A program made the translations under genes and the position numbers. A stretch of 64,000 nucleotides of DNA from Fontisphaera persica. GTDB lineage: Bacteria; Verrucomicrobiota; Verrucomicrobiia; Limisphaerales; Fontisphaeraceae. Of the stretch, positions 1 through 64,000 are shown one piece after another (the first letter of the stretch is position 1; each line of letters opens with the position of its first letter). The stretch spans positions 4,464,001 through 4,528,000 of the forward strand of contig NZ_CP116615.1 in NCBI RefSeq assembly GCF_024832785.1, given 5' to 3'. The notes beneath the pieces are model-generated. The model was not told the DNA's origin and searched no databases. It saw nothing but the letters and a program-made list of their open reading frames with translations.

Positions 1-48
1 AGGCGGATTAGCCTGGCGCAGGAGGGTGTGGGCTGCCGCTGTGGAGCA

Positions 49-1020
49 TTATTGGGGGGGAGAGGTGCGGGGGAGGAAGGGGATGCCGGCCTGGGCGCCG
101 ACTTCTTTGATGTAGCGGGCGGCTTCGGCGTATTCTTCGGCCTTGTTGAGGTGTTCCATCATCAGGGGCGGTTGTTGGGGGAGGGCGGCCAGGCGTTGGA
201 GGAAGGTGGTGTAGTCGAGGGCGCCTTTGCCGGGGATGACTTCGCGGAAGTGGACGTTCATTTCCACTTCCCAGAATAAATCTTTGGCGTGGCAACTGGC
301 GATGTGGGGGCCGAGTTTGTCGAAGCATTCGTGGAGCAGGGCGGTGTTGCGATAAAAGCGCTCGGGGGAATTGATGAGGTTGCAGGGGTCGAGGTGGACG
401 CCAAAGGCCGGGCGGTCCACCGCCTTGAGGAGGCGGAGGTTGCTCTCGACGCTGTCCGGCAGGGACCAGCCCATCATTTCGTAGCAGAATTTCGCGCGGG
501 TGGGTTTGACGGCATCAATGATTTTACGGGCGTTTTCCACCGCGGCTTCCAAGAAGCGCTCGGAGAGGTTGTCGGGGTGGGGGCCGTACCAGACTTTGGG
601 ATTGAAGGAGCCGGCGATGTCCACGCAGCAGCGCGCGCCGACGGCCTCGGCCAGGGCGAGGCCTTCGGTGACCAATTCGAGATTCTTTTTCCGTTGTTCG
701 GGATTTGCATCCATCAGGTTCACCCAGCGGCCAACTTCGGCAATCACCACATCGTGTTTGGCAAAGGCGGCGGTGGTGGCGCGGATGCGGTCGGTGTCGG
801 TGATTTTAATGTTGGGGCAGTAGGCGGCGCCGTAACCGAGGCGGCGGCATTCTTTGGCCAGTTCTTCGGGGTCATCGGTGCGGATGAAGGTGGGGCCGCC
901 CAGGCGGACGCCGGGGGCGGGAGCGGGGGCTGCCAGTGCGGACCAACTGCCGGTGGCGGCCAGGGTGCTGAACGCGAGGCTGGTCTTGATGAAATGACGG
1001 CGGGGAAGGGGAGCGTTCAT
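49..1020 (-). CDS. Tat-exported sugar phosphate isomerase/epimerase-like protein
   Basis: A 323-residue protein starting with a twin-arginine-type signal: PRRHFIKTSL is followed by a small hydrophobic stretch and an Ala-rich cleavage region near residue 31. The mature part reads as a xylose-isomerase-like TIM barrel of the AP endonuclease 2 superfamily, with HLDPCNL, SCHAKD and MMEHLN segments that typically carry metal-binding His, Asp and Glu. Secreted proteins of this type are common in Verrucomicrobiota and Planctomycetota, where they are linked to 3-keto-sugar metabolism. The gene lies 10 bp after the DUF1080 gene, so the two are probably co-translated. The substrate cannot be read from the sequence. 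Confidence 0.8.
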   Translation of the reverse strand: MNAPLPRRHFIKTSLAFSTLAATGSWSALAAPAPAPGVRLGGPTFIRTDDPEELAKECRRLGYGAAYCPNIKITDTDRIRATTAAFAKHDVVIAEVGRWVNLMDANPEQRKKNLELVTEGLALAEAVGARCCVDIAGSFNPKVWYGPHPDNLSERFLEAAVENARKIIDAVKPTRAKFCYEMMGWSLPDSVESNLRLLKAVDRPAFGVHLDPCNLINSPERFYRNTALLHECFDKLGPHIASCHAKDLFWEVEMNVHFREVIPGKGALDYTTFLQRLAALPQQPPLMMEHLNKAEEYAEAARYIKEVGAQAGIPFLPRTSPPQ

Positions 1021-1030
1021 AGGCTTGCCA

Positions 1031-1813
1031 TTAAAAATTGGTGTCGGGCTGGTCGAAGTGCATTTCTTTAATCCAGATGTTGCGGTAGCGCACGTCGTGG
1101 CCTTCGGCCTGGAGTTTGATGCCGCCGGGGGTGTCAGTGATGCCTTTGCCGCCGTCGCGTCCGCCGTCCATGCCGCTGTTGGGGCCGCCCCACACCTGGG
1201 TGATGGGGACGTTGGTGTGCACTTTGAGGCCGTTGAAGTACATGGTCACGAGGGCGTGCTCCACTTTTTTGCCGTCCTTGAAGCGGGCGGCGCGAAACTG
1301 GATGTCGTAGGCGTTCCATTTGCCCACGCCGTTGTAGGCGTGATAGGGGGATTCGCTTTCGTTGATGACCGCGCCCATGCCGTGTTTGGTTTTGTCGCCG
1401 TCCAGGATTTGGATTTCGTAGCGATTTTGGAGGTATACCCCGCTGTTGCCGCCGGGCTGCATCACCAGGAATTCAACGTGCAGGCGGAAATCGCGGAATT
1501 CCTTTTTGGTGACGATGTCGGCCGCGCCGTATTTGCCGCCGGCGGCCGCGGGGTCGGCGGTGGAAACCGCCGTGCCCGAATCCACGGGGTCGGGGACAAT
1601 CTGCCACTTGATGGGCAACTGGGCCGCCAGGCGGGGGCCTTGCCAATAGGTCCATTTTTCGTCCAGCATTTTGCGGGTGCCGTCGAATAAAACTTCCGCG
1701 CCTGGGAGGGGTTTGGCGCCGACGCCCAGGTGCGGGTCCACCGCCGCGTGAAGACCGGCCAGAGCCAGGGAGAAAGCCAGCAGAAGGCCACCGCTGCAAA
1801 GGTGATTTTTCAT
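1031..1813 (-). CDS. Secreted DUF1080 (3-keto-disaccharide hydrolase-like) protein
   Basis: A 260-residue protein with an N-terminal signal peptide (MKNHLCSGGLLLAFSLALAG). A concanavalin-like DUF1080 fold follows, recognisable by LFDGTRKMLDEKWTYW, EFLVMQPGGNSGVYLQNRYE and the ending YRNIWIKEM. Members of this family bind or hydrolyse 3-keto-glycosides outside the cytoplasm. The gene directly precedes the Tat-exported isomerase-like gene, which supports a shared role in processing keto-sugars. The family assignment is firm; the enzymatic activity is taken from family knowledge. Confidence 0.88.
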   Translation of the reverse strand: MKNHLCSGGLLLAFSLALAGLHAAVDPHLGVGAKPLPGAEVLFDGTRKMLDEKWTYWQGPRLAAQLPIKWQIVPDPVDSGTAVSTADPAAAGGKYGAADIVTKKEFRDFRLHVEFLVMQPGGNSGVYLQNRYEIQILDGDKTKHGMGAVINESESPYHAYNGVGKWNAYDIQFRAARFKDGKKVEHALVTMYFNGLKVHTNVPITQVWGGPNSGMDGGRDGGKGITDTPGGIKLQAEGHDVRYRNIWIKEMHFDQPDTNF

Positions 1814-1849
1814 GGCCCCAAGTTTGCCACGGCAAAGCCGCGCTGTCCA

Positions 1850-2062
1850 TTACTCTTGAGGTGGTTTGCTGGCCGGGTTCAAGGGAGGCGGGGCTTCGGG
1901 GGGCGGCTCGGCGGGCGAACCTTTTTTGCGGCGCTGAACGGCTTGCTGGAGGAGGAATTCGATTTGTCCATTGACGCTGCGAAACTCGGCCTGTGCCCAG
2001 GCCTCCAGCTCGGCCCAAAGGGCGGGGTCCATTCGCAGCAGGAATGATTTGCGGGCGGGCAT
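1850..2062 (-). CDS. Small ribbon-helix-helix (Arc-like) protein paired with SPFH protein
   Basis: A 70-residue protein whose first 45 residues fit an Arc/MetJ-type ribbon-helix-helix: a basic beta strand (KSFLLRMDPALW) and two helices around EFRSVNGQIEFLLQQAV. The rest is a Pro-rich tail. It starts 15 bp after the SPFH gene, an arrangement known from other bacteria where SPFH proteins are followed by a short Arc/HicB-like protein. It could repress its own operon: the SPFH upstream region carries an ATGATATCAT palindrome with further ATCAT/ATGAT half-sites. DNA binding and the target are inferred. Confidence 0.75.
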   Translation of the reverse strand: MPARKSFLLRMDPALWAELEAWAQAEFRSVNGQIEFLLQQAVQRRKKGSPAEPPPEAPPPLNPASKPPQE

Positions 2063-2077
2063 GGGGGAGCCGGCTGG

Positions 2078-3058
2078 TCAAGTGTAGAGCGTGCCGGTGT
2101 TGACCACCGGATGCACTTCGGACTCGCCGCATAGCACCACCATCAAATTGCTGACCATGGCGGCTTTGCGCTCGTCATCCATTTCCAGGACGTGTTTGCT
2201 GGCGAGCTCTTTGAGGGCCATGTCCACCATGCTCACGGCGCCCTGCACAATTTTCTGGCGGGCCGCAATGACGGCCTCGGCCTGCTGGCGGCGCAACATG
2301 GCCTGGGCGATTTCGGGCGCATAGGCCAGATGGGTCAGGCGGGCTTCCTCGACGATGACCCCGGCCTTGTTGAGGCGCTCCTGCAATTCTTTCTGCAGGG
2401 CGGCGGAGACTTCCTCCACGCCGCTGCGGAGGGTGATTTCGTTTTCTTCGCCGTGGTCGTAGGCGTAACAACTGGCTAGATGGCGGACGGCGGATTCGCT
2501 CTGGATGCGGACGTAACTTTCATAGTCATCCACATCAAACAAGGCTTGGGCGGTGTCGGCCACGCGCCAGACGACGACGGCGGCGATTTCAATGGGATTG
2601 CCGCGCTTGTCGTTGACCTTCAATTTTTCTCCGTTCAAGTTGCGGGCGCGGAGTGAAATTTTGTAACGAGTGAAACCTGGGTGGCCTTTTCTGGCGCTCC
2701 CGCCTGATTTTGGCTCGCCATCCGCGCCGACTTTGGCGGGGCCGTTGGAATAGAAGGGGTTGCCCCAGTGGAAGCCGCTGCGGCGGACGGTGCCCTTGTA
2801 TTCGCCGAACAGAATGAGGACGCGGGCTTCATTGGGTTGGAGGGTGAAAAAGCCCATGAAACAAATGACGGAGCCGATGATGCCCAGGATGGCCAGAGTA
2901 AAGGGGGTCCAGAGCGGGTGTTCATAGAGGCGGGCGCCTTTGACAATGGAGTAAATGAGGAGGGCAATGCTGCCCAGGTGCATGAGGATGACGATGGGCA
3001 ACATGAGCCAGCCGTTGTGGGTTTGGGTGACGACTTCGCGTTGGACTGGAGTATTCAT
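2078..3058 (-). CDS. SPFH/band 7 domain membrane protein
   Basis: A 326-residue protein with two hydrophobic segments near residues 18-40 and 52-74, followed by an SPFH (stomatin/prohibitin/flotillin) domain from about residue 75. The domain shows [35 protein letters not shown] and the helical [16 protein letters not shown] region. Such proteins oligomerise at the membrane and organise microdomains or protease complexes. It is the first gene of a minus-strand group with the ribbon-helix-helix gene behind it. Upstream DNA is AT-rich and palindromic, fitting a regulated promoter. Confidence 0.88.
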
Positions 3059-3130
3059 AATATGTAAGCGATCATTGTTATCAATATGATATCATTATGA
3101 TTTCAAGGACGCAAGAACTTTTTTAACATT
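3059..3130 (-). promoter_or_regulatory. AT-rich upstream region with ATGATATCAT palindrome
   Basis: The sequence upstream of the SPFH gene is strikingly AT-rich. Positions 3086-3095 are a perfect palindrome ATGATATCAT, nested in an imperfect 20-bp palindrome at 3081-3100. Extra ATCAT and ATGAT half-sites lie at 3071-3075 and 3097-3101. Clustered short half-sites are what a ribbon-helix-helix dimer typically recognises, and such a protein is encoded second in this group. Operator function is inference. Confidence 0.45.
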
Positions 3131-3337
3131 TACGGTTTTTTATCACGGCAGAGCCCCTTCCTCTCATAAATGGGAGGCCATGGATGGTTGATGCCGACGG
3201 TTTAGAATTGGAGCAAGGGATTGTGGCCAAGATGTTTATATAAAGAGAGCGCAAGTAAAGTTCTCTTTTTTGCTTCTGGCATGGCAGGTGCTACAATGGC
3301 TTTTGTTACGGTTGGCTGGCAATTAACGATAGAAGTT

Positions 3338-3883
3338 GTGAACCTGCAAAAACACATAACGGCGATGCTGATGCTTTGCGCTGGATTCCTGGGAATCTCA
3401 GCGTGGGCGAGCGATGCGCCGACGTTCCGCCTGACGAATCGCATGATTCCAGAGCGGGGGCAGGTGAGCGCCGTGGAGATTCCGGCGGGGGAGAAGCGAG
3501 TTTCCTTGATTCTGCCGAAGAACTGGCGGGTGGGACAATCTGCCGAAGGGGTGCTGTTGCAAGCGGGCGATTTCTCTGCGACGTTAAGCGTGAAGGCGGT
3601 CAAGAGCGGCGCCACCTTGAGCAAAGAGATGAAGGACAAGCTGGCTCCCAGCGCGCCGCGGGTGGAAATTGAGGAGGAATATCCCTGGACGACGGGACTG
3701 GGAGAGGCGACGGTGTTTGATGCGCGGATGGGGGAGAAGGATGATTTGCAAATTCAAACGCGCACTTTCATTCTGAAGCTCGAAGAATATTCGCTGGTGT
3801 TCAATTTGACGGCGCCGATTGGCAAGTTTAACCAGGCGCAACTGCTGGTTTCGTCGCTGATGTCCTCCTTGCGGGCGGAGTGA
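3338..3883 (+). CDS. Secreted protein of unknown function, tandem paralogue 1
   Basis: About 181 residues, starting at a GTG so that the protein opens with a short signal peptide (MNLQKHITAMLMLCAGFLG, cleavage near AWAS). An in-frame ATG at 3221 would place a long non-signal-like segment before it. The mature protein has an ERGQVSAVEIPAGEKRVSLI strand pattern, then LPKNWRV, and ends with LLVSSLMSSLRAE. The next gene has the same layout (ERGSLKAA, VPAGWRLG, ending LASLREE), so they look like diverged tandem duplicates. I do not recognise the family. A periplasmic or outer-membrane location is likely. Confidence 0.6.
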   Translation: MNLQKHITAMLMLCAGFLGISAWASDAPTFRLTNRMIPERGQVSAVEIPAGEKRVSLILPKNWRVGQSAEGVLLQAGDFSATLSVKAVKSGATLSKEMKDKLAPSAPRVEIEEEYPWTTGLGEATVFDARMGEKDDLQIQTRTFILKLEEYSLVFNLTAPIGKFNQAQLLVSSLMSSLRAE

Positions 3884-4022
3884 CGAGCGAAGCGGAGCCA
3901 TTGCTCTCGCACCAAAGGCCGGGCGGGCAACCCGGTCTTTTTCATTTTCAGGATGGCACCGCAATTGCTTGGAAGTGTTGTTCGTAGTTCTGAGGTTCGG
4001 GTGGTTTCTAGCTGATAAGAGC

Positions 4023-4592
4023 ATGATGGGCTGGCGCAATACGCATGCCTGGGGTCGCGGAGCATTGGCGGGGGTGATGCTCAGCGGCCTGGTGGTGTTT
4101 GCGGCCGAGCCGCCGGTGCAACTGGTGTCGGTGACGCGTGAGGTGCCTGAGCGCGGCTCGTTGAAGGCGGCGGCGATGGTGCAGGGCAAAGAGCGCAGCT
4201 CCTTCATCGTGCCGGCGGGCTGGCGTCTTGGGCTGGAGGATAAAAGCGGAGCGGTGCTGCTGCAATCGGCGGAATACGCTGGTTTGATTGAGATTCGCCG
4301 CCTGCCGTTGCCGGAGAGGGAAGTGAATTTCAAGGAAGTGCGTGACCAGATTGCGCGAGCGGAGGAGCGGCGGGAAGTGGTGGAAGATTATGCGTGGGTG
4401 GGGGCGCCCTGCCGTTCGCATGTATTTGACACTTTTGAGATGGTGGGCAACAGCGTGAAGATGCAGCGGAGGATATGTTTGATGGTGCGGGAGGACCATC
4501 TGCTCGTGATTACGCTTACGGCGCGGGAGCAGGGCTTTACCTCGTGTTTGCGCGCCTTTGAGATTGTGCTGGCTTCCTTGCGCGAGGAGTAA
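4023..4592 (+). CDS. Secreted protein of unknown function, tandem paralogue 2
   Basis: 189 residues from the ATG at 4023, with a signal peptide ending near VVFAAEP. The mature part parallels the preceding gene: EVPERGSLKAAAMVQGKERS, VPAGWRLGLEDKSGAVLLQS, a central charged helix (RDQIARAEERREVVEDYAW) and a closing LRAFEIVLASLREE. It contains two cysteines (in APCRSHVF and RRICLMV) that the first copy lacks. The stop codon sits at the edge of a hairpin that terminates the convergent RNase P RNA gene. Function is unknown; the export call is good. Confidence 0.65.
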   Translation: MMGWRNTHAWGRGALAGVMLSGLVVFAAEPPVQLVSVTREVPERGSLKAAAMVQGKERSSFIVPAGWRLGLEDKSGAVLLQSAEYAGLIEIRRLPLPEREVNFKEVRDQIARAEERREVVEDYAWVGAPCRSHVFDTFEMVGNSVKMQRRICLMVREDHLLVITLTAREQGFTSCLRAFEIVLASLREE

Positions 4593-4618
4593 AAGGGGGT
4601 GGGTTCCGCCCCTTCCCC
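4593..4618 (-). terminator. Terminator of rnpB
   Basis: Read on the minus strand, a G-rich arm (GGGGG) pairs across a short loop with CCCCC and is followed immediately by TTTT. It lies just past the 3' end of the RNase P RNA. The stem is imperfect (about eight pairs with mismatches), so strength is uncertain. Confidence 0.5.
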
Positions 4619-4621
4619 CAG

Positions 4622-5028
4622 GGATTTCGGAAAGGCTGTAAGCCGAATTCTGTCTGCCTCCTGGCGGAGGGAGAGAATCATTTCTCTAAGCGGCCCATAC
4701 CCGGGACCGGCCCGCCTTGGGGGCGGGACTGGAGCGAGCCACTCCGCGGTCCCCTATTTGGCCTTGCTCCCGATGGGGTTTTCCGTGCCGCCTTGCTTGC
4801 GCTTGGCGCGGTGCGCTCTTACCGCACCTTTTCACCCTTGCCGCCGGGTTGCCCCGGAGGCGGTTTGTTTTCTGTGGCACTGTCCGTCAGCGGCCCTTGA
4901 CGGCCGCTGCCCGCGTGTATCCCGCAGGCCCGAAGGCAGGTGGGTTACGCGGCATCGTGCTCTGTGGAGTTCGGACTTTCCTCCCCCGGCGCGCAGGCCG
5001 GGAGCGATTCTCCGCCTTCCCGAAATCC
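4622..5028 (-). ncRNA. rnpB: RNase P RNA, bacterial class A
   Basis: The minus strand contains the diagnostic conserved elements of bacterial RNase P RNA in the right order: GAGGAAAGTCCGAACTCC near the 5' end, ACAGTGCCACAGAAAA, GGCAAGGGTGAAAAGGTG with GCGGTAAGAGCGCACCG, GGAGCAAGGCCAAATAGGG, and the 3' ACAGAATTCGGCTTACAG. The two ends form a 15-bp P1 helix: 5014-5028 pairs with 4622-4636, with one G-U. That fixes the gene at about 407 nt. It is the catalytic RNA that matures tRNA 5' ends. It is convergent with the secreted-protein gene ending at 4592. Confidence 0.95.
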
Positions 5029-5064
5029 GGGTTCAATATACGCGCGGGGCGATGGCAAAACAAG

Positions 5065-6549
5065 TCAGGCGGCGGCAAACTGGCGTTTGATGGCCTTGAG
5101 TTGCTGGAATTCGGGTTTGCTGGTGTAATACTTGTCCAGGGGGTAGCAGCCACTGATCATGCCATTGCGCGGGGCGGTGGTGCAGTCGCTGAAGGTGCGG
5201 CAGATGAAACGGGTTTGCAACTGGCCGGAGCGGAGCGCATCGGCGAGCATGGAAGGGTAGCTGAGGACGGCGCGGCCAATGCCCACGAAATCGGTCCAGC
5301 CCTGCCGGACGACGGCCTGGGCGACGTGGGGCAGGTATTCCTGGAGGTAACTGTAGGCTGAGCCGACAATGAGCATGTTTTGGGGGGCGCGGGCTTTGAG
5401 GAGGCGGGTGACGGTGATTTGGCGGGCCACGTCCACCAAGGGGTCGTAGGCGGGTTGGTAGCCATCGCTGGGGGGATAGGCGGCGGGGCGCTGGATGTGG
5501 GGGTTGTAATAGGGGGAGCCGGCGCTGACGTTGAGGATTTTCACGCCCAGCTCGGCGCACAAATCCACAAATTGGAGCGGCTCGGTGAGGTCATATTCCA
5601 CCGGATGGCTGGGGTTCACCCCAAAGGCATAGAGGTAAGGGAGACAGCCGGAGAAATCTTCGGGGATGCCGGGGCCTAATTTGCCGGGGGTGGTTTGGGC
5701 GGGGTCGGGTTTAAAAGGCACGAAGTCGAAGGCGCTCAGCCGGACGGCAATATCCACTGGATTGCCGCTGGCGCGGATGCCGTGGATGATTTCGCGCAAG
5801 ATGCGGGTGCGATTCTCGAAGCTGCCGCCGTATTTGCCGGGGCGGGTGTGGGCGCCGAGAAACTCGTGGAGGAGGTAGCCGTGACAGTGTTTGATGTCCA
5901 CAAAGTCTGCGCCGGCCTCGGCCGCCACCTGCGCGGCGGTGACGTAGGCCTGAATCAGCTCTTCGACGTCAGCATCGGAGAGCACTTGCGCATCGGAGTG
6001 CACACCGAAGCGGCGGTCCAGCAGGGGATGACGGAAGGCCACGCGCGGCTCCCATTGTTTCATGTTGTGGGGGCGGCAGAAACGTCCGGAGTGAGTGAGC
6101 TGAAAACCGATGACCAAATCCTCCGTGGAGCCAAACTGGGCGGCGTGGGCGCGCAGGAGGGTTTCGCGCAGTTGCCGCAGGCCGTGAAGGGTTTGGGGGC
6201 GGATCATGATCTGGTTGGGGTTGGCCCGGCCATCGGGGCGGACGGCCATGGCCTCGCCGCCGAAAATGAGCTTGGCACCGCTCTGGCCGAAACGTTCCCA
6301 GCGGCGGAGGGTGTCGGCAGTGGGCAGGCCTTCGGGGGTGCCGTCCCAGCCTTCCATGGGGGAGATGGCGATGCGATTGCCGATGGTTTTACCGTTGATG
6401 GAGACGGCGGAGGCGGGGGCGGCCAGGGGCGAAGCGGCGCCGGTGAGAATCGAGTCGTCGCAGGGCAGATTCAGGCTCAAGGCGGCCAGGTGTTGGCGGA
6501 ATTCGTTCACCGTCTTCAATGACGGAATGCGCACCAGTTTAAAACTCAT
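5065..6549 (-). CDS. NADH:flavin oxidoreductase / Old Yellow Enzyme family
   Basis: A 494-residue FMN-dependent TIM-barrel oxidoreductase. Visible motifs are the N-terminal NRIAISPMEGWDG, the flavin-site GFQLTHSGRFCRP, the substrate-site DFVDIKHCHGYLLHEFLG followed by RPGKYGGSFENR, and the phosphate-binding VGIGRAVLSYPSM. It is longer than a single-domain Old Yellow Enzyme (about 370 residues) because of an N-terminal extension and an extra loop near the middle. The C-terminal CTTAPRNGMISGCYPLDKYY resembles a metal- or cluster-binding tail, but no Fe-S motif is complete. The start at 6549 (MSFKLVRIP) is chosen; an in-frame start at 6582 would add eleven residues. Substrate unknown. Confidence 0.85.
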   Translation of the reverse strand: MSFKLVRIPSLKTVNEFRQHLAALSLNLPCDDSILTGAASPLAAPASAVSINGKTIGNRIAISPMEGWDGTPEGLPTADTLRRWERFGQSGAKLIFGGEAMAVRPDGRANPNQIMIRPQTLHGLRQLRETLLRAHAAQFGSTEDLVIGFQLTHSGRFCRPHNMKQWEPRVAFRHPLLDRRFGVHSDAQVLSDADVEELIQAYVTAAQVAAEAGADFVDIKHCHGYLLHEFLGAHTRPGKYGGSFENRTRILREIIHGIRASGNPVDIAVRLSAFDFVPFKPDPAQTTPGKLGPGIPEDFSGCLPYLYAFGVNPSHPVEYDLTEPLQFVDLCAELGVKILNVSAGSPYYNPHIQRPAAYPPSDGYQPAYDPLVDVARQITVTRLLKARAPQNMLIVGSAYSYLQEYLPHVAQAVVRQGWTDFVGIGRAVLSYPSMLADALRSGQLQTRFICRTFSDCTTAPRNGMISGCYPLDKYYTSKPEFQQLKAIKRQFAAA

Positions 6550-6692
6550 GCCCCAAGATAGTGAAACAGCAGCGGGTGGCAAAAAGGAAAATTATGTGAG
6601 GGGGGGCGCGCCGGGGGCGGGGCTGCTTGACAGGCAAGGCGGAAGGGCGTTTATTAACTATTGGAGACTCAATCAATTAGCCGCAACTGTTT

Positions 6693-9600
6693 ATGAAACT
6701 GCGCAACCGCTTTGGGTGTATCACCCCTTGGGCGGGAGGGATGGTATTTCTCCTGGCCAGCCTGGCAATGGCTGTACCGCCGGTGCCCGTTATCACGGGC
6801 ATTCAACCCACGCGCACCAATGTGCTGGTGGAAGTGCAGGTGCCGGTTGGCTTACGTGAAATCACGGTGGAGGGCCGCGCTCGCTTTGGCCGTGGCAACT
6901 GGGAGCCGCGGGCGGTGGTGCGGACGGATGGCAGCGGGGGGAAGGTGTTGGTTTCCCTGCCGTTTGCCAAGACGCTGGAAATGTTGCGGGTGAAGGCGCG
7001 TCCGCAGCCGGTGTTGCCGGAGAACTTTTACACCGGCCAGACGAGCTTCGCCGGGCCGGCGGCCACGGAGGTGAACACCTATGGCGGCCCGATGATTTAC
7101 ACCAGCACGGGCATGGGTGGGATTGAGGTGCGGAATCCGGGCGACATGGATACGGGGAGCCAGCCGCGGGAGGTGGTGGAATCGGATATATGGAAAATCC
7201 GCGGCCATACCTTGTATTACTTCAATCAAAATCGCGGATTGCAGGTGGTGGACATTGGCAACCCAGACCAGCCGGTCATGCGGGGCACGTTATCCATGCC
7301 GGCGGTGGGGGAGCAGATGTATGTGTTGAATGATACGTACGCCGTCCTGCTGGCGCGCGAGACTTGCGAGAGCGGCAATTACCAGAGCGGGCGGGTGGTG
7401 GTGGTCAATGTGGCGGGGGAAAAGCCCGCCGTGGTGGCGACGGTGGCGGTGGCCGGGCGCTTGCAGGAAAGCCGGCTGGTGGGGAGTGCGCTGTATGTGT
7501 CGAGCTCGGTGTATCGGCCGGTGACGGGCACCACCAATACGCAGTGGGAATATGGGACGATGGTGGAATCTTTTGACCTGGCCAATCCGGCGCAACCGGT
7601 GAGGCGCAACCAGCTCTGGTATGCCGGCCAGAGCGATGATGTGGTGACGGCGACGGAGACTTTCCTGTTTGTGGCCCATCGCAGCCGGGAGAATTACCAG
7701 CGGTCGGTGTTGCACGTGGTGGACATCACGGCGCCCAATGGCCAGATGCAGGAGTATGTGACCCTGCAGCCCGCGGGGCACATCAAGGACAAGTTCAAGA
7801 TATATCATCATGCAGGGATTCTGACGACGGTGGCTGAGGATTGGACGCCCACCGCCACCAACCGGATGCGCACACGCCTGGAGACGTGGCGGCTGCCGGA
7901 CCCGCGCAGCGCGGGCCCGATTGCCGCGGCCAAGCTGGGGGAGGTGGTGCTGGGCTATAACGAGTCCCTGCACGCGACGCGGTTTGATGGCACGCGGGCG
8001 TATGTGGTGACTTTCTTCCAGGTGGATCCGTTGTGGGTGGTGGATTTGTCGGATCCGGCCCGGCCGCGCATCGCGGGGGAGCTGGAGGTGCCGGGGTGGT
8101 CCACGTATATTGAGCCGCTGGGCGAGCGGCTGGTGGCGGTGGGATGGGAGAACAACCGGGTGGCGGTGTCATTGTTTGATGTGAGCAATCCGGCGCGGCC
8201 GCGGTTGTTCAACAAAGTGTTGCTGGGCGAGCATGGTTCGTGGAGCGAGGCGAATCTGGATGAAAAAGCCTTTACGGTGTTGCCGACAGCAGGGCTGGTA
8301 ATGGTGCCTTATGGGGGATACCTCTCGAATGGTTATGCGCAGCGGGTGCAGTTGATTGATTTGCAGGCCACCAACCTGGTGCTGCGCGGGGTGATTGAGC
8401 ATCAAATGCAGCCGCGGCGGTCGGCGCTGTATAAGGAGCGCATCCTGTCCATTTCGGGCTGGGAGCTGATTACGGTGGATGCGGCGGACCGGGACCAGCC
8501 GCGGGTGACGGCCACGCTGGAGCTTTCGTGGCCGGTTTCCCGGGTGTGGGTGGCGGGGGCGCATCTGTTGCAACTGTTCGACTGCCGGAATTACTACGGG
8601 TGGGAGCAGGCGAATCAACCGGCGTTGCGGGTGTCCACGCAGGCGGAGCCGGACCAAGCGCTTAACATGTTACGGCTGGGCGAGTGGCCGGTGGCTGGCG
8701 CGACGCTGCGCGAGGGGCGGCTGTATGTGTTGCAAACGCCGGGGGGTGGGTATGGGTGGCGGTGGGCTTATGTGCCGCCGGCGGCTTCGGGGGAGGAACG
8801 CAATTTCAAACTCAGTGTCATTGATGTGTCGGCGTTGCCGCAGCTTCGGGTGTTGGGGGTGTATGAGGGCAATCATGGCCGGGCGGCGTATGGCCAGCAA
8901 TGGGAGCCGTTGTGGCTGGAGAACGGGTTGCTGGTGTGGGTGAACACGCAGCCGTTGCCCTATTATTACCTCATGCCGGTTTTGTGGGATGGGCCGGTGA
9001 CGCTGGGCCGCTTTGGGTTCTGGCCCGGGCCGGTGTACGGCAGCGGCGGCGGGGAAATGGTGGCTTTTGAAGTGGGGGGCGCCGGCGCGCCCGTCAAGTG
9101 GGTCTCAACGGTGGACTTGAGCACCAACGGCTGGTTGCAGTTCAGCCGTCCGGTGGGGCAGGGCAATTGCATCTTCATCAGCCACGGCGCACAGATGGCG
9201 CCGGAGCCGGTGGTGGTGCCGCTGGATTATCCGGTGGGCGAGCCGGTGCCGTATGCGTGGCGGGTGGAGCAAAAGCATTTTCTCTCGGTGGTGGACTTTA
9301 CGGACCCGTTGGAGCCGGTGGTGCGCGCGCCGGTGAATGTGCCGGGGACGTTGCTGGGGGTCTCGCATGGCGGGAATATGGTTTATACGACAGGCCCACA
9401 TTACAATGCGCAGGGGGTGACTGACTACCGGCAATATGTGGACGCGGGCGCGTATGACGGCACGCAATTTCATCTGGTGGCCTCGCTGCCGCTGCCGGAG
9501 CAGGCCCAGCAACCGTTGGTGCATCAGGGAGGGGTGTTTTATCTGGAGGGGAAATACGAGGCCACCCAAAACAGCACGGCGTTGCTGGGATGGCGGCTGG

Positions 9601-9893
9601 ATGACCAGGGCAAATGGCAGGAGTGGGGCCGGTTGAGTTTCAGCGGGTACCCGGAGAAGCTTGTTTCACTTGGGGCGTGGCTGGGCGTGCAGTCGCAGGG
9701 GCAGATTTCAGTGGTGGAGGCGGCCAACGCCTTGCGCCTGGTGGCGCAGAGCCGCGTGCAGGGCTGCTTTTCCCCGATGGTTGAATACGCCGATGGCAAT
9801 CTGCAAAGCGGCTGGTTTGTGCCGCTGGAGGCCTACGGGGTGCTGCGCGTGCTGCCGCTGGCGTGGGGTGGGGAACGACTGGCCGGGCCTTGA
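6693..9893 (+). CDS. Very large secreted beta-propeller protein
   Basis: 1066 residues with an N-terminal signal (GGMVFLLASLAMAVPP). There are many repeated beta-rich modules of the form VVDIGNPDQPVMRGTL, VVDLSDPARPRIAGELEVPG, SLFDVSNPARPRLF and VIDVSALPQLRVLGVYEG. These are LVIVD-like propeller blades, so the protein probably forms one or more seven-bladed propellers outside the cytoplasm. No catalytic motif or C-terminal anchor is evident. It is preceded by a short intergenic region and followed by the first toxin-antitoxin pair. Binding or scaffold roles are plausible; the function is unknown. Confidence 0.8.
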   Translation: MKLRNRFGCITPWAGGMVFLLASLAMAVPPVPVITGIQPTRTNVLVEVQVPVGLREITVEGRARFGRGNWEPRAVVRTDGSGGKVLVSLPFAKTLEMLRVKARPQPVLPENFYTGQTSFAGPAATEVNTYGGPMIYTSTGMGGIEVRNPGDMDTGSQPREVVESDIWKIRGHTLYYFNQNRGLQVVDIGNPDQPVMRGTLSMPAVGEQMYVLNDTYAVLLARETCESGNYQSGRVVVVNVAGEKPAVVATVAVAGRLQESRLVGSALYVSSSVYRPVTGTTNTQWEYGTMVESFDLANPAQPVRRNQLWYAGQSDDVVTATETFLFVAHRSRENYQRSVLHVVDITAPNGQMQEYVTLQPAGHIKDKFKIYHHAGILTTVAEDWTPTATNRMRTRLETWRLPDPRSAGPIAAAKLGEVVLGYNESLHATRFDGTRAYVVTFFQVDPLWVVDLSDPARPRIAGELEVPGWSTYIEPLGERLVAVGWENNRVAVSLFDVSNPARPRLFNKVLLGEHGSWSEANLDEKAFTVLPTAGLVMVPYGGYLSNGYAQRVQLIDLQATNLVLRGVIEHQMQPRRSALYKERILSISGWELITVDAADRDQPRVTATLELSWPVSRVWVAGAHLLQLFDCRNYYGWEQANQPALRVSTQAEPDQALNMLRLGEWPVAGATLREGRLYVLQTPGGGYGWRWAYVPPAASGEERNFKLSVIDVSALPQLRVLGVYEGNHGRAAYGQQWEPLWLENGLLVWVNTQPLPYYYLMPVLWDGPVTLGRFGFWPGPVYGSGGGEMVAFEVGGAGAPVKWVSTVDLSTNGWLQFSRPVGQGNCIFISHGAQMAPEPVVVPLDYPVGEPVPYAWRVEQKHFLSVVDFTDPLEPVVRAPVNVPGTLLGVSHGGNMVYTTGPHYNAQGVTDYRQYVDAGAYDGTQFHLVASLPLPEQAQQPLVHQGGVFYLEGKYEATQNSTALLGWRLDDQGKWQEWGRLSFSGYPEKLVSLGAWLGVQSQGQISVVEAANALRLVAQSRVQGCFSPMVEYADGNLQSGWFVPLEAYGVLRVLPLAWGGERLAGP

Positions 9894-9930
9894 GGCCAAA
9901 CACCGGTTGTTCCGCCTCGCTTCATAAAGG

Positions 9931-9948
9931 TCTTTCTTTGCCGAAAGA
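9931..9948. promoter_or_regulatory. Inverted repeat upstream of Panacea antitoxin 1
   Basis: TCTTTC (9931-9936) and GAAAGA (9943-9948) form a perfect inverted repeat with a 6-nt spacer, 25 bp before the antitoxin start. No T-run follows, so an operator for autoregulation is more likely than a terminator. This is inference from position. Confidence 0.35.
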
Positions 9949-9973
9949 ATTAGAGTACTATGAAAGTGGTGAT

Positions 9974-10579
9974 ATGAATTTGGCATTTGCATATCGCAAG
10001 GCGACACAGGCACTCAATTTTTTTGCGCGCAAGAGCGGTGGCCGGATCAACAAGCTTAAAGCCCTAAAACTTGTTTTTTTTGCCGATCGCTATCACTTGC
10101 GAAAATACGGGCGTGCCCTCACCAACGATCGGTACCTGGCCATGAATTACGGGCCTGTGCCCTCTGGGACCAAGGACTTGGCGGAGCAAAGCGAATTTCT
10201 GGGTGAGCTGGAAAAGCAATACTCCGGGCGTTTTATCCGTCCCTGCCGGGAAGATGTCCACGCTTTGGAATCCATTGACGAAGTGGAAACCCGTGTCTTC
10301 TCGCAATCGGATTTGGAAGCCTTGGAATATGCCTGGCAAAAGTTTGGGGCCGCAGATGGTTTCCGGCTGGCGGATTTGACCCATGAATATCCCGAATGGC
10401 GAAAACATGAGACGGCGCTGAAATCGGGAGAGACCACCCGGGCAATGATGGCCTACGATGATTTTTTAGAGGACCCGCCTGAGGGGGTTGAGCCGTGTTT
10501 TGCGTTGAGCGACGAAGAACGGGAATGGCGTAGAGAGATGCTCGAGGAAGCTTTCCATTTTGAGGCCAAGTGGAGGTAA
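9974..10579 (+). CDS. Panacea-domain (DUF4065) antitoxin, module 1
   Basis: 201 residues from the ATG at 9974, which has GGTGAT just upstream. The N-terminal half carries the Panacea/DUF4065 signature: INKLKALKLVFFADRYHLRK, then GRALTNDRYLAMNYGPVPSG. The C-terminal half has FRLADLTHEYPEWRKHE, the other conserved patch of the family. Panacea is known as a promiscuous antitoxin domain that neutralises unrelated toxins. The gene is followed 11 bp later by a small gene that fits a partner toxin. Its sequence is visibly more AT-rich than the surrounding genes, suggesting acquisition by transfer. A second such pair lies at 30-31 kb. Confidence 0.88.
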   Translation: MNLAFAYRKATQALNFFARKSGGRINKLKALKLVFFADRYHLRKYGRALTNDRYLAMNYGPVPSGTKDLAEQSEFLGELEKQYSGRFIRPCREDVHALESIDEVETRVFSQSDLEALEYAWQKFGAADGFRLADLTHEYPEWRKHETALKSGETTRAMMAYDDFLEDPPEGVEPCFALSDEEREWRREMLEEAFHFEAKWR

Positions 10580-10590
10580 GGGGAGGCGGC

Positions 10591-11022
10591 ATGGACGAGG
10601 AGGCGCCCTGGGAAATAAAGCTAACGCTTCGCCCCGGGAGTGTTTATTACTTCGTGGATCGCCACCTCACTTCAGGAGAACCTCATTATTTCATTGTGGT
10701 CAATGTCCAACCGCTTGAAGACCAAGTGCTGGTGTTAACGGTGATTTCCTCGCAAGTTGAAAAAGTGGAGCGACGAGGGGCTAATTTGCCGGGAACAACC
10801 GTTCGCATTTCTCCCGCGGACTACGAGGAGCTTACCAAACCATCCATCGTGGATGGCAATTTTGTCGTACGCAAATCTCTGGCCGAATTGGTGGCGAAAA
10901 TGAGACGCAAGGAAATCGTCCCGAAGCGCGATCTTTCCGGCAATATCTTACATGCCATTCAGCAGGCAATTCTGGCCAGTCCGCTGGTGGAAGAGGAGGT
11001 CAAGCGATTGCTCCGGAAATGA
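10591..11022 (+). CDS. Putative toxin partner of Panacea module 1
   Basis: 143 residues from the ATG at 10591, preceded by a strong AGGGGAGG ribosome-binding site. The N-terminal half is beta-rich (LRPGSVYYFVDRHLTSG, PHYFIVVN, QVLVLTVISSQVEK), and the C-terminal half is helical, ending ILHAIQQAILASPLVEEEVK. It has the position, size and coupling of a toxin. The N-terminal pattern recalls an SH3-like barrel as in PemK/MazF, but I see no decisive catalytic signature. Its C-terminal motif and N-terminal LxPG are shared with the gene at 30648, so both belong to one family. Toxicity is inferred from context. Confidence 0.65.
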   Translation: MDEEAPWEIKLTLRPGSVYYFVDRHLTSGEPHYFIVVNVQPLEDQVLVLTVISSQVEKVERRGANLPGTTVRISPADYEELTKPSIVDGNFVVRKSLAELVAKMRRKEIVPKRDLSGNILHAIQQAILASPLVEEEVKRLLRK

Positions 11023-11179
11023 GACAAACGCCCGGAGGCGCGTGAGGGTGGGGCCAGTTCAAGTTAGCTTGCCTTTTAAGGGAGGACGATTGGCGGGAAG
11101 ATTTCACAGAAAGCAGAAGTAGCTGAGTGATGGAATGCGCGGAGGAAAGGAGCGCGCCCGCTCACTTTGGGACAAAGCG

Positions 11180-11205
11180 AAAAGGGACGGCGTGGGAGCC
11201 GTCCC
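11180..11205 (-). terminator. Rho-independent terminator of propionate operon
   Basis: GGGACGGC (11184-11191) and GCCGTCCC (11198-11205) form an 8-bp perfect stem with a 6-nt loop. On the minus strand it is followed by TTTT (11180-11183). It lies 30 bp after the end of the biotin carrier gene, the last gene of the minus-strand operon. Confidence 0.75.
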
Positions 11206-11235
11206 TGAGAGACAAGGAGTTTGATTAGGGAGAGG

Positions 11236-11652
11236 TTATTCCAGCGTCAACAGGGGCTGGCCCTCTTCGGCGGCATCGCCGACGGCCACTTTGATGGCCT
11301 TGACCACACCGTCGCGAGGGGCGAAGACGTTGGTGTTCATCTTCATGGCTTCCAGCACGAGGACGCAGTCGCCAGCTTTGACGGTTTGGCCCACCTGCAC
11401 GTTGATGGCCACGACGCGCCCGGTGAGGGGGCTGGGGATGTCGCCCGGACCGGCGCTGGCGCCGGCAGGAGCGGCTACCGGGGCAGGGGCTGGAGCGGGG
11501 GGAGGCGGAGGCGGTGGTGGTGGCGGCGGGGGCGGGGCGGCGTGGGCGGCGGGTGCCGGGGCAGGCACGGCCTGGCGTCCGGCGTCGTCGAGGACTTCCA
11601 CCAGCACATCGTATTGTTTGCCGTCAATGGTGATGAGCAATCGTTTGGTCAT
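11236..11652 (-). CDS. Biotin carboxyl carrier protein (1.3S-like)
   Basis: 138 residues. The C-terminal 75 residues form a biotinyl domain (SPLTGRVVAINVQVGQTVKAG) with the biotinylation motif EAMKM, the target lysine being K104, 34 residues from the end as usual. Before it lies an Ala/Pro-rich flexible linker with a long proline run, and at the N-terminus the strand ITIDGKQYDVLVEVLDD. It resembles the gamma subunit of methylmalonyl-CoA decarboxylase and the 1.3S subunit of propionibacterial transcarboxylase. It is the last gene of the operon and would shuttle carboxyl groups between the two carboxyltransferases encoded upstream. Confidence 0.9.
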   Translation of the reverse strand: MTKRLLITIDGKQYDVLVEVLDDAGRQAVPAPAPAAHAAPPPPPPPPPPPPPAPAPAPVAAPAGASAGPGDIPSPLTGRVVAINVQVGQTVKAGDCVLVLEAMKMNTNVFAPRDGVVKAIKVAVGDAAEEGQPLLTLE

Positions 11653-11691
11653 GCAACAAGAAAGGGGTTGGGGGTTGGGGTTTGGTTAGTT

Positions 11692-12150
11692 TCAGCGAAT
11701 GCGGTGCGAGGCAAAGTGCTGCACGCGGCCTTCGATGGCCCAGGTGTTGAGCACGGCGCCCAGCGGCCACGGGCCAAAGGCCGGGGTGCGGACGGGTTCC
11801 ACTTCGACGATGCGGTGGGGGCCGTCAATAACCATGGCCACGGCGGCGGCGATGGTGGCGGCGATTTCCGCATCAATCAGGTCGCGGCTGGCGCTGCTGC
11901 GCAACGGCGGGGCCACCGGGGTGTCATCGCCGGCGCCGGTGGTGAGCTGGGCGCCTGCCAGCCGGGCGACGGAGGCGTAGGTGCGCGGCGTGAATTCGCC
12001 GCAGAAGGTGTCGGCGCGCACGAGCGGGAAGGCCGCGGCGCGCGGGGGAAACCGATGGCAGCGGCCGTAGTTGTATTTGACCTCGGGGCCGATTTTGACA
12101 CCGGCCTCCTCGTGCTGCCACCACAGGCAATGTTCGCAACTCAGTTGCAT
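11692..12150 (-). CDS. Cys4 module fused to decarboxylase small-subunit-like tail
   Basis: 152 residues in two parts. Residues 1-55 hold a four-cysteine motif: CEHCLWW (C5, C8), then GRCHRFPP (C31) and FCGEFTPR (C50). This layout is seen in small uncharacterised Cys4 proteins and probably binds zinc or a metal cluster. The C-terminal half contains AEIAATIAAAVAMVI, GPHRIVEVEPVR and the ending EGRVQHFASHRIR, which recall the soluble tail of sodium-pump decarboxylase small subunits (OadG/MmdD type). No transmembrane helix is obvious. It sits between the carboxyltransferase and biotin carrier genes, so an assembly or docking role for the biotin enzyme is plausible. Function is inference. Confidence 0.6.
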   Translation of the reverse strand: MQLSCEHCLWWQHEEAGVKIGPEVKYNYGRCHRFPPRAAAFPLVRADTFCGEFTPRTYASVARLAGAQLTTGAGDDTPVAPPLRSSASRDLIDAEIAATIAAAVAMVIDGPHRIVEVEPVRTPAFGPWPLGAVLNTWAIEGRVQHFASHRIR

Positions 12151-12168
12151 AAGATGAAACCGTACCGG

Positions 12169-12201
12169 GGCACATCATGGGCCAGAGGCGCATGATGTGC
12201 C
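12169..12201 (-). promoter_or_regulatory. Perfect 11-bp intercistronic hairpin
   Basis: GGCACATCATG (12169-12179) and CATGATGTGCC (12191-12201) are perfect inverted repeats separated by 11 nt. They lie between the carboxyltransferase gene and the Cys4-fusion gene. There is no T-run on either side, so the structure probably affects mRNA stability or processing, or gives partial termination, rather than acting as a classical terminator. Confidence 0.6.
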
Positions 12202-12216
12202 AGCCGGAATTGAGGG

Positions 12217-13770
12217 TTAGAGCGGAATGGTGCCGTGTTTTTTGGGCGGCCGGGTTTCGCGCTTGCTCAGGGTGTTGCGGAGGGCCATGGCCACCGCGGC
12301 GCGGGTTTCGGCCGGTTCAATGACGTCGGTAATCATGGCCTTGGAGGCCGCCTCGTAAGGCGAGCAGAATTTGTCGCGATATTCGGCCTGGAGCTCGGCT
12401 TCTTTGGCCTTGGGGTCCGGGGCGGCGGCGATTTCCTTTTTGTAGAGGACCTTGACCGCGCCTTCGGCGCCCATGACCGCAATTTCGGCGGTGGGCCAGG
12501 CGTACACGAAATCGGCGCCCATGTCCTGGCTGCACATGGCGAGGTAGGCGCCGCCGTAGGCCTTGCGCATGATGACGGTGATTTTGGGCACGGTGGCCGA
12601 GGCGTAGGCGAAGAGCATCTTGGCGCCGTGGCGGATGATGCCGCCGCGTTCCTGTTGGAGGCCGGGGAGGAAGCCGGGCACGTCCACGAGGGTCACGAGC
12701 GGGATGTTGAAGACGTTGCAGAAGCGGATGAAGCGGGCGGCCTTGTCGGAGGAGTCAATGTCCAGGGTGCCGGCCTTGACCATGGGCTGGTTGGCCACAA
12801 TGCCGACCACAATGCCCTGGATGCGGGCAAAGCCGACCACGATGTTTTTGGCGAACTCTTTGGCGACTTCAAAGAAATCGCCGGCATCCACCAGGCGGGT
12901 GATGACGTCGAGGACGTTGTAGGCCTGCTTGGGGTCGGAGGGGACCAGGTCGTTCATCCCGGGGTCGGGGGTCATGTCCACCACCGGCGTGGGATGGTGG
13001 GGCGGGTCCATGAGGTTGTTGGGGGGGAGGTAGGAGAGCAGCTTGCGCACCAGCTCGACGGCATGGGCGTCGTTTTCGGCGATGAAATGGATGTTGCCGC
13101 TGACGGCGGCATGGGCCTCGGCCGTGGCGAAATCGGCCAGGTCGGCCTTCTGGCCGGTGGCGGCCTTGATGACTTCCGGCCCGCAGATGAACATGTTGGC
13201 GGTTTTGCGGACCATGATGAGGAAGTCCATCAAGGCGGGGGAGTAGGCCGCGCCGCCCGCGCAGGGGCCGGCGATGACGGCGATTTGGGGCACCACGCCG
13301 GAGAGGAGGACGTTGCGGAAGAAGACCTGGCCGTAGCCGGCGAGGGATTCCACGCCCTCCTGGATGCGGGCGCCGCCGGAGTCGTTGAAGCCCACCACGG
13401 GCATGCCGCAGCGGAGGGCGTATTCCATCATGTCGCTGATTTTGCGGGAGTGGATGCGCCCGAGGGCGCCGCCGCCGACGGTGAAGTCCTGGCTGAAGAC
13501 GGCCACGGGCCGGCCGTCCACGAGTCCGACGCCGGTGATGACGCCGTCGCCGGGCATGGGTTTGCCGTCCATGCCGAAGTTGTGGCAATCGTGCTGGGCG
13601 TGCTGGCCCATTTCGAGGAAGGTGCCGGGTTGGAAGAGGGCCTCCACGCGGTCGCGGGCGGTCATGAGGCCCTTGGCGCGGCGGGCTTCGAGTTTGTCGT
13701 TACCGCCGGCGGCGCGGGCGACGGCGCGGCGGTGGGCCAGGTTTTTGAGCAATTTGGGGTCAATAGGCAT
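12217..13770 (-). CDS. Acyl-CoA carboxyltransferase (12S / MmdA / PccB-like)
   Basis: 517 residues, the usual length of propionyl-CoA carboxylase beta, methylmalonyl-CoA decarboxylase alpha and transcarboxylase 12S subunits. It has two crotonase-like halves: FNDSGGARIQEGVESL with AGPCAGGAAYSPALMDF in the first, and LVDVPGFLPGLQQE with KAYGGAYLAMCSQDMGADF in the second. It transfers CO2 between biotin and propionyl-CoA/methylmalonyl-CoA. Neighbours (epimerase, mutase, 5S-like subunit, biotin carrier) and the lack of a biotin carboxylase gene favour a transcarboxylase role over an ATP-dependent carboxylase. Which of the two it is cannot be proved from this gene alone. Confidence 0.9.
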   Translation of the reverse strand: MPIDPKLLKNLAHRRAVARAAGGNDKLEARRAKGLMTARDRVEALFQPGTFLEMGQHAQHDCHNFGMDGKPMPGDGVITGVGLVDGRPVAVFSQDFTVGGGALGRIHSRKISDMMEYALRCGMPVVGFNDSGGARIQEGVESLAGYGQVFFRNVLLSGVVPQIAVIAGPCAGGAAYSPALMDFLIMVRKTANMFICGPEVIKAATGQKADLADFATAEAHAAVSGNIHFIAENDAHAVELVRKLLSYLPPNNLMDPPHHPTPVVDMTPDPGMNDLVPSDPKQAYNVLDVITRLVDAGDFFEVAKEFAKNIVVGFARIQGIVVGIVANQPMVKAGTLDIDSSDKAARFIRFCNVFNIPLVTLVDVPGFLPGLQQERGGIIRHGAKMLFAYASATVPKITVIMRKAYGGAYLAMCSQDMGADFVYAWPTAEIAVMGAEGAVKVLYKKEIAAAPDPKAKEAELQAEYRDKFCSPYEAASKAMITDVIEPAETRAAVAMALRNTLSKRETRPPKKHGTIPL

Positions 13771-13790
13771 AGGTCAAGAGGAGAGGAAGG

Positions 13791-14231
13791 TTAGTGTGAG
13801 CTGCAGCAGCAGCCACCGCCCCCATTGTTTTTGGGCATGCAAAACTCGGTCAGCACGCCATAGGTGGATTTGGGATGGAGGAAGGCCACCAGCTTGTTGG
13901 CGGCGCCTTCAAACGGTTTTTCGTGGATGAGCTTGCAGCCGGCGGCGGCGGCCTGTTGCAACTGGGCTTCGATGTTGTCGGTGCCAAAGGCGACATGGTG
14001 GATGCCGCCGTTGGGATTTTTTTCCAGAAACTTGGCGATGGGGCTTTCGGGGTCGGTAGGCTCCAGCAATTCAATGTGGACCTCGCCGACGCTGAAGAAG
14101 GCCACGCGGACTTTTTGGGAGGCCACTTCCTCGCGTTTTTCGCATTTGAGGCCGAGGGCTTTTTCGTAGTAGTTCACCACTTCATCGAGGTTTTTGACCG
14201 CGATGCCGAGATGGTCAATTTTCTTAATCAT
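13791..14231 (-). CDS. mce: Methylmalonyl-CoA epimerase
   Basis: 146 residues starting at the ATG at 14231 (MIKKIDHLGIAVKNLDE), which overlaps the end of the meaB gene by 8 bp. The earlier in-frame start at 14249 would add six non-conserved residues. It is a glyoxalase/VOC fold with metal ligands in IDHLGIAV, EVHIELLEP and GIHHVAFG. It interconverts (R)- and (S)-methylmalonyl-CoA, linking the carboxyltransferase to the mutase. The C-terminus carries an unusual run of cysteines (GGGGCCCSSH), possibly metal-binding. Confidence 0.92.
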   Translation of the reverse strand: MIKKIDHLGIAVKNLDEVVNYYEKALGLKCEKREEVASQKVRVAFFSVGEVHIELLEPTDPESPIAKFLEKNPNGGIHHVAFGTDNIEAQLQQAAAAGCKLIHEKPFEGAANKLVAFLHPKSTYGVLTEFCMPKNNGGGGCCCSSH

Positions 14232-15414
14232 AGTGCTCGTTCTTTCCATGGGATGGGGAGGATGGCGCCGTGCTGCGGCCTGCGGGGGCCTCGGCCAGCG
14301 CCAAAAGTTCCTGGGCCGCCTGGGGGGCGGTGATTTCGCCGCGCAACAGGGCGGCTTCGAGCCGCGCGCGGGCGGCGGCCATGCCGGGGAGGCGGTAAAA
14401 GCGGGCCTCCAATTCTTCGCGGATGAGGTCCGCGAGCCACTGGCGGGACTGCTCCTGCCGCAATTGCCGGAGGATGCCGGCGGGCTCGAGCAGCGCGTAA
14501 AAATTCTGAATCATGTCCCAGACGGCGGGGATGCCCTCGCCGGTCAAGGCCGAGCAGGCGGCCACGGGGGTTTTCCACGGCGGGGTGGCCGGGGCCAGGT
14601 AATGCAGGGCGGTGGCGTATTCCTGGCGGGTTTGTTCGGCGCGCTGGCGGAGGGGGCCGTCGGCCTTGGTGACGAGGACCGCATCGGCATTTTCCACGAT
14701 GCCCTTTTTGATGCCCTGGAGCTCGTCGCCCGCGCCCGGCAGCAGCAGGAGCAGGAAAAAATCCACCATGGAGCGGACGGCCACCTCGCTCTGGCCCACG
14801 CCCACGGTTTCCACGAGCACGACGTCAAAGCCTGCGGCTTCGCAGAGGAGCATGGTTTCGCGGGTTTTGCGGGCGACGCCGCCCAAGGTTTTGCCGGAGG
14901 GCGAAGGGCGGATGAAGGCTTTGGGCTGGCGGCAGAGCTGTTCCATGCGGGTTTTGTCGCCGAGGATGCTGCCGCCGGCGCGGTTGCTGGAGGGGTCCAC
15001 GGCCAGCACGGCCACCTGGAGGCCCTGGCGGCACAAATAACAGCCGAAGGCCTCGATAAAGGTGCTTTTGCCCACGCCGGGAGCGCCGGTGATGCCGATG
15101 CGCCGGGCCTTGCCGGTGTGGGGCAAGAGCTGGCGCAACACGGCTTGCGCGAGGGTTTGGTGGGCCGGGGCGGAGCTTTCGATAAGCGTAATGGCCCGCG
15201 CGAGGATGGTGCGGTCGCCCCGGCGGACGCCTTCCACATAATCCTCGACGCTCAAACGCCGGACCCGGGGGCGCGGAGTGCCGGCTGCCGCCGGCGCCGC
15301 CGGCGGCACCACGGGCGGCAACACGCGCAGGGTCTCCGTCAACCGCTCCGGCGGCGCTGCATGGGCCGCGGAGGGGAGGGGAGTCCCCGGCAGGTCTTCG
15401 GCGCAGGTGGTCAT
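14224..15414 (-). CDS. meaB: MeaB/ArgK-type GTPase chaperone of methylmalonyl-CoA mutase
   Basis: 396 residues. The G3E-family GTPase core has a Walker A motif at residues 110-118 (GAPGVGKST), then AVDPSSNRAGGSILGDKTRM and the switch region VETVGVGQSE. MeaB protects methylmalonyl-CoA mutase from inactivation and gates B12 loading. It begins 6 bp after the mutase large-subunit gene and overlaps the epimerase gene, so translation is coupled. Compared with typical MeaB (about 330 residues) it has a Pro/Ala-rich N-terminal extension of about 45 residues and a short C-terminal tail. Confidence 0.93.
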   Translation of the reverse strand: MTTCAEDLPGTPLPSAAHAAPPERLTETLRVLPPVVPPAAPAAAGTPRPRVRRLSVEDYVEGVRRGDRTILARAITLIESSAPAHQTLAQAVLRQLLPHTGKARRIGITGAPGVGKSTFIEAFGCYLCRQGLQVAVLAVDPSSNRAGGSILGDKTRMEQLCRQPKAFIRPSPSGKTLGGVARKTRETMLLCEAAGFDVVLVETVGVGQSEVAVRSMVDFFLLLLLPGAGDELQGIKKGIVENADAVLVTKADGPLRQRAEQTRQEYATALHYLAPATPPWKTPVAACSALTGEGIPAVWDMIQNFYALLEPAGILRQLRQEQSRQWLADLIREELEARFYRLPGMAAARARLEAALLRGEITAPQAAQELLALAEAPAGRSTAPSSPSHGKNEHYD

Positions 15415-15420
15415 GAAGGA

Positions 15421-17607
15421 TTAGTCCGTGTGAGCGTGGGCGCGTTCGAGCTGGTTCAGGATTTCCATGGCGGCCTCGGTGATGATGGTGCCCGGGCCAA
15501 AGATGGCGGCTGCGCCGTGTTCGCGCAAGAAGGGATAATCCTGCGCGGGGATGACGCCGCCCACCACCACCAGAATGTCCTCGCGGCCGAGTTTTTTCAA
15601 TTCGGCCACCAGTTCGGGGAGGAGGGCCTTGTGGCCGCCGGCGAGGGAGCTGATGCCCACGACGTGGACATCGTTTTCGACCGCCATGCGGGCGGTTTCC
15701 TCCGGCGACTGGAACAGCGGCCCAATGTCCACATCAAAGCCCATGTCGGCATAGGCGGTGGCCACCACCTTGGCGCCGCGGTCGTGGCCGTCCTGGCCCA
15801 TTTTGGCGACGAGGATGCGCGGGCGGCGGCCTTCACGCTGGGCAAAGGCCTCGACGCGGCGGCGCACTTCGGCGAGCTGGTCCGGCTGGGCATACTCGGA
15901 GGTGTACACGCCGGAGATGGAGCGGATGAGGGCCTTGTGGCGGCCGAAGTGTTTTTCAAGGGCGGCCGAGATTTCGCCGAGGGTGGCGCGCTCGCGGGCG
16001 GCGGCGATGGCCAGCTCCAGGAGGTTGCCTTCGCCGGTTTCGGCGGCGCGGGAGAGGGCGGCGAGGGCGGCGTCCACTTTGGCCTGGTTGCGGGAGGCGC
16101 GGATTTGGGCCAGGCGCTTGATTTGGGCCTCGCGCACGGCGGCATTGTCCACTTCCAGCACGGGGATGGCTTCGGATTGTTCCAGGCGGTAGGCGTTGAC
16201 GCCGACGATGATTTCCTTGCCGGAGTCAATGCGGGCCTGGCGGCGGGCGGCGGCCTCCTCGATGCGCAGTTTGGGCAGGCCGGTTTCGATGGCTTTGGCC
16301 ATGCCGCCGAGGGCTTCGATTTCCTGGAGGTGCGCCCAGGCTTTTTCCATGAGGGCCTGGGTGAGGGCCTCGACGTAGAAGGAGCCGGCCCAGGGGTCAA
16401 TGACCTTGCAGATGCCGGTCTCCTCCTGGAGGAAGAGCTGGGTGTTGCGGGCAATGCGCGCGGAGAAATCGGTGGGCAGCGCGATGGCTTCGTCCAGCGA
16501 GTTGGTGTGCAGGGACTGGGTGTGGCCGAGGGCGGCGGCCATGGCTTCGATGCAGGTGCGGGCCACGTTGTTGAAGGGGTCCTGCTCCGTCAAACTCCAG
16601 CCCGAGGTCTGGGAGTGGGTGCGGAGGGCCATGGATTTGGGATTCTTCGGGTTGAACTGCTTGATGAGTTTGGCCCAGAGGAGGCGCGCGGCGCGCATTT
16701 TGGCCACTTCCATGAAGAAGTTTTTGCCCTGGGCCCAGAAGAATGAGAGGCGCGGGGCAAACGCATCAATATCAATGCCCGCCTGGAGGCCGGTGCGGAC
16801 GTATTCGAGGCCGTCGGCCAGAGTGTAGGCCAGCTCCAGGTCCACCGTGGCTCCGGCCTCTTGCATGTGGTAGCCGGAGATGGAGATGGAGTTGAACTTG
16901 GGCATGTTTTTGGAGGTGAAGGCGAAGATGTCCGCAATAATCCGCATGGAAGGCTTGGGCGGATAGATGTAGGTGTTGCGGACAAGGTATTCCTTCAGGA
17001 TGTCATTCTGGATGGTGCCGGAGAGCTGGGCCATGGGGACGCCCTGCTCCTCCGCCGCCACGATGTAGAAGGCCATGATGGGCAGGACGGCGCCGTTCAT
17101 GGTCATGGAGACGGAGATGCGGTCCAGGGGGATGCCGTCAAAGAGGATTTTGGCGTCCTCGACGCTGCAGACGGCCACGCCGGCCTTGCCGACATCGGCG
17201 AAAGCGCGGGGGTGGTCGGAGTCGTAGCCGCGGTGGGTGGGCAGGTCAAAGGCGACGGACAACCCCTGCTGGCCGGCGGCAATGTTGCGGCGGTAGAAGG
17301 CGTTGCTTTCCTCGGCCGTGGAGAAGCCGGCGTATTGGCGGACGGTCCACGGTTTGACCACGTACATGGAGGCATACGGCCCGCGCAGGAAGGGGGGCAG
17401 GCCCGGCAGGTAGTCGAGGTGCAGCGCGGCATCCAGGTCGCGGCGGGTGTAGAGGGGTTTGACCTCGATTTGCTCCATGGTCTGCCAGAGCAGCTCCTGG
17501 AGCGGGCGTCCGGTTTCCCGCTCGATTTGCTGCTGCCATTGTTCAAAGGTGACCGCGGGGGTGGGCGGTTGAAACGGTACTTGGGTGAAATCAGGCAAGG
17601 TTTTCAC
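15421..17607 (-). CDS. mutB: Methylmalonyl-CoA mutase, large catalytic subunit
   Basis: 728 residues, the full length for the catalytic subunit. The N-terminal TIM barrel includes [20 protein letters not shown] and the [20 protein letters not shown] substrate region. The C-terminal B12-binding domain carries DGHDRG with H608 as the cobalt-ligating histidine, followed by [16 protein letters not shown]. It converts (R)-methylmalonyl-CoA and succinyl-CoA using adenosylcobalamin. Its start overlaps the mutA stop by 4 bp (ATGA), so the two subunits are translationally coupled. Confidence 0.96.
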
Positions 17608-19775
17608 AGAGCAACTCCCATGGATTTGGCTAATTGAGACAAAAACGCGGCGGCATCCAGGCGGATATGGACAAAATCATCCACGCCCGCCTGTTTATGC
17701 GCATCAATCTGGTCCTGCGGATAGCCCGCCAGGATGACTTTACGTTTCGGGTCTGCGGCTTTGACCGCCTGCACCAGCGGGGGCACGAGGGCGGGGTAGG
17801 TATCGTCGGTGCTGCAAATGACAATCACCGGCGCGCCGGAAGCCAAGGCGGCCTGGGCGGCCTCCTCCGGGGTCTTGAAGCCGGCGGGGTAAATCACTTC
17901 CCAGCCGCCGGTCTCAAAGAAGCCGCGGCAGAAGTCGGCGCGGGCCTTGTGTTGTTTGAGGGGGCCCAGATTGGCCAGAAAGATTTTGAGCGGGCCGTGC
18001 TGCGCGGCATGGGCGCGCATGGCCTGGCGCAGTTTTTCAAAGGCCTCGGCCGCCCGCACCAGGGGCACGGGCTGCCAGCCGGTTTCCGGGGTGTCGCTGG
18101 CCCGGAGGGCGCGGGTGATTTCGCCCAGGGTGGCACCGGCGAGGGCGGCTTCGATGGCGGCCTCGACCACGCCTTCCTCGCCGCCGTTGACGATGCGGTT
18201 GAGGCGTTCGAGGATGGCGGTGCTTTGGGTTTCATCAGCGCCGCTGCGGTAATCTTCAATCTGCCGGGCGCGCTGGCGGTGGAAATCCGGCGGCACAGCC
18301 GGGGCGGCTGGGAGGGGTTCTTCTTTGACGTTGGCGTACTGATTGACGCCCACCAGGGTGTCGCGGCGCTGGGCGACGGCCTTGAGGCGGGCGGCGCGGG
18401 TTTTGGCCACTTCCTCCTGGGGGAAGCCCTGGCGCATGGCGGCGGCGAGGCCGCCGCGTTTTTCGACTTCCTGGAACAAGGCCCAGGCGCGGCGGGCGAT
18501 TTCGTGGGTGAGCCATTCCACGTAGTAGGCGCCGCCGGCGGGGTCAATGACCTTGTCCAGGTCACATTCCTTCTGGAGGATGAGCTGGATGTTGCGGGCC
18601 AGGCGGCGGGAGAAATCATCCGGCGGCCGGATGACTTCGTCAAACGCGCCGACTTGCAGGCTTTGGACTCCGCCCACCACGGCGCCGAAGGCCTCGACGG
18701 TGGTGCGCAGGAGGTTCACGTAGGGGTCCAACTGGCTCTTGTTGAAGTGGGCGGTGCGGACGTGCAGATGGAGTTTCTGGGCTTCCGCCGAGCCGCCCAT
18801 GGCGGCCACGGCGTTGGCCCAGAGCATCCGGGCGGCGCGGAGTTTGGCGATTTCCATGAAGAAATGGGAGCCCACGGTGAGCGCAAAGCGAAGGTGGCGC
18901 GCCACGGTGTTGAGGTCCAGGCCGCGGTGGTGCATCTGGCGGAGGTATTCGACGCCGGCGCCCAGGGCGAAGGCCAGCTCCTGGACGGCGCTGGCGCCGG
19001 ATTCATGCCAGGCGCGGCTGTGGACGCAAATGGTTTGGAGGCGGGGGGCGTGTTGGGCGGCCCAGCGGGTCAACAGGGCCATTTCGCGGTAGGCGCCGTC
19101 GAGGGATTGGGGAAGGCGTCCTTCGTGCGCGAGAATGCCCAAGGGGTCCATTTCGATGCAGCCGCTGAGTTCGCTCACTGGTTTGTTCTGGCGTCGGCGC
19201 CAGGCGGCGAGGAGGGCGGTGAAGGGGAGGGCGGAGGCGCCGGTGCGCACAAACAAGGGCACCTGGGCCAGATTGATGCCTTCGAGCGCCCTGGCCACGT
19301 CTTCGGTGGTGGCGATGGAGACGCCGCCGGCTCCCACGTCTTCGTGAGCCAGCACGCGGTCCGGGTCCTGGCCGTTGCGGGTGGCGTGGTCCACCACCAT
19401 GTTCAGGCTGGTCAGTCCGCGGGCGAGAGCGGCGCGCGCCAGGCGGTTGAACTCGGCCGGCGCGGGGGCGTACAGCTCCTGGGAAATCTGCCAGCTTTCG
19501 GCGCGGTACCCGGCGGCGCGCACTCCGCGCACATACGGCGCGAAGCCGGGGAAGGTGTCCACATGAGCCAGCCCCTCGAGGTCTTCGCGGCGGTAGAGCG
19601 GTTGCAGGGTGATGCCCTCGTAGGTGGGCGTGAGCATTTTTTTATCGAAAGGCGCGCCTTTCAGCTCGGCCTCGACGGCGGCTTTCCACTCCGCGTAGGA
19701 CGGTGGCGGAAAATCACGCCGAAACTCCAGGGGCGGCAACGCAGGGGTGCTCGTTGTTTTTGGTTCCATAGTCAC
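17604..19775 (-). CDS. mutA: Methylmalonyl-CoA mutase, small subunit
   Basis: 723 residues, homologous throughout to the large subunit: [20 protein letters not shown] at the start, [20 protein letters not shown] in the barrel, and a B12-domain-like C-terminus. The DxHxxG motif is missing; the equivalent stretch reads [18 protein letters not shown], so this subunit does not bind cobalamin. That is the normal situation in heterodimeric mutases, and this subunit is structural. It is followed without a gap by the catalytic subunit gene and preceded by the 5S-like carboxyltransferase gene. Confidence 0.95.
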
Positions 19776-19793
19776 CTCATCAGGGGGGCGGGG

Positions 19794-21323
19794 TTAGGCT
19801 TCGCGCACGGTTACCATACGGCGCACGCCATTCACGGTGATGGCAAAATGGCGGGTATGGCCATTGGTCCGCGGGCTGGCAGACGGCAAGGGCACCGGCG
19901 CCGGAGCGGGCGCTGGGGAGGGCGCGGGCGCGGCCGGTTTGGGGGCGGGCGGAGGGGCCGCCGGGGCCGCCGGGGCGGGAGCTTTGGGCTTCAACAAGGC
20001 TTCCACCTGTTGCGGGAACATGGCGTAAAGCACAGCCATTTCGTCGGTGTCCGGCAGTCCTTTGGCGCGCAGTTGCTCGCGCAATTTCGGCATGCCCGGC
20101 TCCAGCAGGTCGGCGGGGCGTTCGGTGATGGGCTTTTTGCCGGTTTGCTTTTCCACCTGGGCGAGCACCTCGGGGGCGATGGGGCCGGGGGTTTTGCCGT
20201 ATTTGCCGAGCGCAATATCGGCGGCGGGCTGGGAGATGTTTTTCCAGCGTCCGAATTTCACGTTGAGCATGGCCTGGGTGCCCACGATTTGAGAGGTGGG
20301 GGTCACCAGGGGAACATACCCCAAACAGGCGCGGACGTAAGGGATTTCTTTGAGTACTTCCTGGAACTTGTCGGCCATGCCCTGCTCCTTGAGCTGGGTG
20401 CGGAAGTTGCTCAACATGCCGCCGGGCACCTGGTAGGTGAGGATGTCGGCGTCCACCTTTTCATTGGCGGGGCTGGTGAACTTGGCAAGCTCCTGGTACA
20501 CGCCGGTGAAGTATTCCTGCAATTTGTAGAGCCGCTCTTCGTCAAAGGTGGGCCGGCGCGGATGGCCGTCCAGCAGGGCCAGCATGCGCAGGGTGTCCGG
20601 CTGGGCGGTGCCGTTGGCAAAGGGGGCAATGGAGGTTTCGACGGCGTCCACGCCTGCGTCAATCGCCGCCAGATAGGAGGCGGCGGCGAGGCCGGCGGTG
20701 TCGTGGCTGTGGAGGACGATGGGGATTTTGACCCGTTTTTTCAACTCGCGGATGAGGGTGGCGGCGACGCCCGGTTTGATGAGGCCGGCCATATCCTTGA
20801 TGCCGATGGAATGGCAGCCCATGGCCTCCAGTTCGACGCCCATCTGGACGAAGGCTTCCAGCGTGTGGACGGGGCTGGTGGTGTAGCAAATCTCGCCGCG
20901 GGCGTGTTTGCCGGCCTTGATGACGCACTGCACGGCGTGGCGGAGGTTCCGCACGTCATTCAGAGCGTCAAAAATCCGGAAGATGTCCATGCCCGCCTGG
21001 GCGGAGCAATTGACAAAGGCTTCCACCACGTCGTCGGGAAAACTGGCGTACTGGACGATGTTCTGGCCGCGGAGGAGCATGATGTGCGGCGTTTTGGGGG
21101 CGGCCTTTTTGAGCGCGCGCAAGCGGTCAAAGGGGTTTTCGTTGAGGTAGCGCAGGCAGGAGTCAATGGTGGCGCCGCCCCAGGTTTCCAGACCGGCAAA
21201 GCCCAGGTCGTCCAGCTCCGGGGCCACCGGCAGCATTTGGGCCGTGGTCATGCGCGTAGCGGCCAGCGATTGGTGGCCATCCCGCAGCACGGTGTTGTTG
21301 AACTGCACAGTTTTCACGGTCAT
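19794..21323 (-). CDS. Pyruvate/oxaloacetate carboxyltransferase (5S / OadA / PycB-like)
   Basis: 509 residues from the ATG at 21323 (MTVKTVQFNNTVLRDGHQSL), where family conservation begins. In-frame starts at 21362 and 21419 exist, but the latter falls in the loop of an upstream hairpin. Metal-site motifs are LRDGHQSLAATRM and VLHSHDTAGLAA; the carbamylated-lysine region is near IGIKDMAGL. The C-terminus has a long Ala/Pro linker and ends in a lone strand (FAITVNGVRRMVTVREA) resembling the first strand of a biotinyl domain, but the biotin motif is absent. The biotin carrier is a separate protein at the operon's end. It would interconvert pyruvate and oxaloacetate. First gene of the operon. 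Confidence 0.9.
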   Translation of the reverse strand: MTVKTVQFNNTVLRDGHQSLAATRMTTAQMLPVAPELDDLGFAGLETWGGATIDSCLRYLNENPFDRLRALKKAAPKTPHIMLLRGQNIVQYASFPDDVVEAFVNCSAQAGMDIFRIFDALNDVRNLRHAVQCVIKAGKHARGEICYTTSPVHTLEAFVQMGVELEAMGCHSIGIKDMAGLIKPGVAATLIRELKKRVKIPIVLHSHDTAGLAAASYLAAIDAGVDAVETSIAPFANGTAQPDTLRMLALLDGHPRRPTFDEERLYKLQEYFTGVYQELAKFTSPANEKVDADILTYQVPGGMLSNFRTQLKEQGMADKFQEVLKEIPYVRACLGYVPLVTPTSQIVGTQAMLNVKFGRWKNISQPAADIALGKYGKTPGPIAPEVLAQVEKQTGKKPITERPADLLEPGMPKLREQLRAKGLPDTDEMAVLYAMFPQQVEALLKPKAPAPAAPAAPPPAPKPAAPAPSPAPAPAPVPLPSASPRTNGHTRHFAITVNGVRRMVTVREA

Positions 21324-21640
21324 TCCTATTTCTAGCTTAAGTTGCTCTGGCAGGGAAGACATCCTTGGGGACACCTCACCCGCCAAAGGTTGGTTAGGAA
21401 TTCTTCTTAATCCATTCAAGAAGAATTAAAGAAACTAAACGTAATAAAATCCATGTGTGGCCATTTGTCGAGACAAAAATTGCCAAAAATTAAACTTTTT
21501 TGGTCTTACCATGACAAGATATGTGTGGGTTTATCAAGTCTATAAGAGCATTTGATTGTAAAATAATAATTACAACTATGATGTGGAACGCTAATATATT
21601 TGTAACATACTTGTTATGAGGATATTGCAATTATTAAATG
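21324..21640 (-). promoter_or_regulatory. AT-rich leader of propionate operon with three palindromes
   Basis: This stretch is far more AT-rich than its surroundings and carries three perfect inverted repeats. AATTCTTCTT (21399-21408) pairs with AAGAAGAATT (21418-21427). TTTGTC (21464-21469) pairs with GACAAA (21472-21477). TTGTAA (21556-21561) pairs with TTACAA (21570-21575). They lie upstream of the first operon gene, where a promoter, operators and 5' leader are expected. I see no cobalamin riboswitch. I cannot place the -10/-35 elements with confidence. Confidence 0.5.
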
Positions 21641-21930
21641 CCCCCTAATCCTTGCCTGCTGAAATCCTCAGGAGCCAGGGGGGCAGTCGGCGATTGGGTG
21701 CGCGTGGGTGGTCTGCGGTGGAAGCATTTTGTTGAAATGGGGGGGACATTGGGGATGGTTCAGGGCAATTATCCGAGCGTTTTGGGCGATTGGCTTCGCG
21801 GTTGGGGGTAAAAAAAGAGAAAGCTGGGCAGGTCATGACTACCGGCGGGGGCATGTTCTAACCAGCCTTTCCCAGGGGGGGTAAAAAATTGCTTGGAAGC
21901 CCTGGCTTATCTGAGCCTAAATGAAGGCCG
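21641..21930. other. Intergenic region before hisH, no gene seen
   Basis: GC content returns to normal here. A 69-codon minus-strand frame at 21645-21854 has no recognisable motif and is not counted as a gene. The sequence GGGGGTAAAAAA occurs twice, near 21804 and 21878. No convincing terminator or promoter was found. Confidence 0.4.
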
Positions 21931-22554
21931 ATGATTGCATTGTTGGATTATGGTTCGGGCAACCTGCGCAGTGTGGAGAAGGCGCTGCAGAAGGTGGGGG
22001 CGGAGGTACGGCTGGTGACCCGTCCGGAGGGGATGAAGGAGGCGCGGGCGGTGGTGTTGCCCGGGGTGGGTGCGTTTGATGATTGCATCCACGCCCTGAG
22101 CCGCCAGGAATTGCTGGCGGCGGTGCCGGAGTTCATCGCCAGCGGGCGGCCGTTTTTGGGGATTTGTGTGGGGTATCAGGCGTTGTTTGAGCGGAGCGAG
22201 GAGTTCAACAGTTGCGCGGCGGGGCTGTCGCTTTTCAAGGGGAAGGTGGTGCGCTTGAGCGGGGCGGGGGGGTTGAAGGTGCCGCAGATTGGGTGGAATC
22301 AGGTCTGGCAGGCGCAAAGCGGCTGTCCCTTGTTCGAGGGCATCCCGGATGGGAGCTATTTTTATTTTGTGCACAGCTACTACCCTCAGCCGGAGGATGC
22401 TTCGATTATTGCCGGGCGGACGACGTACGGGGAGACCTTTGCCTCGGCGATTGCGTGGCAAAACGTGTATGCCACGCAGTTTCATCCGGAAAAGAGCCAG
22501 GTAGTGGGGCTGCAATTGCTGCGGAATTTTGTGCGGCTGGCCGCGCAGTCGTGA
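21931..22554 (+). CDS. hisH: Imidazole glycerol phosphate synthase, glutaminase subunit
   Basis: 207 residues of a class I glutamine amidotransferase. The catalytic triad is visible: C79 in FLGICVGYQALF, and H185 and E187 in TQFHPEKSQ. The N-terminus IALLDYGSGNLRSVEKAL is typical of HisH. It supplies ammonia to HisF for histidine and AICAR formation. No hisF or other his gene is nearby, so the histidine genes are dispersed here. The start ATG is the second of two closely spaced ATGs, matching the family N-terminus. Confidence 0.95.
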   Translation: MIALLDYGSGNLRSVEKALQKVGAEVRLVTRPEGMKEARAVVLPGVGAFDDCIHALSRQELLAAVPEFIASGRPFLGICVGYQALFERSEEFNSCAAGLSLFKGKVVRLSGAGGLKVPQIGWNQVWQAQSGCPLFEGIPDGSYFYFVHSYYPQPEDASIIAGRTTYGETFASAIAWQNVYATQFHPEKSQVVGLQLLRNFVRLAAQS

Positions 22555-22652
22555 CGCGCAATCGGCGTGAGGGGAGCGGTTCGCCGGGGTATTGCCAGTT
22601 GGGTGGTAGAGGGTTCAGCCGGTGGTGTGTGGTGTGCTATATTGGGTGATTT

Positions 22653-23582
22653 ATGGAAAATGTAGTGATTATTGGGACGGGTTGTGCGGGATTGACGGCC
22701 GCCATTTACACGGCGCGGGCCAACTTGAATCCGGTGGTGTTGACCGGCAACCTGCCGGGGGGGTTGCTGACGACGACCAGCGTGGTGGAGAATTATCCGG
22801 GATTTCCGGAGGGGGTGGATGGCTTTGAACTGATGGAGCGGATGCAAAAACAGGCGGAGCGCTTCGGGGCGCGGTTGCGTTATGCCAGTGTGGTGGACGT
22901 GGACGTTACGCGGCGGCCCTTGGTGTTGAAGTTGGACGAGGGCACGCTGGAGAGCCGCTCGATTATTATTGCCAGTGGCGCCGGGCATCGCCGGCTGGGT
23001 TTGGAAAGCGAAGACAAGCTGGAGAAAAAGGGGGTCACGTACTGCGCCACGTGTGATGGCGCGCTGCCGGTATTCCGCAACAAGCCGCTGGTGGTGGTGG
23101 GCGGGGGAGATTCGGCGTGTGAGGAGGCTCTGTATTTAACGCGGTTTGGGTCGGTGGTGTATCTGGTGCATCGGCGGGACCAACTGCGGGCTTCCAAGAT
23201 TATGGCGCAGCGGGCGCTGTCCCACCCCAAAATCAAGCCGGTGTGGGATTCGGTGGTGACGGAAATCCTGGATGTGGCGCAGGACCAGGTGACGGGGGTG
23301 CGGTTGAAGCATGTCAAGACGGGGGCTGAGCAGGTTTTGGCATGCGCGGGGGTGTTTGTGGCGATTGGCCACGTGCCCAACACGGCGCCGTTCAGGGGCA
23401 AAATCCAGATGGACCCTGAGGGGTACATTGTGCCGGTGCGGGGCACGGCGACGAATGTGGAGGGGATATTTGCGGCGGGCGATTGCGTGGACCGGGTTTA
23501 TCGGCAGGCCATCACAGCGGCGGGGCAGGGTTGCGCGGCGGCCATTGAATGCGAGCGTTATCTTTCCGCTTTGGCTTCCTAA
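22653..23582 (+). CDS. trxB: Thioredoxin reductase
   Basis: 309 residues with the FAD-binding GTGCAGLTAAIYTARANL near the N-terminus. The redox-active C131-A-T-C134 lies in VTYCATCDGALP. The NADPH-binding motif is VVGGGDSACEEALYL, and the C-terminal FAD motif is GIFAAGDCVD. It reduces thioredoxin with NADPH in the cytoplasm. It lies 98 bp after hisH and 10 bp before a rhodanese-domain gene, which probably shares its transcript. Confidence 0.96.
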   Translation: MENVVIIGTGCAGLTAAIYTARANLNPVVLTGNLPGGLLTTTSVVENYPGFPEGVDGFELMERMQKQAERFGARLRYASVVDVDVTRRPLVLKLDEGTLESRSIIIASGAGHRRLGLESEDKLEKKGVTYCATCDGALPVFRNKPLVVVGGGDSACEEALYLTRFGSVVYLVHRRDQLRASKIMAQRALSHPKIKPVWDSVVTEILDVAQDQVTGVRLKHVKTGAEQVLACAGVFVAIGHVPNTAPFRGKIQMDPEGYIVPVRGTATNVEGIFAAGDCVDRVYRQAITAAGQGCAAAIECERYLSALAS

Positions 23583-23592
23583 GGTGGCTGCT

Positions 23593-23919
23593 GTGAAATT
23601 GCAAATGACGCCTCGTGAGCTGGCCGAGCGGCTGCGCTCGGCCCATCCGCCCAAACTGCTGGATGTGCGGGAGCCGGAGGAATACGCGATTGTGCGGCTG
23701 GACGGGGCGCGATTGATTCCGCTGGGCGAGCTGTTGCTTCGGCACGAGGAGCTGGCGGACTGGCGGGAGGAGGAAATCGTGGTGTATTGCCATCATGGTT
23801 TGCGCAGCTTGAGCGCGATTGGGCAACTGCGGCATTTGGGGTTCGAGAAATTGCGCAACCTGGCCGGGGGGATAGACCGTTGGTCAGTGGAGGTGGACCC
23901 GAGTGCTCCGCGTTATTGA
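23593..23919 (+). CDS. Rhodanese-domain protein
   Basis: 108 residues from a GTG start at 23593, preceded by AAGGTGG with good spacing. An ATG at 23605 is the alternative. It is a single rhodanese domain with LLDVREPEEY and the active-site loop VYCHHGLRS, whose cysteine would carry the persulfide. It may handle sulfane sulfur; coupling to thioredoxin reductase is suggested by the 10-bp spacing. Its last 7 bp overlap the convergent GH43 gene. Confidence 0.88.
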   Translation: MKLQMTPRELAERLRSAHPPKLLDVREPEEYAIVRLDGARLIPLGELLLRHEELADWREEEIVVYCHHGLRSLSAIGQLRHLGFEKLRNLAGGIDRWSVEVDPSAPRY

Positions 23920-24914
23920 GCGGGGGGCTTGCCGGCGGGAGTTTCGTCGGTGACGAGGGGCCAGCCGTCGGGGTCCCATTCCAGGCGGCGGAGGGCGAGG
24001 GTGGCGGTGCCGCGGCGGCGGGCGTCGTAGAAATGAAAGCTCAGCCATTCCTTGCCGCCCACCGAGATGATGCCGGCGTGACCGGGGCCGATGACGTGGG
24101 CGCGGCTTTCGAGAAGGAGCGTGCCGCCGCCCTGGTTCATGTCCACGCCCTGGCGGTCGCGGTAGGGGCCGGTGATGCGCGGGCTGCGACCGATGCGGAG
24201 GTTGTAAGTGCTGTTGGTGCCGCGGCAGCAAAGGTTCCAGTTCACGAAGAGGTAATAAAAATCGCCGCGGCGGTAAATGAAGGGCGCTTCAATTTCCGGG
24301 GCGCGGGCGAGGGAGTGGAGGGGGGAATTGGGGGCGCGGCGTTTGCCGGTGGCGGGGTCGAGCTCGACCAGCTTGATGCCGCTCCAGAATGAGCCGAAGC
24401 TGAGCCACAGGCGGCCCTCAGTGTCGCGGGTCACGGCCGGGTCAATGGCGTTGAAATCGTTGGTGGGGAAAGATTCGATGACCACGCCTGCATCTTTCCA
24501 ATGGAAGCGGGGGTCCTGGGGGTCGAGGGTGGGGTTGGTGGCCAGGGCGATGGCGGAGCGGTTGCGGCCCCAACTGGAGATGGAATAGTACAGGAGGAAG
24601 CGGTTGGAAATGGCGATGACATCGGGGGCCCAGAAATGGCCTCGATGGGCGGGCACAATGTTGGTGACCCAGGCGGGCATTTGGGGCCAGACGCGGGGGC
24701 CTTCCTGCCAGGCTATGAGGTTGGTGGAGTGCCAGGAGCGGATGCCCACGCCGGTGGCAAAGAACCAGTATTGGGGGCCGCAGGGGACGAGGGAGGAGGG
24801 GTCGTGGGCTGGCGGCTCGGGGCCTGGGGCCCATTGCGGGCCGGCTGCGGCCCGGAGGGATGAGGCTCCGGCGATGAGCCAGCCCAGGAGGAGCGTGCAG
24901 AACCAGCGCTGCAT
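23913..24914 (-). CDS. Secreted GH43-family glycosidase (arabinanase-like)
   Basis: 333 residues from the ATG at 24914, giving a clear signal peptide (MQRWFCTLLLGWLIAGASSL). An upstream in-frame start at 24998 would bury it. The five-bladed propeller of GH43 is seen in AHDPSSLVPCGPQYWFFATG (catalytic Asp region), HFWAPDVIAISNRFLLYYSI, FNAIDPAVTRDTEGRLWLSF and the general-acid region EIEAPFIYRRGDFYYLFVNW. This pattern is close to endo-1,5-alpha-L-arabinanases. It would act on arabinan or related plant polysaccharides outside the cytoplasm. Substrate is inferred. Confidence 0.88.
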   Translation of the reverse strand: MQRWFCTLLLGWLIAGASSLRAAAGPQWAPGPEPPAHDPSSLVPCGPQYWFFATGVGIRSWHSTNLIAWQEGPRVWPQMPAWVTNIVPAHRGHFWAPDVIAISNRFLLYYSISSWGRNRSAIALATNPTLDPQDPRFHWKDAGVVIESFPTNDFNAIDPAVTRDTEGRLWLSFGSFWSGIKLVELDPATGKRRAPNSPLHSLARAPEIEAPFIYRRGDFYYLFVNWNLCCRGTNSTYNLRIGRSPRITGPYRDRQGVDMNQGGGTLLLESRAHVIGPGHAGIISVGGKEWLSFHFYDARRRGTATLALRRLEWDPDGWPLVTDETPAGKPPAQ

Positions 24915-25032
24915 GGCGACATGGTGCCTTAAAGGGGGCGAGGCGGCAAGATGAAGCGAAGAGGACAGGCGGGATAGGATATTTCGGCATTGACTCAAAC
25001 GGGGGTTTTGAAATGTTTGGGGGACGTTTTTT

Positions 25033-26580
25033 ATGGCGAAGATTCAACGCGCTTTATTGTCCGTCTCGGATAAAACGGGACTCCTGCCGCTGGCTCAAAC
25101 CCTCGTAGAAGCGGGCGTGGAGTTGATTTCCACCGGGGGCACGGCCAAAGCCCTGCGCGAGGCGGGTTTGCCGGTGAAGGACATCAGCGCCCATACGGGT
25201 TTTCCGGAGATGATGGATGGGCGGGTGAAGACGCTGCATCCGAAAATCCACGGGGGTCTTCTGTGCATCCGGGGCAATCCGGAGCATGAAGCGGCGGCGC
25301 GGCAGCATGACATCGCGATGATTGATTTGGTGGTGGTGAATCTTTATCCCTTCGAGCAGACGGTGGCGCGGCCGCAGGTGACGCTGCACGAGGCGATAGA
25401 GAACATTGACATTGGGGGGCCGTCCATGCTGCGGAGCGCGGCGAAGAATCATGAGAGCGTGACGGTGGTGGTGGACCCGGCGGATTACGGGGTGGTGGCG
25501 GAGCAAATCAAGGCGCAGGGCAATACCACGCTGGAGCTGCGGCGGCGGCTGGCGGCCAAGGTGTTTGCCCGGACGGCGGCGTATGATGCGGCGATTGCGG
25601 CGCACTTGACGGCGCAATTTGAGGGGGCGCCGGCGGTGCCGCCGGCGCTGGGCATCACGGCGCCGCTGGTGCAACCTTTGCGGTATGGGGAGAATCCGCA
25701 TCAGGCGGCGGCGTTGTATGGCGGTTTCAAGTCGTTTTATCAGCAACTGCACGGGAAGGAATTGTCGTACAACAACATTCTGGATTTGACGGCGGCGGCG
25801 CATTTGATTGCGGAGTTCGAGGGGCAGGCGCCCACGCTGGCGATTCTGAAGCACACCAATCCGTGCGGAGTGGGGCAGGGAGCCAGTTTGCGGGAGGCCT
25901 GGGACAAGGCGTATGCGACGGACCGGCAGGCGCCGTTTGGGGGGATTATCGCGGTGAATCGGGCGCTGGATGCGGCGTGCGCCGAGGCGATAGCCGAGAT
26001 ATTCAGCGAGGTGATTATTGCGCCGGCGTTTGAGGAGGGCGCCCTGGCCGTGTTGCAGAAGAAGAAGAATTTGCGGCTGATTCAGATGTTGAAGTCACCG
26101 GCGCAGAGCGCGCCGTGGGAGGTGCGGAGCGTGGGGGCGCAATCGTATTTGTGGCAGCAGCGTGATGCCACGATTGCCTCGCGGTCCCAGATGAAGGTGG
26201 TGACGCGGCGCGAGCCCAGCGAGGCGGAATGGCAGGCCATGCTGTTTGGGTGGCGGGTGGTGAAGCATGTGAAGTCGAACGCGATTGTGTATGCGGCGGC
26301 GGACCGGACGCTGGGGATTGGGGCGGGCCAGATGAGCCGGGTGGACGCCAGCCGCATCGCGGTGTGGAAGGCGGGCGAGGCGGGGTTGTCCTTGCAGGGG
26401 AGCGTGGTGTGCAGCGATGCGTTTTTCCCGTTTCCGGACGGTCTGGTGGCGGCGGCCGAGGCGGGGGCGACGGCGGCGATACAACCGGGTGGTTCGATGC
26501 GGGATGCCGAGGTGATTGCGGCGGCTGATGCGCGGGGGCTGGCGATGGTGTTCACGGGGATGCGGCATTTCCGGCATTAA
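25033..26580 (+). CDS. purH: Bifunctional AICAR transformylase / IMP cyclohydrolase
   Basis: 515 residues, the standard length. The N-terminal MGS-like cyclohydrolase domain begins [20 protein letters not shown] and includes [34 protein letters not shown] and [10 protein letters not shown]. The C-terminal transformylase domain has [27 protein letters not shown] and the final [20 protein letters not shown]. It carries out the last two steps of IMP synthesis. It stands 114 bp upstream of tatA and is probably its own unit. Confidence 0.97.
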
Positions 26581-26694
26581 GGCGGGGCGAGGGGGTGATG
26601 GGCCGGTGGGTGAATATCCGCTTGCCGCGAGGTAGCTTTAGGCTTAGGTTTCCCCAGCGACGCCTGACGACGGCGCAGAGTGAAAGAAGTAATT

Positions 26695-26949
26695 ATGCAA
26701 AACTCAATGACGGTGCTGGCCATGCTTGGCTCGGCGGAGATTATTGGCATTTTAATCATCTGCCTGCTGCTGTTCGGCGCGAAGAAGATTCCTGAATTGA
26801 TGAAGGGTTTGGGCACGGGCATTAAAGAGTTCAAAAAGGCTTCCCGCGAAGTGCAGGAGGAGATTAATCATGCGGTGGAGAGTGAACCGCCGCCGCCTCC
26901 CAAGAAAACGGCTCCCCAACCCAGTTCCAACCCGCCTCCCACGGCCTGA
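26695..26949 (+). CDS. tatA: Sec-independent translocase TatA-type subunit
   Basis: 84 residues from the ATG at 26695. A short N-terminal membrane helix ([20 protein letters not shown]) is followed by the amphipathic helix with the conserved [20 protein letters not shown] pattern and a Pro-rich cytoplasmic tail. TatA forms the translocation pore for folded proteins with twin-arginine signals. The tatC gene starts 28 bp downstream. A TatB role cannot be excluded, but the FG motif and length fit TatA. Confidence 0.93.
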
Positions 26950-26977
26950 CCAGGTGTTGAACCACGGTTTTTGAACC

Positions 26978-28438
26978 ATGGTAAATCCATCCGGCGCGGG
27001 AGGGGGAGTGGGTGATTCCGGCGGGCCCGCAAAGGAACAGAAAGCACCCCCGGAAGGCACGGTGCCCACAGGGGGCCCGCTGCCTGCCGCGCCCGAGGTT
27101 GCATCCTCGACGGAACCGCCCGCCGGCAAGGCGGGCCCAGCGGAGGGTGGGGGTGCGGCTGTCCCGGCGGATTCTTCCCCCCTTGAGACCACCTCTGCGG
27201 GCGCGGCCGATTCCGCGCCCGTGAAGGAGGCGGCGGCGACGCCTGCCGAGGCTGCGCCGGTTGAGGCCGTACCGGCGGGAAGCGAGGCCACGCCAACGAC
27301 CGAATACGGCCCGGGCAGTCCCTATTACGCCTACGGTTACGACAGCCAGGGGCCGGAGGGTTATACTCCTTATCCGGGGGAAGATACTTCATCGGCCAGC
27401 CCGGCGGAAACCACTCCTGCCACTACCGCGATTGCTGAATCCACGGAGTCCAGCGAGTCTGAGCTTGGAGAGGAAGAGGAAGAGGACGGCGGGCCGGTGA
27501 AGCCGTTTTTGGAGCATTTGGAGGATTTGCGGTGGACGCTGGTGAAGAGCGTGAGCGCGGTGGTCATTGGGATGATTGTGTGTCTGGTGGCCTCGAATTA
27601 CTTGGTGGCCTTTTTGATGTGGCCGTTGCGATTGTCGGAGAAATTTTTCCAGCGGCATCGGACGGATGTGGCGGTGGTGGCGGGGACGAATGTGTTGACG
27701 CGGGTGCCGTTGGAGGAATTTGGGGGCACTAATGTTTGGGGCACCAACCGGATAGGTTCGTTTCACCTGGTGCCGGTGGTGTTGGGGAGCAATACGGTGC
27801 TGGCGTTGCAGCCGCATTATGGGGAGCCGGATGTGCCGCCGCCGTCCATGGTGGTCATCAAGAATTACGGCCCCATTGAAGGGGTCATGGTGGCGCTCAA
27901 GCTGGCCCTGTATGGCGGATTGGTGGTGTCGTCGCCCTTTGTCTTTTATTTTCTGGGGGCGTTCATTCTGCCGGCGCTGCATGTGCACGAGAAAAAGATT
28001 CTGTTTCGGGCGGTGGCCTATGGGACGGGTTTGTTTTTGCTGGGGGTGGTCTTTTGTTATTTGATTGTGATGGTGCTGGCCATTGGGGCGACGGTGGAAT
28101 TTTCCCGGTGGCTGGGTTTTGGGGCGGATGAATGGCGCGGGGATGCGTACATCAGCTTTGTCATCAAGTTCATGCTGGGGATGGGGCTGGCCTTCGAGCT
28201 GCCGGTGGTGATTCTGGTGCTGGTGAAGATTGGCATCCTGGATTACGAAAAGCTCAAGGGTTTCCGGCAGTGGGCGATTATCGGCAACCTGGTGTTATCG
28301 GCGTTTGTGACTCCCTCGGGCGACCCTTTTACCATGCTGGCGATGGCGTTGCCGCTGCAGTTGCTCTATGAAATGAGCGTGGCGGTGGCGTGGTATTGGG
28401 AGTGGAAGGAGCGCCGGAAAGCGGCCTCGGCGTCCTAG
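26978..28438 (+). CDS. tatC: TatC with long acidic/Pro-rich N-terminal extension
   Basis: 486 residues. The canonical TatC core begins at F177 with FLEHLEDLRWTLVKSV. It continues through further membrane helices, including PFVFYFLGAFILPALHVHEK, FLLGVVFCYLIVMVLAIGAT and the glutamate-containing GMGLAFELPVVILVLVKIGI. Residues 1-176 form a low-complexity Pro/Ala/Glu-rich segment with an acidic cluster (LGEEEEEDGG). The first external loop is also longer than usual, by some 60-80 residues after LMWPLRLSEKF. TatC recognises twin-arginine signals. The extension is in frame and has no internal stop, but an internal start nearer the core remains possible. Confidence 0.9.
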   Translation: MVNPSGAGGGVGDSGGPAKEQKAPPEGTVPTGGPLPAAPEVASSTEPPAGKAGPAEGGGAAVPADSSPLETTSAGAADSAPVKEAAATPAEAAPVEAVPAGSEATPTTEYGPGSPYYAYGYDSQGPEGYTPYPGEDTSSASPAETTPATTAIAESTESSESELGEEEEEDGGPVKPFLEHLEDLRWTLVKSVSAVVIGMIVCLVASNYLVAFLMWPLRLSEKFFQRHRTDVAVVAGTNVLTRVPLEEFGGTNVWGTNRIGSFHLVPVVLGSNTVLALQPHYGEPDVPPPSMVVIKNYGPIEGVMVALKLALYGGLVVSSPFVFYFLGAFILPALHVHEKKILFRAVAYGTGLFLLGVVFCYLIVMVLAIGATVEFSRWLGFGADEWRGDAYISFVIKFMLGMGLAFELPVVILVLVKIGILDYEKLKGFRQWAIIGNLVLSAFVTPSGDPFTMLAMALPLQLLYEMSVAVAWYWEWKERRKAASAS

Positions 28439-28581
28439 GCCTGGCCGGCTGAGACGGTCATGCCGCCGCGGGCCGGGGTTGCCGGAGGAGGCCGCAGAAA
28501 GCGTTGCGCCCGGGCAGGGGGGAGGGTATGATTAAGGCGTAACAAGCGCCCCATTGCCGCGGCCTCAGGCCGCTTGCAGCC

Positions 28582-30006
28582 ATGATTAGCGCCGAACCTG
28601 AATTGCGCAAGTACACCTGGGCCGAGGTGGACCGGGTGGAGCCTCCCAAACGCTCGGCGGTCGAGCGCGTGGCTGACTTTTTCGAGATATACACGGAGAT
28701 GGACGAGCAGACGGCGCGGGAGCAGGCGTCGCGCTGCGTCCAGTGTCACAATCCCAATTGCGTGCAGGGGTGTCCCTTGTCCAATCGCATACCTGAATGG
28801 CTGGCGCTGGTGGCGGAGGGGCATTTTCTGGAGGCGGCGGAGCTTTCACAGGCCACGAGCAACATGCCGGAGATTTGCTCGCGGATTTGTCCGCAGGAGC
28901 GGTTGTGTGAAGGGCACTGCCTGGTGGACGGCAAGACGGAGCCGATTTCGATTGGGGCGATTGAGCGTTTCCTGAACGAATACGCCCTGCAGCATGGCGC
29001 CATCAACACCGCCGTGGCGCCGCCTAATGGCCTGCGGGTGGCGGTGGTTGGCTCTGGTCCGGCGGGACTGGCCTGCGCGGATGAACTGGCCAAGATGGGA
29101 TATGAGGTGGTGGTGCACGAGGCACTGCCGGTGGCTGGGGGCCTGCTGGTCACGGGCATTCCGGCGTTCAAACTGGAAAAGCGGGTGGTGGAGCGCCGGG
29201 TCAACATTTTGAAGCAGCGGGGAGTGAAATTCAAACTGGGCGTCAAGCTGGGACGTGATTTTGGATTGAATGATTTGCTGCGGGAATATGATGCGGTGTT
29301 TTTGGGCATTGGTGCGCAGCAGGCCAAGCCGCTGGATGTGCCCGGCGCGGAGTTGAAGGGGGTTTATCAGGCCATACCTTTCCTGGCGCAGAAGAATGCG
29401 GGCATTCTGCTGGAGGGCGGGGACATTGATGTGCGGGGCAAGCGGGTGGCGGTGCTGGGCGGGGGCGACACGGCCATGGATTGCCTGCGGACGGCCTTGC
29501 GTTGCGGGGCGCGGCAGGCGGTGTGTTTGTATCGGCGGGATTTCGCCAACATGCCCGGGAGCCGGAAGGAGTTTTTCAATGCGCTGGAGGAGGGGGCGCG
29601 GTTTAGTTTTTTGACCAATCCGATTGCTGTGCTTGGGAATGAGCGGGGGGAGGTGACGGGGGTGCGCTGCGTGCGGATGCAATTGGGCGAGCCGGACGCG
29701 CAGGGGCGGCGCAAACCGGTGCCGGTGCCGAATTCTGAATTCGATTGTCCGGCGGACGTGGTGCTGGTGGCGTATGGCTTTGACCCGGTGCGGTGGCCCA
29801 AGGACTCGGACATGAGCCAGTTGGCGGCGAATGAGTGGGGCGGGTTGATTGTGGACGAGAATCAGATGACGAGCGTGCCCGGGGTGTTCAGCGGCGGGGA
29901 CATGGTGCGGGGGGCGGCGCTGGCGGTGTACGCGGTGCGGGATGCCCGGAAGGCGGCGCAGGGGATTCACCGGTGGCTGGGTATGCGCCGGCCGCAGGTA
30001 AAATAA
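28582..30006 (+). CDS. gltD: GltD-like NAD(P)H-dependent oxidoreductase
   Basis: 474 residues, the typical size of the glutamate synthase small subunit. The N-terminal domain holds two Cys clusters for 4Fe-4S centres (CVQCHNPNCVQGCPLSNRIP and CSRICPQERLCEGHC). Next come the FAD-binding VVGSGPAGLACADELAKMG and the NAD(P)-binding VLGGGDTAMDCLRTAL, with FSGGDMVRGAALAVYAV at the end. No large subunit (gltB) is in the window, so it could serve a distant GltB or be a stand-alone relative. The symbol is given for family membership only. Confidence 0.85.
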   Translation: MISAEPELRKYTWAEVDRVEPPKRSAVERVADFFEIYTEMDEQTAREQASRCVQCHNPNCVQGCPLSNRIPEWLALVAEGHFLEAAELSQATSNMPEICSRICPQERLCEGHCLVDGKTEPISIGAIERFLNEYALQHGAINTAVAPPNGLRVAVVGSGPAGLACADELAKMGYEVVVHEALPVAGGLLVTGIPAFKLEKRVVERRVNILKQRGVKFKLGVKLGRDFGLNDLLREYDAVFLGIGAQQAKPLDVPGAELKGVYQAIPFLAQKNAGILLEGGDIDVRGKRVAVLGGGDTAMDCLRTALRCGARQAVCLYRRDFANMPGSRKEFFNALEEGARFSFLTNPIAVLGNERGEVTGVRCVRMQLGEPDAQGRRKPVPVPNSEFDCPADVVLVAYGFDPVRWPKDSDMSQLAANEWGGLIVDENQMTSVPGVFSGGDMVRGAALAVYAVRDARKAAQGIHRWLGMRRPQVK

Positions 30007-30034
30007 CGATAGAGCAAGGAAGCAGCGTGGGGAA

Positions 30035-30047
30035 AGAGCAAAGCTCT
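30035..30047. promoter_or_regulatory. Inverted repeat upstream of Panacea antitoxin 2
   Basis: AGAGC-AAA-GCTCT forms a 5-bp inverted repeat, 42 bp before the antitoxin start. By position it could be an operator for autoregulation. The repeat is short and the call is weak. Confidence 0.25.
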
Positions 30048-30089
30048 GCTTGTGCGGCAAGACGATTTCGTTGATATTATCAGTGGCAC

Positions 30090-30644
30090 ATGAACATCAC
30101 CTTTAACGAGCGCAAGGCCACGCAAGCGGCCGCTTTTCTTCTTCGATTGCGCGGGGGGGCCATGAGTTACATGAAGCTCATCAAATTGCTCTACCTCGCG
30201 GATCGAACCGCTTTGGTTCGCTGGGGAAGACCCCTCACGACAGACAATTTTGTTTCCATGAACCGCGGCCCGGTTTTGAGTCATGTGCTTGATCTGGTCA
30301 CTTGCGAGACCATGCCGGGGGAGAAGGGGTTTTGGGCCCAATACATCAGCGAACCAGTTCATTATGAGGTCAGGTTGAATCAGGACCCGGGAACAGACGA
30401 GCTTTCTCAAGCGGAAGAAGAATTATTGGCTGAGGTGTTTCGGGAGCATGGCCGAAAAAGCCGATGGGAGCTGGTGGACCTGACGCATCAATTACCCGAG
30501 TGGCAAAATCCTCTGGGGGGAGCCATTCCCATTACTTATCGGGATATCTTGCGGGCTGAGGGAAAAACGGAGTGGGAAATTGCCGCCATTGAAGAAGAGT
30601 TGGCCAATGTGGCGTTGATGGAAAAGGTCTTGGGAGGGCAATAA
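30090..30644 (+). CDS. Panacea-domain (DUF4065) antitoxin, module 2
   Basis: 184 residues. The signature SYMKLIKLLYLADRTALVRW is followed by GRPLTTDNFVSMNRGPVLSH, matching the first Panacea protein residue by residue around LADR and GPV. The C-terminal RWELVDLTHQLPEWQNP matches LADLTHEYPEW of module 1. The toxin gene begins 3 bp after its stop, so the two are translationally coupled. The coding sequence is less GC-rich than the flanking gltD-like and deacetylase genes, suggesting mobility. It is expected to bind and neutralise the downstream protein. Confidence 0.88.
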   Translation: MNITFNERKATQAAAFLLRLRGGAMSYMKLIKLLYLADRTALVRWGRPLTTDNFVSMNRGPVLSHVLDLVTCETMPGEKGFWAQYISEPVHYEVRLNQDPGTDELSQAEEELLAEVFREHGRKSRWELVDLTHQLPEWQNPLGGAIPITYRDILRAEGKTEWEIAAIEEELANVALMEKVLGGQ

Positions 30645-30647
30645 CCC

Positions 30648-31037
30648 ATGTTAAAGCCGGGCGACGCCTTCCTGCTGCCCAAGCCTGACGAGGATGTTTC
30701 CCATCTGTGGATCATTTTGACCGCGGCGGACCCCGAAACCGGGAGGGTCATCATCGTTAATTTTACCACCCGGCGCCCACATTCTGATACCACCGTCATT
30801 GTTCATCCGCATGAACATCCTTTTGTCGTGCGTCCGACCGTAGTATTTTATGCGGATGCCCGCCTGGTGGTTTTAAGCGACATTGAAGCCGCGATACAAC
30901 AGGGAATCACCAAACTTCATGAGCCGATGGCCCCGGCCTTGTTAAAGCGCGTGCAAGAGGGATTGCTTCGCTCACCTCACACCTCAGGAAAAATTAAAGC
31001 CGCCTTTCAGAAGTACTGCGAGAAAGGACTGGTTTGA
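30648..31037 (+). CDS. Putative toxin partner of Panacea module 2
   Basis: 129 residues, ATG 3 bp after the antitoxin stop, with GGGAGGG as ribosome-binding site inside the antitoxin gene. The beta-rich N-terminal part (LKPGDAFLLPKPDED, SHLWIILTAADP, RVIIVNFTT) leads to a helical C-terminus, LLKRVQEGLLRSPHTSGKIK. This mirrors the module 1 partner: LxPG at the start, a His-hydrophobic strand, and Q-x-x-[IL]-L-x-SP near the end. I therefore place both in one family of small Panacea-associated proteins. Toxic activity and target are not evident from the sequence. Confidence 0.65.
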   Translation: MLKPGDAFLLPKPDEDVSHLWIILTAADPETGRVIIVNFTTRRPHSDTTVIVHPHEHPFVVRPTVVFYADARLVVLSDIEAAIQQGITKLHEPMAPALLKRVQEGLLRSPHTSGKIKAAFQKYCEKGLV

Positions 31038-31105
31038 GGGGTTTCCCAAGCCAGCAAAATCATTTTGCGATACACCGCCGCCGCAATTTCTTTTAATCTA
31101 ACCCC

Positions 31106-31972
31106 ATGACCATCATCACGGACGAGCGCTGTGTGGAATACGCGGCGCCCGGGCATCCGGAACGCCCGCAGCGTATCATCGCGACGCTGGCCCGCCTGAG
31201 GGCGCAAACGCAACTCAGACTGGGCTGGGGCGCGCCGCTGGCGGTGTCCGAGGAGCTGCTGCGGCGGGCGCATGAGCCGGGTTTGATTCAGGCGGTCCGG
31301 CAGCCGGCGGGGGATTTTGACGCGGATACGCCGGCGCATCCGGACATCTACGCCCATGCATTGCGCGCCACGGGCGGTGCTTTGGCGGCGGTGGAGCTGG
31401 CGCGGGAGGGGGAGGTGGCCTTCAGTTTGATGCGGCCGCCGGGGCATCATGCGACACGGCGGGAAGTGATGGGGTTTTGTTATTTCAACTCTGTGGCGGT
31501 GGCGGCTTATGCGGCGCAGGCGGCGGGAGCGCGGCGGGTGGCGGTGTTTGATTTTGATGTGCACCACGGCAATGGCACGGAGGACATTTTGCTGGACCAG
31601 CCCGGGATGCGTTTTTGCTCGGTTCACCAGTCGCCGGCTTATCCGGGGACAGGGCTGCATCATCGGGGGAGCAATTGTTTCAACTACCCGGTGCCGCCCC
31701 GGCTGCCGCGCGAGGCCTACCGCGAGGTGCTGGCGGAAGCCCTGGAAAAAGTGCGGGAATGGGAGCCGGACCTCCTGCTGGTTTCGGCCGGTTTTGACGC
31801 CTACCGGCGCGACCCGCTGGCGCAGGAAACTCTGGAGGCGGAAGATTTCCGCTGGTTGGGGGCGCAAATCCGGGCGCTGGCGGTGCCCGCGGCGCATGTG
31901 CTGGAGGGTGGGTACAGCCAGGATTTGCCCGAACTCATTTTTAACTACCTCGCAGGATTATCCGGCTTATGA
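31106..31972 (+). CDS. Histone deacetylase-family (acetyl-amine) hydrolase
   Basis: 288 residues of the HDAC/acetoin utilisation/acetylpolyamine hydrolase superfamily. Motifs are [20 protein letters not shown], the zinc site [17 protein letters not shown], and [15 protein letters not shown]. The catalytic His-His pair and the Asp-x-His metal ligands are present. It would remove acetyl groups from lysine or polyamine substrates in the cytoplasm. Its stop overlaps the start of the sulfatase gene by 4 bp (ATGA), so the two are co-translated, an unusual pairing. Confidence 0.92.
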
Positions 31973-33528
31973 AAATTCTGGTGACGTTGGCGGTTCTGCT
32001 TGCCGGCTGGGCGGCGATGGGGGCGCGGCCCAACATTCTGCTGGCCATTGCGGATGACTGGTCTTTTCCGCACGCCAGCGCCTACGGTTGCCGGTGGGTG
32101 AAGACGCCGGCCTTTGATCGCGTGGCGCGGGAGGGTTTGTTGTTTCAACGCGCCTACACGCCCAACGCCAAATGCGCGCCGTCCCGGGCCTGCATTTTGA
32201 CGGGGCGGAATCCCTGGCAGCTCAAGGAGACGGCGAATCACGTGTGTTATTTTCCGCTGGAATTCAAAACATACGCGGAGGCGCTGGCCGAGCGGGGATA
32301 CTTCTGCGGCAAGACCGGCAAGGCGTGGGGCCCCGGCGTGGCGTTGGACGCGCAACAGCGAGCGCGCCCGCTGACGGGGCGCGGTTTTGACAAGCGCACG
32401 GCGCCGCCGCCCGCCAAGGCCATTTCCAATAATGACTACGCGGCGAACTTTGCGGACTTTCTGGACGCCGTGCCGGCGGGGCAGCCGTGGTGTTTCTGGT
32501 ATGGGAGCATGGAGCCGCATCGGGCTTATGAAGCCGGGGTGGGGACGGCCAAAGGCGGCAAGCGGCTGGAAGACATTGACCGGGTGCCGGGCTTTTGGCC
32601 GGACACGCCGGCGGTGCGGCAGGACCTGCTGGACTATGCCTTTGAGGTGGAGCATTTTGACCGGCATTTGGAGCGGATGTTGGAAATCCTGGACCAGCGC
32701 GGGCTGGCTTCCAACACGTTGGTGGTGGTCACCAGTGACAACGGCATGCCGTTTCCGCGGGCGAAGGGCAATTTGTACGAGCTGGCCGCGCACATGCCGC
32801 TGGCCATTCGCTGGCCGCAGGGCATTCGGAATCCGGGGCGGGTGATTGAGGATTACGTGAGCTTTGTGGATTTCGCGCCGACTTTTCTGGAAGTCGCGGG
32901 CATCACACCCGCCGCTTCCGGCATGGCGCCGATGGCCGGGCGAAGCCTGGTCCCGCTTTTTCGCGCCACCCGCGGGGGCTGGGTGGAGCGGCGGCAGCGC
33001 GGCTTTTTGCTGGTGGGCCAGGAGCGTCATGATGTGGGACGGCCGGGGGATGCAGGCTACCCCATACGTGGCGTATTGCGGGACGACTGGCTGTATCTGT
33101 GGAATGCCGAGCCGGGGCGATGGCCGGCGTGCAATCCGGAAACGGGTTATTTGAATTGTGACGGCAGCCCCACCAAAACGCTGATTCTGGAGCAGCGGCG
33201 CCGGGGGGCGGGAGATGATTGGTGGCGGCTGTGCTTTGGCAAGCGCAGCGGCGAGGAGCTGTATGACTTGGGCACGGATCCCGATTGTTTGAACAATCTG
33301 GCCGGGCATGGCTCGGCGCGCAAGACGGTGGCCGCGCTGAAACAGCTCATGGCAAAGCAACTCAAAGCGCAGGGCGACCCGCGGCTGGAGGGACGGGGCC
33401 ATGTATTTGATGAATACCCCTATGCGGAAGAGCGTTTCCGTAATTTTTATGAGCGCTTTCGGCAGGGGGAAAAACTCTCGCCGGGCTGGGTGGAAGCCAC
33501 GGATTTTGAGAAGGGGCCGGTGGAGTAG
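31969..33528 (+). CDS. Secreted sulfatase (formylglycine type)
   Basis: 519 residues with a signal peptide ([19 protein letters not shown]). The alkaline-phosphatase-fold sulfatase domain shows [20 protein letters not shown] with metal-binding D29 and D30. The motif C69-A-P-S-R73 would be matured to formylglycine. Further patches are [10 protein letters not shown] and [17 protein letters not shown]. Sulfatases like this strip sulfate from polysaccharides and are very numerous in Verrucomicrobiota. The gene is coupled to the upstream deacetylase-like gene. Confidence 0.93.
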
Positions 33529-33545
33529 CCGGTTTTGGTGGCGTG

Positions 33546-34208
33546 TCAAACGGCCGGGTGGAGGCGGCCGTTTTCCATCATCAAGACCCGGTGGGCAAAG
33601 GCTGCGGCGCGCGGGTCATGGGTGACCAGCAGAACGGCGCCGCCCTGGCGGGCGTGCTCGGCCAATCCTTCCAGGACTTTCTGGCCGTTGGCCTCGTCGA
33701 GATTGCCGGTCGGTTCGTCAGCGAGGAGGAGGGGCGGCGCGTGAAACAGGGCGCGGGCCAGGGCGGTGCGTTGTTTTTCTCCGGTGCTCAAGGCGGCCGG
33801 CAGGTGGTCCAGCCGGGCGGCCAGGCCCACTTTTTCCAGGAGAAATCTGGCGCGGTCCACGGCATCGGAGCGGGGGCGGGGCAGGGCGGCGGCCAGCACG
33901 TTTTCCAGGACGGTCAGGTAGGGCAGGAGGTGAAACTGTTGAAAAACAAAGCCGATGTGCTCGGCGCGAAAGCGAGCGCGGGCCTCAGGGGAGAGGGCAT
34001 AAGGCTCGGCGCCGTTGACGCGCACGGTGCCTTCGTCGGGTCGCAGCAGACCGCCGGCGGCCAGGAGCAGGGTGGTTTTGCCGGAGCCGCTGGGGCCGCG
34101 GACGGCCACGAATTCGCCGGCCTGAATGTGGAGGGAGGCTTCCTGGACGGCGCGGATGATACCGCGTTCGCCGTGGTAGATTTTGGAGATTTTGTCCAGC
34201 AGCAGCAT
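33546..34208 (-). CDS. ABC transporter ATP-binding protein (LolD/MacB-like)
   Basis: 220 residues from the ATG at 34208, two bases after the permease stop. The longer frame start at 34271 lies inside the permease gene. Walker A is GPSGSGKTTLLLA, the signature motif is LSTGEKQRTALARAL (LSTGE instead of LSGGQ), and Walker B is PLLLADEPTGNLDEAN. It drives the FtsX-type permease encoded just upstream, in a MacB/LolCDE-like system that acts on envelope substrates rather than solute uptake. Confidence 0.93.
   Translation of the reverse strand: MLLLDKISKIYHGERGIIRAVQEASLHIQAGEFVAVRGPSGSGKTTLLLAAGGLLRPDEGTVRVNGAEPYALSPEARARFRAEHIGFVFQQFHLLPYLTVLENVLAAALPRPRSDAVDRARFLLEKVGLAARLDHLPAALSTGEKQRTALARALFHAPPLLLADEPTGNLDEANGQKVLEGLAEHARQGGAVLLVTHDPRAAAFAHRVLMMENGRLHPAV
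33549..33574 (+). terminator. Convergent terminator after sulfatase
   Basis: AACGGCCG (33549-33556) and CGGCCGTT (33565-33572) form an 8-bp perfect stem with an 8-nt loop. On the plus strand the second arm runs into TTTT (33571-33574). It follows the sulfatase stop by 20 bp and lies inside the 3' end of the convergent ABC ATPase gene. Confidence 0.55.
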
Positions 34209-34210
34209 GG

Positions 34211-35482
34211 TCAGCTCTCGCGCAAGATATGGGCCGGGTCCTGCTGGGCGGCCACGAGCGCCGGCACCCACGCGGCGGCGGCGGCCAGCACGGGTGCGGC
34301 AAGGATGACGGCAGCGAGCAGGCTGGCATCCAAGACCTGGCGGATGGTTTCGGGCGGCAATTGGGTGTCCCAGCGCAAGCCGGTCCAGACACCTGCCAGC
34401 GCGCCGATGAGCGCGCCCACCAGCCCCGAGAGGGCGGCGCGTCCGATGAACACCCCCAACACCTGGGCGGCCCGGACGCCCAGGGCGCGCAAGAGGCCAA
34501 TTTCGGGGCGGCGGTCGCGCACGTTCAGCCAGGTGAGCAGGGCAATCCAGACGGCGGCCGCGGCCAGCACCACGGGGATGAGCCAGGCGGCGAAGGCTTC
34601 CTGCTGGGCGCGAAGGCGGGCGCGGCTTTCCTTTTCGTGCTGGAGGCTGGCGAGTGCCTGTTCGGCGGCGCGGTTGCGGGCTTCGGCGCGGGTGATGGCC
34701 TGGGAGGCAAACTCAATCACGCGGGTGCCGGGCAGGAGGGCGCCGATTTCCGCGCGGATTTTGGCGAGGCGGTCGGCTTCGCAGTTGCATTCCAGGGCGA
34801 GGATGGCGTTGATTTTGCCGGGCAGTTGGAGCAACTGCTGGGCTTCGTGGAGGTTAATCCAGAGGGTGATGTCATCGGCGTTGCCTTTTTCGTCCATCAA
34901 TTTGGCAATCTTGAACTCGCGGCCCATGAGGGCGAGGGTCTGGCCGGGTTTCAAGCCCAGGCTCTGGTGCAGCTCGTATCCCACCACGACATGGCCGGGG
35001 GGCACAGCTTCCAACAAGGGTTTTTGATTGGGGCTTTGAATGAAGACTTCGCCCTTGACGCCCATGAGGATGATTTTGCGCTGGCGTTCGGGCCATTTGA
35101 CTTTCTGGGTGAGGGCGGGGAGGACGTGATTGATGGTCATGACGCGGTTGCTGGCGAGGATGTGGGCGTACTCCTCCGGCATCAAAATGGGCGGCTGTTC
35201 GTCATTGTGCAAGTCATTGAGGCTGGCGCCGGCGGGGAGGATGAGAATGTTGAAGCCCAGTTTGAGCATGATTTTGCGGTAATCATCCTGGAGGCGGGCC
35301 ATCATTTGTTGGACCTCCTTTTCACGGGCGGCCAGGAGGCGCTGGGTTTGGAAGTCGTGCGCCCGCATCAAGGTGAATTGGGCCACCACACAGCCGGCGG
35401 CGGCGGCCACGCTGAGGACGGCGAGGCTGAAGTTCAATTTGCGAAAGGCGATTTCGCGCAGAATCAACCGCATCCAGTTCAT
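34211..35482 (-). CDS. FtsX-family ABC transporter permease
   Basis: 423 residues from the ATG at 35482 (MNWMRLILREIAFRKLNFSL). One N-terminal membrane helix follows, then a large periplasmic region (about residues 40-300) with a coiled-coil near KEVQQMMARLQDDYRKIMLK. Three C-terminal helices flank the conserved RRPEIGLLRALGVRAAQVL. This is the MacB/FtsX topology. It pairs with the ATPase 2 bp downstream and follows the anchored-protein gene by 17 bp. The substrate is unknown; lipoprotein or signal transduction roles are typical. Confidence 0.88.
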   Translation of the reverse strand: MNWMRLILREIAFRKLNFSLAVLSVAAAAGCVVAQFTLMRAHDFQTQRLLAAREKEVQQMMARLQDDYRKIMLKLGFNILILPAGASLNDLHNDEQPPILMPEEYAHILASNRVMTINHVLPALTQKVKWPERQRKIILMGVKGEVFIQSPNQKPLLEAVPPGHVVVGYELHQSLGLKPGQTLALMGREFKIAKLMDEKGNADDITLWINLHEAQQLLQLPGKINAILALECNCEADRLAKIRAEIGALLPGTRVIEFASQAITRAEARNRAAEQALASLQHEKESRARLRAQQEAFAAWLIPVVLAAAAVWIALLTWLNVRDRRPEIGLLRALGVRAAQVLGVFIGRAALSGLVGALIGALAGVWTGLRWDTQLPPETIRQVLDASLLAAVILAAPVLAAAAAWVPALVAAQQDPAHILRES

Positions 35483-35499
35483 GGCGGCTCCAGTTTGCC

Positions 35500-36624
35500 T
35501 TAATTGGCGCGGCGTGTCACCCACCATGTGGCCAATCCGAGGATGGCGGCCAGGCTGGCGCCAAAAATCCACAAGTTCTGCACCAGGGGGCTGGCGCTGG
35601 TGGGAGCGGCCGGCGGGGGGGTGGCCGCGACGGCTGGCGGGGCCGGTGGGGAAGGGGGCGCGTTGGTTTTTTCCACCAGACTGCCCAGGCCCACGAGGGA
35701 GGCGGGCGGGGGCTCACTGTAGCGTTTGGCGCCGGCCACCTCCTCCCAGTTGGCGGTCATCAAAAGGTCGAGGCCGGGGTTCATTTCTTTGACCTCACAG
35801 GAGCAGGCGCCGGTGAGAAACTCGAGCATCTCCCGCATGACTTTGGGCGTGATTTGCGACTCGGGCAGGGCGCACAGGGCGCGGCCGCGGCCAAAGATGG
35901 GCACGACGATGGGGGTTTCGCGCGCGGCCAGTTGCGGTTCCACGGAAAGCATGGTGTGGAGGAACAATTCTTCCTCCGGCGCCTGGCGTGGTGAGCGCAG
36001 GAGCTGAAAGGAAACCTCGAGGGTCAGGTTGGTTTGGTCGGGCGCATCGGGGTCGGGGGTCAGTTCGATGCGGCGCTGGGCCGTTTTCAACTCTTGTTCC
36101 AAGAGGGCGGCGGCGCGGTCGTCGGCGGCGCGGTTGCCGGATTCCAGGAGCATCCACACCACCGCATGACCGGCGGCGAGGCCGCGGACCACCGCGCGGC
36201 GCAAGGGGGAATCCACCAGTTTTTCCAGGTGGCGGGGCGTCAGCGGACCGGCCCAGGCGTCGGGGGATTCCGGCTCCGTATCGGGGTAGCGCAGCACCAC
36301 CCAGGGGAGGGTGGCATTGGTCTGGGCTTTCCAGACAGTTTCCACGCCAGCGGGCAGGGAGGACGAGACCTCCACCAGACGGACGGCGACGTTGGCGAGT
36401 TTTTGGGTTTCGCCGAGCTGGCGCAGGGCGGCCACGGCTTGTTCCTGCTCCGGGGTGAGCGGGCCGCGATGAAAGATGAGGAGGGGATAGACCGAGGGTT
36501 TCCAGCGTTCGAGGGCATAACGAAACACCGGGGTCTGGCAGGCGTGGATTGTGGCCACGAATCCCGCCAGCACCATCCAGGCTGCGAGGCGTGCCGCCCA
36601 TGGCCTGTGCCAGAGAAAGTTCAT
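35500..36624 (-). CDS. Membrane-anchored periplasmic protein of ABC/FtsX cluster
   Basis: 374 residues from the ATG at 36624, which gives an N-terminal membrane helix (AARLAAWMVLAGFVATIHAC). Upstream in-frame starts add a non-conserved Pro/Arg-rich leader. A soluble domain of about 280 residues follows, with two adjacent cysteines in TGACSCEVKEMNP. A Pro/Ala-rich linker leads to a C-terminal helix (NLWIFGASLAAILGLATWW). It is the first gene of the three-gene transporter unit and probably works with the FtsX permease on the outer face. I do not recognise the domain. Confidence 0.65.
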   Translation of the reverse strand: MNFLWHRPWAARLAAWMVLAGFVATIHACQTPVFRYALERWKPSVYPLLIFHRGPLTPEQEQAVAALRQLGETQKLANVAVRLVEVSSSLPAGVETVWKAQTNATLPWVVLRYPDTEPESPDAWAGPLTPRHLEKLVDSPLRRAVVRGLAAGHAVVWMLLESGNRAADDRAAALLEQELKTAQRRIELTPDPDAPDQTNLTLEVSFQLLRSPRQAPEEELFLHTMLSVEPQLAARETPIVVPIFGRGRALCALPESQITPKVMREMLEFLTGACSCEVKEMNPGLDLLMTANWEEVAGAKRYSEPPPASLVGLGSLVEKTNAPPSPPAPPAVAATPPPAAPTSASPLVQNLWIFGASLAAILGLATWWVTRRAN

Positions 36625-36794
36625 TTTCAGCACAACATAGCCCATGCTGCGCGCGCGCCCAAGCGCAAACATGGGGCGGGCGTTGCGGGCTGCCGGGGGT
36701 GCGGGGGGCAGGGGCAACGTTGAGGGCCACTGAGCAGAAGGGACGGCGGAGGGGAGGCGGCTTAAGGCGGCTTAAAAAAATATGAGACGGGGTA

Positions 36795-36822
36795 TTGACT
36801 TATGGCGGTAGTCTGGTAGTTT
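36795..36822 (+). promoter_or_regulatory. Possible rplM-rpsI promoter
   Basis: TTGACT (36795-36800) is followed after 16 bp by TAGTTT (36817-36822), about 27 bp before the L13 start. The -35 match is good and the -10 match weak. The spacing and position are as expected for a sigma70-type promoter. Confidence 0.4.
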
Positions 36823-36848
36823 TCCCGCTCTTTGGATTGGGTGTTTCG

Positions 36849-37283
36849 ATGAAAACGTATTTGCCAAAAGTGAATTTGAACGAGCGCAAATGGCACGTGG
36901 TGGACGCCAACGGCAAGGTATTGGGCCGGCTGGCGGCGCAGGTGGCCAATTTGTTGCGCGGGAAGAACAAGGCGGTGTTCACGCCGCATTTGGATACCGG
37001 CGACTTCGTGGTGGTCATCAATGCCGAGAAAGTGCGCGTCACCGGCAAGAAGGAGACGCAGAAGCAGTACATGACGTACTCCGGCTGGCGCGGTGGCGAG
37101 AAGCGCCGCACGGTGGCGGAAATCCGGGCGCGGCATCCGGAGAAGCTGATTGAGCATGCCGTCAAGGGCATGGTGCCGAAGAACCGGCTGGGGCGGGCCT
37201 TGATGACCAAACTCAAGGTGTACCGCGGCCCGCAACATCCGCATGCGGCGCAGAAACCGGAGCCTTGCGCGGTCGAGGCCTGA
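36849..37283 (+). CDS. rplM: 50S ribosomal protein L13
   Basis: 144 residues starting MKTYLPKVNLNERKWHVVDA, the classic L13 opening, followed by GKVLGRLAAQVANLLRGK, FVVVINAEKVRVTGKK and VKGMVPKNRLGRALM. The in-frame ATG at 36795 is too early and overlaps the promoter. L13 is an early-assembly protein of the large subunit. The gene pair rplM-rpsI is conserved in bacteria, and rpsI follows after 38 bp. Confidence 0.98.
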   Translation: MKTYLPKVNLNERKWHVVDANGKVLGRLAAQVANLLRGKNKAVFTPHLDTGDFVVVINAEKVRVTGKKETQKQYMTYSGWRGGEKRRTVAEIRARHPEKLIEHAVKGMVPKNRLGRALMTKLKVYRGPQHPHAAQKPEPCAVEA

Positions 37284-37321
37284 TATCGCAGAGCAACCCA
37301 TTTTAGATTCCCTGGAGCAAC

Positions 37322-37735
37322 ATGAGCGACACCGTTACTGAAACCAAGCCCATCGAGTTCAAAGGCACCGGGCGCCGCAAAACGAGCGTGGCCCGCGTGC
37401 GCCTGGCGGTTGGTTCGGGCAAGATTCTGGTCAACAATCGCCCGTTTGAGAGTTACTTCGTCACGGAAAACCAGCGGCTGCATGCGACGCGTCCGCTGGC
37501 GGTGACGGACAGCATGTCGAAGTTTGACATATACATTAATGTGACAGGCGGCGGGCTGAGCGGTCAGGCTGGCGCAATCCGGCACGGCATCAGCCGGGCT
37601 TTGTTGCAATATGATGCGACCCTGCGCCCCACTTTGAAGAAGGAGGGGTTGCTGACGCGCGACCCGCGCATGAAAGAGCGCAAGAAATACGGGCAGCCGG
37701 GCGCGCGCAAGCGCTTCCAGTACTCCAAGCGTTAA
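37322..37735 (+). CDS. rpsI: 30S ribosomal protein S9
   Basis: 137 residues with the S9 features [54 protein letters not shown] and the basic C-terminal end RKRFQYSKR, which reaches the P-site tRNA. There is a short acidic N-terminal lead of about 15 residues. It is co-transcribed with rplM and followed by a strong terminator. Confidence 0.98.
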
Positions 37736-37762
37736 TCGTCACCCATCCCTTTTGGGGGGACA

Positions 37763-37792
37763 CCCGCTGGCGGCCATGCCAGCGGGTTTTTT
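37763..37792 (+). terminator. Rho-independent terminator of rplM-rpsI
   Basis: CCCGCTGGC (37763-37771) and GCCAGCGGG (37778-37786) form a 9-bp perfect stem with a 6-nt loop, followed by six T (37787-37792). It lies 28 bp after the rpsI stop. Confidence 0.92.
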
Positions 37793-37884
37793 ATTGGACG
37801 GCGGCGGGGCGGGAGGCCTTGAAAAGGCGCGGTGGGCGCGCCGCGGGCACGGCGGGGGCAAACGGCAAGTCATCCGCCCTGGGG

Positions 37885-38499
37885 CTATTCAGCGGGGGCG
37901 GGAATCCAGATTTTCTGGCCGATTTTCAGGCGGTTCCAATCCACGCCGGGGTTGGCTTCTTCGATGGCCTTTTGGGAGACTTTGATGCCGGCGTCACGGT
38001 ATTCCTTGAGGATGCGGGTCAGGGTGTCGCCGGATTGCACGACGTACTCGTAGCCTTTTTCCTCTTTGGCGAGCGCGGTTTTGCGCGGGGTGGGGGCGAG
38101 GGGATGGGCGGGCGCAGGGGGCGGCGCCTTCAAGGTTTTGGCAAGCTCGGCGATTTTGTCCAGGACCAGTTTGTTGTCGGCCACGCGGCTTTTGTCCAGT
38201 TCCACCAGGCGCTCGGCCAGGCGGCGGATATCTTCGTTGGAGGCCCAGTTGGTGGGGGTGCGGCTGGTTTTTTCCTGGAGGGCGCGCAGTTCCGCCAGGG
38301 CGGCCTCCAGTTTTTTCTGGAGGACCTCCTGGTTTTCCTGCAAGGCGCGCACGGCGGCGGCGAGGGATTTGTATTTTTCGTCCAACTCCTGGCGTTCGGC
38401 CAGGAGAGTGGCCAGGGTATTATCCTGGGCGGGGAGCGGCAAGGTATCCAGAGCCCACAAGGTGGCCAGGCCTAAAATTAAAAATCGCGTGCGCATCAT
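37885..38499 (-). CDS. Secreted coiled-coil LysM protein
   Basis: 204 residues from the ATG pair at 38499/38496, which has AGAGGA upstream and opens a signal peptide (RTRFLILGLATLWALDTLPL). A coiled coil (about residues 27-125) contains ERQELDEKYKSLAAAVRAL. A Pro-rich linker leads to a C-terminal LysM domain (YVVQSGDTLTRILKEYRDAG, IEEANPGVDWNRLKIGQKIW). It probably binds peptidoglycan in the envelope. A coiled coil plus LysM suggests a spacer or scaffold protein. Confidence 0.85.
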   Translation of the reverse strand: MMRTRFLILGLATLWALDTLPLPAQDNTLATLLAERQELDEKYKSLAAAVRALQENQEVLQKKLEAALAELRALQEKTSRTPTNWASNEDIRRLAERLVELDKSRVADNKLVLDKIAELAKTLKAPPPAPAHPLAPTPRKTALAKEEKGYEYVVQSGDTLTRILKEYRDAGIKVSQKAIEEANPGVDWNRLKIGQKIWIPAPAE

Positions 38500-38613
38500 A
38501 GTGCAATCCTCTGCCGTCACCATAGGAAACAAGGCGGCGGGGGAAAAGCGGAAAATCAAGCCCAACGGGATTGCATTGGGAGGCGGGGAGGGTATCTTGC
38601 CTTGAGCAACGGC

Positions 38614-39783
38614 ATGCAAGGTTTTTACTTTCCAGAGAGTGCGGGCGCAGAGGCATGGCTGCGGGCGGAGCGCCCCGGGATTGGCGCCGCAGGGCGGTGG
38701 TGGGTGGGCGGCCTGCTGTTTTTGCTGCTGGCAGTGGGGTGGGCTGGTCTGGCGGCGCCGGCGGCGGACTCGGTAAAACTCAAGGTGGGTGATTTAGCCC
38801 CGCCTTTTGTGGCCGGGCGATGGCTGCAAGGGGGTCCGCTGAAGCAACCGCTGACCAACGGCATGGCGGTGGTGTTGTTCTGGACTTCGATTGAGGGCCA
38901 GGGCGTGGTGGGGATGTCGCGCATGGAGGGTATGCGCGAGAAATTTGCCTCCCGGGGAGTGACTTTCGTTGGCGTGCGGGTCTGGGACCATCCGCAGGAG
39001 GAATGGGAGCCGGTGCGCCAGCGGGCGGGGCTGGTGGTGGAGATGCCGTTGATGGCGGATGCCGTGGACAACAGGAGAAAAGGAGTGCTGGCGGCCACAT
39101 GGCTGGAGGCGGCGCAAATTACGGCGGTGCCGGTGGTTTTTGTGCTGGACCGCGGCAGGATTGCCTGGATGGGGCATCCCTTTGGATTGCGGGAGCGGAT
39201 ACTGCAGCAGCTTTTGGAGGGGACTTATCCCTGGGAGCAGGCGGTGGCGGAGCATGCGGCCTTGTACAATGAAGCGGAGGCGTTGGAGAAACTGTGGAAA
39301 AGCCTCAACCTTGCGTTGGAAAACAATCAATGGAAACAGGCCCATGACCTGCTCAAACGCATGGCCGGTTTGCTGCCCGCCGACCAGCAGGTGGGGCTAA
39401 AGGCCCTGCAATTTCAAATGTACGTGGGCGAGGGGCGTTTCAAGGAGGCGGAGGCGCTGGCCGGCGAGCTGGTGGAGCGGTATCCCGAAGAGCCGCATCT
39501 GCTCAACCTGCTGGCGTGGGAAATGGCCACCAACGATGATTTTGAAAAGCCGGATTACGATTTGATTCTGAAAATTGCGGAGCGCGCCAATGCGGCCGCG
39601 TATCAGCGTGACGCGAACATTTTGGACACTTACGCGCGTGCCCTGTTTCTGAAGGGCCGCAAGGAGGAGGCCATTCAGGCGCAGACCCGCGCGGTGCAGC
39701 GCGCGCCGGCGGACTTGAAAAACAAGTTTGCGGAGGTGTTGCGCTATTACCAGCGGGGTGAATTGCCGCCGCTGGACGAATGA
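38614..39783 (+). CDS. Thioredoxin-fold/TPR envelope protein lacking cysteines
   Basis: 389 residues from the ATG at 38614 (a TTG lies 12 bp earlier). A membrane or signal helix (RWWVGGLLFLLLAVGWAGLA) precedes a TlpA/peroxiredoxin-like domain: LKVGDLAPPFVAGRWLQGG, AVVLFWTSIEGQGVVGM, ITAVPVVFVLDRGRIAWMGH. TPR-like helices fill the rest (about residues 215-385). Where TlpA proteins have CxxC this one reads SIEGQG, and I find no cysteine in the whole protein, so it cannot do thiol chemistry. It may be a binding or scaffold relative. Confidence 0.78.
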   Translation: MQGFYFPESAGAEAWLRAERPGIGAAGRWWVGGLLFLLLAVGWAGLAAPAADSVKLKVGDLAPPFVAGRWLQGGPLKQPLTNGMAVVLFWTSIEGQGVVGMSRMEGMREKFASRGVTFVGVRVWDHPQEEWEPVRQRAGLVVEMPLMADAVDNRRKGVLAATWLEAAQITAVPVVFVLDRGRIAWMGHPFGLRERILQQLLEGTYPWEQAVAEHAALYNEAEALEKLWKSLNLALENNQWKQAHDLLKRMAGLLPADQQVGLKALQFQMYVGEGRFKEAEALAGELVERYPEEPHLLNLLAWEMATNDDFEKPDYDLILKIAERANAAAYQRDANILDTYARALFLKGRKEEAIQAQTRAVQRAPADLKNKFAEVLRYYQRGELPPLDE

Positions 39784-39804
39784 GGGGGCAGCGGCGCGGT
39801 TCCT

Positions 39805-41088
39805 TTACGGCCCGATGCAATAGACATGCTGGGCGGTGCGGAGGAACAGCCGGCCCTGGGACACCGCGATGGAGGCCTGGGCCTTTTCATTGAGCCGGTT
39901 GCGCGCCAGCACTTTGAATTGCGGCCCCGGGGCAATGACGATGGTTTCGCCGGCCTCGTTGAGGAGATAAATGCGGCCATCGGCATAGACTGGCGAGGCA
40001 CTGAAGGCACCCTGCAGGCGCTCCTGGTACACCACTTCGCCGTTGGCGGCGGTGTAGCAGGTCAACATGCCATTGTCGGTCACGGCATACAAATGGGGCT
40101 TCACGTACAGCAAGGAAGATTGGGTGGGCGCGCCGCGTTTTTGTTCCCAGGCGATGTGGGTGGCGGTGACATCGCCGCGGCCGCCGGGTTTGACGGTGCG
40201 GATGGTGGTGGCCTCAAAGCCGGAGGAGGTGAAAATTAGTCCCTCGCCGTAAACGGGGCTGGGAGTGACACCTTCACCGCGGCTGAACACGGTCCAGAGG
40301 CGTTCGCCGGTTTTGAGGTCGAAGCCCTGGATGCAATCGCCGGCGCAACTAATCAATTCTTCGCGGCCATTGTCGCGCCAGATGAAGGGCGTGACGTGCG
40401 CGATGCGGGACATGCCGCGGCGGGCTGTCCAGACGCGCCGGCCGGTCTTGGTGTCCAGGGCCACCAGGAACGATTTGTCCCAGGGGATTTGCCAGCCGGT
40501 GCGCTCGAAATCGCTGTTGTTGGGCCAGTTGCCGACTTCGTCCACGCGCTGGCTGCCGTCGTACGGCATGATGAGCAGGCCCTCGTGAACAATGGGGGAG
40601 GCACCCAGGCCGTGCCGGCTGTAAAAGGCCACCTCGCGGTTGGTCCAGGCGACTTGGCCCTGGAAGTCGAGGGCCACGATGCTGCCATCATTGAAGACGG
40701 CATACACCTGCTGGCCGTCGGTGCAGGGGGTGGGGGTGGCATAGGAATTTTTGCCTTCCTTGCGGAGGCGGCGCTGCTCGAAGACGCGCACATCCCAGAG
40801 GACCTTGCCGGAATCGCGGTCCAGGCAAATGACGTGACACTGGGTGCCGTCCTCGCGGGCGGCGGTCACAAACACGCGGTCATTCCAGACGATGGGGGAG
40901 GACCAGCCCTCGCCGGCGATGGGGGTCTTCCATCGGATGTGATTGGTGGCGTCCCAGGTGAGTGGCAGGTTGGTTTCGCTGGAGATGCCCTGTCCATTGG
41001 GGCCGCGGAAGCGCGGCCAGTTTTCGGCGGACAGATTCCCCAGGGTCAGCGCCAAGGCCAATCCAAGGAGGAAACGGGTTATGTTCAT
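39805..41088 (-). CDS. Secreted PQQ-like beta-propeller protein
   Basis: 427 residues from the ATG at 41088, with AGGA 8 bp upstream and a signal peptide (MNITRFLLGLALALTLGNLS). The mature protein begins ENWPRFRGPNGQGISSETN, a hallmark of a large Verrucomicrobiota/Planctomycetota family. Repeated blades follow: VICLDRDSGKVLWDVRVFEQ, SIVALDFQGQVAWTNREVAF, LVALDTKTGRRVWTARRGMS. The fold is a BamB/quinoprotein-like eight-bladed propeller, but PQQ binding is not established. A paralogue lies at 60318-61592. Function unknown. Confidence 0.85.
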   Translation of the reverse strand: MNITRFLLGLALALTLGNLSAENWPRFRGPNGQGISSETNLPLTWDATNHIRWKTPIAGEGWSSPIVWNDRVFVTAAREDGTQCHVICLDRDSGKVLWDVRVFEQRRLRKEGKNSYATPTPCTDGQQVYAVFNDGSIVALDFQGQVAWTNREVAFYSRHGLGASPIVHEGLLIMPYDGSQRVDEVGNWPNNSDFERTGWQIPWDKSFLVALDTKTGRRVWTARRGMSRIAHVTPFIWRDNGREELISCAGDCIQGFDLKTGERLWTVFSRGEGVTPSPVYGEGLIFTSSGFEATTIRTVKPGGRGDVTATHIAWEQKRGAPTQSSLLYVKPHLYAVTDNGMLTCYTAANGEVVYQERLQGAFSASPVYADGRIYLLNEAGETIVIAPGPQFKVLARNRLNEKAQASIAVSQGRLFLRTAQHVYCIGP

Positions 41089-41166
41089 GTGCTGCATCCT
41101 ACAATTGGACTGGCGCGGCGTCCATGCCATTCATGGCAATATCGCTTTGGGGGTGATATTGAGGAC

Positions 41167-44100
41167 TCAACGTTCCAGGCGGAGGGTGACAAGGGCGTAG
41201 CCCGGGACGGTCACGGTGTCGTTGACGGGGGCGCCGGGTTTTTCGCTGGTGTCGCTCAGGGTAATGCGGGCGGGGCGGAAGCTGCCCCAGCGGAGGGTGG
41301 CCTGGCGGGTCTGGCCGGAGGCGCCGTAGAGGCGGGCGATGAGGGCCTTGCCGTCATCGCTGGGTTTGAGCGAGAGGAGATGCACATCGGACGGCTCCAG
41401 TTGAAAGAGGGAGCCGGAGGAGGCGGGGCCCTGGGCCGGGACGGCGAGCAGGGGGAAGCTGGCGCTCACGGCAAAACGGTCGGCTTCGGCATCGTTGCCG
41501 GGACCCTGGAGCCGCAACAAGTAGCGGAACCAGGCGGCGCCGTCCTGATAGGCGCGGTAATTGGTGCCCCAGTGGTTGTTCATGGCCCAGGAGTACAGGG
41601 TTTGTGTGGGTTCAACACTTTGCCGCCAGGCCTTGGGGTCGGCCTGGCTGTTGAGGAGGTTGGCGGTCAGCCCGCCCACCTGCACGAGCGGGGCATCCAG
41701 GGTGACCCATGTCACGGCGTGTTGGGGGCCGTTCACCGCGGCCCAGCGGCCGACGCTGAACCAGTTTTTACAGGCGCTGGGCAGCAGGTCGGCATGGGGC
41801 CGGATGACGCCCAAGGGCAGGCCCAGCCGCAATTCGCCGCCCGGCACGGCGAAGGGGAAGGCAAAATTGACGCTCTCCTTGCCCTCCGGGGCGTGGTAAC
41901 TTTTGGCTTCGAGCTTTTCCTTGTCCAGGAAGTTACGGCACTCGACGAAATCGGCGCCGGCGGCCAGGAGATACTCCTGGCGCAAGAGGCGGCAGCCGGG
42001 CGCGCGGCTTTCGGCGATGAGCGAGGCGACCAGGGGCCCGTTTTCGCCCACGCGCCAGGTGACGTTGGTCACGCGCTGGACGCGGCTGGTATCGGAGCCG
42101 CGGAAATACACGTATTCATTCAAGCCTTCGCCGGCGGCGGGGTTGACAAGGCTGGCGTGGGCGCCCGTGGCGCTCAGTTCGATGATGCTCCCGCGGCGCG
42201 CGTCCAAACGCAGGCGCAGACGGTCGTTTTCGAGGCGCTGGCCGTCCACGCGCACGAGGGGTTTTTCGGGGTTGACGGCCGGGCCGGGCGCGATTTGGTA
42301 GCGGCGGGTTCCCAGGGGGGGGACGTTTTCCGCCACAAAGGCCAGGGTGCCGTCCTGCAAACGCTGAGAGGGGAGGGCGCGCCCGCGGTCGTCCAACACG
42401 CGGTCTTTGCCGCGCGAGAGGTGCGGGGGCACGCGCACCAATTCGGTGCGGGGCCAGCTCAGGGTGTTAATGACATCCACGGCGTCGGGGAGGGGCGCGC
42501 CGGCGCGCTGGGAGAGGGCGAGGTCATGGAGGAGGCGGGAGCGGCGGTCGGCCTGGAGGGCGTAATTTTGTTTGATGGCCCATTGGCCGAGGGTTTCGCG
42601 GTGCTCTGGCTGGCTGATGCTGCACCAGGCGCCCCAAGTGTGCTCGGAATACAGGAGGACGTAATTCCACGCCTCCCCAAAGGCGGCGCGGGGATAAGCC
42701 TGCGGCTGGAATAGGGCAAAGAGAGATTCCGCCTGGGCGAGACGGTCGGCGCTGGCGCGATTCCAGGCGGTCTCCGCCGCGCTGCTGCCCACGCCGTCCT
42801 CCCAATAGGGGGACCATTCGCCGCGGGCTTCGGGGATTTGCGAGCCATAGCGCGCTTCCATGGCGCGAAAGGCGGCGCTGGCGGAGGAGATGATGAAGCG
42901 CGGCCATTCGTATTCGGCGTTCCAGTCGCGGATGAAATCGCAGATGGAGGGGTCCGGGGGGGCGTTGTCGCCGTGGCCGGACCAGCGGACGTAGGCGATT
43001 TCATAGGGATAGTGGCGCTGGGCGAGGCCCTCGCAGAACTCCTCGACCAGGTGGGGTGTCATTTGGTGGTAACGATGGGACATGGCATAGCCCCAGAAGG
43101 GAATCCAGACGAGGACTTTGGAGCGGCCGTCGGGGCCCACCCAGTAGAAGGGTTTATTTTCCCATTGCACGAGGATGTCGCCGATGCGGTCGAAGTAATT
43201 GGGGGCGGTGGAGAAATACTTGATGCCGGCGTGGTTCATGGCGGGGACGAGACCCCAGGTGTAGCCGGGGACGTCGCTAATCATGGCGGTGTCAATGGGC
43301 GTGCCGGTCAACTCGGCCAGTTCCGTGGCAAAGCGGAAAGTGCGCAGGAGTTCCTCTGGACGGCACACGCCGGTGAGCATGTTGAGATACATGCCGCAGA
43401 GGGCGACTTCCCCGCGTTTGACGGCGGCCAGGAATTCCTGGCGCTGTTTGTCATCGAGGCGGCGCAGATACAAATCGGCGGCCCACAACACTTCGACGTT
43501 CCAGACGAAGCGGGCGCCTTCCGGATAATTGGCGGTGCGGCGGGCGTGGGCCATGCCGTCAATGAGGTTCTGCACCTGCCGTTTTTCGATTTCGGTTTGC
43601 AGGGCGGTGTAGCCGATGTCGGTGTGGGAGTGGGGCATGACATAGACGGTCAGCGGGCGCACGGGCGTGTGGCGGAATTCCAGGCGGGTGGCGGGGCGTC
43701 CGTCCACTTCGAGCTGCAGGGGGAGGGTGGTTTCCTGCTGGGCGGCCGGGAGGGCCAGCTCCACGATTTGCCGGCCGGGGCGCAGGGTCAGCGCGAGGTT
43801 GGTGACGCCGGACACGCGGAGCAGGGCGGGGGCGCTTTCCAGATAAGGGAAATTGATTTGCACCCGGGCGGGCTGGGTGCGTGAGCCGCGCTTTTGGAAA
43901 GGCAGGGGGCGCACGGTGAGCTGTGCGCGGGCCGGGGTGTTTTCCGGCGTGCCGGCGGCGTAGAAGGTGATTTCCGCGCCGCCCACGGTGGAATACTGGC
44001 TGCCGAGGCGGGTGATGCGCCAGCGGGCGGATTTGACGGTGAGCGGCGTGGGCAGAGTGAGGACGGTTTCGCCGCCGCGGCGGTTGACGTGGGTGATGGG

Positions 44101-44457
44101 CACGGTTTGGAGGAGCTTGCCCTGGGCGTCGAAGAGGCTCAATTCCGAGGCGGCCACGGTGGCCGGGTCGTTGCGGTCCAGATGCCGGAAGGCGCCCAGG
44201 CGCACGGGCGCCGGGAATTCAAATTCCACAAACGTGTTGGTGCCGTTGGCGTTGCTGGAGTATTCAGTTTTGTCCACGGCATCGAGCAGGTTTTCCGGGT
44301 TGTGCGCGCCGCCCGGATACGGTGGGGAAAAGGCTTTGAGGCGCGGGGCGGGCAGCGGTTCGAGGGGCGTGTAGGTGGCGGCGAGCAGGCCGGTCAGGCT
44401 GGCGCAAAGCGCGACGAGCAACGCCATGCGGGGCGCAGGGAATGAATGGGTACGCAT
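41167..44457 (-). CDS. Secreted GH38-like alpha-mannosidase with discoidin-like domain
   Basis: 1096 residues from the ATG at 44457; the open frame continues upstream to 45564, but that part is antisense to the YfhO-like gene and lacks protein character. A signal peptide (MALLVALCASLTGLLAATYT) is followed by an F5/8-type C (discoidin) domain with NPENLLDAVDKTEYSSNANG. The GH38-like barrel begins VYVMPHSHTDIGYT, where His and Asp are the expected zinc ligands. It continues with VWNVEVLWAADLYLRRLDDK, ISDVPGYTWGLVPAMNHAG and the C-terminal beta-sandwich domains. It probably removes alpha-mannose residues from glycans. Substrate is inferred. Confidence 0.82.
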   Translation of the reverse strand: MRTHSFPAPRMALLVALCASLTGLLAATYTPLEPLPAPRLKAFSPPYPGGAHNPENLLDAVDKTEYSSNANGTNTFVEFEFPAPVRLGAFRHLDRNDPATVAASELSLFDAQGKLLQTVPITHVNRRGGETVLTLPTPLTVKSARWRITRLGSQYSTVGGAEITFYAAGTPENTPARAQLTVRPLPFQKRGSRTQPARVQINFPYLESAPALLRVSGVTNLALTLRPGRQIVELALPAAQQETTLPLQLEVDGRPATRLEFRHTPVRPLTVYVMPHSHTDIGYTALQTEIEKRQVQNLIDGMAHARRTANYPEGARFVWNVEVLWAADLYLRRLDDKQRQEFLAAVKRGEVALCGMYLNMLTGVCRPEELLRTFRFATELAELTGTPIDTAMISDVPGYTWGLVPAMNHAGIKYFSTAPNYFDRIGDILVQWENKPFYWVGPDGRSKVLVWIPFWGYAMSHRYHQMTPHLVEEFCEGLAQRHYPYEIAYVRWSGHGDNAPPDPSICDFIRDWNAEYEWPRFIISSASAAFRAMEARYGSQIPEARGEWSPYWEDGVGSSAAETAWNRASADRLAQAESLFALFQPQAYPRAAFGEAWNYVLLYSEHTWGAWCSISQPEHRETLGQWAIKQNYALQADRRSRLLHDLALSQRAGAPLPDAVDVINTLSWPRTELVRVPPHLSRGKDRVLDDRGRALPSQRLQDGTLAFVAENVPPLGTRRYQIAPGPAVNPEKPLVRVDGQRLENDRLRLRLDARRGSIIELSATGAHASLVNPAAGEGLNEYVYFRGSDTSRVQRVTNVTWRVGENGPLVASLIAESRAPGCRLLRQEYLLAAGADFVECRNFLDKEKLEAKSYHAPEGKESVNFAFPFAVPGGELRLGLPLGVIRPHADLLPSACKNWFSVGRWAAVNGPQHAVTWVTLDAPLVQVGGLTANLLNSQADPKAWRQSVEPTQTLYSWAMNNHWGTNYRAYQDGAAWFRYLLRLQGPGNDAEADRFAVSASFPLLAVPAQGPASSGSLFQLEPSDVHLLSLKPSDDGKALIARLYGASGQTRQATLRWGSFRPARITLSDTSEKPGAPVNDTVTVPGYALVTLRLER

Positions 44458-44576
44458 ATGTTTGCGTTGAATTGTGTAGCGCGGAAACGGAATTAAGACC
44501 AGCAGAAAGGAGGGCCAAGCGAGCGGCGGCGCGCAGCGCTGGCGGTGCGGGTTGTGCCTGCGGAGGGGAGCCGCAC

Positions 44577-46901
44577 TTACGCGCCGCCGGACGAAATGGC
44601 GGGGGTGCGTCGGGGCCGCGCCAGCCAGAGCATGACCAGCGCTGTCAGGCTGGTGATGAGCAAGCCGGCATGGAACCAACGGTCCACATATTTGACTTCG
44701 ATTTGATGTTTGCCCGGCGGCACAGCCAGCGCTTGGAAAGCATGGTTGGCCCGCCAGAGCGGCACGGGCTGACCATCCACGAAGGTCCGCCAGGCAGGGT
44801 AGAAGGATTGGGACACCACCACCAGCGCCGCCGCGGGCGATTCCACGTCGAATTGCAGGCGGTGGGCCTGCACGGCGCGGAGAGTTAGGCGGGCGGGGGC
44901 GGCCTGGGTAACCGTGACCTGGCCGCGCAATTCCTCGGGAAAATAAACCACCTCCGCCGGATTGAAATCCGGTGCGGCCAGCGCGTTCAACAGATGGGTG
45001 GGGGCAAGGAATGCGGCGCGTTGTCCGGCGGTGACGAGGGGCAGGGCGTTGGTGCGAGGCAGGAAATGATTCACGAGGCCGGGAGCGGTCTGGTGGGTCA
45101 CGGCCAGAAAATCCAGCAGGGGTGAGGGCGGTTGGTTGGTATGGACTTTGTAAAAGAGGTCCTCCACGGCGCGCTGCTCGCGGATTTGCAGGGTGGAGGA
45201 GCCGTTGACTTTGGGAATGCGCTCCAGCAGGTTGAGATGCGACCACTGGGCGGTGCGGCGTTCGAGCCAGCGCTCGCGCAAATCGCCGGAGCGCGCGTGC
45301 AGCAGGGATTGCTCGGCTTCGGGGGAGATGAAAATGCGTCCGTCGCCGTGGCGCGGAGGGTTGGATTTCTGCGCCAGTTTCCAGAAGCCCGGCTCGAATA
45401 ATCCCACGGAGAGGTCCGCGAGTTTGACGGGCAGGGTGGGATTTTGGCGGGGCGCGTGGGTCCATAAATCGCCCAGGCAGAGGGTGAGCAGGGCAAGCAC
45501 GGCGAGCCGCGCCAGGCGGGGATGGGTTAAACCCAGGAGAGCCGCCAAAGCTGCCGCGAGCCATGCCAGCCGTGCCCAGGCGTTGCTGCGGGTGATGTCC
45601 GGCTGGTCATAGGTCATGGGGTATTTGGAGGCCAGCGCCACGAGAATCAGGAGCACGGCTGCGGTGACGATGAAGGAGCTGATGGCGCGCATTGTCCACA
45701 CCGGCCTGGCGGAGGAGCTATGGGGGAGGATATCGGCCACGGCATGGGCGGCCAGCAACGGCAGCAAAAAGGCGGGCAACAACACAAACTTGACGGGAAA
45801 ACGCAACACTTCGAGGGGCGGGAAGAGCCATTTTAAGGCCGCGTACAGCCCGCCCTGGTCACCCATCGCCAGCCAATAGGCGGCGAGGGTGAGCGCGGCC
45901 AGGGCGAGGACGCGCCGCTGGCGTCCGAAGGCCACGGCCCACACGGCCAGCACGAGGGGCAGCACGCCGGGATAATAGGAGGAGAGGAAGTTCTGGCCGT
46001 GCTGATAAAAAACTCCCTCCGGCGTTTCAAAACAATGAAACAAGGGCAATACCAAGTTGGCCAAACCCCACACGGGCATGGTCCACTTGGTGACGATGCC
46101 GCCGGCGGCGCGATGCGAATGGGCCAGCAACTCAAAAAATGGGAGTAATTGCACCGCCGCCAAACCTGCGGCCAGCAGGATGATTGCGCCCAGGCGCAGG
46201 AGGATTTTTCCCTGAAAGCCAGGGGCGGCGAAGCAGGCCAGCGCGGCCAGGACGATGATGGCCAGCCAGGTCAAGGCGATTAGTTCCGGCACGCCGGTGA
46301 GGAGCTGGAGGGCAGCGAAGGCGCTGGCGAGGAGGGTGGAGCGGCCGCCATGCTGCCATGCCCGCTCCGCGCTCCAGAGCACCCACGGCATCCAGGCCAG
46401 GGCGGCCACGTAATTGGGCCACATGAGGCAGGAGAAGGTGGCGCCATTGAAGACGTACCACCAGCCGGCGAGGGTGGCGGCGACGGCCTGGCCTGTCCAT
46501 TGGCGGGCCAGAAAATACATGCCCAGTCCCGCCCAGAGCAGATGGGCCAGGCAAAACCATCCCAGACCCTGCGGGAGGGGGAGGGCGAGAAAGAGCCACA
46601 AGCCGGGGTAATAGGCCATTGGCCCCCATTGCGCGGCAAAGGGGGCGCCGCAATTGCTCAGGGGATTCCAGAGGGGAAACTCGCCTTCGGCCAGACTGGC
46701 CTTGAGATGAAACAGACTGGGATACGCCAGCACGCCGTGGTCCCGATAGAAAAAGGCCTCCCATCCGCCGGCAACCCCGGGGAAGCAGAATCCCAGTGCG
46801 GCCAGCAAGGCCAAGGCAAATCCGAAGGGAGACAGCCAGCGCGCCGGAGTGGCGGGGGCGGATTCAAGAGTGCCGTTGTGGGCCATGCGTTGCGCGGCCA
46901 T
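44577..46901 (-). CDS. YfhO-like polytopic membrane protein
   Basis: 774 residues with about a dozen hydrophobic helices in the first 480 residues, then a soluble domain and a final helix (GLLITSLTALVMLWLARPRR). Family-typical patches are FYRDHGVLAYPSLFHLKASL, GEFPLWNPLSNCGAPFAAQW and the C-terminal SQSFYPAWRTFVDGQPVPLW followed by FQALAVPPGKHQIEVKY. YfhO proteins are GT-C-like membrane proteins thought to modify envelope polymers with sugars. It is upstream of the GH38 gene on the same strand. The substrate is unknown. Confidence 0.82.
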   Translation of the reverse strand: MAAQRMAHNGTLESAPATPARWLSPFGFALALLAALGFCFPGVAGGWEAFFYRDHGVLAYPSLFHLKASLAEGEFPLWNPLSNCGAPFAAQWGPMAYYPGLWLFLALPLPQGLGWFCLAHLLWAGLGMYFLARQWTGQAVAATLAGWWYVFNGATFSCLMWPNYVAALAWMPWVLWSAERAWQHGGRSTLLASAFAALQLLTGVPELIALTWLAIIVLAALACFAAPGFQGKILLRLGAIILLAAGLAAVQLLPFFELLAHSHRAAGGIVTKWTMPVWGLANLVLPLFHCFETPEGVFYQHGQNFLSSYYPGVLPLVLAVWAVAFGRQRRVLALAALTLAAYWLAMGDQGGLYAALKWLFPPLEVLRFPVKFVLLPAFLLPLLAAHAVADILPHSSSARPVWTMRAISSFIVTAAVLLILVALASKYPMTYDQPDITRSNAWARLAWLAAALAALLGLTHPRLARLAVLALLTLCLGDLWTHAPRQNPTLPVKLADLSVGLFEPGFWKLAQKSNPPRHGDGRIFISPEAEQSLLHARSGDLRERWLERRTAQWSHLNLLERIPKVNGSSTLQIREQRAVEDLFYKVHTNQPPSPLLDFLAVTHQTAPGLVNHFLPRTNALPLVTAGQRAAFLAPTHLLNALAAPDFNPAEVVYFPEELRGQVTVTQAAPARLTLRAVQAHRLQFDVESPAAALVVVSQSFYPAWRTFVDGQPVPLWRANHAFQALAVPPGKHQIEVKYVDRWFHAGLLITSLTALVMLWLARPRRTPAISSGGA

Positions 46902-47030
46902 TCAAACGGTTGCGCGCGGGAAACTCAATCAGAAACGGCGCGCGGAATGGCGAGCCTGCGAGGTTGCGCGCGGCTGGTGGGAGGAGCGGCGAGTGGAGCC
47001 GGGGCCGCCGGAGGCGGGTTGATGGCGGCG

Positions 47031-48026
47031 TTAGATTTCCACGTGCGGCGTGTGGTATTTGGCGAAGAGCAGCTTGGTGCGAGCGGCCGTGAGCGCCATG
47101 ATTAATTCATCGTAGGTCTGGAAACGGTCCACGGGGCTTTTGGCCAGCATGCGCATGATGGCTTCGGAGGTGGCATGGGTGACGTCCGGCACCACCTGGT
47201 CGGGGGGGGTGGCCTCCATGCTGACGTGCGCCATGAGGATGGCGTCATCGGACTCGGCTTCAAAGGGGACGTGGCCGGTCAAACCGTGATACAAGGTGGC
47301 GCCCAGACTGTACATGTCGGAGAGGAAAGTCTCGCCCTGGCGCTGGATTTTTTCGGGGGCGACATAGCGCACGGTGCCCCAGATGGTGCCGTCGTGGGCG
47401 AGGTTGACATCTGCGCTGCCGGCCAGGCCGAAATCAATCAGCTTTGGCTCGCCTTCGGCGTTGAAGAGAATGTTGCCGGGTTTGATGTCGCGATGGAGCA
47501 AGCCGTGTTTGAGGGCAGTGTCGAGCGCCGAGGCGACCTTGATGCCGATGTCCAGGATGGACAGCTCCGGCAGGCGGGATTCCTTTTCGATGCGCTGGTC
47601 CATGCTGCCGCAATCGGCCAGCTCCATGACGAGGTAATATTGGTCTTCGTACTGGTCGAAGGTGTAAACGTGGATGATGTTGGTGTGGTTGAGGGCGGCG
47701 CAGGTGCGGGCTTCACGGATGAAGTTTTGGAGGGACTCGTTGTCATTGACCAGCTCCTTGCGCATGAGCTTGACGGCGACCTGGCGTTCGAGCATGAGAT
47801 CGTGGGCGCGGTACACGGTGCCCATGCCGCCGCTGCCGATGATGCTTTGCAACTCGAACTGGCGCAGGCGCACGGGCACCATGACGGGATGTCCGCACTT
47901 GGAGCAGGGGACGGTTTCAAAGGGGGCCAACTGCCCGTTGATGAAAACCTTGGCGCGACATCCCCCGCACTCCACCATGCGCAATTTGGTGGAGGCTTTG
48001 GTCTCAACTTTGCCAGCCACAGCCAT
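47031..48026 (-). CDS. Serine/threonine protein kinase with N-terminal zinc ribbon
   Basis: 331 residues from the ATG at 48026. A zinc-ribbon-like segment (C20-x2-C23 and C41-x2-C44) precedes a Hanks-type kinase domain. Motifs are the glycine loop IGSGGMGTVYRAHD, lysine in AVKLM, catalytic loop LLHRDIKPGNILF, DFG in LIDFGLAG, and VRYVAPEKIQ. There is no transmembrane helix and no PASTA or other C-terminal sensor, so it is probably soluble. The zinc ribbon may be the sensor or docking part. All catalytic residues appear intact. Confidence 0.93.
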   Translation of the reverse strand: MAVAGKVETKASTKLRMVECGGCRAKVFINGQLAPFETVPCSKCGHPVMVPVRLRQFELQSIIGSGGMGTVYRAHDLMLERQVAVKLMRKELVNDNESLQNFIREARTCAALNHTNIIHVYTFDQYEDQYYLVMELADCGSMDQRIEKESRLPELSILDIGIKVASALDTALKHGLLHRDIKPGNILFNAEGEPKLIDFGLAGSADVNLAHDGTIWGTVRYVAPEKIQRQGETFLSDMYSLGATLYHGLTGHVPFEAESDDAILMAHVSMEATPPDQVVPDVTHATSEAIMRMLAKSPVDRFQTYDELIMALTAARTKLLFAKYHTPHVEI

Positions 48027-48264
48027 AACCACTGCTTACGGAGCATTTTCCGTACCGTAAGGAAGTTTAGGCACGGGACGGCGAATATCGCCAGCGGAAA
48101 TTTCTGCGGATTTCCAGCGTGGGAAAACCTGCCTAAAAGCCACGGGGACAGATGCTTGGGTGTGGTCCGGGCAGCGGCTGAGAGCTTGGGCTTGCGCGCC
48201 GGGTTCATCCATTTGTAACATGCTCATGCTTGTCAGCCAGTTACCGCAGCCGTTAAATGAGCTT

Positions 48265-48750
48265 ATGAAAATTTACCTCTTGCGCCATGCGGAAGCAGCG
48301 GAAGGCACGCCGGATGCGGAGCGGCCATTGACGCGGAAAGGCATTTTGCAAAGCAAGGCGATGGGCCAGTTTCTGGCGGCTCGCGGAGTGAAGTTTGACG
48401 CCGCGTTTACCAGTCCGCTGGTGCGCGCCGTGGAGACGGCCGAGCTGGTGCTGGAGGAAATGCAGGGAAAGAAAAAAGGGGTGAAGTTGCAGAAAACGGA
48501 ACATTTGCTGAACGAGTGCAGCACGCGCGAGTTTGAGGCGTGGCTGAAGGAGCTGGCCGGGTTCAACAAAGTGCTCATGGTGGGGCACAATCCTTCGCTG
48601 TCCTTGCACCTGGCGCGCCTGTTGCACACGCATTCTCCAGTGGCGGTGACCCTGCCCAAGGGGGCGTTGGCAGTGGTCCGGCTTGAGGGCGGGCAGGCGG
48701 TGCTCAAGCTGTTCCTTACGCCCAAGCAGACGGGATTGATGGAGGAATAG
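48265..48750 (+). CDS. sixA: Phosphohistidine phosphatase SixA-like
   Basis: 161 residues from the ATG at 48265, the point where similarity begins (MKIYLLRHAEAAEGTPDAER). The histidine-phosphatase fold has the catalytic LRHAEA, FTSPLVRAVETAELV and the second His in VLMVGHNPSLSLHLARLL. SixA removes phosphate from histidines of phosphorelay or PTS proteins. It is divergent from the kinase gene. An upstream in-frame ATG at 48160 adds a non-conserved leader. Confidence 0.9.
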   Translation: MKIYLLRHAEAAEGTPDAERPLTRKGILQSKAMGQFLAARGVKFDAAFTSPLVRAVETAELVLEEMQGKKKGVKLQKTEHLLNECSTREFEAWLKELAGFNKVLMVGHNPSLSLHLARLLHTHSPVAVTLPKGALAVVRLEGGQAVLKLFLTPKQTGLMEE

Positions 48751-49180
48751 CGGTCAGGGAAGGGTTGGCGTTACGCTGATTTAGTTGATAGACGGCAGGG
48801 GGTGGCTCTCACGGGTGGGGCGGCAAGTCGGTGAGTGGGTGAATCCGGCGGTGCTTTGGCTCAGTTTTTCCGCATGGCGGGCGTAGGATACGTCTCTGCC
48901 CATTGGGCGGTGGCGGCATTCGAGAAGCAGAGGAATGACTTCCCTTCGGCGGGACGCCGAAGGGCACACGCCAGAGGCGTGTGCTCCCCGAGACCTTCAA
49001 TCCCCACCAATTTTTTCAGTCCCATAGGGGCGACATGAAAACCTTTTACCACGAAGGGGTAGAGGGAAAAGGGAGCAGAGCGCGTGAAAGGGAAAAATAA
49101 ACCACGAATGAACACGAATGGACACGAATGTTGAACAGAAGGAAACGAAGAGAACGAAGAGTGAGAAGAGGCCCCTCACC
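48751..49180. repeat. Gene-free region with palindromes and 10-bp direct repeats
   Basis: No credible gene here. CCCTTCGGCG (48942-48951) and CGCCGAAGGG (48955-48964) pair over the triplet GGA. Directly adjacent, GCACACGCC (48964-48972) and GGCGTGTGC (48976-48984) pair over AGA. At 49101-49130 there are three head-to-tail 10-bp units ending in ACACGAATG or CCACGAATG. Short open frames such as 48861-49115 and 48997-49182 are by-products of this repeated sequence. Confidence 0.65.
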
Positions 49181-49834
49181 AAATGAAAGATTGATGCGCG
49201 GCCTGGTGTTCCGAAGCGCGTTCGCTTAAGCCTGGCAATTCTGCAATCACGGAGCCGGGAGGCTCCGTGAACTCGCAGGCGGGACGCCTGCGCTACATCC
49301 CCTCACCCTGGACCTCTCCCCGGGGGGAGAGGGAGGAGTTGTAGCTGCGCAGATTATGCTGCTCTTGGCTTTTTGGCCTGCGGGACGCCTGCGCATGTCA
49401 AATGAAAGATTGATGCGCGGCCTGGTGTTTTTGAAGCGCGTTCGCTTAAGCCTGGCAATTCTGCAATCACGGAGCCGGGAGGCTCCGTGAACTCGCAGGC
49501 GGGACGCCTGCGCTACATCCCGTCACCCTGGCCCTCTCCCCGGGGGGAGAGGGGGGTGTAGCTGCGCGGATTATGCTGCTCTTGGCTTTTTGGCCTGCGG
49601 GACGCCTGTGCCTGGCAAATGAAAGATTGATGCGCGGCCTGGTGTTTTTGAAGCGCGTTCGCTTAAGCCTGGCAATTCTGCAATCACGGAGCCGGGAGGC
49701 TCCGTGAACTCGCAGGCGGGACGCCTGCGCTACATCCCGTCACCTTGGACCTCTCCCCGGGGGGAGAGGGAGGAGTTGTAGCTGCGCGGATTATGCTGCT
49801 CTTGGCTTCTTAGCCTGCGGGACGCAGGCCAGAC
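49181..49834. repeat. Three tandem copies of a repeat of about 218 bp
   Basis: Near-identical units lie at 49181-49399, 49400-49616 and 49617-49834, each starting AAATGAAAGATTGATGCGCG. Each unit contains three hairpins, in copy 1 as follows. ACGGAGCC/GGCTCCGT pairs at 49249-49268. CGCAGGCG-GGA-CGCCTGCG pairs at 49274-49292. CCTCTCCCC/GGGGAGAGG pairs at 49313-49332. Copies differ by a few substitutions and small indels. No open frame spans a unit. The structure fits a REP/MITE-like non-coding element amplified in tandem. Confidence 0.9.
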
Positions 49835-49860
49835 TCGCAGGCGGGACGCCTGCGCTACAT
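49833..49860. repeat. Partial fourth repeat copy overlapping a stop codon
   Basis: The 28 bp from ACTCGCAGGCGGGACGCCTG to CTACAT repeat the middle of the 218-bp unit, including its GGA-loop palindrome. The final bases provide the last Met codon and the TAG stop of the minus-strand Pro-rich gene (49855-51303). Confidence 0.8.
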
Positions 49861-51303
49861 GCTTGGCGGGTGGTCTTTGTTTTCCTTGGCGGGCAGGTGG
49901 CGGCGTTCGCGTTCCATGGACTGGGTAATCAGGCTGGGGGCGGGCGCCGGGCGGGTGCGGCGATGCCATACCACCGCCAGCCATACGGCCAGCGCGAGCA
50001 GTCCTGCGCCGGCTGCCAGGAGGCCATAGGGGGTGGGTGAGGGTTGTGGCACCACGGCTATGGTTGGCGCTGGCGCGGCAGTCGAGGCGGTGTTGGTGGG
50101 GGGGGTGGGGGTGGTTTCAGGGGTTTCGACTTTTGGGGTCTTGGAAGTGGGTGGCGCCGGCTGGGGTGGCGGCTCGGGCGAAGCAGGTTTTGGTGATGTT
50201 TCTGTGCCGGGCGGGGCCGCTGGGGTTTGCGTGGTTACGACGGGGAGATTGCCGGGCGGGGTCACTGCGGTCACTCCGGGGGTGCTGGCGGAGGGAGGCG
50301 ATTTGGGCGGCTCGGACAGCGCCGGGGTGGGCGGTGGCTGGGGTGGACGGGTTGGGTTTTCGGTGGTGAGTTGGGCGGTGGTTTGGGTGGTACCCACGGA
50401 GGGAGGTGGGGCTGGTGCTGGCGGCTTGGGGGCTGGTGGTTCCGGTTTTTCTGTAGCTGGCGGCTTTTGTGGCTGCGCGATGGTGACGGGCGGAGGCGGA
50501 GGCGCTACGGGTGGTTTGGCCTGAGCGGTCGCATTAGTGGCGGGCGGAGGAGGGGGGGTGACGGTTGCCGTTTGGGCATGGGTCACCTGCGCGGGGGGCG
50601 GCGAGGTTTGAACTACAGCAGGTGGCGGCGTCGCGGGTGGAGGCTTGGGGGGCGCGGGCGGCTCGGGCATCCGGGCCACCAGGCGCGTGGGGGCGGGAGG
50701 TTCGGCGGCGCCCACAGCCCAATCCACGAGCTGGCCGCGTTCGGCCACGAGGGCGATGATGCAAATGCTGCGGCGCTCGCGCCAGGTTTCCGCGTGTTGG
50801 CGGAGCACGGCATTGATGTCGGCGTCAAAGGGTGTGCCCAGCATGGGGTAAGCGCCGGAAACGACGAGGTAAAGGTGGAGGTTGCGCTCTTCGCGGACGG
50901 CCTGCTGGAGGATGGCCAGGACGAGGTCAAATCTGGGCTTTTTCTCGAACTTGTATTTTTGCAGGTACAGGAAGGCGAGGTTGCTGATGGGGCGGCTGCG
51001 GGCCGGGTCCCAGGTTTTGCGGGTATAGCCCACGGGGTCTATTTGTTCGTGAAAGGGGAGGATGCTGAAGAGGTCGCCCGCCTGCATGCGGCCGCCGCAG
51101 CCGCGCTCGATGAGGTCGGCCACGGCGAGGGCGACGCGTTCAGAAATGGGTGCAGTGAGGGCGGAGGCTTCGACGAGGAAAAGGTATTTGGCGGGGGTTG
51201 GCGATGGGGGCGCGGGGGCGGGGGCGGCCGCGGCGGCGGCCAGCCAGCTCATGCCCACCAGGAGCCAAACGCTTGCCTGCCGGATGTATTGTGGAATGGT
51301 CAT
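49855..51303 (-). CDS. Exported Pro-rich protein with C-terminal membrane anchor
   Basis: 482 residues from the ATG at 51303, preceded by GAGGCAGCC, with a signal helix (ASVWLLVGMSWLAAAAAAPA). A folded domain of about 190 residues follows (YLFLVEASALTAPISERVAL, LHLYLVVSGAYPMLGTPFDA, ICIIALVAERGQLVDW), whose alternating strands and helices recall a von Willebrand A-like fold without a clear MIDAS. A Pro/Thr/Ala-rich low-complexity region of about 210 residues leads to a membrane helix (GLLAAGAGLLALAVWLAVVW) and a basic tail. The last codon and stop lie in a repeat element, so the original C-terminus may have been longer. Function unknown. Confidence 0.7.
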   Translation of the reverse strand: MTIPQYIRQASVWLLVGMSWLAAAAAAPAPAPPSPTPAKYLFLVEASALTAPISERVALAVADLIERGCGGRMQAGDLFSILPFHEQIDPVGYTRKTWDPARSRPISNLAFLYLQKYKFEKKPRFDLVLAILQQAVREERNLHLYLVVSGAYPMLGTPFDADINAVLRQHAETWRERRSICIIALVAERGQLVDWAVGAAEPPAPTRLVARMPEPPAPPKPPPATPPPAVVQTSPPPAQVTHAQTATVTPPPPPATNATAQAKPPVAPPPPPVTIAQPQKPPATEKPEPPAPKPPAPAPPPSVGTTQTTAQLTTENPTRPPQPPPTPALSEPPKSPPSASTPGVTAVTPPGNLPVVTTQTPAAPPGTETSPKPASPEPPPQPAPPTSKTPKVETPETTPTPPTNTASTAAPAPTIAVVPQPSPTPYGLLAAGAGLLALAVWLAVVWHRRTRPAPAPSLITQSMERERRHLPAKENKDHPPSM

Positions 51304-51617
51304 GGCTGCCTCTTCGGGGGCTGCACGCGGCCACCCTACAACCAAGCGGCTGGCAATGCAATCATCGTCTGCGAGGGCGGGGTGGGCCGGCAGAGGGGGA
51401 TGGTGGGTGCGTCCGTGGGGTGTGGGTGGGCGGGTTTGCGCAAGGGCGGGCGCGATAATTAGGTAAAAAGATGCACAAAAAATGTGTTTTCAAGGCCAGC
51501 TAATCGTATAGACTGCGCGTGATTTGGGGTACGCCCGGGCGTCTGGCGGATGGCCTGCATGGCCGATACGCTCTGGGGGACAAGCCCCGCCTAACATGAA
51601 CCGATGGACATTGGACT
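51304..51617. other. Intergenic region before class I aldolase
   Basis: No gene seen. Around 51470-51515 the sequence becomes AT-rich. A weak promoter-like pair, TGTTTT (51485-51490) and TATAGA (51507-51512) with a 16-bp spacer, could serve the aldolase gene about 100 bp downstream. CACA-AAAAA-TGTG lies just before it. Confidence 0.3.
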
Positions 51618-52673
51618 ATGAACTCGAAAATTCTTGAACTGCTGGGCAGCGATGCGGATTACCTGTTGAAACACGAGTGCAAGACGGTGTGCAAATCGAA
51701 GTTGCACCTGCCCGGCCCGGACTTTGTGGATCGCATTTTTGCGCCCACGGATCGCAACCCGCAGGTGCTGTGCGCGCTGCAGCGGATGTTCAACACCGGG
51801 CGTCTGGCGGGGACGGGTTATCTTTCCATTTTGCCGGTGGACCAGGGGATAGAGCACTCGGCGGGCGCGAGTTTTGCGCCGAATCCGGATTACTTTGACC
51901 CGGAAAACATTGTGAAGCTGGCGATTGAGGGGGGCTGCAACGCGGTGGCGTCCACGCTGGGGGTGTTGGGGATGTGCTCGCGGAAATACGCGCACAAGAT
52001 ACCGTTCATGGTGAAGCTGAATCACAATGAGCTGATGACCTATCCGAACAAGTTTGACCAGGTGTATTTTGCGCAGGTGGAGCAGGCATGGAACATGGGG
52101 GCGTGCGCGGTGGGGGCCACGATTTACTTTGGCTCGCCGGAGTCCACGCGGCAAATTGTGGAAACGAGCATTGCCTTCAAACGCGCGCACGAGCTGGGGA
52201 TGGCGACTGTTTTGTGGTGCTATCTGCGGAATAACGCCTTCAAGAAAGACAAAGATTATCATGTGGCGGCGGATCTCACGGCGCAGGCCAATCATCTGGG
52301 CGTCACCATTGAGGCGGACATCATCAAGCAGAAGCTGCCGGAGTGCAACGGCGGGTACAACGTGCTTGAGAAGTACGGCAAGACGCACAAGCTGGTGTAC
52401 GAGAAGCTGACCACGGACCATCCAATTGATCTGACGCGTTATCAGGTGGTCAATTGCTACATGGGCCGGGCGGGGCTGATCAACTCGGGCGGTGAATCCA
52501 AGGGGGCGGGCGATTTGGCCGCCGCCGTGAAGACGGCCGTCATCAACAAGCGCGCGGGCGGCATGGGGTTGATTTCCGGGCGCAAAGCCTTCCAACGCCC
52601 CATGAAAGAGGGCGTGGAATTGCTGAATGCCATTCAGGACGTGTACCTGGACAAGGATATTACCGTGGCCTGA
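51618..52673 (+). CDS. fbaB: Class I fructose-bisphosphate aldolase (archaeal/DhnA type)
   Basis: 351 residues of the archaeal-type class I aldolase family. Patches include [40 protein letters not shown], the lysine-bearing [34 protein letters not shown] and the C-terminal [20 protein letters not shown]. It cleaves fructose 1,6-bisphosphate through a Schiff base and acts in glycolysis and gluconeogenesis. The gene is monocistronic, with a strong terminator behind it. Confidence 0.92.
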
Positions 52674-52700
52674 GGGGCGTTATTTCAAGCCAAAGCACGA

Positions 52701-52733
52701 CGAGGACCGGGGCTGCCGGTCCTCGTTTTTTTT
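52701..52733 (+). terminator. Rho-independent terminator of aldolase gene
   Basis: CGAGGACCGG (52701-52710) and CCGGTCCTCG (52716-52725) form a 10-bp perfect stem with a 5-nt loop, followed by eight T (52726-52733). Confidence 0.95.
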
Positions 52734-52778
52734 GCCTGGGGGAGAGGGGGCGGGCTGGTGAGAAAGACAGGGGGGTGG

Positions 52779-53873
52779 TCAGACTCCAGCAGGGCCGGTT
52801 TCCAAGATGGTGGCGCGGAATCTCTCGGCGCCGGCGGACAGTTCCACTTCCCGGCCGGGCCGGTCGTATTCGCGGCGAATATAAACGAGGGCGAGGTTGG
52901 ACTTTAATGCCGGAGAGTAAGTCGAGCTGGTGGCATAGCCAATCTCTTTCCCGCCCTCAAATACCTTATCGCCTTTTTGGGGTAAAACTTTAGCGCTTTG
53001 TTGCCAGGCGACGCGGCGGAGGTGTTTGGCGACCTGGCCGTAGGTGCGGATGCGGGCGATGACTTCCTGGCCGGTGTAGCAGCCCTTGGTGTAGCTGATG
53101 GCACGGGTATCGAGGCCGGCTTCCGGGGCCAGGTTGGTATCGTCCATGTCCACGGGAAAGCGAGGGATGCCCTGCTCGATGCGGGCGGTTTCCAGGGCCT
53201 CCCAACCGGCGGCGCGTCCGCCGGCGCGGGCGGCGGCCGCCAGCAGGGCGGTCCAGACGGATTCGAGCGCCGACACGGGCACGAAGAGGTCCACGCCGCA
53301 GGTGAGGAGGCGGGGGACGTTGGCGAGGCAGAGCTCGCCCCAGGCCGGATGTTGGACGGTGACGGAGTGACAGGGGGCGGTGGGGAGTGCCACGCCAAGG
53401 TTCAGGCTTTCGACCACGGCCCGGGCGTGGGGGCCTTGCACGCTGAGCAGGCCGTAGTGAGGGGTGACGTTGACCAGTTGGACGTCATCGGCGATGAGGT
53501 ATTTTTCGATGCGCCGGGAGACCGCTTCGAGCTGGCCCGGCTCGAAATCGAGCAGGAGTTCCTGGGCGAGGGCGTGAATGTACAGGTCAGCCTGGACCTT
53601 GCCTTTGGGGGTGAGGAGGGCGGCGTAACAGCCCTGGCCGGGCTGGAGGTCCTTGACGTTGTTGGTGACCTGGCCGTTGAGAAAGCGCTGGCGGTCCTGG
53701 CCGGTGAGGCAGAGTCGCCCGCGGGCCGAGAGGTCGAGCACGCCGGCGGTATCGGTCAGGGCGCGGTACTCGCCGGGGGCATCGCCGTAGTGGGCCACGA
53801 GGTCCACGCCATTGACGGAGGTGAAGCGCGCGCCGAGGCTGGCGTGGGTTTCCTGCAAGGGCAGAACGCGCAT
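52779..53873 (-). CDS. ygfZ: Folate-binding protein YgfZ/IBA57-like
   Basis: 364 residues from the ATG at 53873; the frame is open further upstream, but there it is antisense-like and overlaps the AIM24 gene. The GcvT-like fold shows RALTDTAGVLDLSARGRLCL, FLNGQVTNNVKDL and the YgfZ signature KGCYTGQEVIARI. YgfZ/IBA57 proteins support maturation of certain 4Fe-4S enzymes, including lipoate synthase, in a folate-dependent way. It is the last gene of a run that begins with the lipoyl-dependent dehydrogenase genes, which fits that role. Confidence 0.9.
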   Translation of the reverse strand: MRVLPLQETHASLGARFTSVNGVDLVAHYGDAPGEYRALTDTAGVLDLSARGRLCLTGQDRQRFLNGQVTNNVKDLQPGQGCYAALLTPKGKVQADLYIHALAQELLLDFEPGQLEAVSRRIEKYLIADDVQLVNVTPHYGLLSVQGPHARAVVESLNLGVALPTAPCHSVTVQHPAWGELCLANVPRLLTCGVDLFVPVSALESVWTALLAAAARAGGRAAGWEALETARIEQGIPRFPVDMDDTNLAPEAGLDTRAISYTKGCYTGQEVIARIRTYGQVAKHLRRVAWQQSAKVLPQKGDKVFEGGKEIGYATSSTYSPALKSNLALVYIRREYDRPGREVELSAGAERFRATILETGPAGV

Positions 53874-53889
53874 GGGACGACGGGCCGGC

Positions 53890-54729
53890 TCAGTCGCCGT
53901 CGAGCAGATTGCCCAAGCCGCCGAGCACGGAGCCTTCCTCGCGGCGGCCGCCCGCCTGGGAGGCGGCAACGATGCGGTCGGCCAGGCGGCTGAGCGGCAG
54001 GCTTTGGAGCCAGACGCGGCCCGGCCCGCGGAGGGTGGCGAAGAACAAGCCTTCGCCGCCGAAGAGGGCGGTTTTGATTTTGCCAACAAACTGGATGTCA
54101 AACTGGACGGAGGGCTGGAAGGCCACCACGCAGCCGGTGTCCACCCGCAGCACTTCGTTGGGGGCGAGGATTTTTTCGCAGAGAGTGCCGCCGGCGTGGA
54201 TGAAGGCGTAGCCGTCCCCCTGGAGGCGTTGCAAAATGAAGCCTTCGCCGCCAAACAGGCCCGCGCCGATGCGGCGTTGGAAGGCGATGCCGACGGTGAC
54301 GCCCTTGGCGGCGCAGAGGAAGGCGTCCTTTTGGGTGTGGAGCTCGCCGCCCAATTCGGCGAGGTGGACGGGGATGATTTTGCCCGGATACGGCGCGCCA
54401 AAGGCGACGCGGCGTTTGGCGGGGGCGCGGTTTTGAAAGACGGTCATGAAGAGGGATTCGCCGGTGAGGAGGCGTTTGCCGGCGCCGACGAGGGCGGAAA
54501 GAAAGCCGCTGTTTTGTTGGGAGCCGTCGCCGAAGACAGTTTCCATTTCGATGCCGTCTTCCATGTACATCATGGAGCCGGCCTCGGCGACGGCGGCTTC
54601 CATGGGGTCGAGCTCGATTTCGACGAACTGCATGTCGTCGCCGAAAATCTTGAAGTCAATTTCGTGCATGACCCGCGGAGGCGGGGGTGCACTGCCGATG
54701 ACGGGAGGTACGATTGGTGGTTTATCCAT
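53890..54729 (-). CDS. AIM24/TIGR00266 family protein
   Basis: 279 residues. The N-terminal Pro-rich lead is followed by the beta-rich AIM24 fold, with [57 protein letters not shown] and repeated glycine-rich turns ([37 protein letters not shown]). This family forms a tryptophan-RNA-binding-attenuation-protein-like (TRAP-like) fold. Its biochemical role is unknown in bacteria; the yeast relative works in mitochondria. It lies 12 bp after nfo and 16 bp before ygfZ. Confidence 0.9.
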
Positions 54730-54741
54730 AACAAAGTCCCA

Positions 54742-55683
54742 TTACGATGTCAGTTGAGGTTTAATATGCGCGGGTTTTGGAGACTTGCCAAGTGCCGGCT
54801 GGGCTGGTTTGCGCCGTCTGCGGGCTGTTGGGGGCGGAGGCTCCATCAAGCTGCGGAGGATGGCGAGATTTTCCACGTCTTCATGCAAATCTTCGGATTT
54901 GGGCGTTTCCAGGCAGCCGGGGCGGTCGCGAAAGCGGGGGTCATTGACGATGTGGCGGAAGGCGTCGCGTCCCATCGCTCCCTGGCCGATGCCGGCGTGG
55001 CGGTCCACGCGGGAGCCCAAGGGGCTTTTGGAATCGTTGAGATGAAAAGCCAGGAGCTGGTCGAGGCCCAGGCGGCGCTCGCATTCGGCGATGAGGGCAT
55101 CCCACACCTTGGGATAACGGAGGTCATAACCGGCGGCAAAGAAGTGGGCGGTGTCCAGGCACACGGCGAGGCGTTGGGGGTGTTTCACCAGGGCGTACAA
55201 CTCAAAGAGGTGCTCCAGCCGATGGCCCAGGCAAGTGCCCTGGCCCGCGGTGTTTTCGAGGGCAATGCGGACGGGGGAATGGGGCGTGGCCTGAAAGACT
55301 TCATCCAGGGCGGCGGCGGCCTGGCGCAAGCCGGTGGTTTCTCCGTGGCCCAGATGGGCACCGGGATGCAAGACCAGGAAGGGGAGGCCGAGGCTTTCGG
55401 CCAGTTGGATTTCCTGGGTAAGTGATTGGAGGGAGCGGTCGCGGTTGGGGGAGGCGGGGGCGGCGATGTTAATCAGGTAGCCCGTGTGGCCAAAAATGGC
55501 GGAGAGCTGGCCCGCGGCGGCGAGTTGGGCAAAGCGGGCCAGGTCCTGCGGCGGGTAGGGCCGGCCAAACCATTGCATGTTGTTTTTGACAAACAACTGC
55601 ACGATTTCGCAGCCGATGCCCAGGCCGCGTTCGAGGGCGCGATGGACCCCGCCGCTGGTGGACATGTGGGCGCCGAGTTTCAT
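54742..55683 (-). CDS. nfo: Deoxyribonuclease IV (endonuclease IV)
   Basis: 313 residues of the AP endonuclease 2 family. Motifs are KLGAHMSTSGGVHRALE at the start, FGHTGYLINIAAP, LVLHPGAHLGHGE, RIALENTAGQGTCLGHRLEH, CLDTAHFFAAGYDL and AFHLNDSKSPLGSRVDRHAG, which supply the three-zinc site. It cuts DNA 5' to abasic sites. A basic C-terminal tail (ARRRRKPAQPALGKSPK) of about 25 residues is extra. It follows the E2 gene by 18 bp. Confidence 0.96.
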   Translation of the reverse strand: MKLGAHMSTSGGVHRALERGLGIGCEIVQLFVKNNMQWFGRPYPPQDLARFAQLAAAGQLSAIFGHTGYLINIAAPASPNRDRSLQSLTQEIQLAESLGLPFLVLHPGAHLGHGETTGLRQAAAALDEVFQATPHSPVRIALENTAGQGTCLGHRLEHLFELYALVKHPQRLAVCLDTAHFFAAGYDLRYPKVWDALIAECERRLGLDQLLAFHLNDSKSPLGSRVDRHAGIGQGAMGRDAFRHIVNDPRFRDRPGCLETPKSEDLHEDVENLAILRSLMEPPPPTARRRRKPAQPALGKSPKPAHIKPQLTS

Positions 55684-55701
55684 GAGGGTCGGCGGGAGAG
55701 C

Positions 55702-56913
55702 CTATAATTGGTCGGGCTGGTTCATCAGGGCAGCAATGCGGGTCAACAACCGCCCGGCGGCGCCGCCGTCCAAGACGCGGTGGTCAAAGCTCAGGGTCAA
55801 ATAAGCCTCCGTGACGGGCACAAACTGGCCCTTGGCGTCGTCCCAGCGCGGGACTTTGCGGCCGGCGCCCAGGCCCAGCACGAGGGTTTGCTCCGGCAGG
55901 GGGATGGGGGTGGCCCAAATCAGGCCGAAGGTCCCGTAATTGGTGACGGTGCAGATGGAGCCGCCGGTGGCGTCGGCGGGCAGATTGCGCGCGCGCGCCT
56001 GGCGCAGCAAACGCTCATAAAGGGGGACCAATTCGACGAGGCGCTTTTGGTCGGCGGCCCGGATGACGGGGACCAGCACGCCTTCCTCGGCTTCGACGGC
56101 AAAGCCAATGTCCACCGCCGGGGGATGGACGATGCGGGCGCCAACCAAACGGCCGGCGGGGGCGCTGTTTTCGGCGAGGGCCAGGGCGAGGGCGCGCAGG
56201 GCATACAAGGTGGGGCCGGGTTTGGGGTCGAATTGCTTGCGATGTTGCAGGAGGGGGTCGAGCAGGACGGGCAACCCCACGGTGGCGAGGGGCCGGGTCC
56301 AGCTCCGGCGCATGGCGTCGGCCACGGCGACGCGCATGGGCGAGGCGGGGGTGAGTTTTTGCTGCTCCAAGTGGGCAATGTAGCGCTCAAAGTCCTCGAT
56401 GGTGACGCGGCCGCCGGCGCCGCTGCCGGCGATGCCGGCCAAATCGGCCGCCTGGAGTCCCAGCTCCTGGATGCGGGCCTTGAGGCGCGGGGACATGTAG
56501 GTGGCGCCTACGCGGTCGGCGGGCACGGGCAGGCCCTTGACGCGCGGCTCGACTTTTTGGGGGGGTGAGGCGAGGGGCAAAGTGGAGACGGTCGAAGAGG
56601 GCGGCGTTGGCGGCTGGGGGGGGGCTGCGGGGGGTGGAGGGGGGGCGGTGGTGGTGGGTGGCGTGATGGCTTGTTCCGCCTCGATGTGGCCCAGCACGGC
56701 GCCGACGGGATAACTTTCGTTGACCTGCACGCGCCATTCGGCCAGGCGTCCGGCACAGGGGCTGACGACGGTCATGGTGGCTTTGTTGGTTTCCACTTCG
56801 AGGACTTCCTGGTGGTTTTCGACGTGGTCGCCCGGGGCCACCAGCAGGCGCACGACGGTGGCTTCGGCGATGGATTCACCCAATTGCGGCATCAAAATGG
56901 GGACGTATGGCAT
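55702..56913 (-). CDS. 2-oxoacid dehydrogenase E2 (dihydrolipoyl acyltransferase)
   Basis: 403 residues. The N-terminal lipoyl domain (MPQLGESIAEATVVRLLVAP) has the lipoylation site EVETNKATM. After a Pro-rich linker comes the peripheral subunit-binding domain (YMSPRLKARIQELGLQAADL, GAGGRVTIEDFERY). The catalytic acyltransferase domain ends with LTLSFDHRVLDGGAAGRLL, containing the active-site His and Asp. It transfers the acyl group to CoA in a pyruvate or branched-chain complex. It follows the E1 genes by 31 bp. No E3 gene is nearby. Confidence 0.94.
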   Translation of the reverse strand: MPYVPILMPQLGESIAEATVVRLLVAPGDHVENHQEVLEVETNKATMTVVSPCAGRLAEWRVQVNESYPVGAVLGHIEAEQAITPPTTTAPPPPPAAPPQPPTPPSSTVSTLPLASPPQKVEPRVKGLPVPADRVGATYMSPRLKARIQELGLQAADLAGIAGSGAGGRVTIEDFERYIAHLEQQKLTPASPMRVAVADAMRRSWTRPLATVGLPVLLDPLLQHRKQFDPKPGPTLYALRALALALAENSAPAGRLVGARIVHPPAVDIGFAVEAEEGVLVPVIRAADQKRLVELVPLYERLLRQARARNLPADATGGSICTVTNYGTFGLIWATPIPLPEQTLVLGLGAGRKVPRWDDAKGQFVPVTEAYLTLSFDHRVLDGGAAGRLLTRIAALMNQPDQL

Positions 56914-56944
56914 AAGGCAGGCAAAAGGATGGGTTTGGCTGAAA

Positions 56945-57910
56945 TCATAGGCGCAGGAGTTTGCGGGCTGCTTCGGCGATGGAGCGCGCGGTGGGGCGGT
57001 GGGCGGCCCACAAATTGGGATGGAAAGGGATGGGAGTATCTTTGGCGTTCAACCGCTGGGGCGGCGCGTCCAGGAGGTTGAAGCCTTCGGCGGCCACGCG
57101 GGCCACGATTTCGGCGGTGACGCCTCCCCACGGCCAGGCTTCGCCCACGGCGAGGAGGCGGCCGGTGCGGGCCACGGAGGCCATGATGGTGTCGGTGTCG
57201 AGGGGTTTGACGGAGCGGAGGTCCACGATTTCCAGTTCGGCGCCTTCGGCGGCCAGCTCCTCGGCGGCGGCCAGGGCTTCATGGACCATGGCGCTGTAGG
57301 TGACCAGGGAGAGGTCGCGGCCGGGGCGGGTGATGCGGGCGCGTCCGGCGGGGAGGGCGGTTTCCGGCAGGGCTTCTGCTTTGAGATGGTAGTAAAGGAA
57401 TTTGTGTTCGCAGAAAATCACGGGGTCATCAATGGCCACGGCTTCCAGCAACATGCTGTAGGCGTCTTCGACGGTGGCGGGGGTCATGACAATCAGGCCG
57501 GGGTAATGGGCGTAGAGCGCCTCCATGCTCTGGCTGTGGAAGGGGCCGCTGCCCAAGGTGCCGCCGGAGGGGAGGCGGACCACGATGGGGCAGGGGACGC
57601 CGGTGCGCCAGAAGAGGGTGGCGGCCTGGTTGACAATCTGGTTGAAGGCGACGGTGGAAAAATCGGCGAATTGAATTTCGACGATGGGGCGCATGCCTTC
57701 GATGGCGGCGCCCACGGCGGCGCCGAGGATGGCGTCTTCGCTGATGGGGGCATCCAGCACCCGGCCGGGAAATTCCTGCTGCAGGTTTTTGGTGGCTTTG
57801 AAGGCACCGCCGAAGGCGCCCACATCCTGGCCGTAAATAAAGACCCGCGGATCCTCGGCCAGGGCTTTGGCCTGGGCGGCGCGGATGGCTTCAAGGTAAG
57901 TGATGCTCAT
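56945..57910 (-). CDS. 2-oxoacid dehydrogenase E1 beta subunit
   Basis: 321 residues from the ATG at 57910 (MSITYLEAIRAAQAKALAED); longer open frame upstream belongs to the E1 alpha gene in another frame. Typical patches are VFIYGQDVGAFGGAFKATKN, APISEDAILGAAVGAAIEGM, SGGTLGSGPFHSQSMEALYA and DLRSVKPLDTDTIMASV. It forms the thiamine diphosphate enzyme with E1 alpha. It starts 17 bp after E1 alpha. Confidence 0.94.
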   Translation of the reverse strand: MSITYLEAIRAAQAKALAEDPRVFIYGQDVGAFGGAFKATKNLQQEFPGRVLDAPISEDAILGAAVGAAIEGMRPIVEIQFADFSTVAFNQIVNQAATLFWRTGVPCPIVVRLPSGGTLGSGPFHSQSMEALYAHYPGLIVMTPATVEDAYSMLLEAVAIDDPVIFCEHKFLYYHLKAEALPETALPAGRARITRPGRDLSLVTYSAMVHEALAAAEELAAEGAELEIVDLRSVKPLDTDTIMASVARTGRLLAVGEAWPWGGVTAEIVARVAAEGFNLLDAPPQRLNAKDTPIPFHPNLWAAHRPTARSIAEAARKLLRL

Positions 57911-57927
57911 GCAACCCCGGTCTCCCC

Positions 57928-58956
57928 TTAGGTCGAAGCAAATTGGTCCAACAAACGGGTGGTGCTGATGGCCTCCCAGCGTTCCGCATAGGGGTCGGGC
58001 GCCGGCTCCTGTTGCACCTGGGCGACGGCCGCCTCGATTTCCTGCTGCACCTGGGAGCGCCATTGTTGAATTTGGGCGGGCGAGGCGGCTCCTGCGGCGA
58101 GCACCTGTTGTTCGGCCACGGCGAGGCAATCGCGGCCCAGCGGCGATTCTTTGAGGCGCGGGTCCACATAGAAGGCGTCATCGTGTTCGCCATGGCCGCA
58201 GAGGCGGAGGAGGGAGGCGACCACCATTTGGGGGCCGTGCCCTTCCCGGGCCCGCCTGACGGCGGTGTTCAACGTGGCCAGACAGGCGCTCAGGTCGGTG
58301 CCGTCCACCCCATGACCGTCCACGCCGTAGCCTTTGGCGCGGTCGAGGAGGCTGGCGCAGGCATATTGGCGGGAGGTGGGGGTGGAGTAGGCGTATTGAT
58401 TGTCCGCAATGACGAGCACCAGCGGGAGCCGCTCCACCGCGGCCTGGTTGAGGGCTTCGTGGAAGGCGCCGGTGGAGGTGCCGCCGTCGCCGATGCAGGT
58501 GGCGCCGACAGTGCCGGAGCGGCCCTGGAGGCGGCGGGCGAGGAGGGCGCCGTTGACCACGGAGATCATGGCGCCGAGGTGGCTGATCATGACGTAGAGG
58601 CCGGCGCGGGGACGCCCCCGATGGATATTGCCGTCGCGTCCGCGCATGGGACCGAGGACGGAGCCTAGATGGGTGCGCACGGCATCCAGCACGGGCTCGC
58701 CAAAGGCCAGGCGACCCGCCAAATCCCGAATCAAGGGTGCGAAAATATCGCCCGGCCGGAGGGCCATGCCGATGGACACGCTCAGGGCCTCCTGCCCGCG
58801 GCCCAGGAAAACGCCACCATGGATGCGGCCGCCCCGGTAGAGGTTGGCCATTTTTTCATCCAGCGCCCGTGCAAGCAACATCCAGCGGAAAGCCTGGGCG
58901 AGACTTTCCGCCCTGGACTCCCCAACCGTGTCCCGGGTCGTTTGCGTTGCGACCAT
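57928..58956 (-). CDS. 2-oxoacid dehydrogenase E1 alpha subunit
   Basis: 342 residues. The thiamine diphosphate motif starts with GDGGTSTGAFHEALNQAAVE and ends with ADNQYAYSTPTS. GRDGNIHRGRPRAGLYVMIS and the phosphorylation-loop region GHGEHDDAFYVDPR are also visible. It decarboxylates a 2-oxoacid and passes the acyl group to lipoyl-E2. The pattern is closer to branched-chain or acetoin-type E1 than to the large homodimeric pyruvate E1, but the substrate is not certain. First gene of a six-gene minus-strand run with gaps of 12-31 bp. Confidence 0.93.
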   Translation of the reverse strand: MVATQTTRDTVGESRAESLAQAFRWMLLARALDEKMANLYRGGRIHGGVFLGRGQEALSVSIGMALRPGDIFAPLIRDLAGRLAFGEPVLDAVRTHLGSVLGPMRGRDGNIHRGRPRAGLYVMISHLGAMISVVNGALLARRLQGRSGTVGATCIGDGGTSTGAFHEALNQAAVERLPLVLVIADNQYAYSTPTSRQYACASLLDRAKGYGVDGHGVDGTDLSACLATLNTAVRRAREGHGPQMVVASLLRLCGHGEHDDAFYVDPRLKESPLGRDCLAVAEQQVLAAGAASPAQIQQWRSQVQQEIEAAVAQVQQEPAPDPYAERWEAISTTRLLDQFAST

Positions 58957-59053
58957 GGCGGCAGTTTAGGCAAAAAGGGGGCAAGCGGCAAACTTTTTAG
59001 GAGGCGGAGACCTGGGGGAGGGGCGGCATGGGGGCGGTGGGGTTATGGGCTGT

Positions 59054-60190
59054 TCATACCTCCAACTGGCGGTCAAATTGGGTGAGGTTTTTGATGCCGC
59101 GGCGGCCGATGACGACCACGTCTTCCATGCGGATGCCGCCCAGCTCGGGGTAATAGAGGCCGGGTTCGATGCACACCACGTGCCCGCGGAGGACCAGGTC
59201 CGGGGATTGGGCGGCCAGGAGGGGGGATTCATGCAGTTCCAGACCCACGCCGTGGCCGGTGCCATGGAAGAAGCCTTCTTTGCGGCGCGGCTGCAGACGG
59301 GTGGGATAGCCCTGCGCCTGAAAGAAGGCCGCAACGGACTGGTGGATTTCACTGGCGGGGCGGCCATGCCGCAACTGGGCGAAGGCCAGTTGTTGCGCCC
59401 GGCAGACGGTGTCATGGAGGCGGCGCAAGGCCTCGGAGGCACGGCCCTTGACGACGGTGCGGGTGATGTCGCCAAAGTAACCGGTTTTTTGTGAGCGCGG
59501 GAAGACGTCGAGGACGATAGGCTCGCCGGCACGGAGGGCGCCGTGGCCGGGTTCATGGGGGTCGCAGGCCTGGACACCGCCCGCCACGATGGTGTTGCCC
59601 GGGACGCCGCCCGCCTGGTAAATGGCGGTGTTCATGATGGCCCGCAATTTTTCGGCGGTGAGCGTGCTGTTATGGTAGGTGAGTTTGCCCTGGCGGCCGA
59701 TTTTGCTGTTTTTGAGCACTTGCAGGCCTTCGGCCAGTCCGACTTCAGCCATGATGAGGGCGGCGCTGATTTTTTTGATTTCCTCGGTGGTTTTGGTGGC
59801 CCGCTCGGGGAAAAGGGGGCCGTTGGCCACCTTGAGCTTGACCTTGAGCCGCCGCAATTGGCGGGCCAGGCCATAAGGGAAATCCATGGGGGCGATGAGT
59901 TTTTTTACTTTGTGCTCGCGGAGCAGGGCCCGAATGACGCGGGCCAGGAAGTCGTAGCTGTGAAAGGCCACGCCGTTGGAGGCCGTGGAACGGAAGGCGC
60001 CCAGGGGCAGGATACGGCAGCGTCCTTTGAGGCGGCGGAGGCGGGGGACTTCGAGGTCTGGCACCACCAGGAAGCAACGGCCTTTGAGCCGAAGGTAAAT
60101 AAAAGCGTCCGGTGAAATCATCCCTGTGGCGTAAAGCATGTCGGCATTACGCTCGCTGGCCCCGTACATCAGCAAGTTAGGTGATTTCAT
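59054..60190 (-). CDS. Xaa-Pro peptidase, M24 family
   Basis: 378 residues. A creatinase-like N-terminal domain is followed by the pita-bread metallopeptidase domain. Metal-site motifs are PIVLDVFPRSQKTGYFGDIT (Asp-x10-Asp), GTGHGVGLELHESPLL (His), CIEPGLYYPELGGIRMEDVV (Glu) with the final Glu in RMED. It removes N-terminal residues preceding proline. The N-terminal LMYGASERNADMLYATGM is typical of the family. It has its own upstream region of about 125 bp. Confidence 0.92.
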   Translation of the reverse strand: MKSPNLLMYGASERNADMLYATGMISPDAFIYLRLKGRCFLVVPDLEVPRLRRLKGRCRILPLGAFRSTASNGVAFHSYDFLARVIRALLREHKVKKLIAPMDFPYGLARQLRRLKVKLKVANGPLFPERATKTTEEIKKISAALIMAEVGLAEGLQVLKNSKIGRQGKLTYHNSTLTAEKLRAIMNTAIYQAGGVPGNTIVAGGVQACDPHEPGHGALRAGEPIVLDVFPRSQKTGYFGDITRTVVKGRASEALRRLHDTVCRAQQLAFAQLRHGRPASEIHQSVAAFFQAQGYPTRLQPRRKEGFFHGTGHGVGLELHESPLLAAQSPDLVLRGHVVCIEPGLYYPELGGIRMEDVVVIGRRGIKNLTQFDRQLEV

Positions 60191-60317
60191 GACTTCGGAC
60201 GCCGGGTGTCAGGGCATCAAAGACCGCTTTGCCTGCCCTGTCAAACCCGGAAGCGCAAAAATTGTCCACAGGGGAGGCCTTGACTGAGTTGGGGGAGGGG
60301 CGCGGGTTTGAGCGTGG

Positions 60318-61592
60318 TTATTCTGCGATGCGATAGAGATGGGTGCGGGTGCGCAAAATCAACGCATTGCCCGTGACTGCCGGGGAGGCCATGAAGCCGG
60401 ATTCGAGGCGGTTTTCAGCCACTTTCTCGAATTTCCGGGCGGCCTTGAAGACGGTGGTTTTGCCGTCTTCACTGAAGCAATAAATCATGCTGGTGGCGGG
60501 GGCGTAGAGAGGCGAGGCGGAATAGTTGCCGCCGATGCGCTCGCGCCAGATTTCCTGGCCGGTCAGGGCGTCCAGGCAGGAGGCAAGGCCGCCGTCGTCC
60601 ACGACAAAAACCATGTCGTTCACCACCAGCGGGGAGGGTTTGCTGGGCATGCTGCGGTTGAGTTTCCAGACTTCGGCCGGGGGGCGGGTGGGGTCTTGGG
60701 GGTCGGGGCGCAAGGCGAGGAGCGTGCCGCGGGAGAAACCGCAGGTCATGTAAAGAAGGCCGTTGGCGTACACGGGCCTGCCGCTGGCGGAGTGGCAGGA
60801 GCGTTCTTCAAAGCGCCAGAATTCTTTGCCGGTCAACGGGTCGTAGGCATATTGGGCCTTGGCGCCCTGGCTGATGAGCAGGGGCCGGCCCTGGAGGTTC
60901 ACCACTTGGGGGGTGGCGAAAGCTTTGCGCAAATCGCCTTCCATGGCCGGTTTGCCTTGGGCGTCCAGGTCTTGAAAATCAATGGAGCGATTGACCCGCC
61001 AGACGGTTTTGCCGGTGTTTTTGTCCAGCGCCACGAGGTACTGATGGTCGCTGCCGTCGAAGTGCAGGATGAGGAGGTTTTGGTAGAGGATGGGGGAGGA
61101 CCCTGCGCCGCGGTAATGGTTGCACTCGAAATCTCGGCGCGTCCACAAAACCTTGCCGGTGCGGGTATCCACGGCGGCCGTGCCGGGCGCGCCAAAGGTG
61201 ACATAGACGCGTCCGTCTTCAATGGCGGGTGTGGGGGAGGCGTAGGAGTTGAACTTGTGGCAGTATTGGGGGGTCTCGACTTCAAACAGCAGCAGGTCGT
61301 GCAGGATTTTGCCGGTGCGCGCGTCCACGGCCAGGGCAGAGAGGCGGGTGCCGTCTTCGGTGGCGGTGGCGAGCCAGATTTGGTGGCCCCAGATGACGGG
61401 CGAAGCCCAGCCTTTGCCGTGGATGGGAGTTTTCCATTGGACGTGGTTGGTTTCGGACCAGGAGAGGGGCAGGCGGGCGGTTTTGGGGGCGTGGCCGTCG
61501 CCGGTGGGGCCGCGAAATTCGGGCCACGCGGATTGCGCCAGGAGGGAGGCGCCCGCCCACAAGACCAAAGCTGCGGAGGTCAGCATGTGCAT
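60318..61592 (-). CDS. Secreted PQQ-like beta-propeller protein, paralogue
   Basis: 424 residues from the ATG at 61592, giving a signal peptide (MLTSAALVLWAGASLLAQ); the start at 61619 is an alternative. The mature start SAWPEFRGPTGDGHAPKTAR parallels the WPRFRGPNGQG of the gene at 39805. Blades include LAVDARTGKILHDLLLFEVE, AAVDTRTGKVLWTRRDFECN and LVALDKNTGKTVWRVNRSID. It has the same family and expected fold as that gene. Function unknown; export is likely. Confidence 0.83.
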   Translation of the reverse strand: MHMLTSAALVLWAGASLLAQSAWPEFRGPTGDGHAPKTARLPLSWSETNHVQWKTPIHGKGWASPVIWGHQIWLATATEDGTRLSALAVDARTGKILHDLLLFEVETPQYCHKFNSYASPTPAIEDGRVYVTFGAPGTAAVDTRTGKVLWTRRDFECNHYRGAGSSPILYQNLLILHFDGSDHQYLVALDKNTGKTVWRVNRSIDFQDLDAQGKPAMEGDLRKAFATPQVVNLQGRPLLISQGAKAQYAYDPLTGKEFWRFEERSCHSASGRPVYANGLLYMTCGFSRGTLLALRPDPQDPTRPPAEVWKLNRSMPSKPSPLVVNDMVFVVDDGGLASCLDALTGQEIWRERIGGNYSASPLYAPATSMIYCFSEDGKTTVFKAARKFEKVAENRLESGFMASPAVTGNALILRTRTHLYRIAE

Positions 61593-61745
61593 GGGGGAGA
61601 AGATAACGGCGTTGGGCATGTCCGCCAATGGAGAAAAGGCGGGTGGCGGACGCTGGATGGGGGATGAGGGCCGCCCAATGGAGGGGCGCGGTACTTGGGT
61701 CTGTTTGGTCTTTACGGGGGCAGATGATTGGGTAGGCTTGCGGGC

Positions 61746-62003
61746 ATGAATGCGTTGCAAATCCTGGTCCTGGGGCCGGGGTGCGCCCGTTGCAAGACGC
61801 TGGCCCAGCTCACTGAACAGGCGGTCAAAGAACTGGGAATCCCTGCGGAAATCCACAAGGTCACCGAGGTGAAACAAATCGTGTCCCTGGGAGTGATGAT
61901 GACGCCGGCGCTGGCGGTCAACGGCAACCTCAAGCTCTCCGGCAAGGTGCCCACGCTGGCGGAATTAAAGGCGTTGCTGCAATCGGCGGCCGACACGGCC
62001 TGA
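61746..62003 (+). CDS. Small thioredoxin-fold (redox-active disulfide) protein
   Basis: 85 residues from the ATG at 61746. The sequence LQILVLGPGCARCKTLAQLT has a CxxC active site (C-A-R-C), and SLGVMMTPALAVNGNLKLSG contains the cis-proline. This matches the mini-thioredoxin family (TM0996-like), which acts as a cytoplasmic disulfide reductase. It lies 48 bp before the ProC-like gene. Confidence 0.9.
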   Translation: MNALQILVLGPGCARCKTLAQLTEQAVKELGIPAEIHKVTEVKQIVSLGVMMTPALAVNGNLKLSGKVPTLAELKALLQSAADTA

Positions 62004-62051
62004 GACCAGGAGCAACTGAACTTGGCGGTCAACCTCAACACGTGTTCCACC

Positions 62052-62828
62052 ATGCATCACCAATCCGTAGGTTTTATAGGCGGGGGGCGCATCACGCGCA
62101 TTTTCCTGAGCGGCTGGCAAAAAGCCGGCAAGCTGCCTGAGCGGGTCGTGGTCAGCGATGTCCATGCCGAAGTGTTAAGCCGGCTCAATACGGCGCATCC
62201 CGCGGTGCAAATCACCGCGGATAATGCGGCGGCGGCGGCGCAGGACCTCGTGTTTCTGGCGGTGCATCCGCCGGTGATGGTTGAGGTGTTGAACGGCATT
62301 CGCGCGGCCTTGCGTCCGGAGGCGGTGGTGGTGTCGCTGGCGCCCAAGTTCACGCTGGGCCGGCTGCGGGAGCTGTTGGGTGGTTTTGGGCGGCTGGCGC
62401 GGGTGATTCCCAATGCGCCTTCGCTGATGGGGCTGGGGTATAATCCGATGGTTTTTGCGGCGGAGCTGGGCGCGGCGGAGCGGGCGGAAATTGCGGCCTG
62501 GCTGGAGCCGCTGGGGGAGCATCCGGAGGTGGCGGAGGAGAAATTGGAGGCGTACGCCTTGTTGAGCGCGATGGGGCCGACTTATTTCTGGTTTCAATGG
62601 CAGGCGCTGCGGGAAGTGGCGCTGGGGCTTGGCTTGACGGAAGGGGAAATAGTGCCCGCCATGAAGCGAATGGTGTGCGGCGGCGCGCGGACGCTGCTGG
62701 AGTCAGGGTTAAGCCCCGCGGAGGTGATGGATTTGATACCGGTGAAGCCGCTGGCGGAGATGGAAGCGCAGGTGACGGAGTTGTACCGGACGCGGCTGCC
62801 AGCGCTGCATCAAAAAATCAAGCCCTAA
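62052..62828 (+). CDS. proC: Pyrroline-5-carboxylate reductase-like protein
   Basis: 258 residues from the ATG at 62052, seven residues before the nucleotide-binding GFIGGGRITRIFL. A TTG at 62022 has a better ribosome-binding site (AGGAG, 9-nt spacing) and would add ten residues. Further motifs are VFLAVHPPVMVEVL, VIPNAPSLMGLG and the C-terminal helical domain with CGGARTLLESGLSPAEVMDL. ProC reduces pyrroline-5-carboxylate to proline. The usual PGVT-like loop near the C-terminus is replaced by DLIPVKPLAEME, so a related imine reductase role cannot be ruled out. Confidence 0.78.
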   Translation: MHHQSVGFIGGGRITRIFLSGWQKAGKLPERVVVSDVHAEVLSRLNTAHPAVQITADNAAAAAQDLVFLAVHPPVMVEVLNGIRAALRPEAVVVSLAPKFTLGRLRELLGGFGRLARVIPNAPSLMGLGYNPMVFAAELGAAERAEIAAWLEPLGEHPEVAEEKLEAYALLSAMGPTYFWFQWQALREVALGLGLTEGEIVPAMKRMVCGGARTLLESGLSPAEVMDLIPVKPLAEMEAQVTELYRTRLPALHQKIKP

Positions 62829-62885
62829 TCCTCATTGCCATTCCCGTCCGCGGGCCACGCCGCGGGCCAGCGCCCCGTGCGGTGG

Positions 62886-64000
62886 TCAGACGGCGGATTT
62901 TTTGCGGTTGACCATGTAGTAGAGCACCGGCACGGCCATGCGGCTGATGAGGAGGGAGGCGATTTCACCGGCCATGAGGGAGATGGCCAGCCCCTGGAAA
63001 ATGGGGTCAAAGAGGATGACACTGGCGCCCACCACCACGGCCATGGCGGTGAGGAGCATGGGCCGGAAACGGACGGCGCCGGCGTCCACGACGGCTTCGG
63101 CGAGGGGCATGCCTTCACGGAGGCGTTGCTCGATGAAATCCACGAGGATGATGGAGTTGCGGACGACGATGCCGCCGCCCGCCATGAAGCCAATCATGGA
63201 GGTAGCGGTGAAGAAGGCATGGAGGGCGCCGTGAGCGGGGAGGATGCCCACCAGCGAGAAGGGGATGGCGGCCATGACGACGAGGGGGGTGACGAAGGAG
63301 CGGAACCAGCCCACCATGAGGAGGTAAATCAGGATGCAGACGGCGCCGAAGGCGAGGCCGAGGTCGCGGAACACTTCGATGGTGATGTGCCATTCGCCAT
63401 CCCATTTCATGGCGGGCTGCGCCTCGGTGAAGGGGAGGACGGCGTTGTAGATTTTGAACTCGCTGACGCTGCCGCCGAACTGGCGCGGGTCAATCTGGCG
63501 GAGCTTTTGGTTCATCTGGAGGATGGCATAGACGGGGCTTTCGGCTTCGCCGGCGACATCGCCAATGACATAGGTCACGGGCATGAGATTTTTGTGGTGA
63601 ATGCTTTTGTCGGTGAGGGTGTATTCGACTTTGACCAGCTCGCGCAACGGCACCAGGGGCGGCGGGGCGTCACGGCCGGGTTCCGGGAGGGCGTTGGCGT
63701 CGCCGGAGCGCACGCGCAGGGCGAGCAGCTCCTCGGGCAGGGTGCGGAATTGGCGCGGGACTTCGAGCACAAGGGGGACATCTTCCTTTTCGCGGGGCAG
63801 GTGGACGAGGTCCACCGGCAGGCCGCTGACGGCGATGCGGAGGGTTTGGGAGATGGTTTCGGCGCTGATGCCGTGGAGGGCGGCCTTTTCCTTGTCAATG
63901 ACGAAGCGGGCCTTGGGCTGGTCGGCCTCGATGTACCAGTCCACGTCCACCACGCCGGGGGTGGACTGGAAGATTTTTTTCACTTCCTCGGCCAAGGCGA
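62886..64000 (-). CDS. RND efflux transporter, C-terminal part (cut by window edge)
   Basis: The last 371 codons of a gene that continues beyond 64000. The visible part holds the second periplasmic portion ([40 protein letters not shown]). Five or six C-terminal membrane helices follow, including [38 protein letters not shown] and [20 protein letters not shown], with [20 protein letters not shown]. This is the AcrB/CzcA (HAE/HME) pattern. The substrate cannot be judged without the N-terminal half. It is convergent with the ProC-like gene. Confidence 0.88.

Follow-up and report, generated by a model that had tools for sequence, protein, structure and literature searches.

A putative HiPIP-like Cys4 module joined to an OadG/MmdD-type tail in a candidate transcarboxylase scaffold subunit from Fontisphaera persica

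The window analyzed here is a stretch of 64,000 nucleotides from Fontisphaera persica (NZ_CP116615.1, positions 4,464,001 to 4,528,000), in which eight genes form a minus-strand run. They encode, in this order, a 5S or PycB-like carboxyltransferase (19794..21419; PF02436, 5e-47, plus an HMGL-like domain), the small and large subunits of methylmalonyl-CoA mutase (17604..19775 and 15421..17607), the GTPase MeaB (14224..15414; PF03308, 7.4e-107), methylmalonyl-CoA epimerase (13791..14249; PF13669 and synteny), the 12S carboxyltransferase subunit (12217..13770; PF01039, 3.9e-183), a small protein designated X (11692..12150) as the seventh gene, and a 1.3S-type biotin carrier containing EAMKM (11236..11652; PF00364, 7.4e-19). 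Both mutase genes are assigned by synteny, the large one also by mutual similarity to the small one, and their names are presumed from family knowledge. The nearest solved structures of the 12S protein include the PCC beta subunit 1vrg and the transcarboxylase 12S subunit 1on3, and the 5S protein is the sole PF02436 protein in the genome. The 12S, 5S and 1.3S genes are found together with mutase and epimerase genes in the operon, a gene set that we take to be the Wood–Werkman propionate module with a 12S/5S/1.3S transcarboxylase. Alternatively, the operon enzyme may be a carboxylase using a biotin carboxylase encoded elsewhere in the genome. The C-terminus of the 5S protein (RHFAITVNGVRRMVTVREA) is similar to the start of the biotin carrier (MTKRLLITIDGKQYDVLVEV) and is perhaps a docking strand. 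Adjoining the operon on the plus strand, an ORF with a SocA/Panacea domain (9863-10579; PF13274, 3.8e-21) overlaps a small family-less ORF (10570-11022), giving the appearance of a toxin–antitoxin-type pair.

X begins with ATG and comprises 152 residues on the minus strand. Its first 56 residues (11983..12150) form a Cys4 module with the pattern C5-x2-C8-x22-C31-x18-C50, residues 57–92 (11875..11982) form a linker that is shorter in the homologue L028, and residues 93–152 (11695..11874) form a tail of the OadG/MmdD/MmdE type, in which a helix predicted at 87–107 is followed by GPHRIVEVEPV...NTWAIEGRVQHFASHRIR. A sequence-only reading of this stretch had described the cysteine pattern, the motifs GRCHRFPP (29–36) and FCGEF (49–53), and two tail motifs (GPHRIVEVEPVR and EGRVQHFASHRIR), and had placed the gene between carboxyltransferase and biotin carrier genes; all of these features are present in the ORF, which is flanked by the PF01039 and PF00364 genes. 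It had also described X as free of a membrane helix, and we likewise found none in the N-terminal 60 residues, where the best 19-residue Kyte–Doolittle mean is 0.27, as compared with 3.18 in the same-family homologue L037 and 2–3.2 in membrane-helix homologues generally. X itself has no match in Pfam, NCBIfam or the PDB, and each half alone also has no match in Pfam or NCBIfam.

X is a genuine gene. It is conserved beyond chance, since the orthologue of a congeneric species is 93% identical and that of another family of the same order 53% identical, omega is 0.060 overall and the four cysteines are invariant in the aligned Cys4 family. Resolved by part against the same-genus orthologue, a single sequence pair with few substitutions, omega is 0.011 for the Cys4 module, 0.32 for the linker and 0.044 for the tail, as compared with 0.030 for the neighboring 12S gene measured in the same way. 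Strong purifying selection thus acts separately on each of the two modules of X, and a relaxed linker joins them.

The tail connects X to a wider family. Searches of the order gave many genomes that match X only in its C-terminal part (from about residues 51–95 to residue 152), and the tail is common to 18 aligned proteins from the same slot, 15 of which are not fusions. In the loci compared, the homologues lie between the 12S and biotin carrier genes with the operon order kept, except where a contig ends first; this slot is also occupied by L042, a tail match from the genome search. The tail ends in a nearly invariant N-x-W-A-x-E-G-R...R pattern. Five of the 18 proteins match the NCBIfam family MmdE (NF047904; best 1.3e-4) and eight match the Pfam family OAD_gamma (PF04277; best 0.0067), with a further match to MmdD at 0.033, while a search of the wider phylum recovered the tail on membrane-helix proteins in sister orders. 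A profile of the tail family gave chance matches only against the PDB. Because its relatives match MmdE, MmdD and OAD_gamma and the tail occurs on sister-order membrane-helix proteins, X is, on sequence comparison, a relative that keeps the OadG/MmdD/MmdE tail; the sequence-only reading had likened the C-terminal half to OadG/MmdD.

The N-termini ahead of the tail are diverse within the order, both among the 18 aligned proteins and in further genomes with the same slot and tail. In most homologues the tail is preceded by a soluble stretch, AESxLGRALAxIHRVLPRLD, a helical segment that belongs to no Pfam family (L029–L036, L038–L042, L075–L081). The N-terminus is a membrane helix in L037 (1769-2221, minus strand; same family) and in L043 (8257-8619), and a Cys4 module in three genomes.

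The relationship of the tail bears on where X may bind. The C-terminal tail of the OAD gamma subunit binds the alpha subunit, and the delta subunit of methylmalonyl-CoA decarboxylase (MCD) is a homologous scaffold (PMC7274780). By analogy, the tail of X would most likely dock on the 12S protein and/or the 5S association domain and hold the complex together. A linked 12S–X structure prediction was discarded, as it reached a pLDDT of only 34 from a shallow three-row alignment and its chain spans the two stops between the genes. In the loci read, X adjoins the 12S gene and not the 5S gene, and the methylmalonyl-CoA decarboxylase scaffold has a 12S-like partner. Both points speak against docking on the 5S association domain in place of 12S, an arrangement that we consider possible but doubtful, despite the presence of 5S in the operon and the proposal that, in OAD, the gamma tail binds the alpha subunit, which is 5S-like, at its association domain (PMC7274780).

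The genomic distribution of the Na+ pump suggests how the N-terminus came to vary. The pump beta subunit (PF03977, OAD_beta) is absent from 21 of 21 genomes of the order tested, including the genome G000, and present in 21 of 21 sister-order genomes tested. The 12S and biotin carrier genes lie directly beside OAD_beta in four of five sister-order regions, one of which continues with 5S; the fifth region has no match to the proteins of the window. The simplest history, in which we infer the direction of change, starts from a membrane decarboxylase operon; in this order the pump would have been lost, the enzyme would have persisted as a soluble transcarboxylase and the scaffold anchor would have been replaced. 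In two genomes, G068 and G106, X still has its membrane helix although no beta gene was found, so anchor replacement is not obligatory after pump loss. The membrane-helix proteins of such genomes, L037 and L043, possibly belong to a membrane-tethered transcarboxylase.

The relatives of the Cys4 module form a separate, widespread family. The sequence-only reading had assigned it to small uncharacterized Cys proteins, and standalone relatives indeed occur in phages, plasmids and bacteria. One of them, L044, lies in a fusion-carrying genome (G100) and reads TCRNCRFWE...GLCRRYAP...WPLTRADDWCGEFQPK. With L044 instead of whole X as the query, homologues were found in Caulobacter and Synechococcus phages, in Paracoccus and Thioclava plasmids, in other genomes of the order and in 25 viral contigs; whole X gave no match in tblastn searches of phages and plasmids, and a search of PHROGs returned a sub-threshold match of its Cys half only. 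The four cysteines, in the order C-x2-C-xn-C-xm-C, are invariant in all 25 aligned members of the family, and phrog_15838 is matched by 11 of the 25. In the Synechococcus phage MinM1 member (L086 1501-1692; UXQ89156.1), the annotated start at 1525 removes the first CxxC, and the true start probably lies upstream. Some viral contigs join the module to C-terminal domains of the RNA polymerase alpha subunit (PF03118, E 4e-7 to 1e-16; L104 1486-2112, L109 1492-1890, L126 1489-1938 and L105 1234-1665), which hints at a transcription-related phage role.

Several comparisons point to a high-potential iron–sulfur protein (HiPIP)-like fold. The Caulobacter phage member L088 scores above the Pfam HIPIP cut-off (23.4 against 22), with L087 just under it (21.6), and two HiPIPs rank first in a PDB profile search at sub-threshold E-values of 0.25 and 0.39. 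In an hhalign panel of ten comparison domains, part of whose sequences were entered by hand, the HiPIP 2hip reached 87% over 40 columns and the glycyl radical enzyme (GRE) gamma subunit MasC 19%, as compared with at most about 1% for rubredoxin, ferredoxin, TFIIS, L36, S14 and the Adk lid. None of 60 Cys-preserving shuffles reached the profile–profile scores against HiPIP and GRE gamma. The AlphaFold model of X has a pLDDT of 74–86 over residues 1–50 and below 70 elsewhere. Plain Foldseek of this model against the PDB returned nothing significant, and in VIA-align the seven rows reaching Z >= 2 all belong to HiPIPs or the gamma subunit of benzylsuccinate synthase (BSS), with low Z of 2.4–3.5. 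Taken together, the profile matches, the shuffle test, the hhalign panel and VIA-align make a HiPIP-like fold likely and a bound [4Fe-4S] cluster probable.

Many small Cys4 proteins bind zinc, and a cluster is not visible from sequence. The same scaffold subunit could accordingly bear a purely structural zinc site, not an Fe–S site, and the OAD gamma subunit itself has been reported to contain zinc (PMC8100219). We regard this as unlikely, as the profiles favor a HiPIP-type site over zinc ribbon, rubredoxin and L36/S14-type sites, and the folds retrieved with Z >= 2 are [4Fe-4S] proteins only. As judged from profiles and the predicted model, a HiPIP-type [4Fe-4S] center is more likely than zinc. 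Of the earlier suggestion of metal dependence, a metal center is plausible, with the profile and fold matches pointing to this type.

A cluster in this position might instead act as a redox or oxygen sensor controlling assembly or activity of the transcarboxylase. Such a role would suit a possibly redox-active domain within a subunit for the assembly of a propionate-pathway enzyme, and the cluster of BSS beta has been proposed to have a protective redox function. The reaction needs no electrons, the operon has no redox partner and the relatives of X manage without the module, which together leave a sensor quite improbable. That the module is a passenger and the fusion without consequence, as its rarity (three genomes) might imply, is hardly tenable and was rejected on the module omega of 0.011, below that of the tail and 12S, with the four cysteines kept between two families.

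The fusion itself is rare. Among 320 genomes of the order it was found in G000, G011 and G100 only, and all four cysteines are kept between the two families that carry it. A scan for peptide patterns across about 85,000 species, which detects close relatives only, returned a single record from G100 (L084), and a scan of viral contigs found no fusion. Co-occurrence of both halves in other genomes had been set beforehand as a test, and the halves were found together in G011 and G100 (L084) in the same slot between 12S and 1.3S. In the 12S tree, the three fusion genomes do not form one clade, since G068, which has the membrane-type X, branches between them (97/87 support). This tree allows independent fusion origins in the two families, with two changes. 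A segment after the module, CGEFTPRTYAxxAR, is common to the fusions and absent from the standalone relatives. Because the segment is shared, the sequences suggest a single origin of the fusion followed by replacement or transfer.

On balance, we consider it reasonably probable that X serves as the scaffold in a soluble methylmalonyl-CoA:pyruvate transcarboxylase and that a HiPIP-like domain replaces its lost anchor. From the comparisons above, we infer for X the function of a small delta/epsilon-like scaffold subunit alongside 12S, 5S and 1.3S, which would bind the 12S protein or the 5S association domain through its tail and stabilize the complex. In the ancestor, a membrane helix probably stood at the N-terminus and linked the enzyme to the beta subunit of the Na+ pump. 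With the pump subunit gone in the Limisphaerales-like order, the anchor would have been replaced by a soluble helical segment in most lineages and, in the lineage of X, by the HiPIP-like Cys4 domain, probably with its [4Fe-4S] cluster. Glycyl radical enzymes offer a parallel, as their gamma subunits are HiPIP-like and improve the solubility of the large partner (PMC12358834, PMC12590467); the Cys4 domain may similarly be a stabilizing or solubilizing module, or an extra docking module. A more far-reaching proposal, which we put forward tentatively and would not expect to hold in full, is an Fe–S biotin transcarboxylase with a HiPIP-type [4Fe-4S] cluster in its scaffold subunit, in which a Cys4 domain otherwise known from small proteins of phages, plasmids and other sources replaced the lost membrane anchor of the Na+ pump and assembly depends on iron or oxygen. 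The idea of a novel assembly subunit of a soluble biotin enzyme, raised in the sequence-only reading, retains its tie to a biotin enzyme, but X is better described as a known type of scaffold with a rare exchange at its N-terminus than as a wholly new subunit.

Comparison with known systems places X among, and apart from, several small subunits. The epsilon subunit of actinobacterial acyl-CoA carboxylase (ACC; PF13822) is small, encoded beside the 12S-type beta subunit and important for assembly and activity (PMC13118682). X resembles it as a small subunit gene beside a 12S-type gene, but the assignment was rejected, as neither X nor its 17 relatives match PF13822. In the Propionibacterium freudenreichii transcarboxylase operon, which includes 5S, a fourth, small coding sequence, PFREUD_18850, lies between 12S and 1.3S by locus number, a position like that of X; in a Swiss-Prot entry it is described as the C-terminal part of 12S, with no Cys4 module reported (PMC2909200). 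The small Cys4 proteins of phages and plasmids, including phrog_15838, share the module of X but occur either alone or, in phage contigs, joined to RNA polymerase alpha-CTD domains. The GRE gamma subunits (BSS gamma/TutF and MasC) likewise place a Cys4 domain of about 55 residues on a large enzyme and give a weak profile match, but they are separate subunits of a glycyl radical enzyme, whereas the Cys4 domain of X is fused to a decarboxylase-type tail. HiPIPs (PF01355) share the C-x2-C-xn-C-xm-C order with matching flanks and are the best profile and fold match; they are exported electron carriers, whereas in X the module is N-terminal, with no signal peptide, and X itself scores below the family threshold. 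No top-ranked paper in our literature search joined HiPIPs with biotin carboxyltransferases, and the present analysis proposes an iron–sulfur module in a transcarboxylase, together with a testable HiPIP-like fold assignment for a widespread nameless Cys4 family of phages, plasmids and bacteria. The OadG/MmdD/MmdE subunits of Na+-pumping decarboxylases (PF04277, NF047902, NF047904) share with X the tail helix, the W..EGR...SH+.R end and the gene slot between 12S-like and biotin carrier genes, whereas X has a Cys4 module instead of the membrane helix and its genome has no Na+-pump beta subunit. In its architecture, X is a rare and well-conserved variant of a scaffold subunit already known, with a probable iron–sulfur module at the place of the membrane anchor or plain helix of its relatives. 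It outlines how a Na+-pumping membrane decarboxylase could have evolved into a soluble transcarboxylase, the pump being absent, the tail kept and the anchor exchanged.

What the first reader, a model, noticed from the sequence alone, without database searches (positions are those of the whole stretch)
49181..49860. Tandem array of a 218-bp element with three internal hairpins
Three near-identical units plus a fragment lie head to tail, each with three conserved palindromes and no coding capacity. High identity implies recent amplification. The array could be a mobile non-coding element, a binding array or a structured RNA source.
Basis: seen in the sequence. Interest (0 to 1): 0.55.

Follow-up and report, generated by a model that had tools for sequence, protein, structure and literature searches.

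The report
Tandem cluster of RAYT-type palindromic repeats
A non-coding stretch between two bacterial genes holds three tandem copies of a piece of a repeat family that is scattered all over this genome; it looks like a local amplification of a known type of small, transposase-linked palindromic DNA (REP/REPIN), so it is real but largely ordinary.

Summary
The array is real: three units of about 219, 217 and 209 nt at 49181-49825 (95-96% identical), then a 28-nt fragment at 49833-49860. It is one of 28 clusters in this 4.73-Mb single-contig genome. The first two hairpins (H+R) occur 86 times, 82 of them without mismatch to a 34-nt pattern. They are absent from the 38 nearest relatives searched and present in 3 of 320 genomes of the order, the other two with one copy each. 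Hairpin 2, read on the minus strand, is a GTAG-tagged REP. The same REP flanks the genome's one clear RAYT-type transposase gene on both sides. Hairpin 3 is the known BoxC/intrastrand-triplex motif. The unit is a rearranged piece of a ~203-bp REPIN-like element (two inverted GTAG REPs around inner hairpins) plus BoxC. Best explanation: RAYT-type mobilisation and block copying scattered the element; slippage or unequal exchange between REP half-sites multiplied it locally. Tandem REPIN clusters with flanks are already published in Pseudomonas. New here: the probable Verrucomicrobiota host, the REPIN+BoxC mosaic, and 8 of 9 RHS-gene groups within 3 kb of a copy. Relatives lack that link, which suggests hitchhiking.

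The parts
49181..49399 (+). array unit 1 (K-N-H-R-T-G-r modules)
   Evidence: 95% identical to unit 2; first copy starts after a truncated BoxC (CCCCTCACC|AAATG)
49400..49616 (+). array unit 2 (reference copy)
49617..49825 (+). array unit 3
   Evidence: 96% identical to unit 2
49813..49860 (+). end of array: full r hairpin GCCTGCGGGACGCAGGC followed by a complete REP; reverse complement of the left end of the ~203-bp element
49247..49270 (+). hairpin H, unit 1 (24-nt palindrome)
   Evidence: one of 86 genome copies
49467..49490 (+). hairpin H, unit 2
49684..49707 (+). hairpin H, unit 3
49274..49296 (-). GTAG-tagged REP (R), unit 1; reads GTAG-CGCAGGCG-TCC-CGCCTGCG on the minus strand
49494..49516 (-). 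GTAG-tagged REP (R), unit 2
49711..49733 (-). GTAG-tagged REP (R), unit 3
49836..49858 (-). GTAG-tagged REP (R), terminal copy; its CTAC (49855-49858) supplies the TAG stop codon of the 49855-51345 minus-strand ORF
49300..49333 (+). BoxC / intrastrand-triplex motif, unit 1
   Evidence: motif compared with the E. coli table in PMC4666352
49520..49552 (+). BoxC / intrastrand-triplex motif, unit 2
49736..49770 (+). BoxC / intrastrand-triplex motif, unit 3 (imperfect)
49042..49180 (+). C-D block of the same composite repeat (CCACGAATGAACACGAAT..., GAAGGAAACGAAGAGAACGAAGA), ending in a truncated BoxC
   Evidence: mostly 81-91% identical to blocks in other clusters; module map
48900..48995 (-). segment up to 87-90% identical to a palindrome-rich stretch inside orphan RHS genes elsewhere in the genome (possible RHS remnant)

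Best explanation
The array is a tandem cluster of a REP/REPIN-type repeat. SHOWN: the unit's second hairpin is a GTAG-tagged REP identical in stem to the REPs on both sides of the genome's RAYT-type Y1 transposase gene. The intact form of the element is ~203 bp, bounded by two inverted GTAG REPs with inner hairpins. The array unit combines the right half of that element (K-N-H-R) with a BoxC/triplex motif and the left-end hairpin. The family has 86 H-R copies in 28 clusters. INFERRED: the RAYT cuts and rejoins single-stranded REP DNA and so scattered the element. Once an element lay in an intergenic site, slippage or unequal exchange multiplied the segment between a REP half-site (GACGCCTGCGC...) upstream of K and the r/R hairpins downstream, helped by hairpin and triplex structures that stall replication. 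The product is near-identical local tandem copies with a period that differs from locus to locus. No host function is needed to explain it; side effects at the 3' ends of the two convergent neighbouring genes are possible.
For: H+R: 86 copies, 82 without mismatch to the 34-nt pattern, reversed-pattern control 0; the H pattern alone also gives 86. GTAG-REP pattern 51+56 copies, control 0. RAYT gene at 2809097-2809753, 219 aa, PF01797 above cut-off, with the GTAG REP at 2809017-2809039 and 2809834-2809856. Of 75 RAYT-homologue loci, 16 have GTAG hairpins within 300 bp on both sides, against 0 of 182 background windows. Intact elements of 202-204 bp between inverted GTAG REPs at 8 places. Other tandem arrays with periods 118, 139, 142, 325, 356 and 470 in the 22 fetched regions. 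Core identity between adjacent same-strand copies averages 0.85, and 0.93-1.0 at the recent arrays, against 0.77 between loci. Junction: units 1-2 end in an r/R fusion GGCCTGCGGGACGCCTG, whereas unit 3 keeps r and a separate R, with GCGGGACGC in each. A REP half-site lies upstream of K in 40 of 77 cores, against 81 of 5000 random segments of the same loci. Published precedent: REPIN tandem clusters that include flanks (PMC3116915, passages).
Against: No transposition event, empty site or joint product was seen. The intact copies beside RHS genes share their flanking DNA, so part of the spread is block duplication and not RAYT action. Only one same-genus genome could be compared (no RAYT, no element), which is weak evidence for co-dependence. 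Most RAYT-bearing relatives lack this particular H-R element. Of the 75 RAYT loci, 59 did not show GTAG hairpins on both sides with my criteria. The half-site is missing before unit 1 and was below threshold before unit 3.
Confidence: 0.8

Rival explanations
1. The clusters spread only by segmental duplication and homologous recombination of intergenic blocks (for example together with RHS genes); the REP is a passenger and the RAYT plays no part now.
For: The ~100 nt between the element and the RHS start are alike in 9 of the 10 RHS loci aligned, in L047 only in part; modules keep a fixed order over 325-480 bp; 8 of 9 RHS groups lie within 3 kb of an H copy, with 4 of 10000 rotations as good.
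Against: 17 of 28 clusters have no RHS core within 5 kb; H-R is far more conserved than its surroundings; the RAYT is flanked by the same REP.
Confidence: 0.3
2. The array has a host function, such as a bidirectional transcription stop, supercoiling control or a protein-binding array between two convergent genes.
For: It lies between the 3' ends of convergent ORFs 48160-48750 (+) and 49855-51345 (-); stable hairpins.
Against: No intrinsic terminator inside the units (2 terminator-like sites in 1.3 kb against 1.2 expected, both at the edges); the family is absent from the same-genus genome and varies in length and place.
Confidence: 0.12
3. The array makes a structured RNA.
For: RNA fold z -2.9.
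Against: No Rfam match there, no sigma-70-like promoter, and the DNA fold is at least as exceptional.
Confidence: 0.03
4. Assembly artefact: a single unit duplicated in the assembly.
For: No reads were available.
Against: Units differ at about 4-5% of positions and one unit keeps a different end; the genome is one contig; similar arrays with other periods exist at other loci.
Confidence: 0.03

Closest known systems
REPINs and their tandem clusters in Pseudomonas fluorescens SBW25 (Bertels and Rainey 2011, PMC3116915; passages read)
   Same: Inverted REP pairs, linked RAYT gene, tandem repeats of near-identical REPINs including flanking sequence, the largest cluster over 700 bp
   Different: Element here is ~203 bp with extra inner hairpins and is fused to a BoxC motif; about 107 REPs here against 1,053 there; the period differs from locus to locus
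BIMEs of Escherichia coli (described in PMC8266576; passages read)
   Same: REP plus inverted REP with linker, frequently in consecutive tandem copies, mostly intergenic
   Different: Different REP sequence; perfect stem without the E. coli bulge; additional H hairpin and BoxC in the repeated unit
GTAG-tagged REP super-family (PMC3733652; passages read), reported there as highly enriched in the verrucomicrobium O. terrae
   Same: GTAG head, 8-bp stem, short loop, inverted pairs
   Different: Not matched to a numbered GTAG family here
BoxC / intrastrand triplex motif TM (PMC4666352; abstract, first part of results, passages read)
   Same: Reverse complement of CCCTCTCCC[26 protein letters not shown]
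   Different: Here built into a larger repeated unit next to a REP; imperfect in the window units

Membership tests
GTAG-tagged REP | GTAG tetranucleotide directly before a 20-50-nt palindrome, many copies, mostly extragenic | tested here: met
   GTAGCGCAGGCG-N2-5-CGCCTGCG: 51+56 copies, control 0; extragenic position judged only for the window and by ORF lists, not for all copies
REPIN | two REPs in inverted orientation at a fixed distance as the repeated unit | tested here: met
   202-204-bp elements with a REP at both ends at 8 places; the window unit itself is a rearranged piece and does not meet it
REPtron (RAYT/TnpAREP with cognate REP) | Y1 HUH transposase gene flanked by the same REP as the dispersed copies | tested here: met
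   HUH string PNHVH seen in the translation
REPtron (RAYT/TnpAREP with cognate REP) | RAYT cleaves and joins the REP in vitro | not testable with these tools
   needs protein
BIME | REP pairs with linker motifs, tandem mosaics | tested here: met
   module map; several tandem arrays
BoxC/intrastrand triplex motif | three consecutive C/T- or G/A-rich blocks of stem 6-15 with loops of 1-6 nt, one mismatch allowed | tested here: met
   CCCTCACCCTGRCCCTCTCCC at 24+27 places with at most 1 mismatch, control 0; E. coli sequences; the three-strand rule was checked by eye only
Classical MITE | terminal inverted repeats of an insertion sequence with target duplications | not tested
   ends are REPs; target duplications were not examined
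CRISPR | short repeats with unique spacers | tested here: not met
   whole 217-nt units are repeated, no unique spacers
Known structured RNA | Rfam match at gathering score | tested here: not met
   the only match in the window is RNase P at 4623-5023

The most novel reading that the evidence does not exclude
In this genome the REPIN-BoxC composite is the recombination substrate by which orphan RHS toxin cassettes are copied and piled up: the element sits at a constant place before the RHS reading frame, and cassette plus element duplicate as one unit, leaving arrays such as the one in the window as scars.
Probability: 0.12. Interest if true: 0.6.

Novelty: new member of a known kind. Interest (0 to 1): 0.3.

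Why it matters
It extends tandem REPIN clusters to a probable Verrucomicrobiota lineage in which an element present as 86 nearly identical copies is absent from the one available same-genus genome, so it is probably young. Arrays with different periods at different loci, with readable junctions at 9-nt repeats inside hairpins, make this a good natural case for how REP clusters grow. The co-location with orphan RHS genes is a testable lead on how those cassettes multiply.

Tried and rejected
CRISPR, Rfam RNA and promoter/terminator readings were tested and dropped. A viral origin was tried: the exact H-R pattern has 0 matches in viral contigs. A general link between RHS genes and GTAG hairpins was tried in relatives and failed: of 6 genomes searched, 5 had RHS matches, 39 in all, of which 30 came back as loci, and 2 of those 30 hold any GTAG hairpin. 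The same-family genome G002 has 28 RHS matches and none of the GTAGCGCAGNCG REPs. So the RHS link is local to this genome and most simply hitchhiking. Covariation tests were not done because H is nearly invariant. Literature searches for RHS with REP/RAYT returned nothing relevant: 'Rhs, REP sequences, RAYT' gave 0 papers, and the 15 papers were seen as a listing with abstract starts only. Searches were also listings. The segment at 48900-48995 also has weaker matches in L046 and L040 that are not clearly inside RHS core genes, so calling it an RHS remnant is tentative.

Counts and drops: 77 of 86 cores were aligned; six lie outside the fetched regions and three miss the exact-stem filter. RHS matches: 39 rows, entered as 30 positions after merging split matches of one copy. 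RAYT loci: L126 and L127 (short partial matches) were left out of the 75, which include the own gene; one search looked at 20 of the loci first. One search scored only 40 of 92 first-look candidates, so its 108 matches are a lower bound; the pattern counts cover the whole genome.

Full report
1. Observation. TRF gives 49180-49825, period 217, 3.0 copies, 95% matches. The last 28 nt at 49833-49860 are an exact copy of a 28-nt stretch present in each unit. Unit starts read from the sequence are 49181, 49400 and 49617. Unit 2 folds as DNA better than all 200 shuffles. I see no gene in the array; the short ORFs that touch it are mechanical.

2. Genome-wide family. The window lies at 4464001-4528000 of a single 4726914-bp contig, and the unit has at least 108 partial matches in that genome. 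The first hairpin occurs 86 times. With the first half of the next one attached the count is again 86, 82 of them without mismatch, and the reversed control gives 0. The copies form 28 clusters at a 5-kb gap, 45 on + and 41 on -. Among 39 genomes (own plus 38 relatives) only the own genome has the pattern with up to 3 mismatches. Among 320 genomes of the order 3 have it with up to 2 mismatches: the own genome, and two others with one copy each.

3. What the hairpins are. Hairpin 2 on the minus strand is GTAG-CGCAGGCG-TCC-CGCCTGCG, a GTAG-tagged REP; 51+56 copies fit the pattern and the control gives 0. The genome has one clear RAYT-type Y1 transposase gene, and the same REP lies on both sides of it, at 2809017-2809039 and 2809834-2809856. 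RAYT homologues are flanked on both sides by GTAG hairpins in 16 of 75 loci, against 0 of 182 background windows. Hairpin 3 with its upstream block, CCCTCACCC-TGG-CCCTCTCCC-CGG-GGGAGAGGG, is the reverse complement of the E. coli BoxC/TM type listed in PMC4666352. In this genome 24+27 places fit with up to one mismatch.

4. Anatomy. In 22 fetched stretches plus the window, the modules keep one order: C-D-BoxC-G-r-X/Y-K-N-H-R, with members missing here and there (letters are mine). An intact form, 202-204 bp between two inverted GTAG REPs, occurs at 8 places. Four-hairpin elements, also bounded by inverted GTAG REPs, occur in other genomes of the order. The window unit is K-N-H-R-BoxC-G-r. The block before the array, 49042-49180, is the C-D module found mostly 81-91% identical in other clusters, cut off inside BoxC. 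The window's last REP also supplies the TAG stop of the neighbouring minus-strand ORF; the RAYT gene likewise ends in the TAG of a GTAG hairpin.

5. How the array grew (inferred). Other loci carry tandem arrays with other periods: 118, 139, 142, 325, 356 and 470. Neighbouring cores are 0.93-1.0 identical at the recent arrays, 0.85 on average over all 47 adjacent pairs, and 0.77 between loci. Units 1 and 2 of the window end in a fusion of the r and R hairpins at GCGGGACGC, while unit 3 keeps both. A REP half-site precedes K in 40 of 77 cores, against 81 of 5000 random segments of the same loci. Direct repeats inside hairpin-forming DNA on both sides of the core are a natural substrate for slippage or unequal exchange. 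The claim that BoxC/TM sites are unstable comes from PMC4666352 (abstract and passages) and was not tested here.

6. RHS genes. Eight of 9 groups of RHS-core genes lie within 3 kb of an H copy; random rotation gives 0.59 on average and 4 of 10000 reach 8. The sequence between the element and the RHS frame is itself shared among the loci, and relatives show no such link. The simplest reading is that RHS blocks and the element were duplicated together. The segment at 48900-48995 beside the window array matches a stretch inside RHS genes at up to 87-90%, so the window locus may descend from such a block; this is tentative.

7. Known or new. Tandem clusters of REPINs including their flanks are described in P. 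fluorescens SBW25 (PMC3116915, passages). BIMEs in tandem are described in E. coli (PMC8266576, passages). GTAG repeats are reported as highly enriched in a verrucomicrobium (PMC3733652, passages). The array is therefore a new member of a known kind, with an unusual composite unit. The host's phylum was not given by any tool. The two closest named RAYT relatives, at 60% and 56%, are verrucomicrobial MAGs, and Verrucomicrobiota is my inference from that.

Noticed in passing
genome 2081539-2124655 (outside the window; L040-L042 cover parts): About 19 orphan RHS core copies in a row on the minus strand over 43 kb: a large polymorphic-toxin-like cassette array.
   Followed up: partly
whole genome: Only 3 of 86 H-R copies (1 of 28 clusters) lie in the first 2.08 Mb; all others are in 2.08-4.51 Mb. 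Origin and terminus were not located.
   Followed up: no
L043-L046, L048, L051, L055, L058, L059: Clusters that hold both orientations always have the minus-oriented copies first and the plus-oriented copies after (head to head), never the reverse.
   Followed up: partly
L061 1792-1825: The RAYT gene's own TAG stop codon lies in the GTAG of a REP-like hairpin; the 49855-51345 ORF of the window ends the same way.
   Followed up: partly
window 49100-49165 and many clusters: CCACGAATGAACACGAATGGACACGAAT followed by GAAGGAAACGAAGAGAACGAAGA, a module that accompanies most clusters.
   Followed up: partly
L047, genome 3108459-3109577: RHS orphan with a C-terminal Aspzincin_M35 metallo-endopeptidase domain, a likely toxin tip.
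   Followed up: no
window 4623-5023 (-): RNase P RNA class A, 227.7 bits.
   Followed up: no
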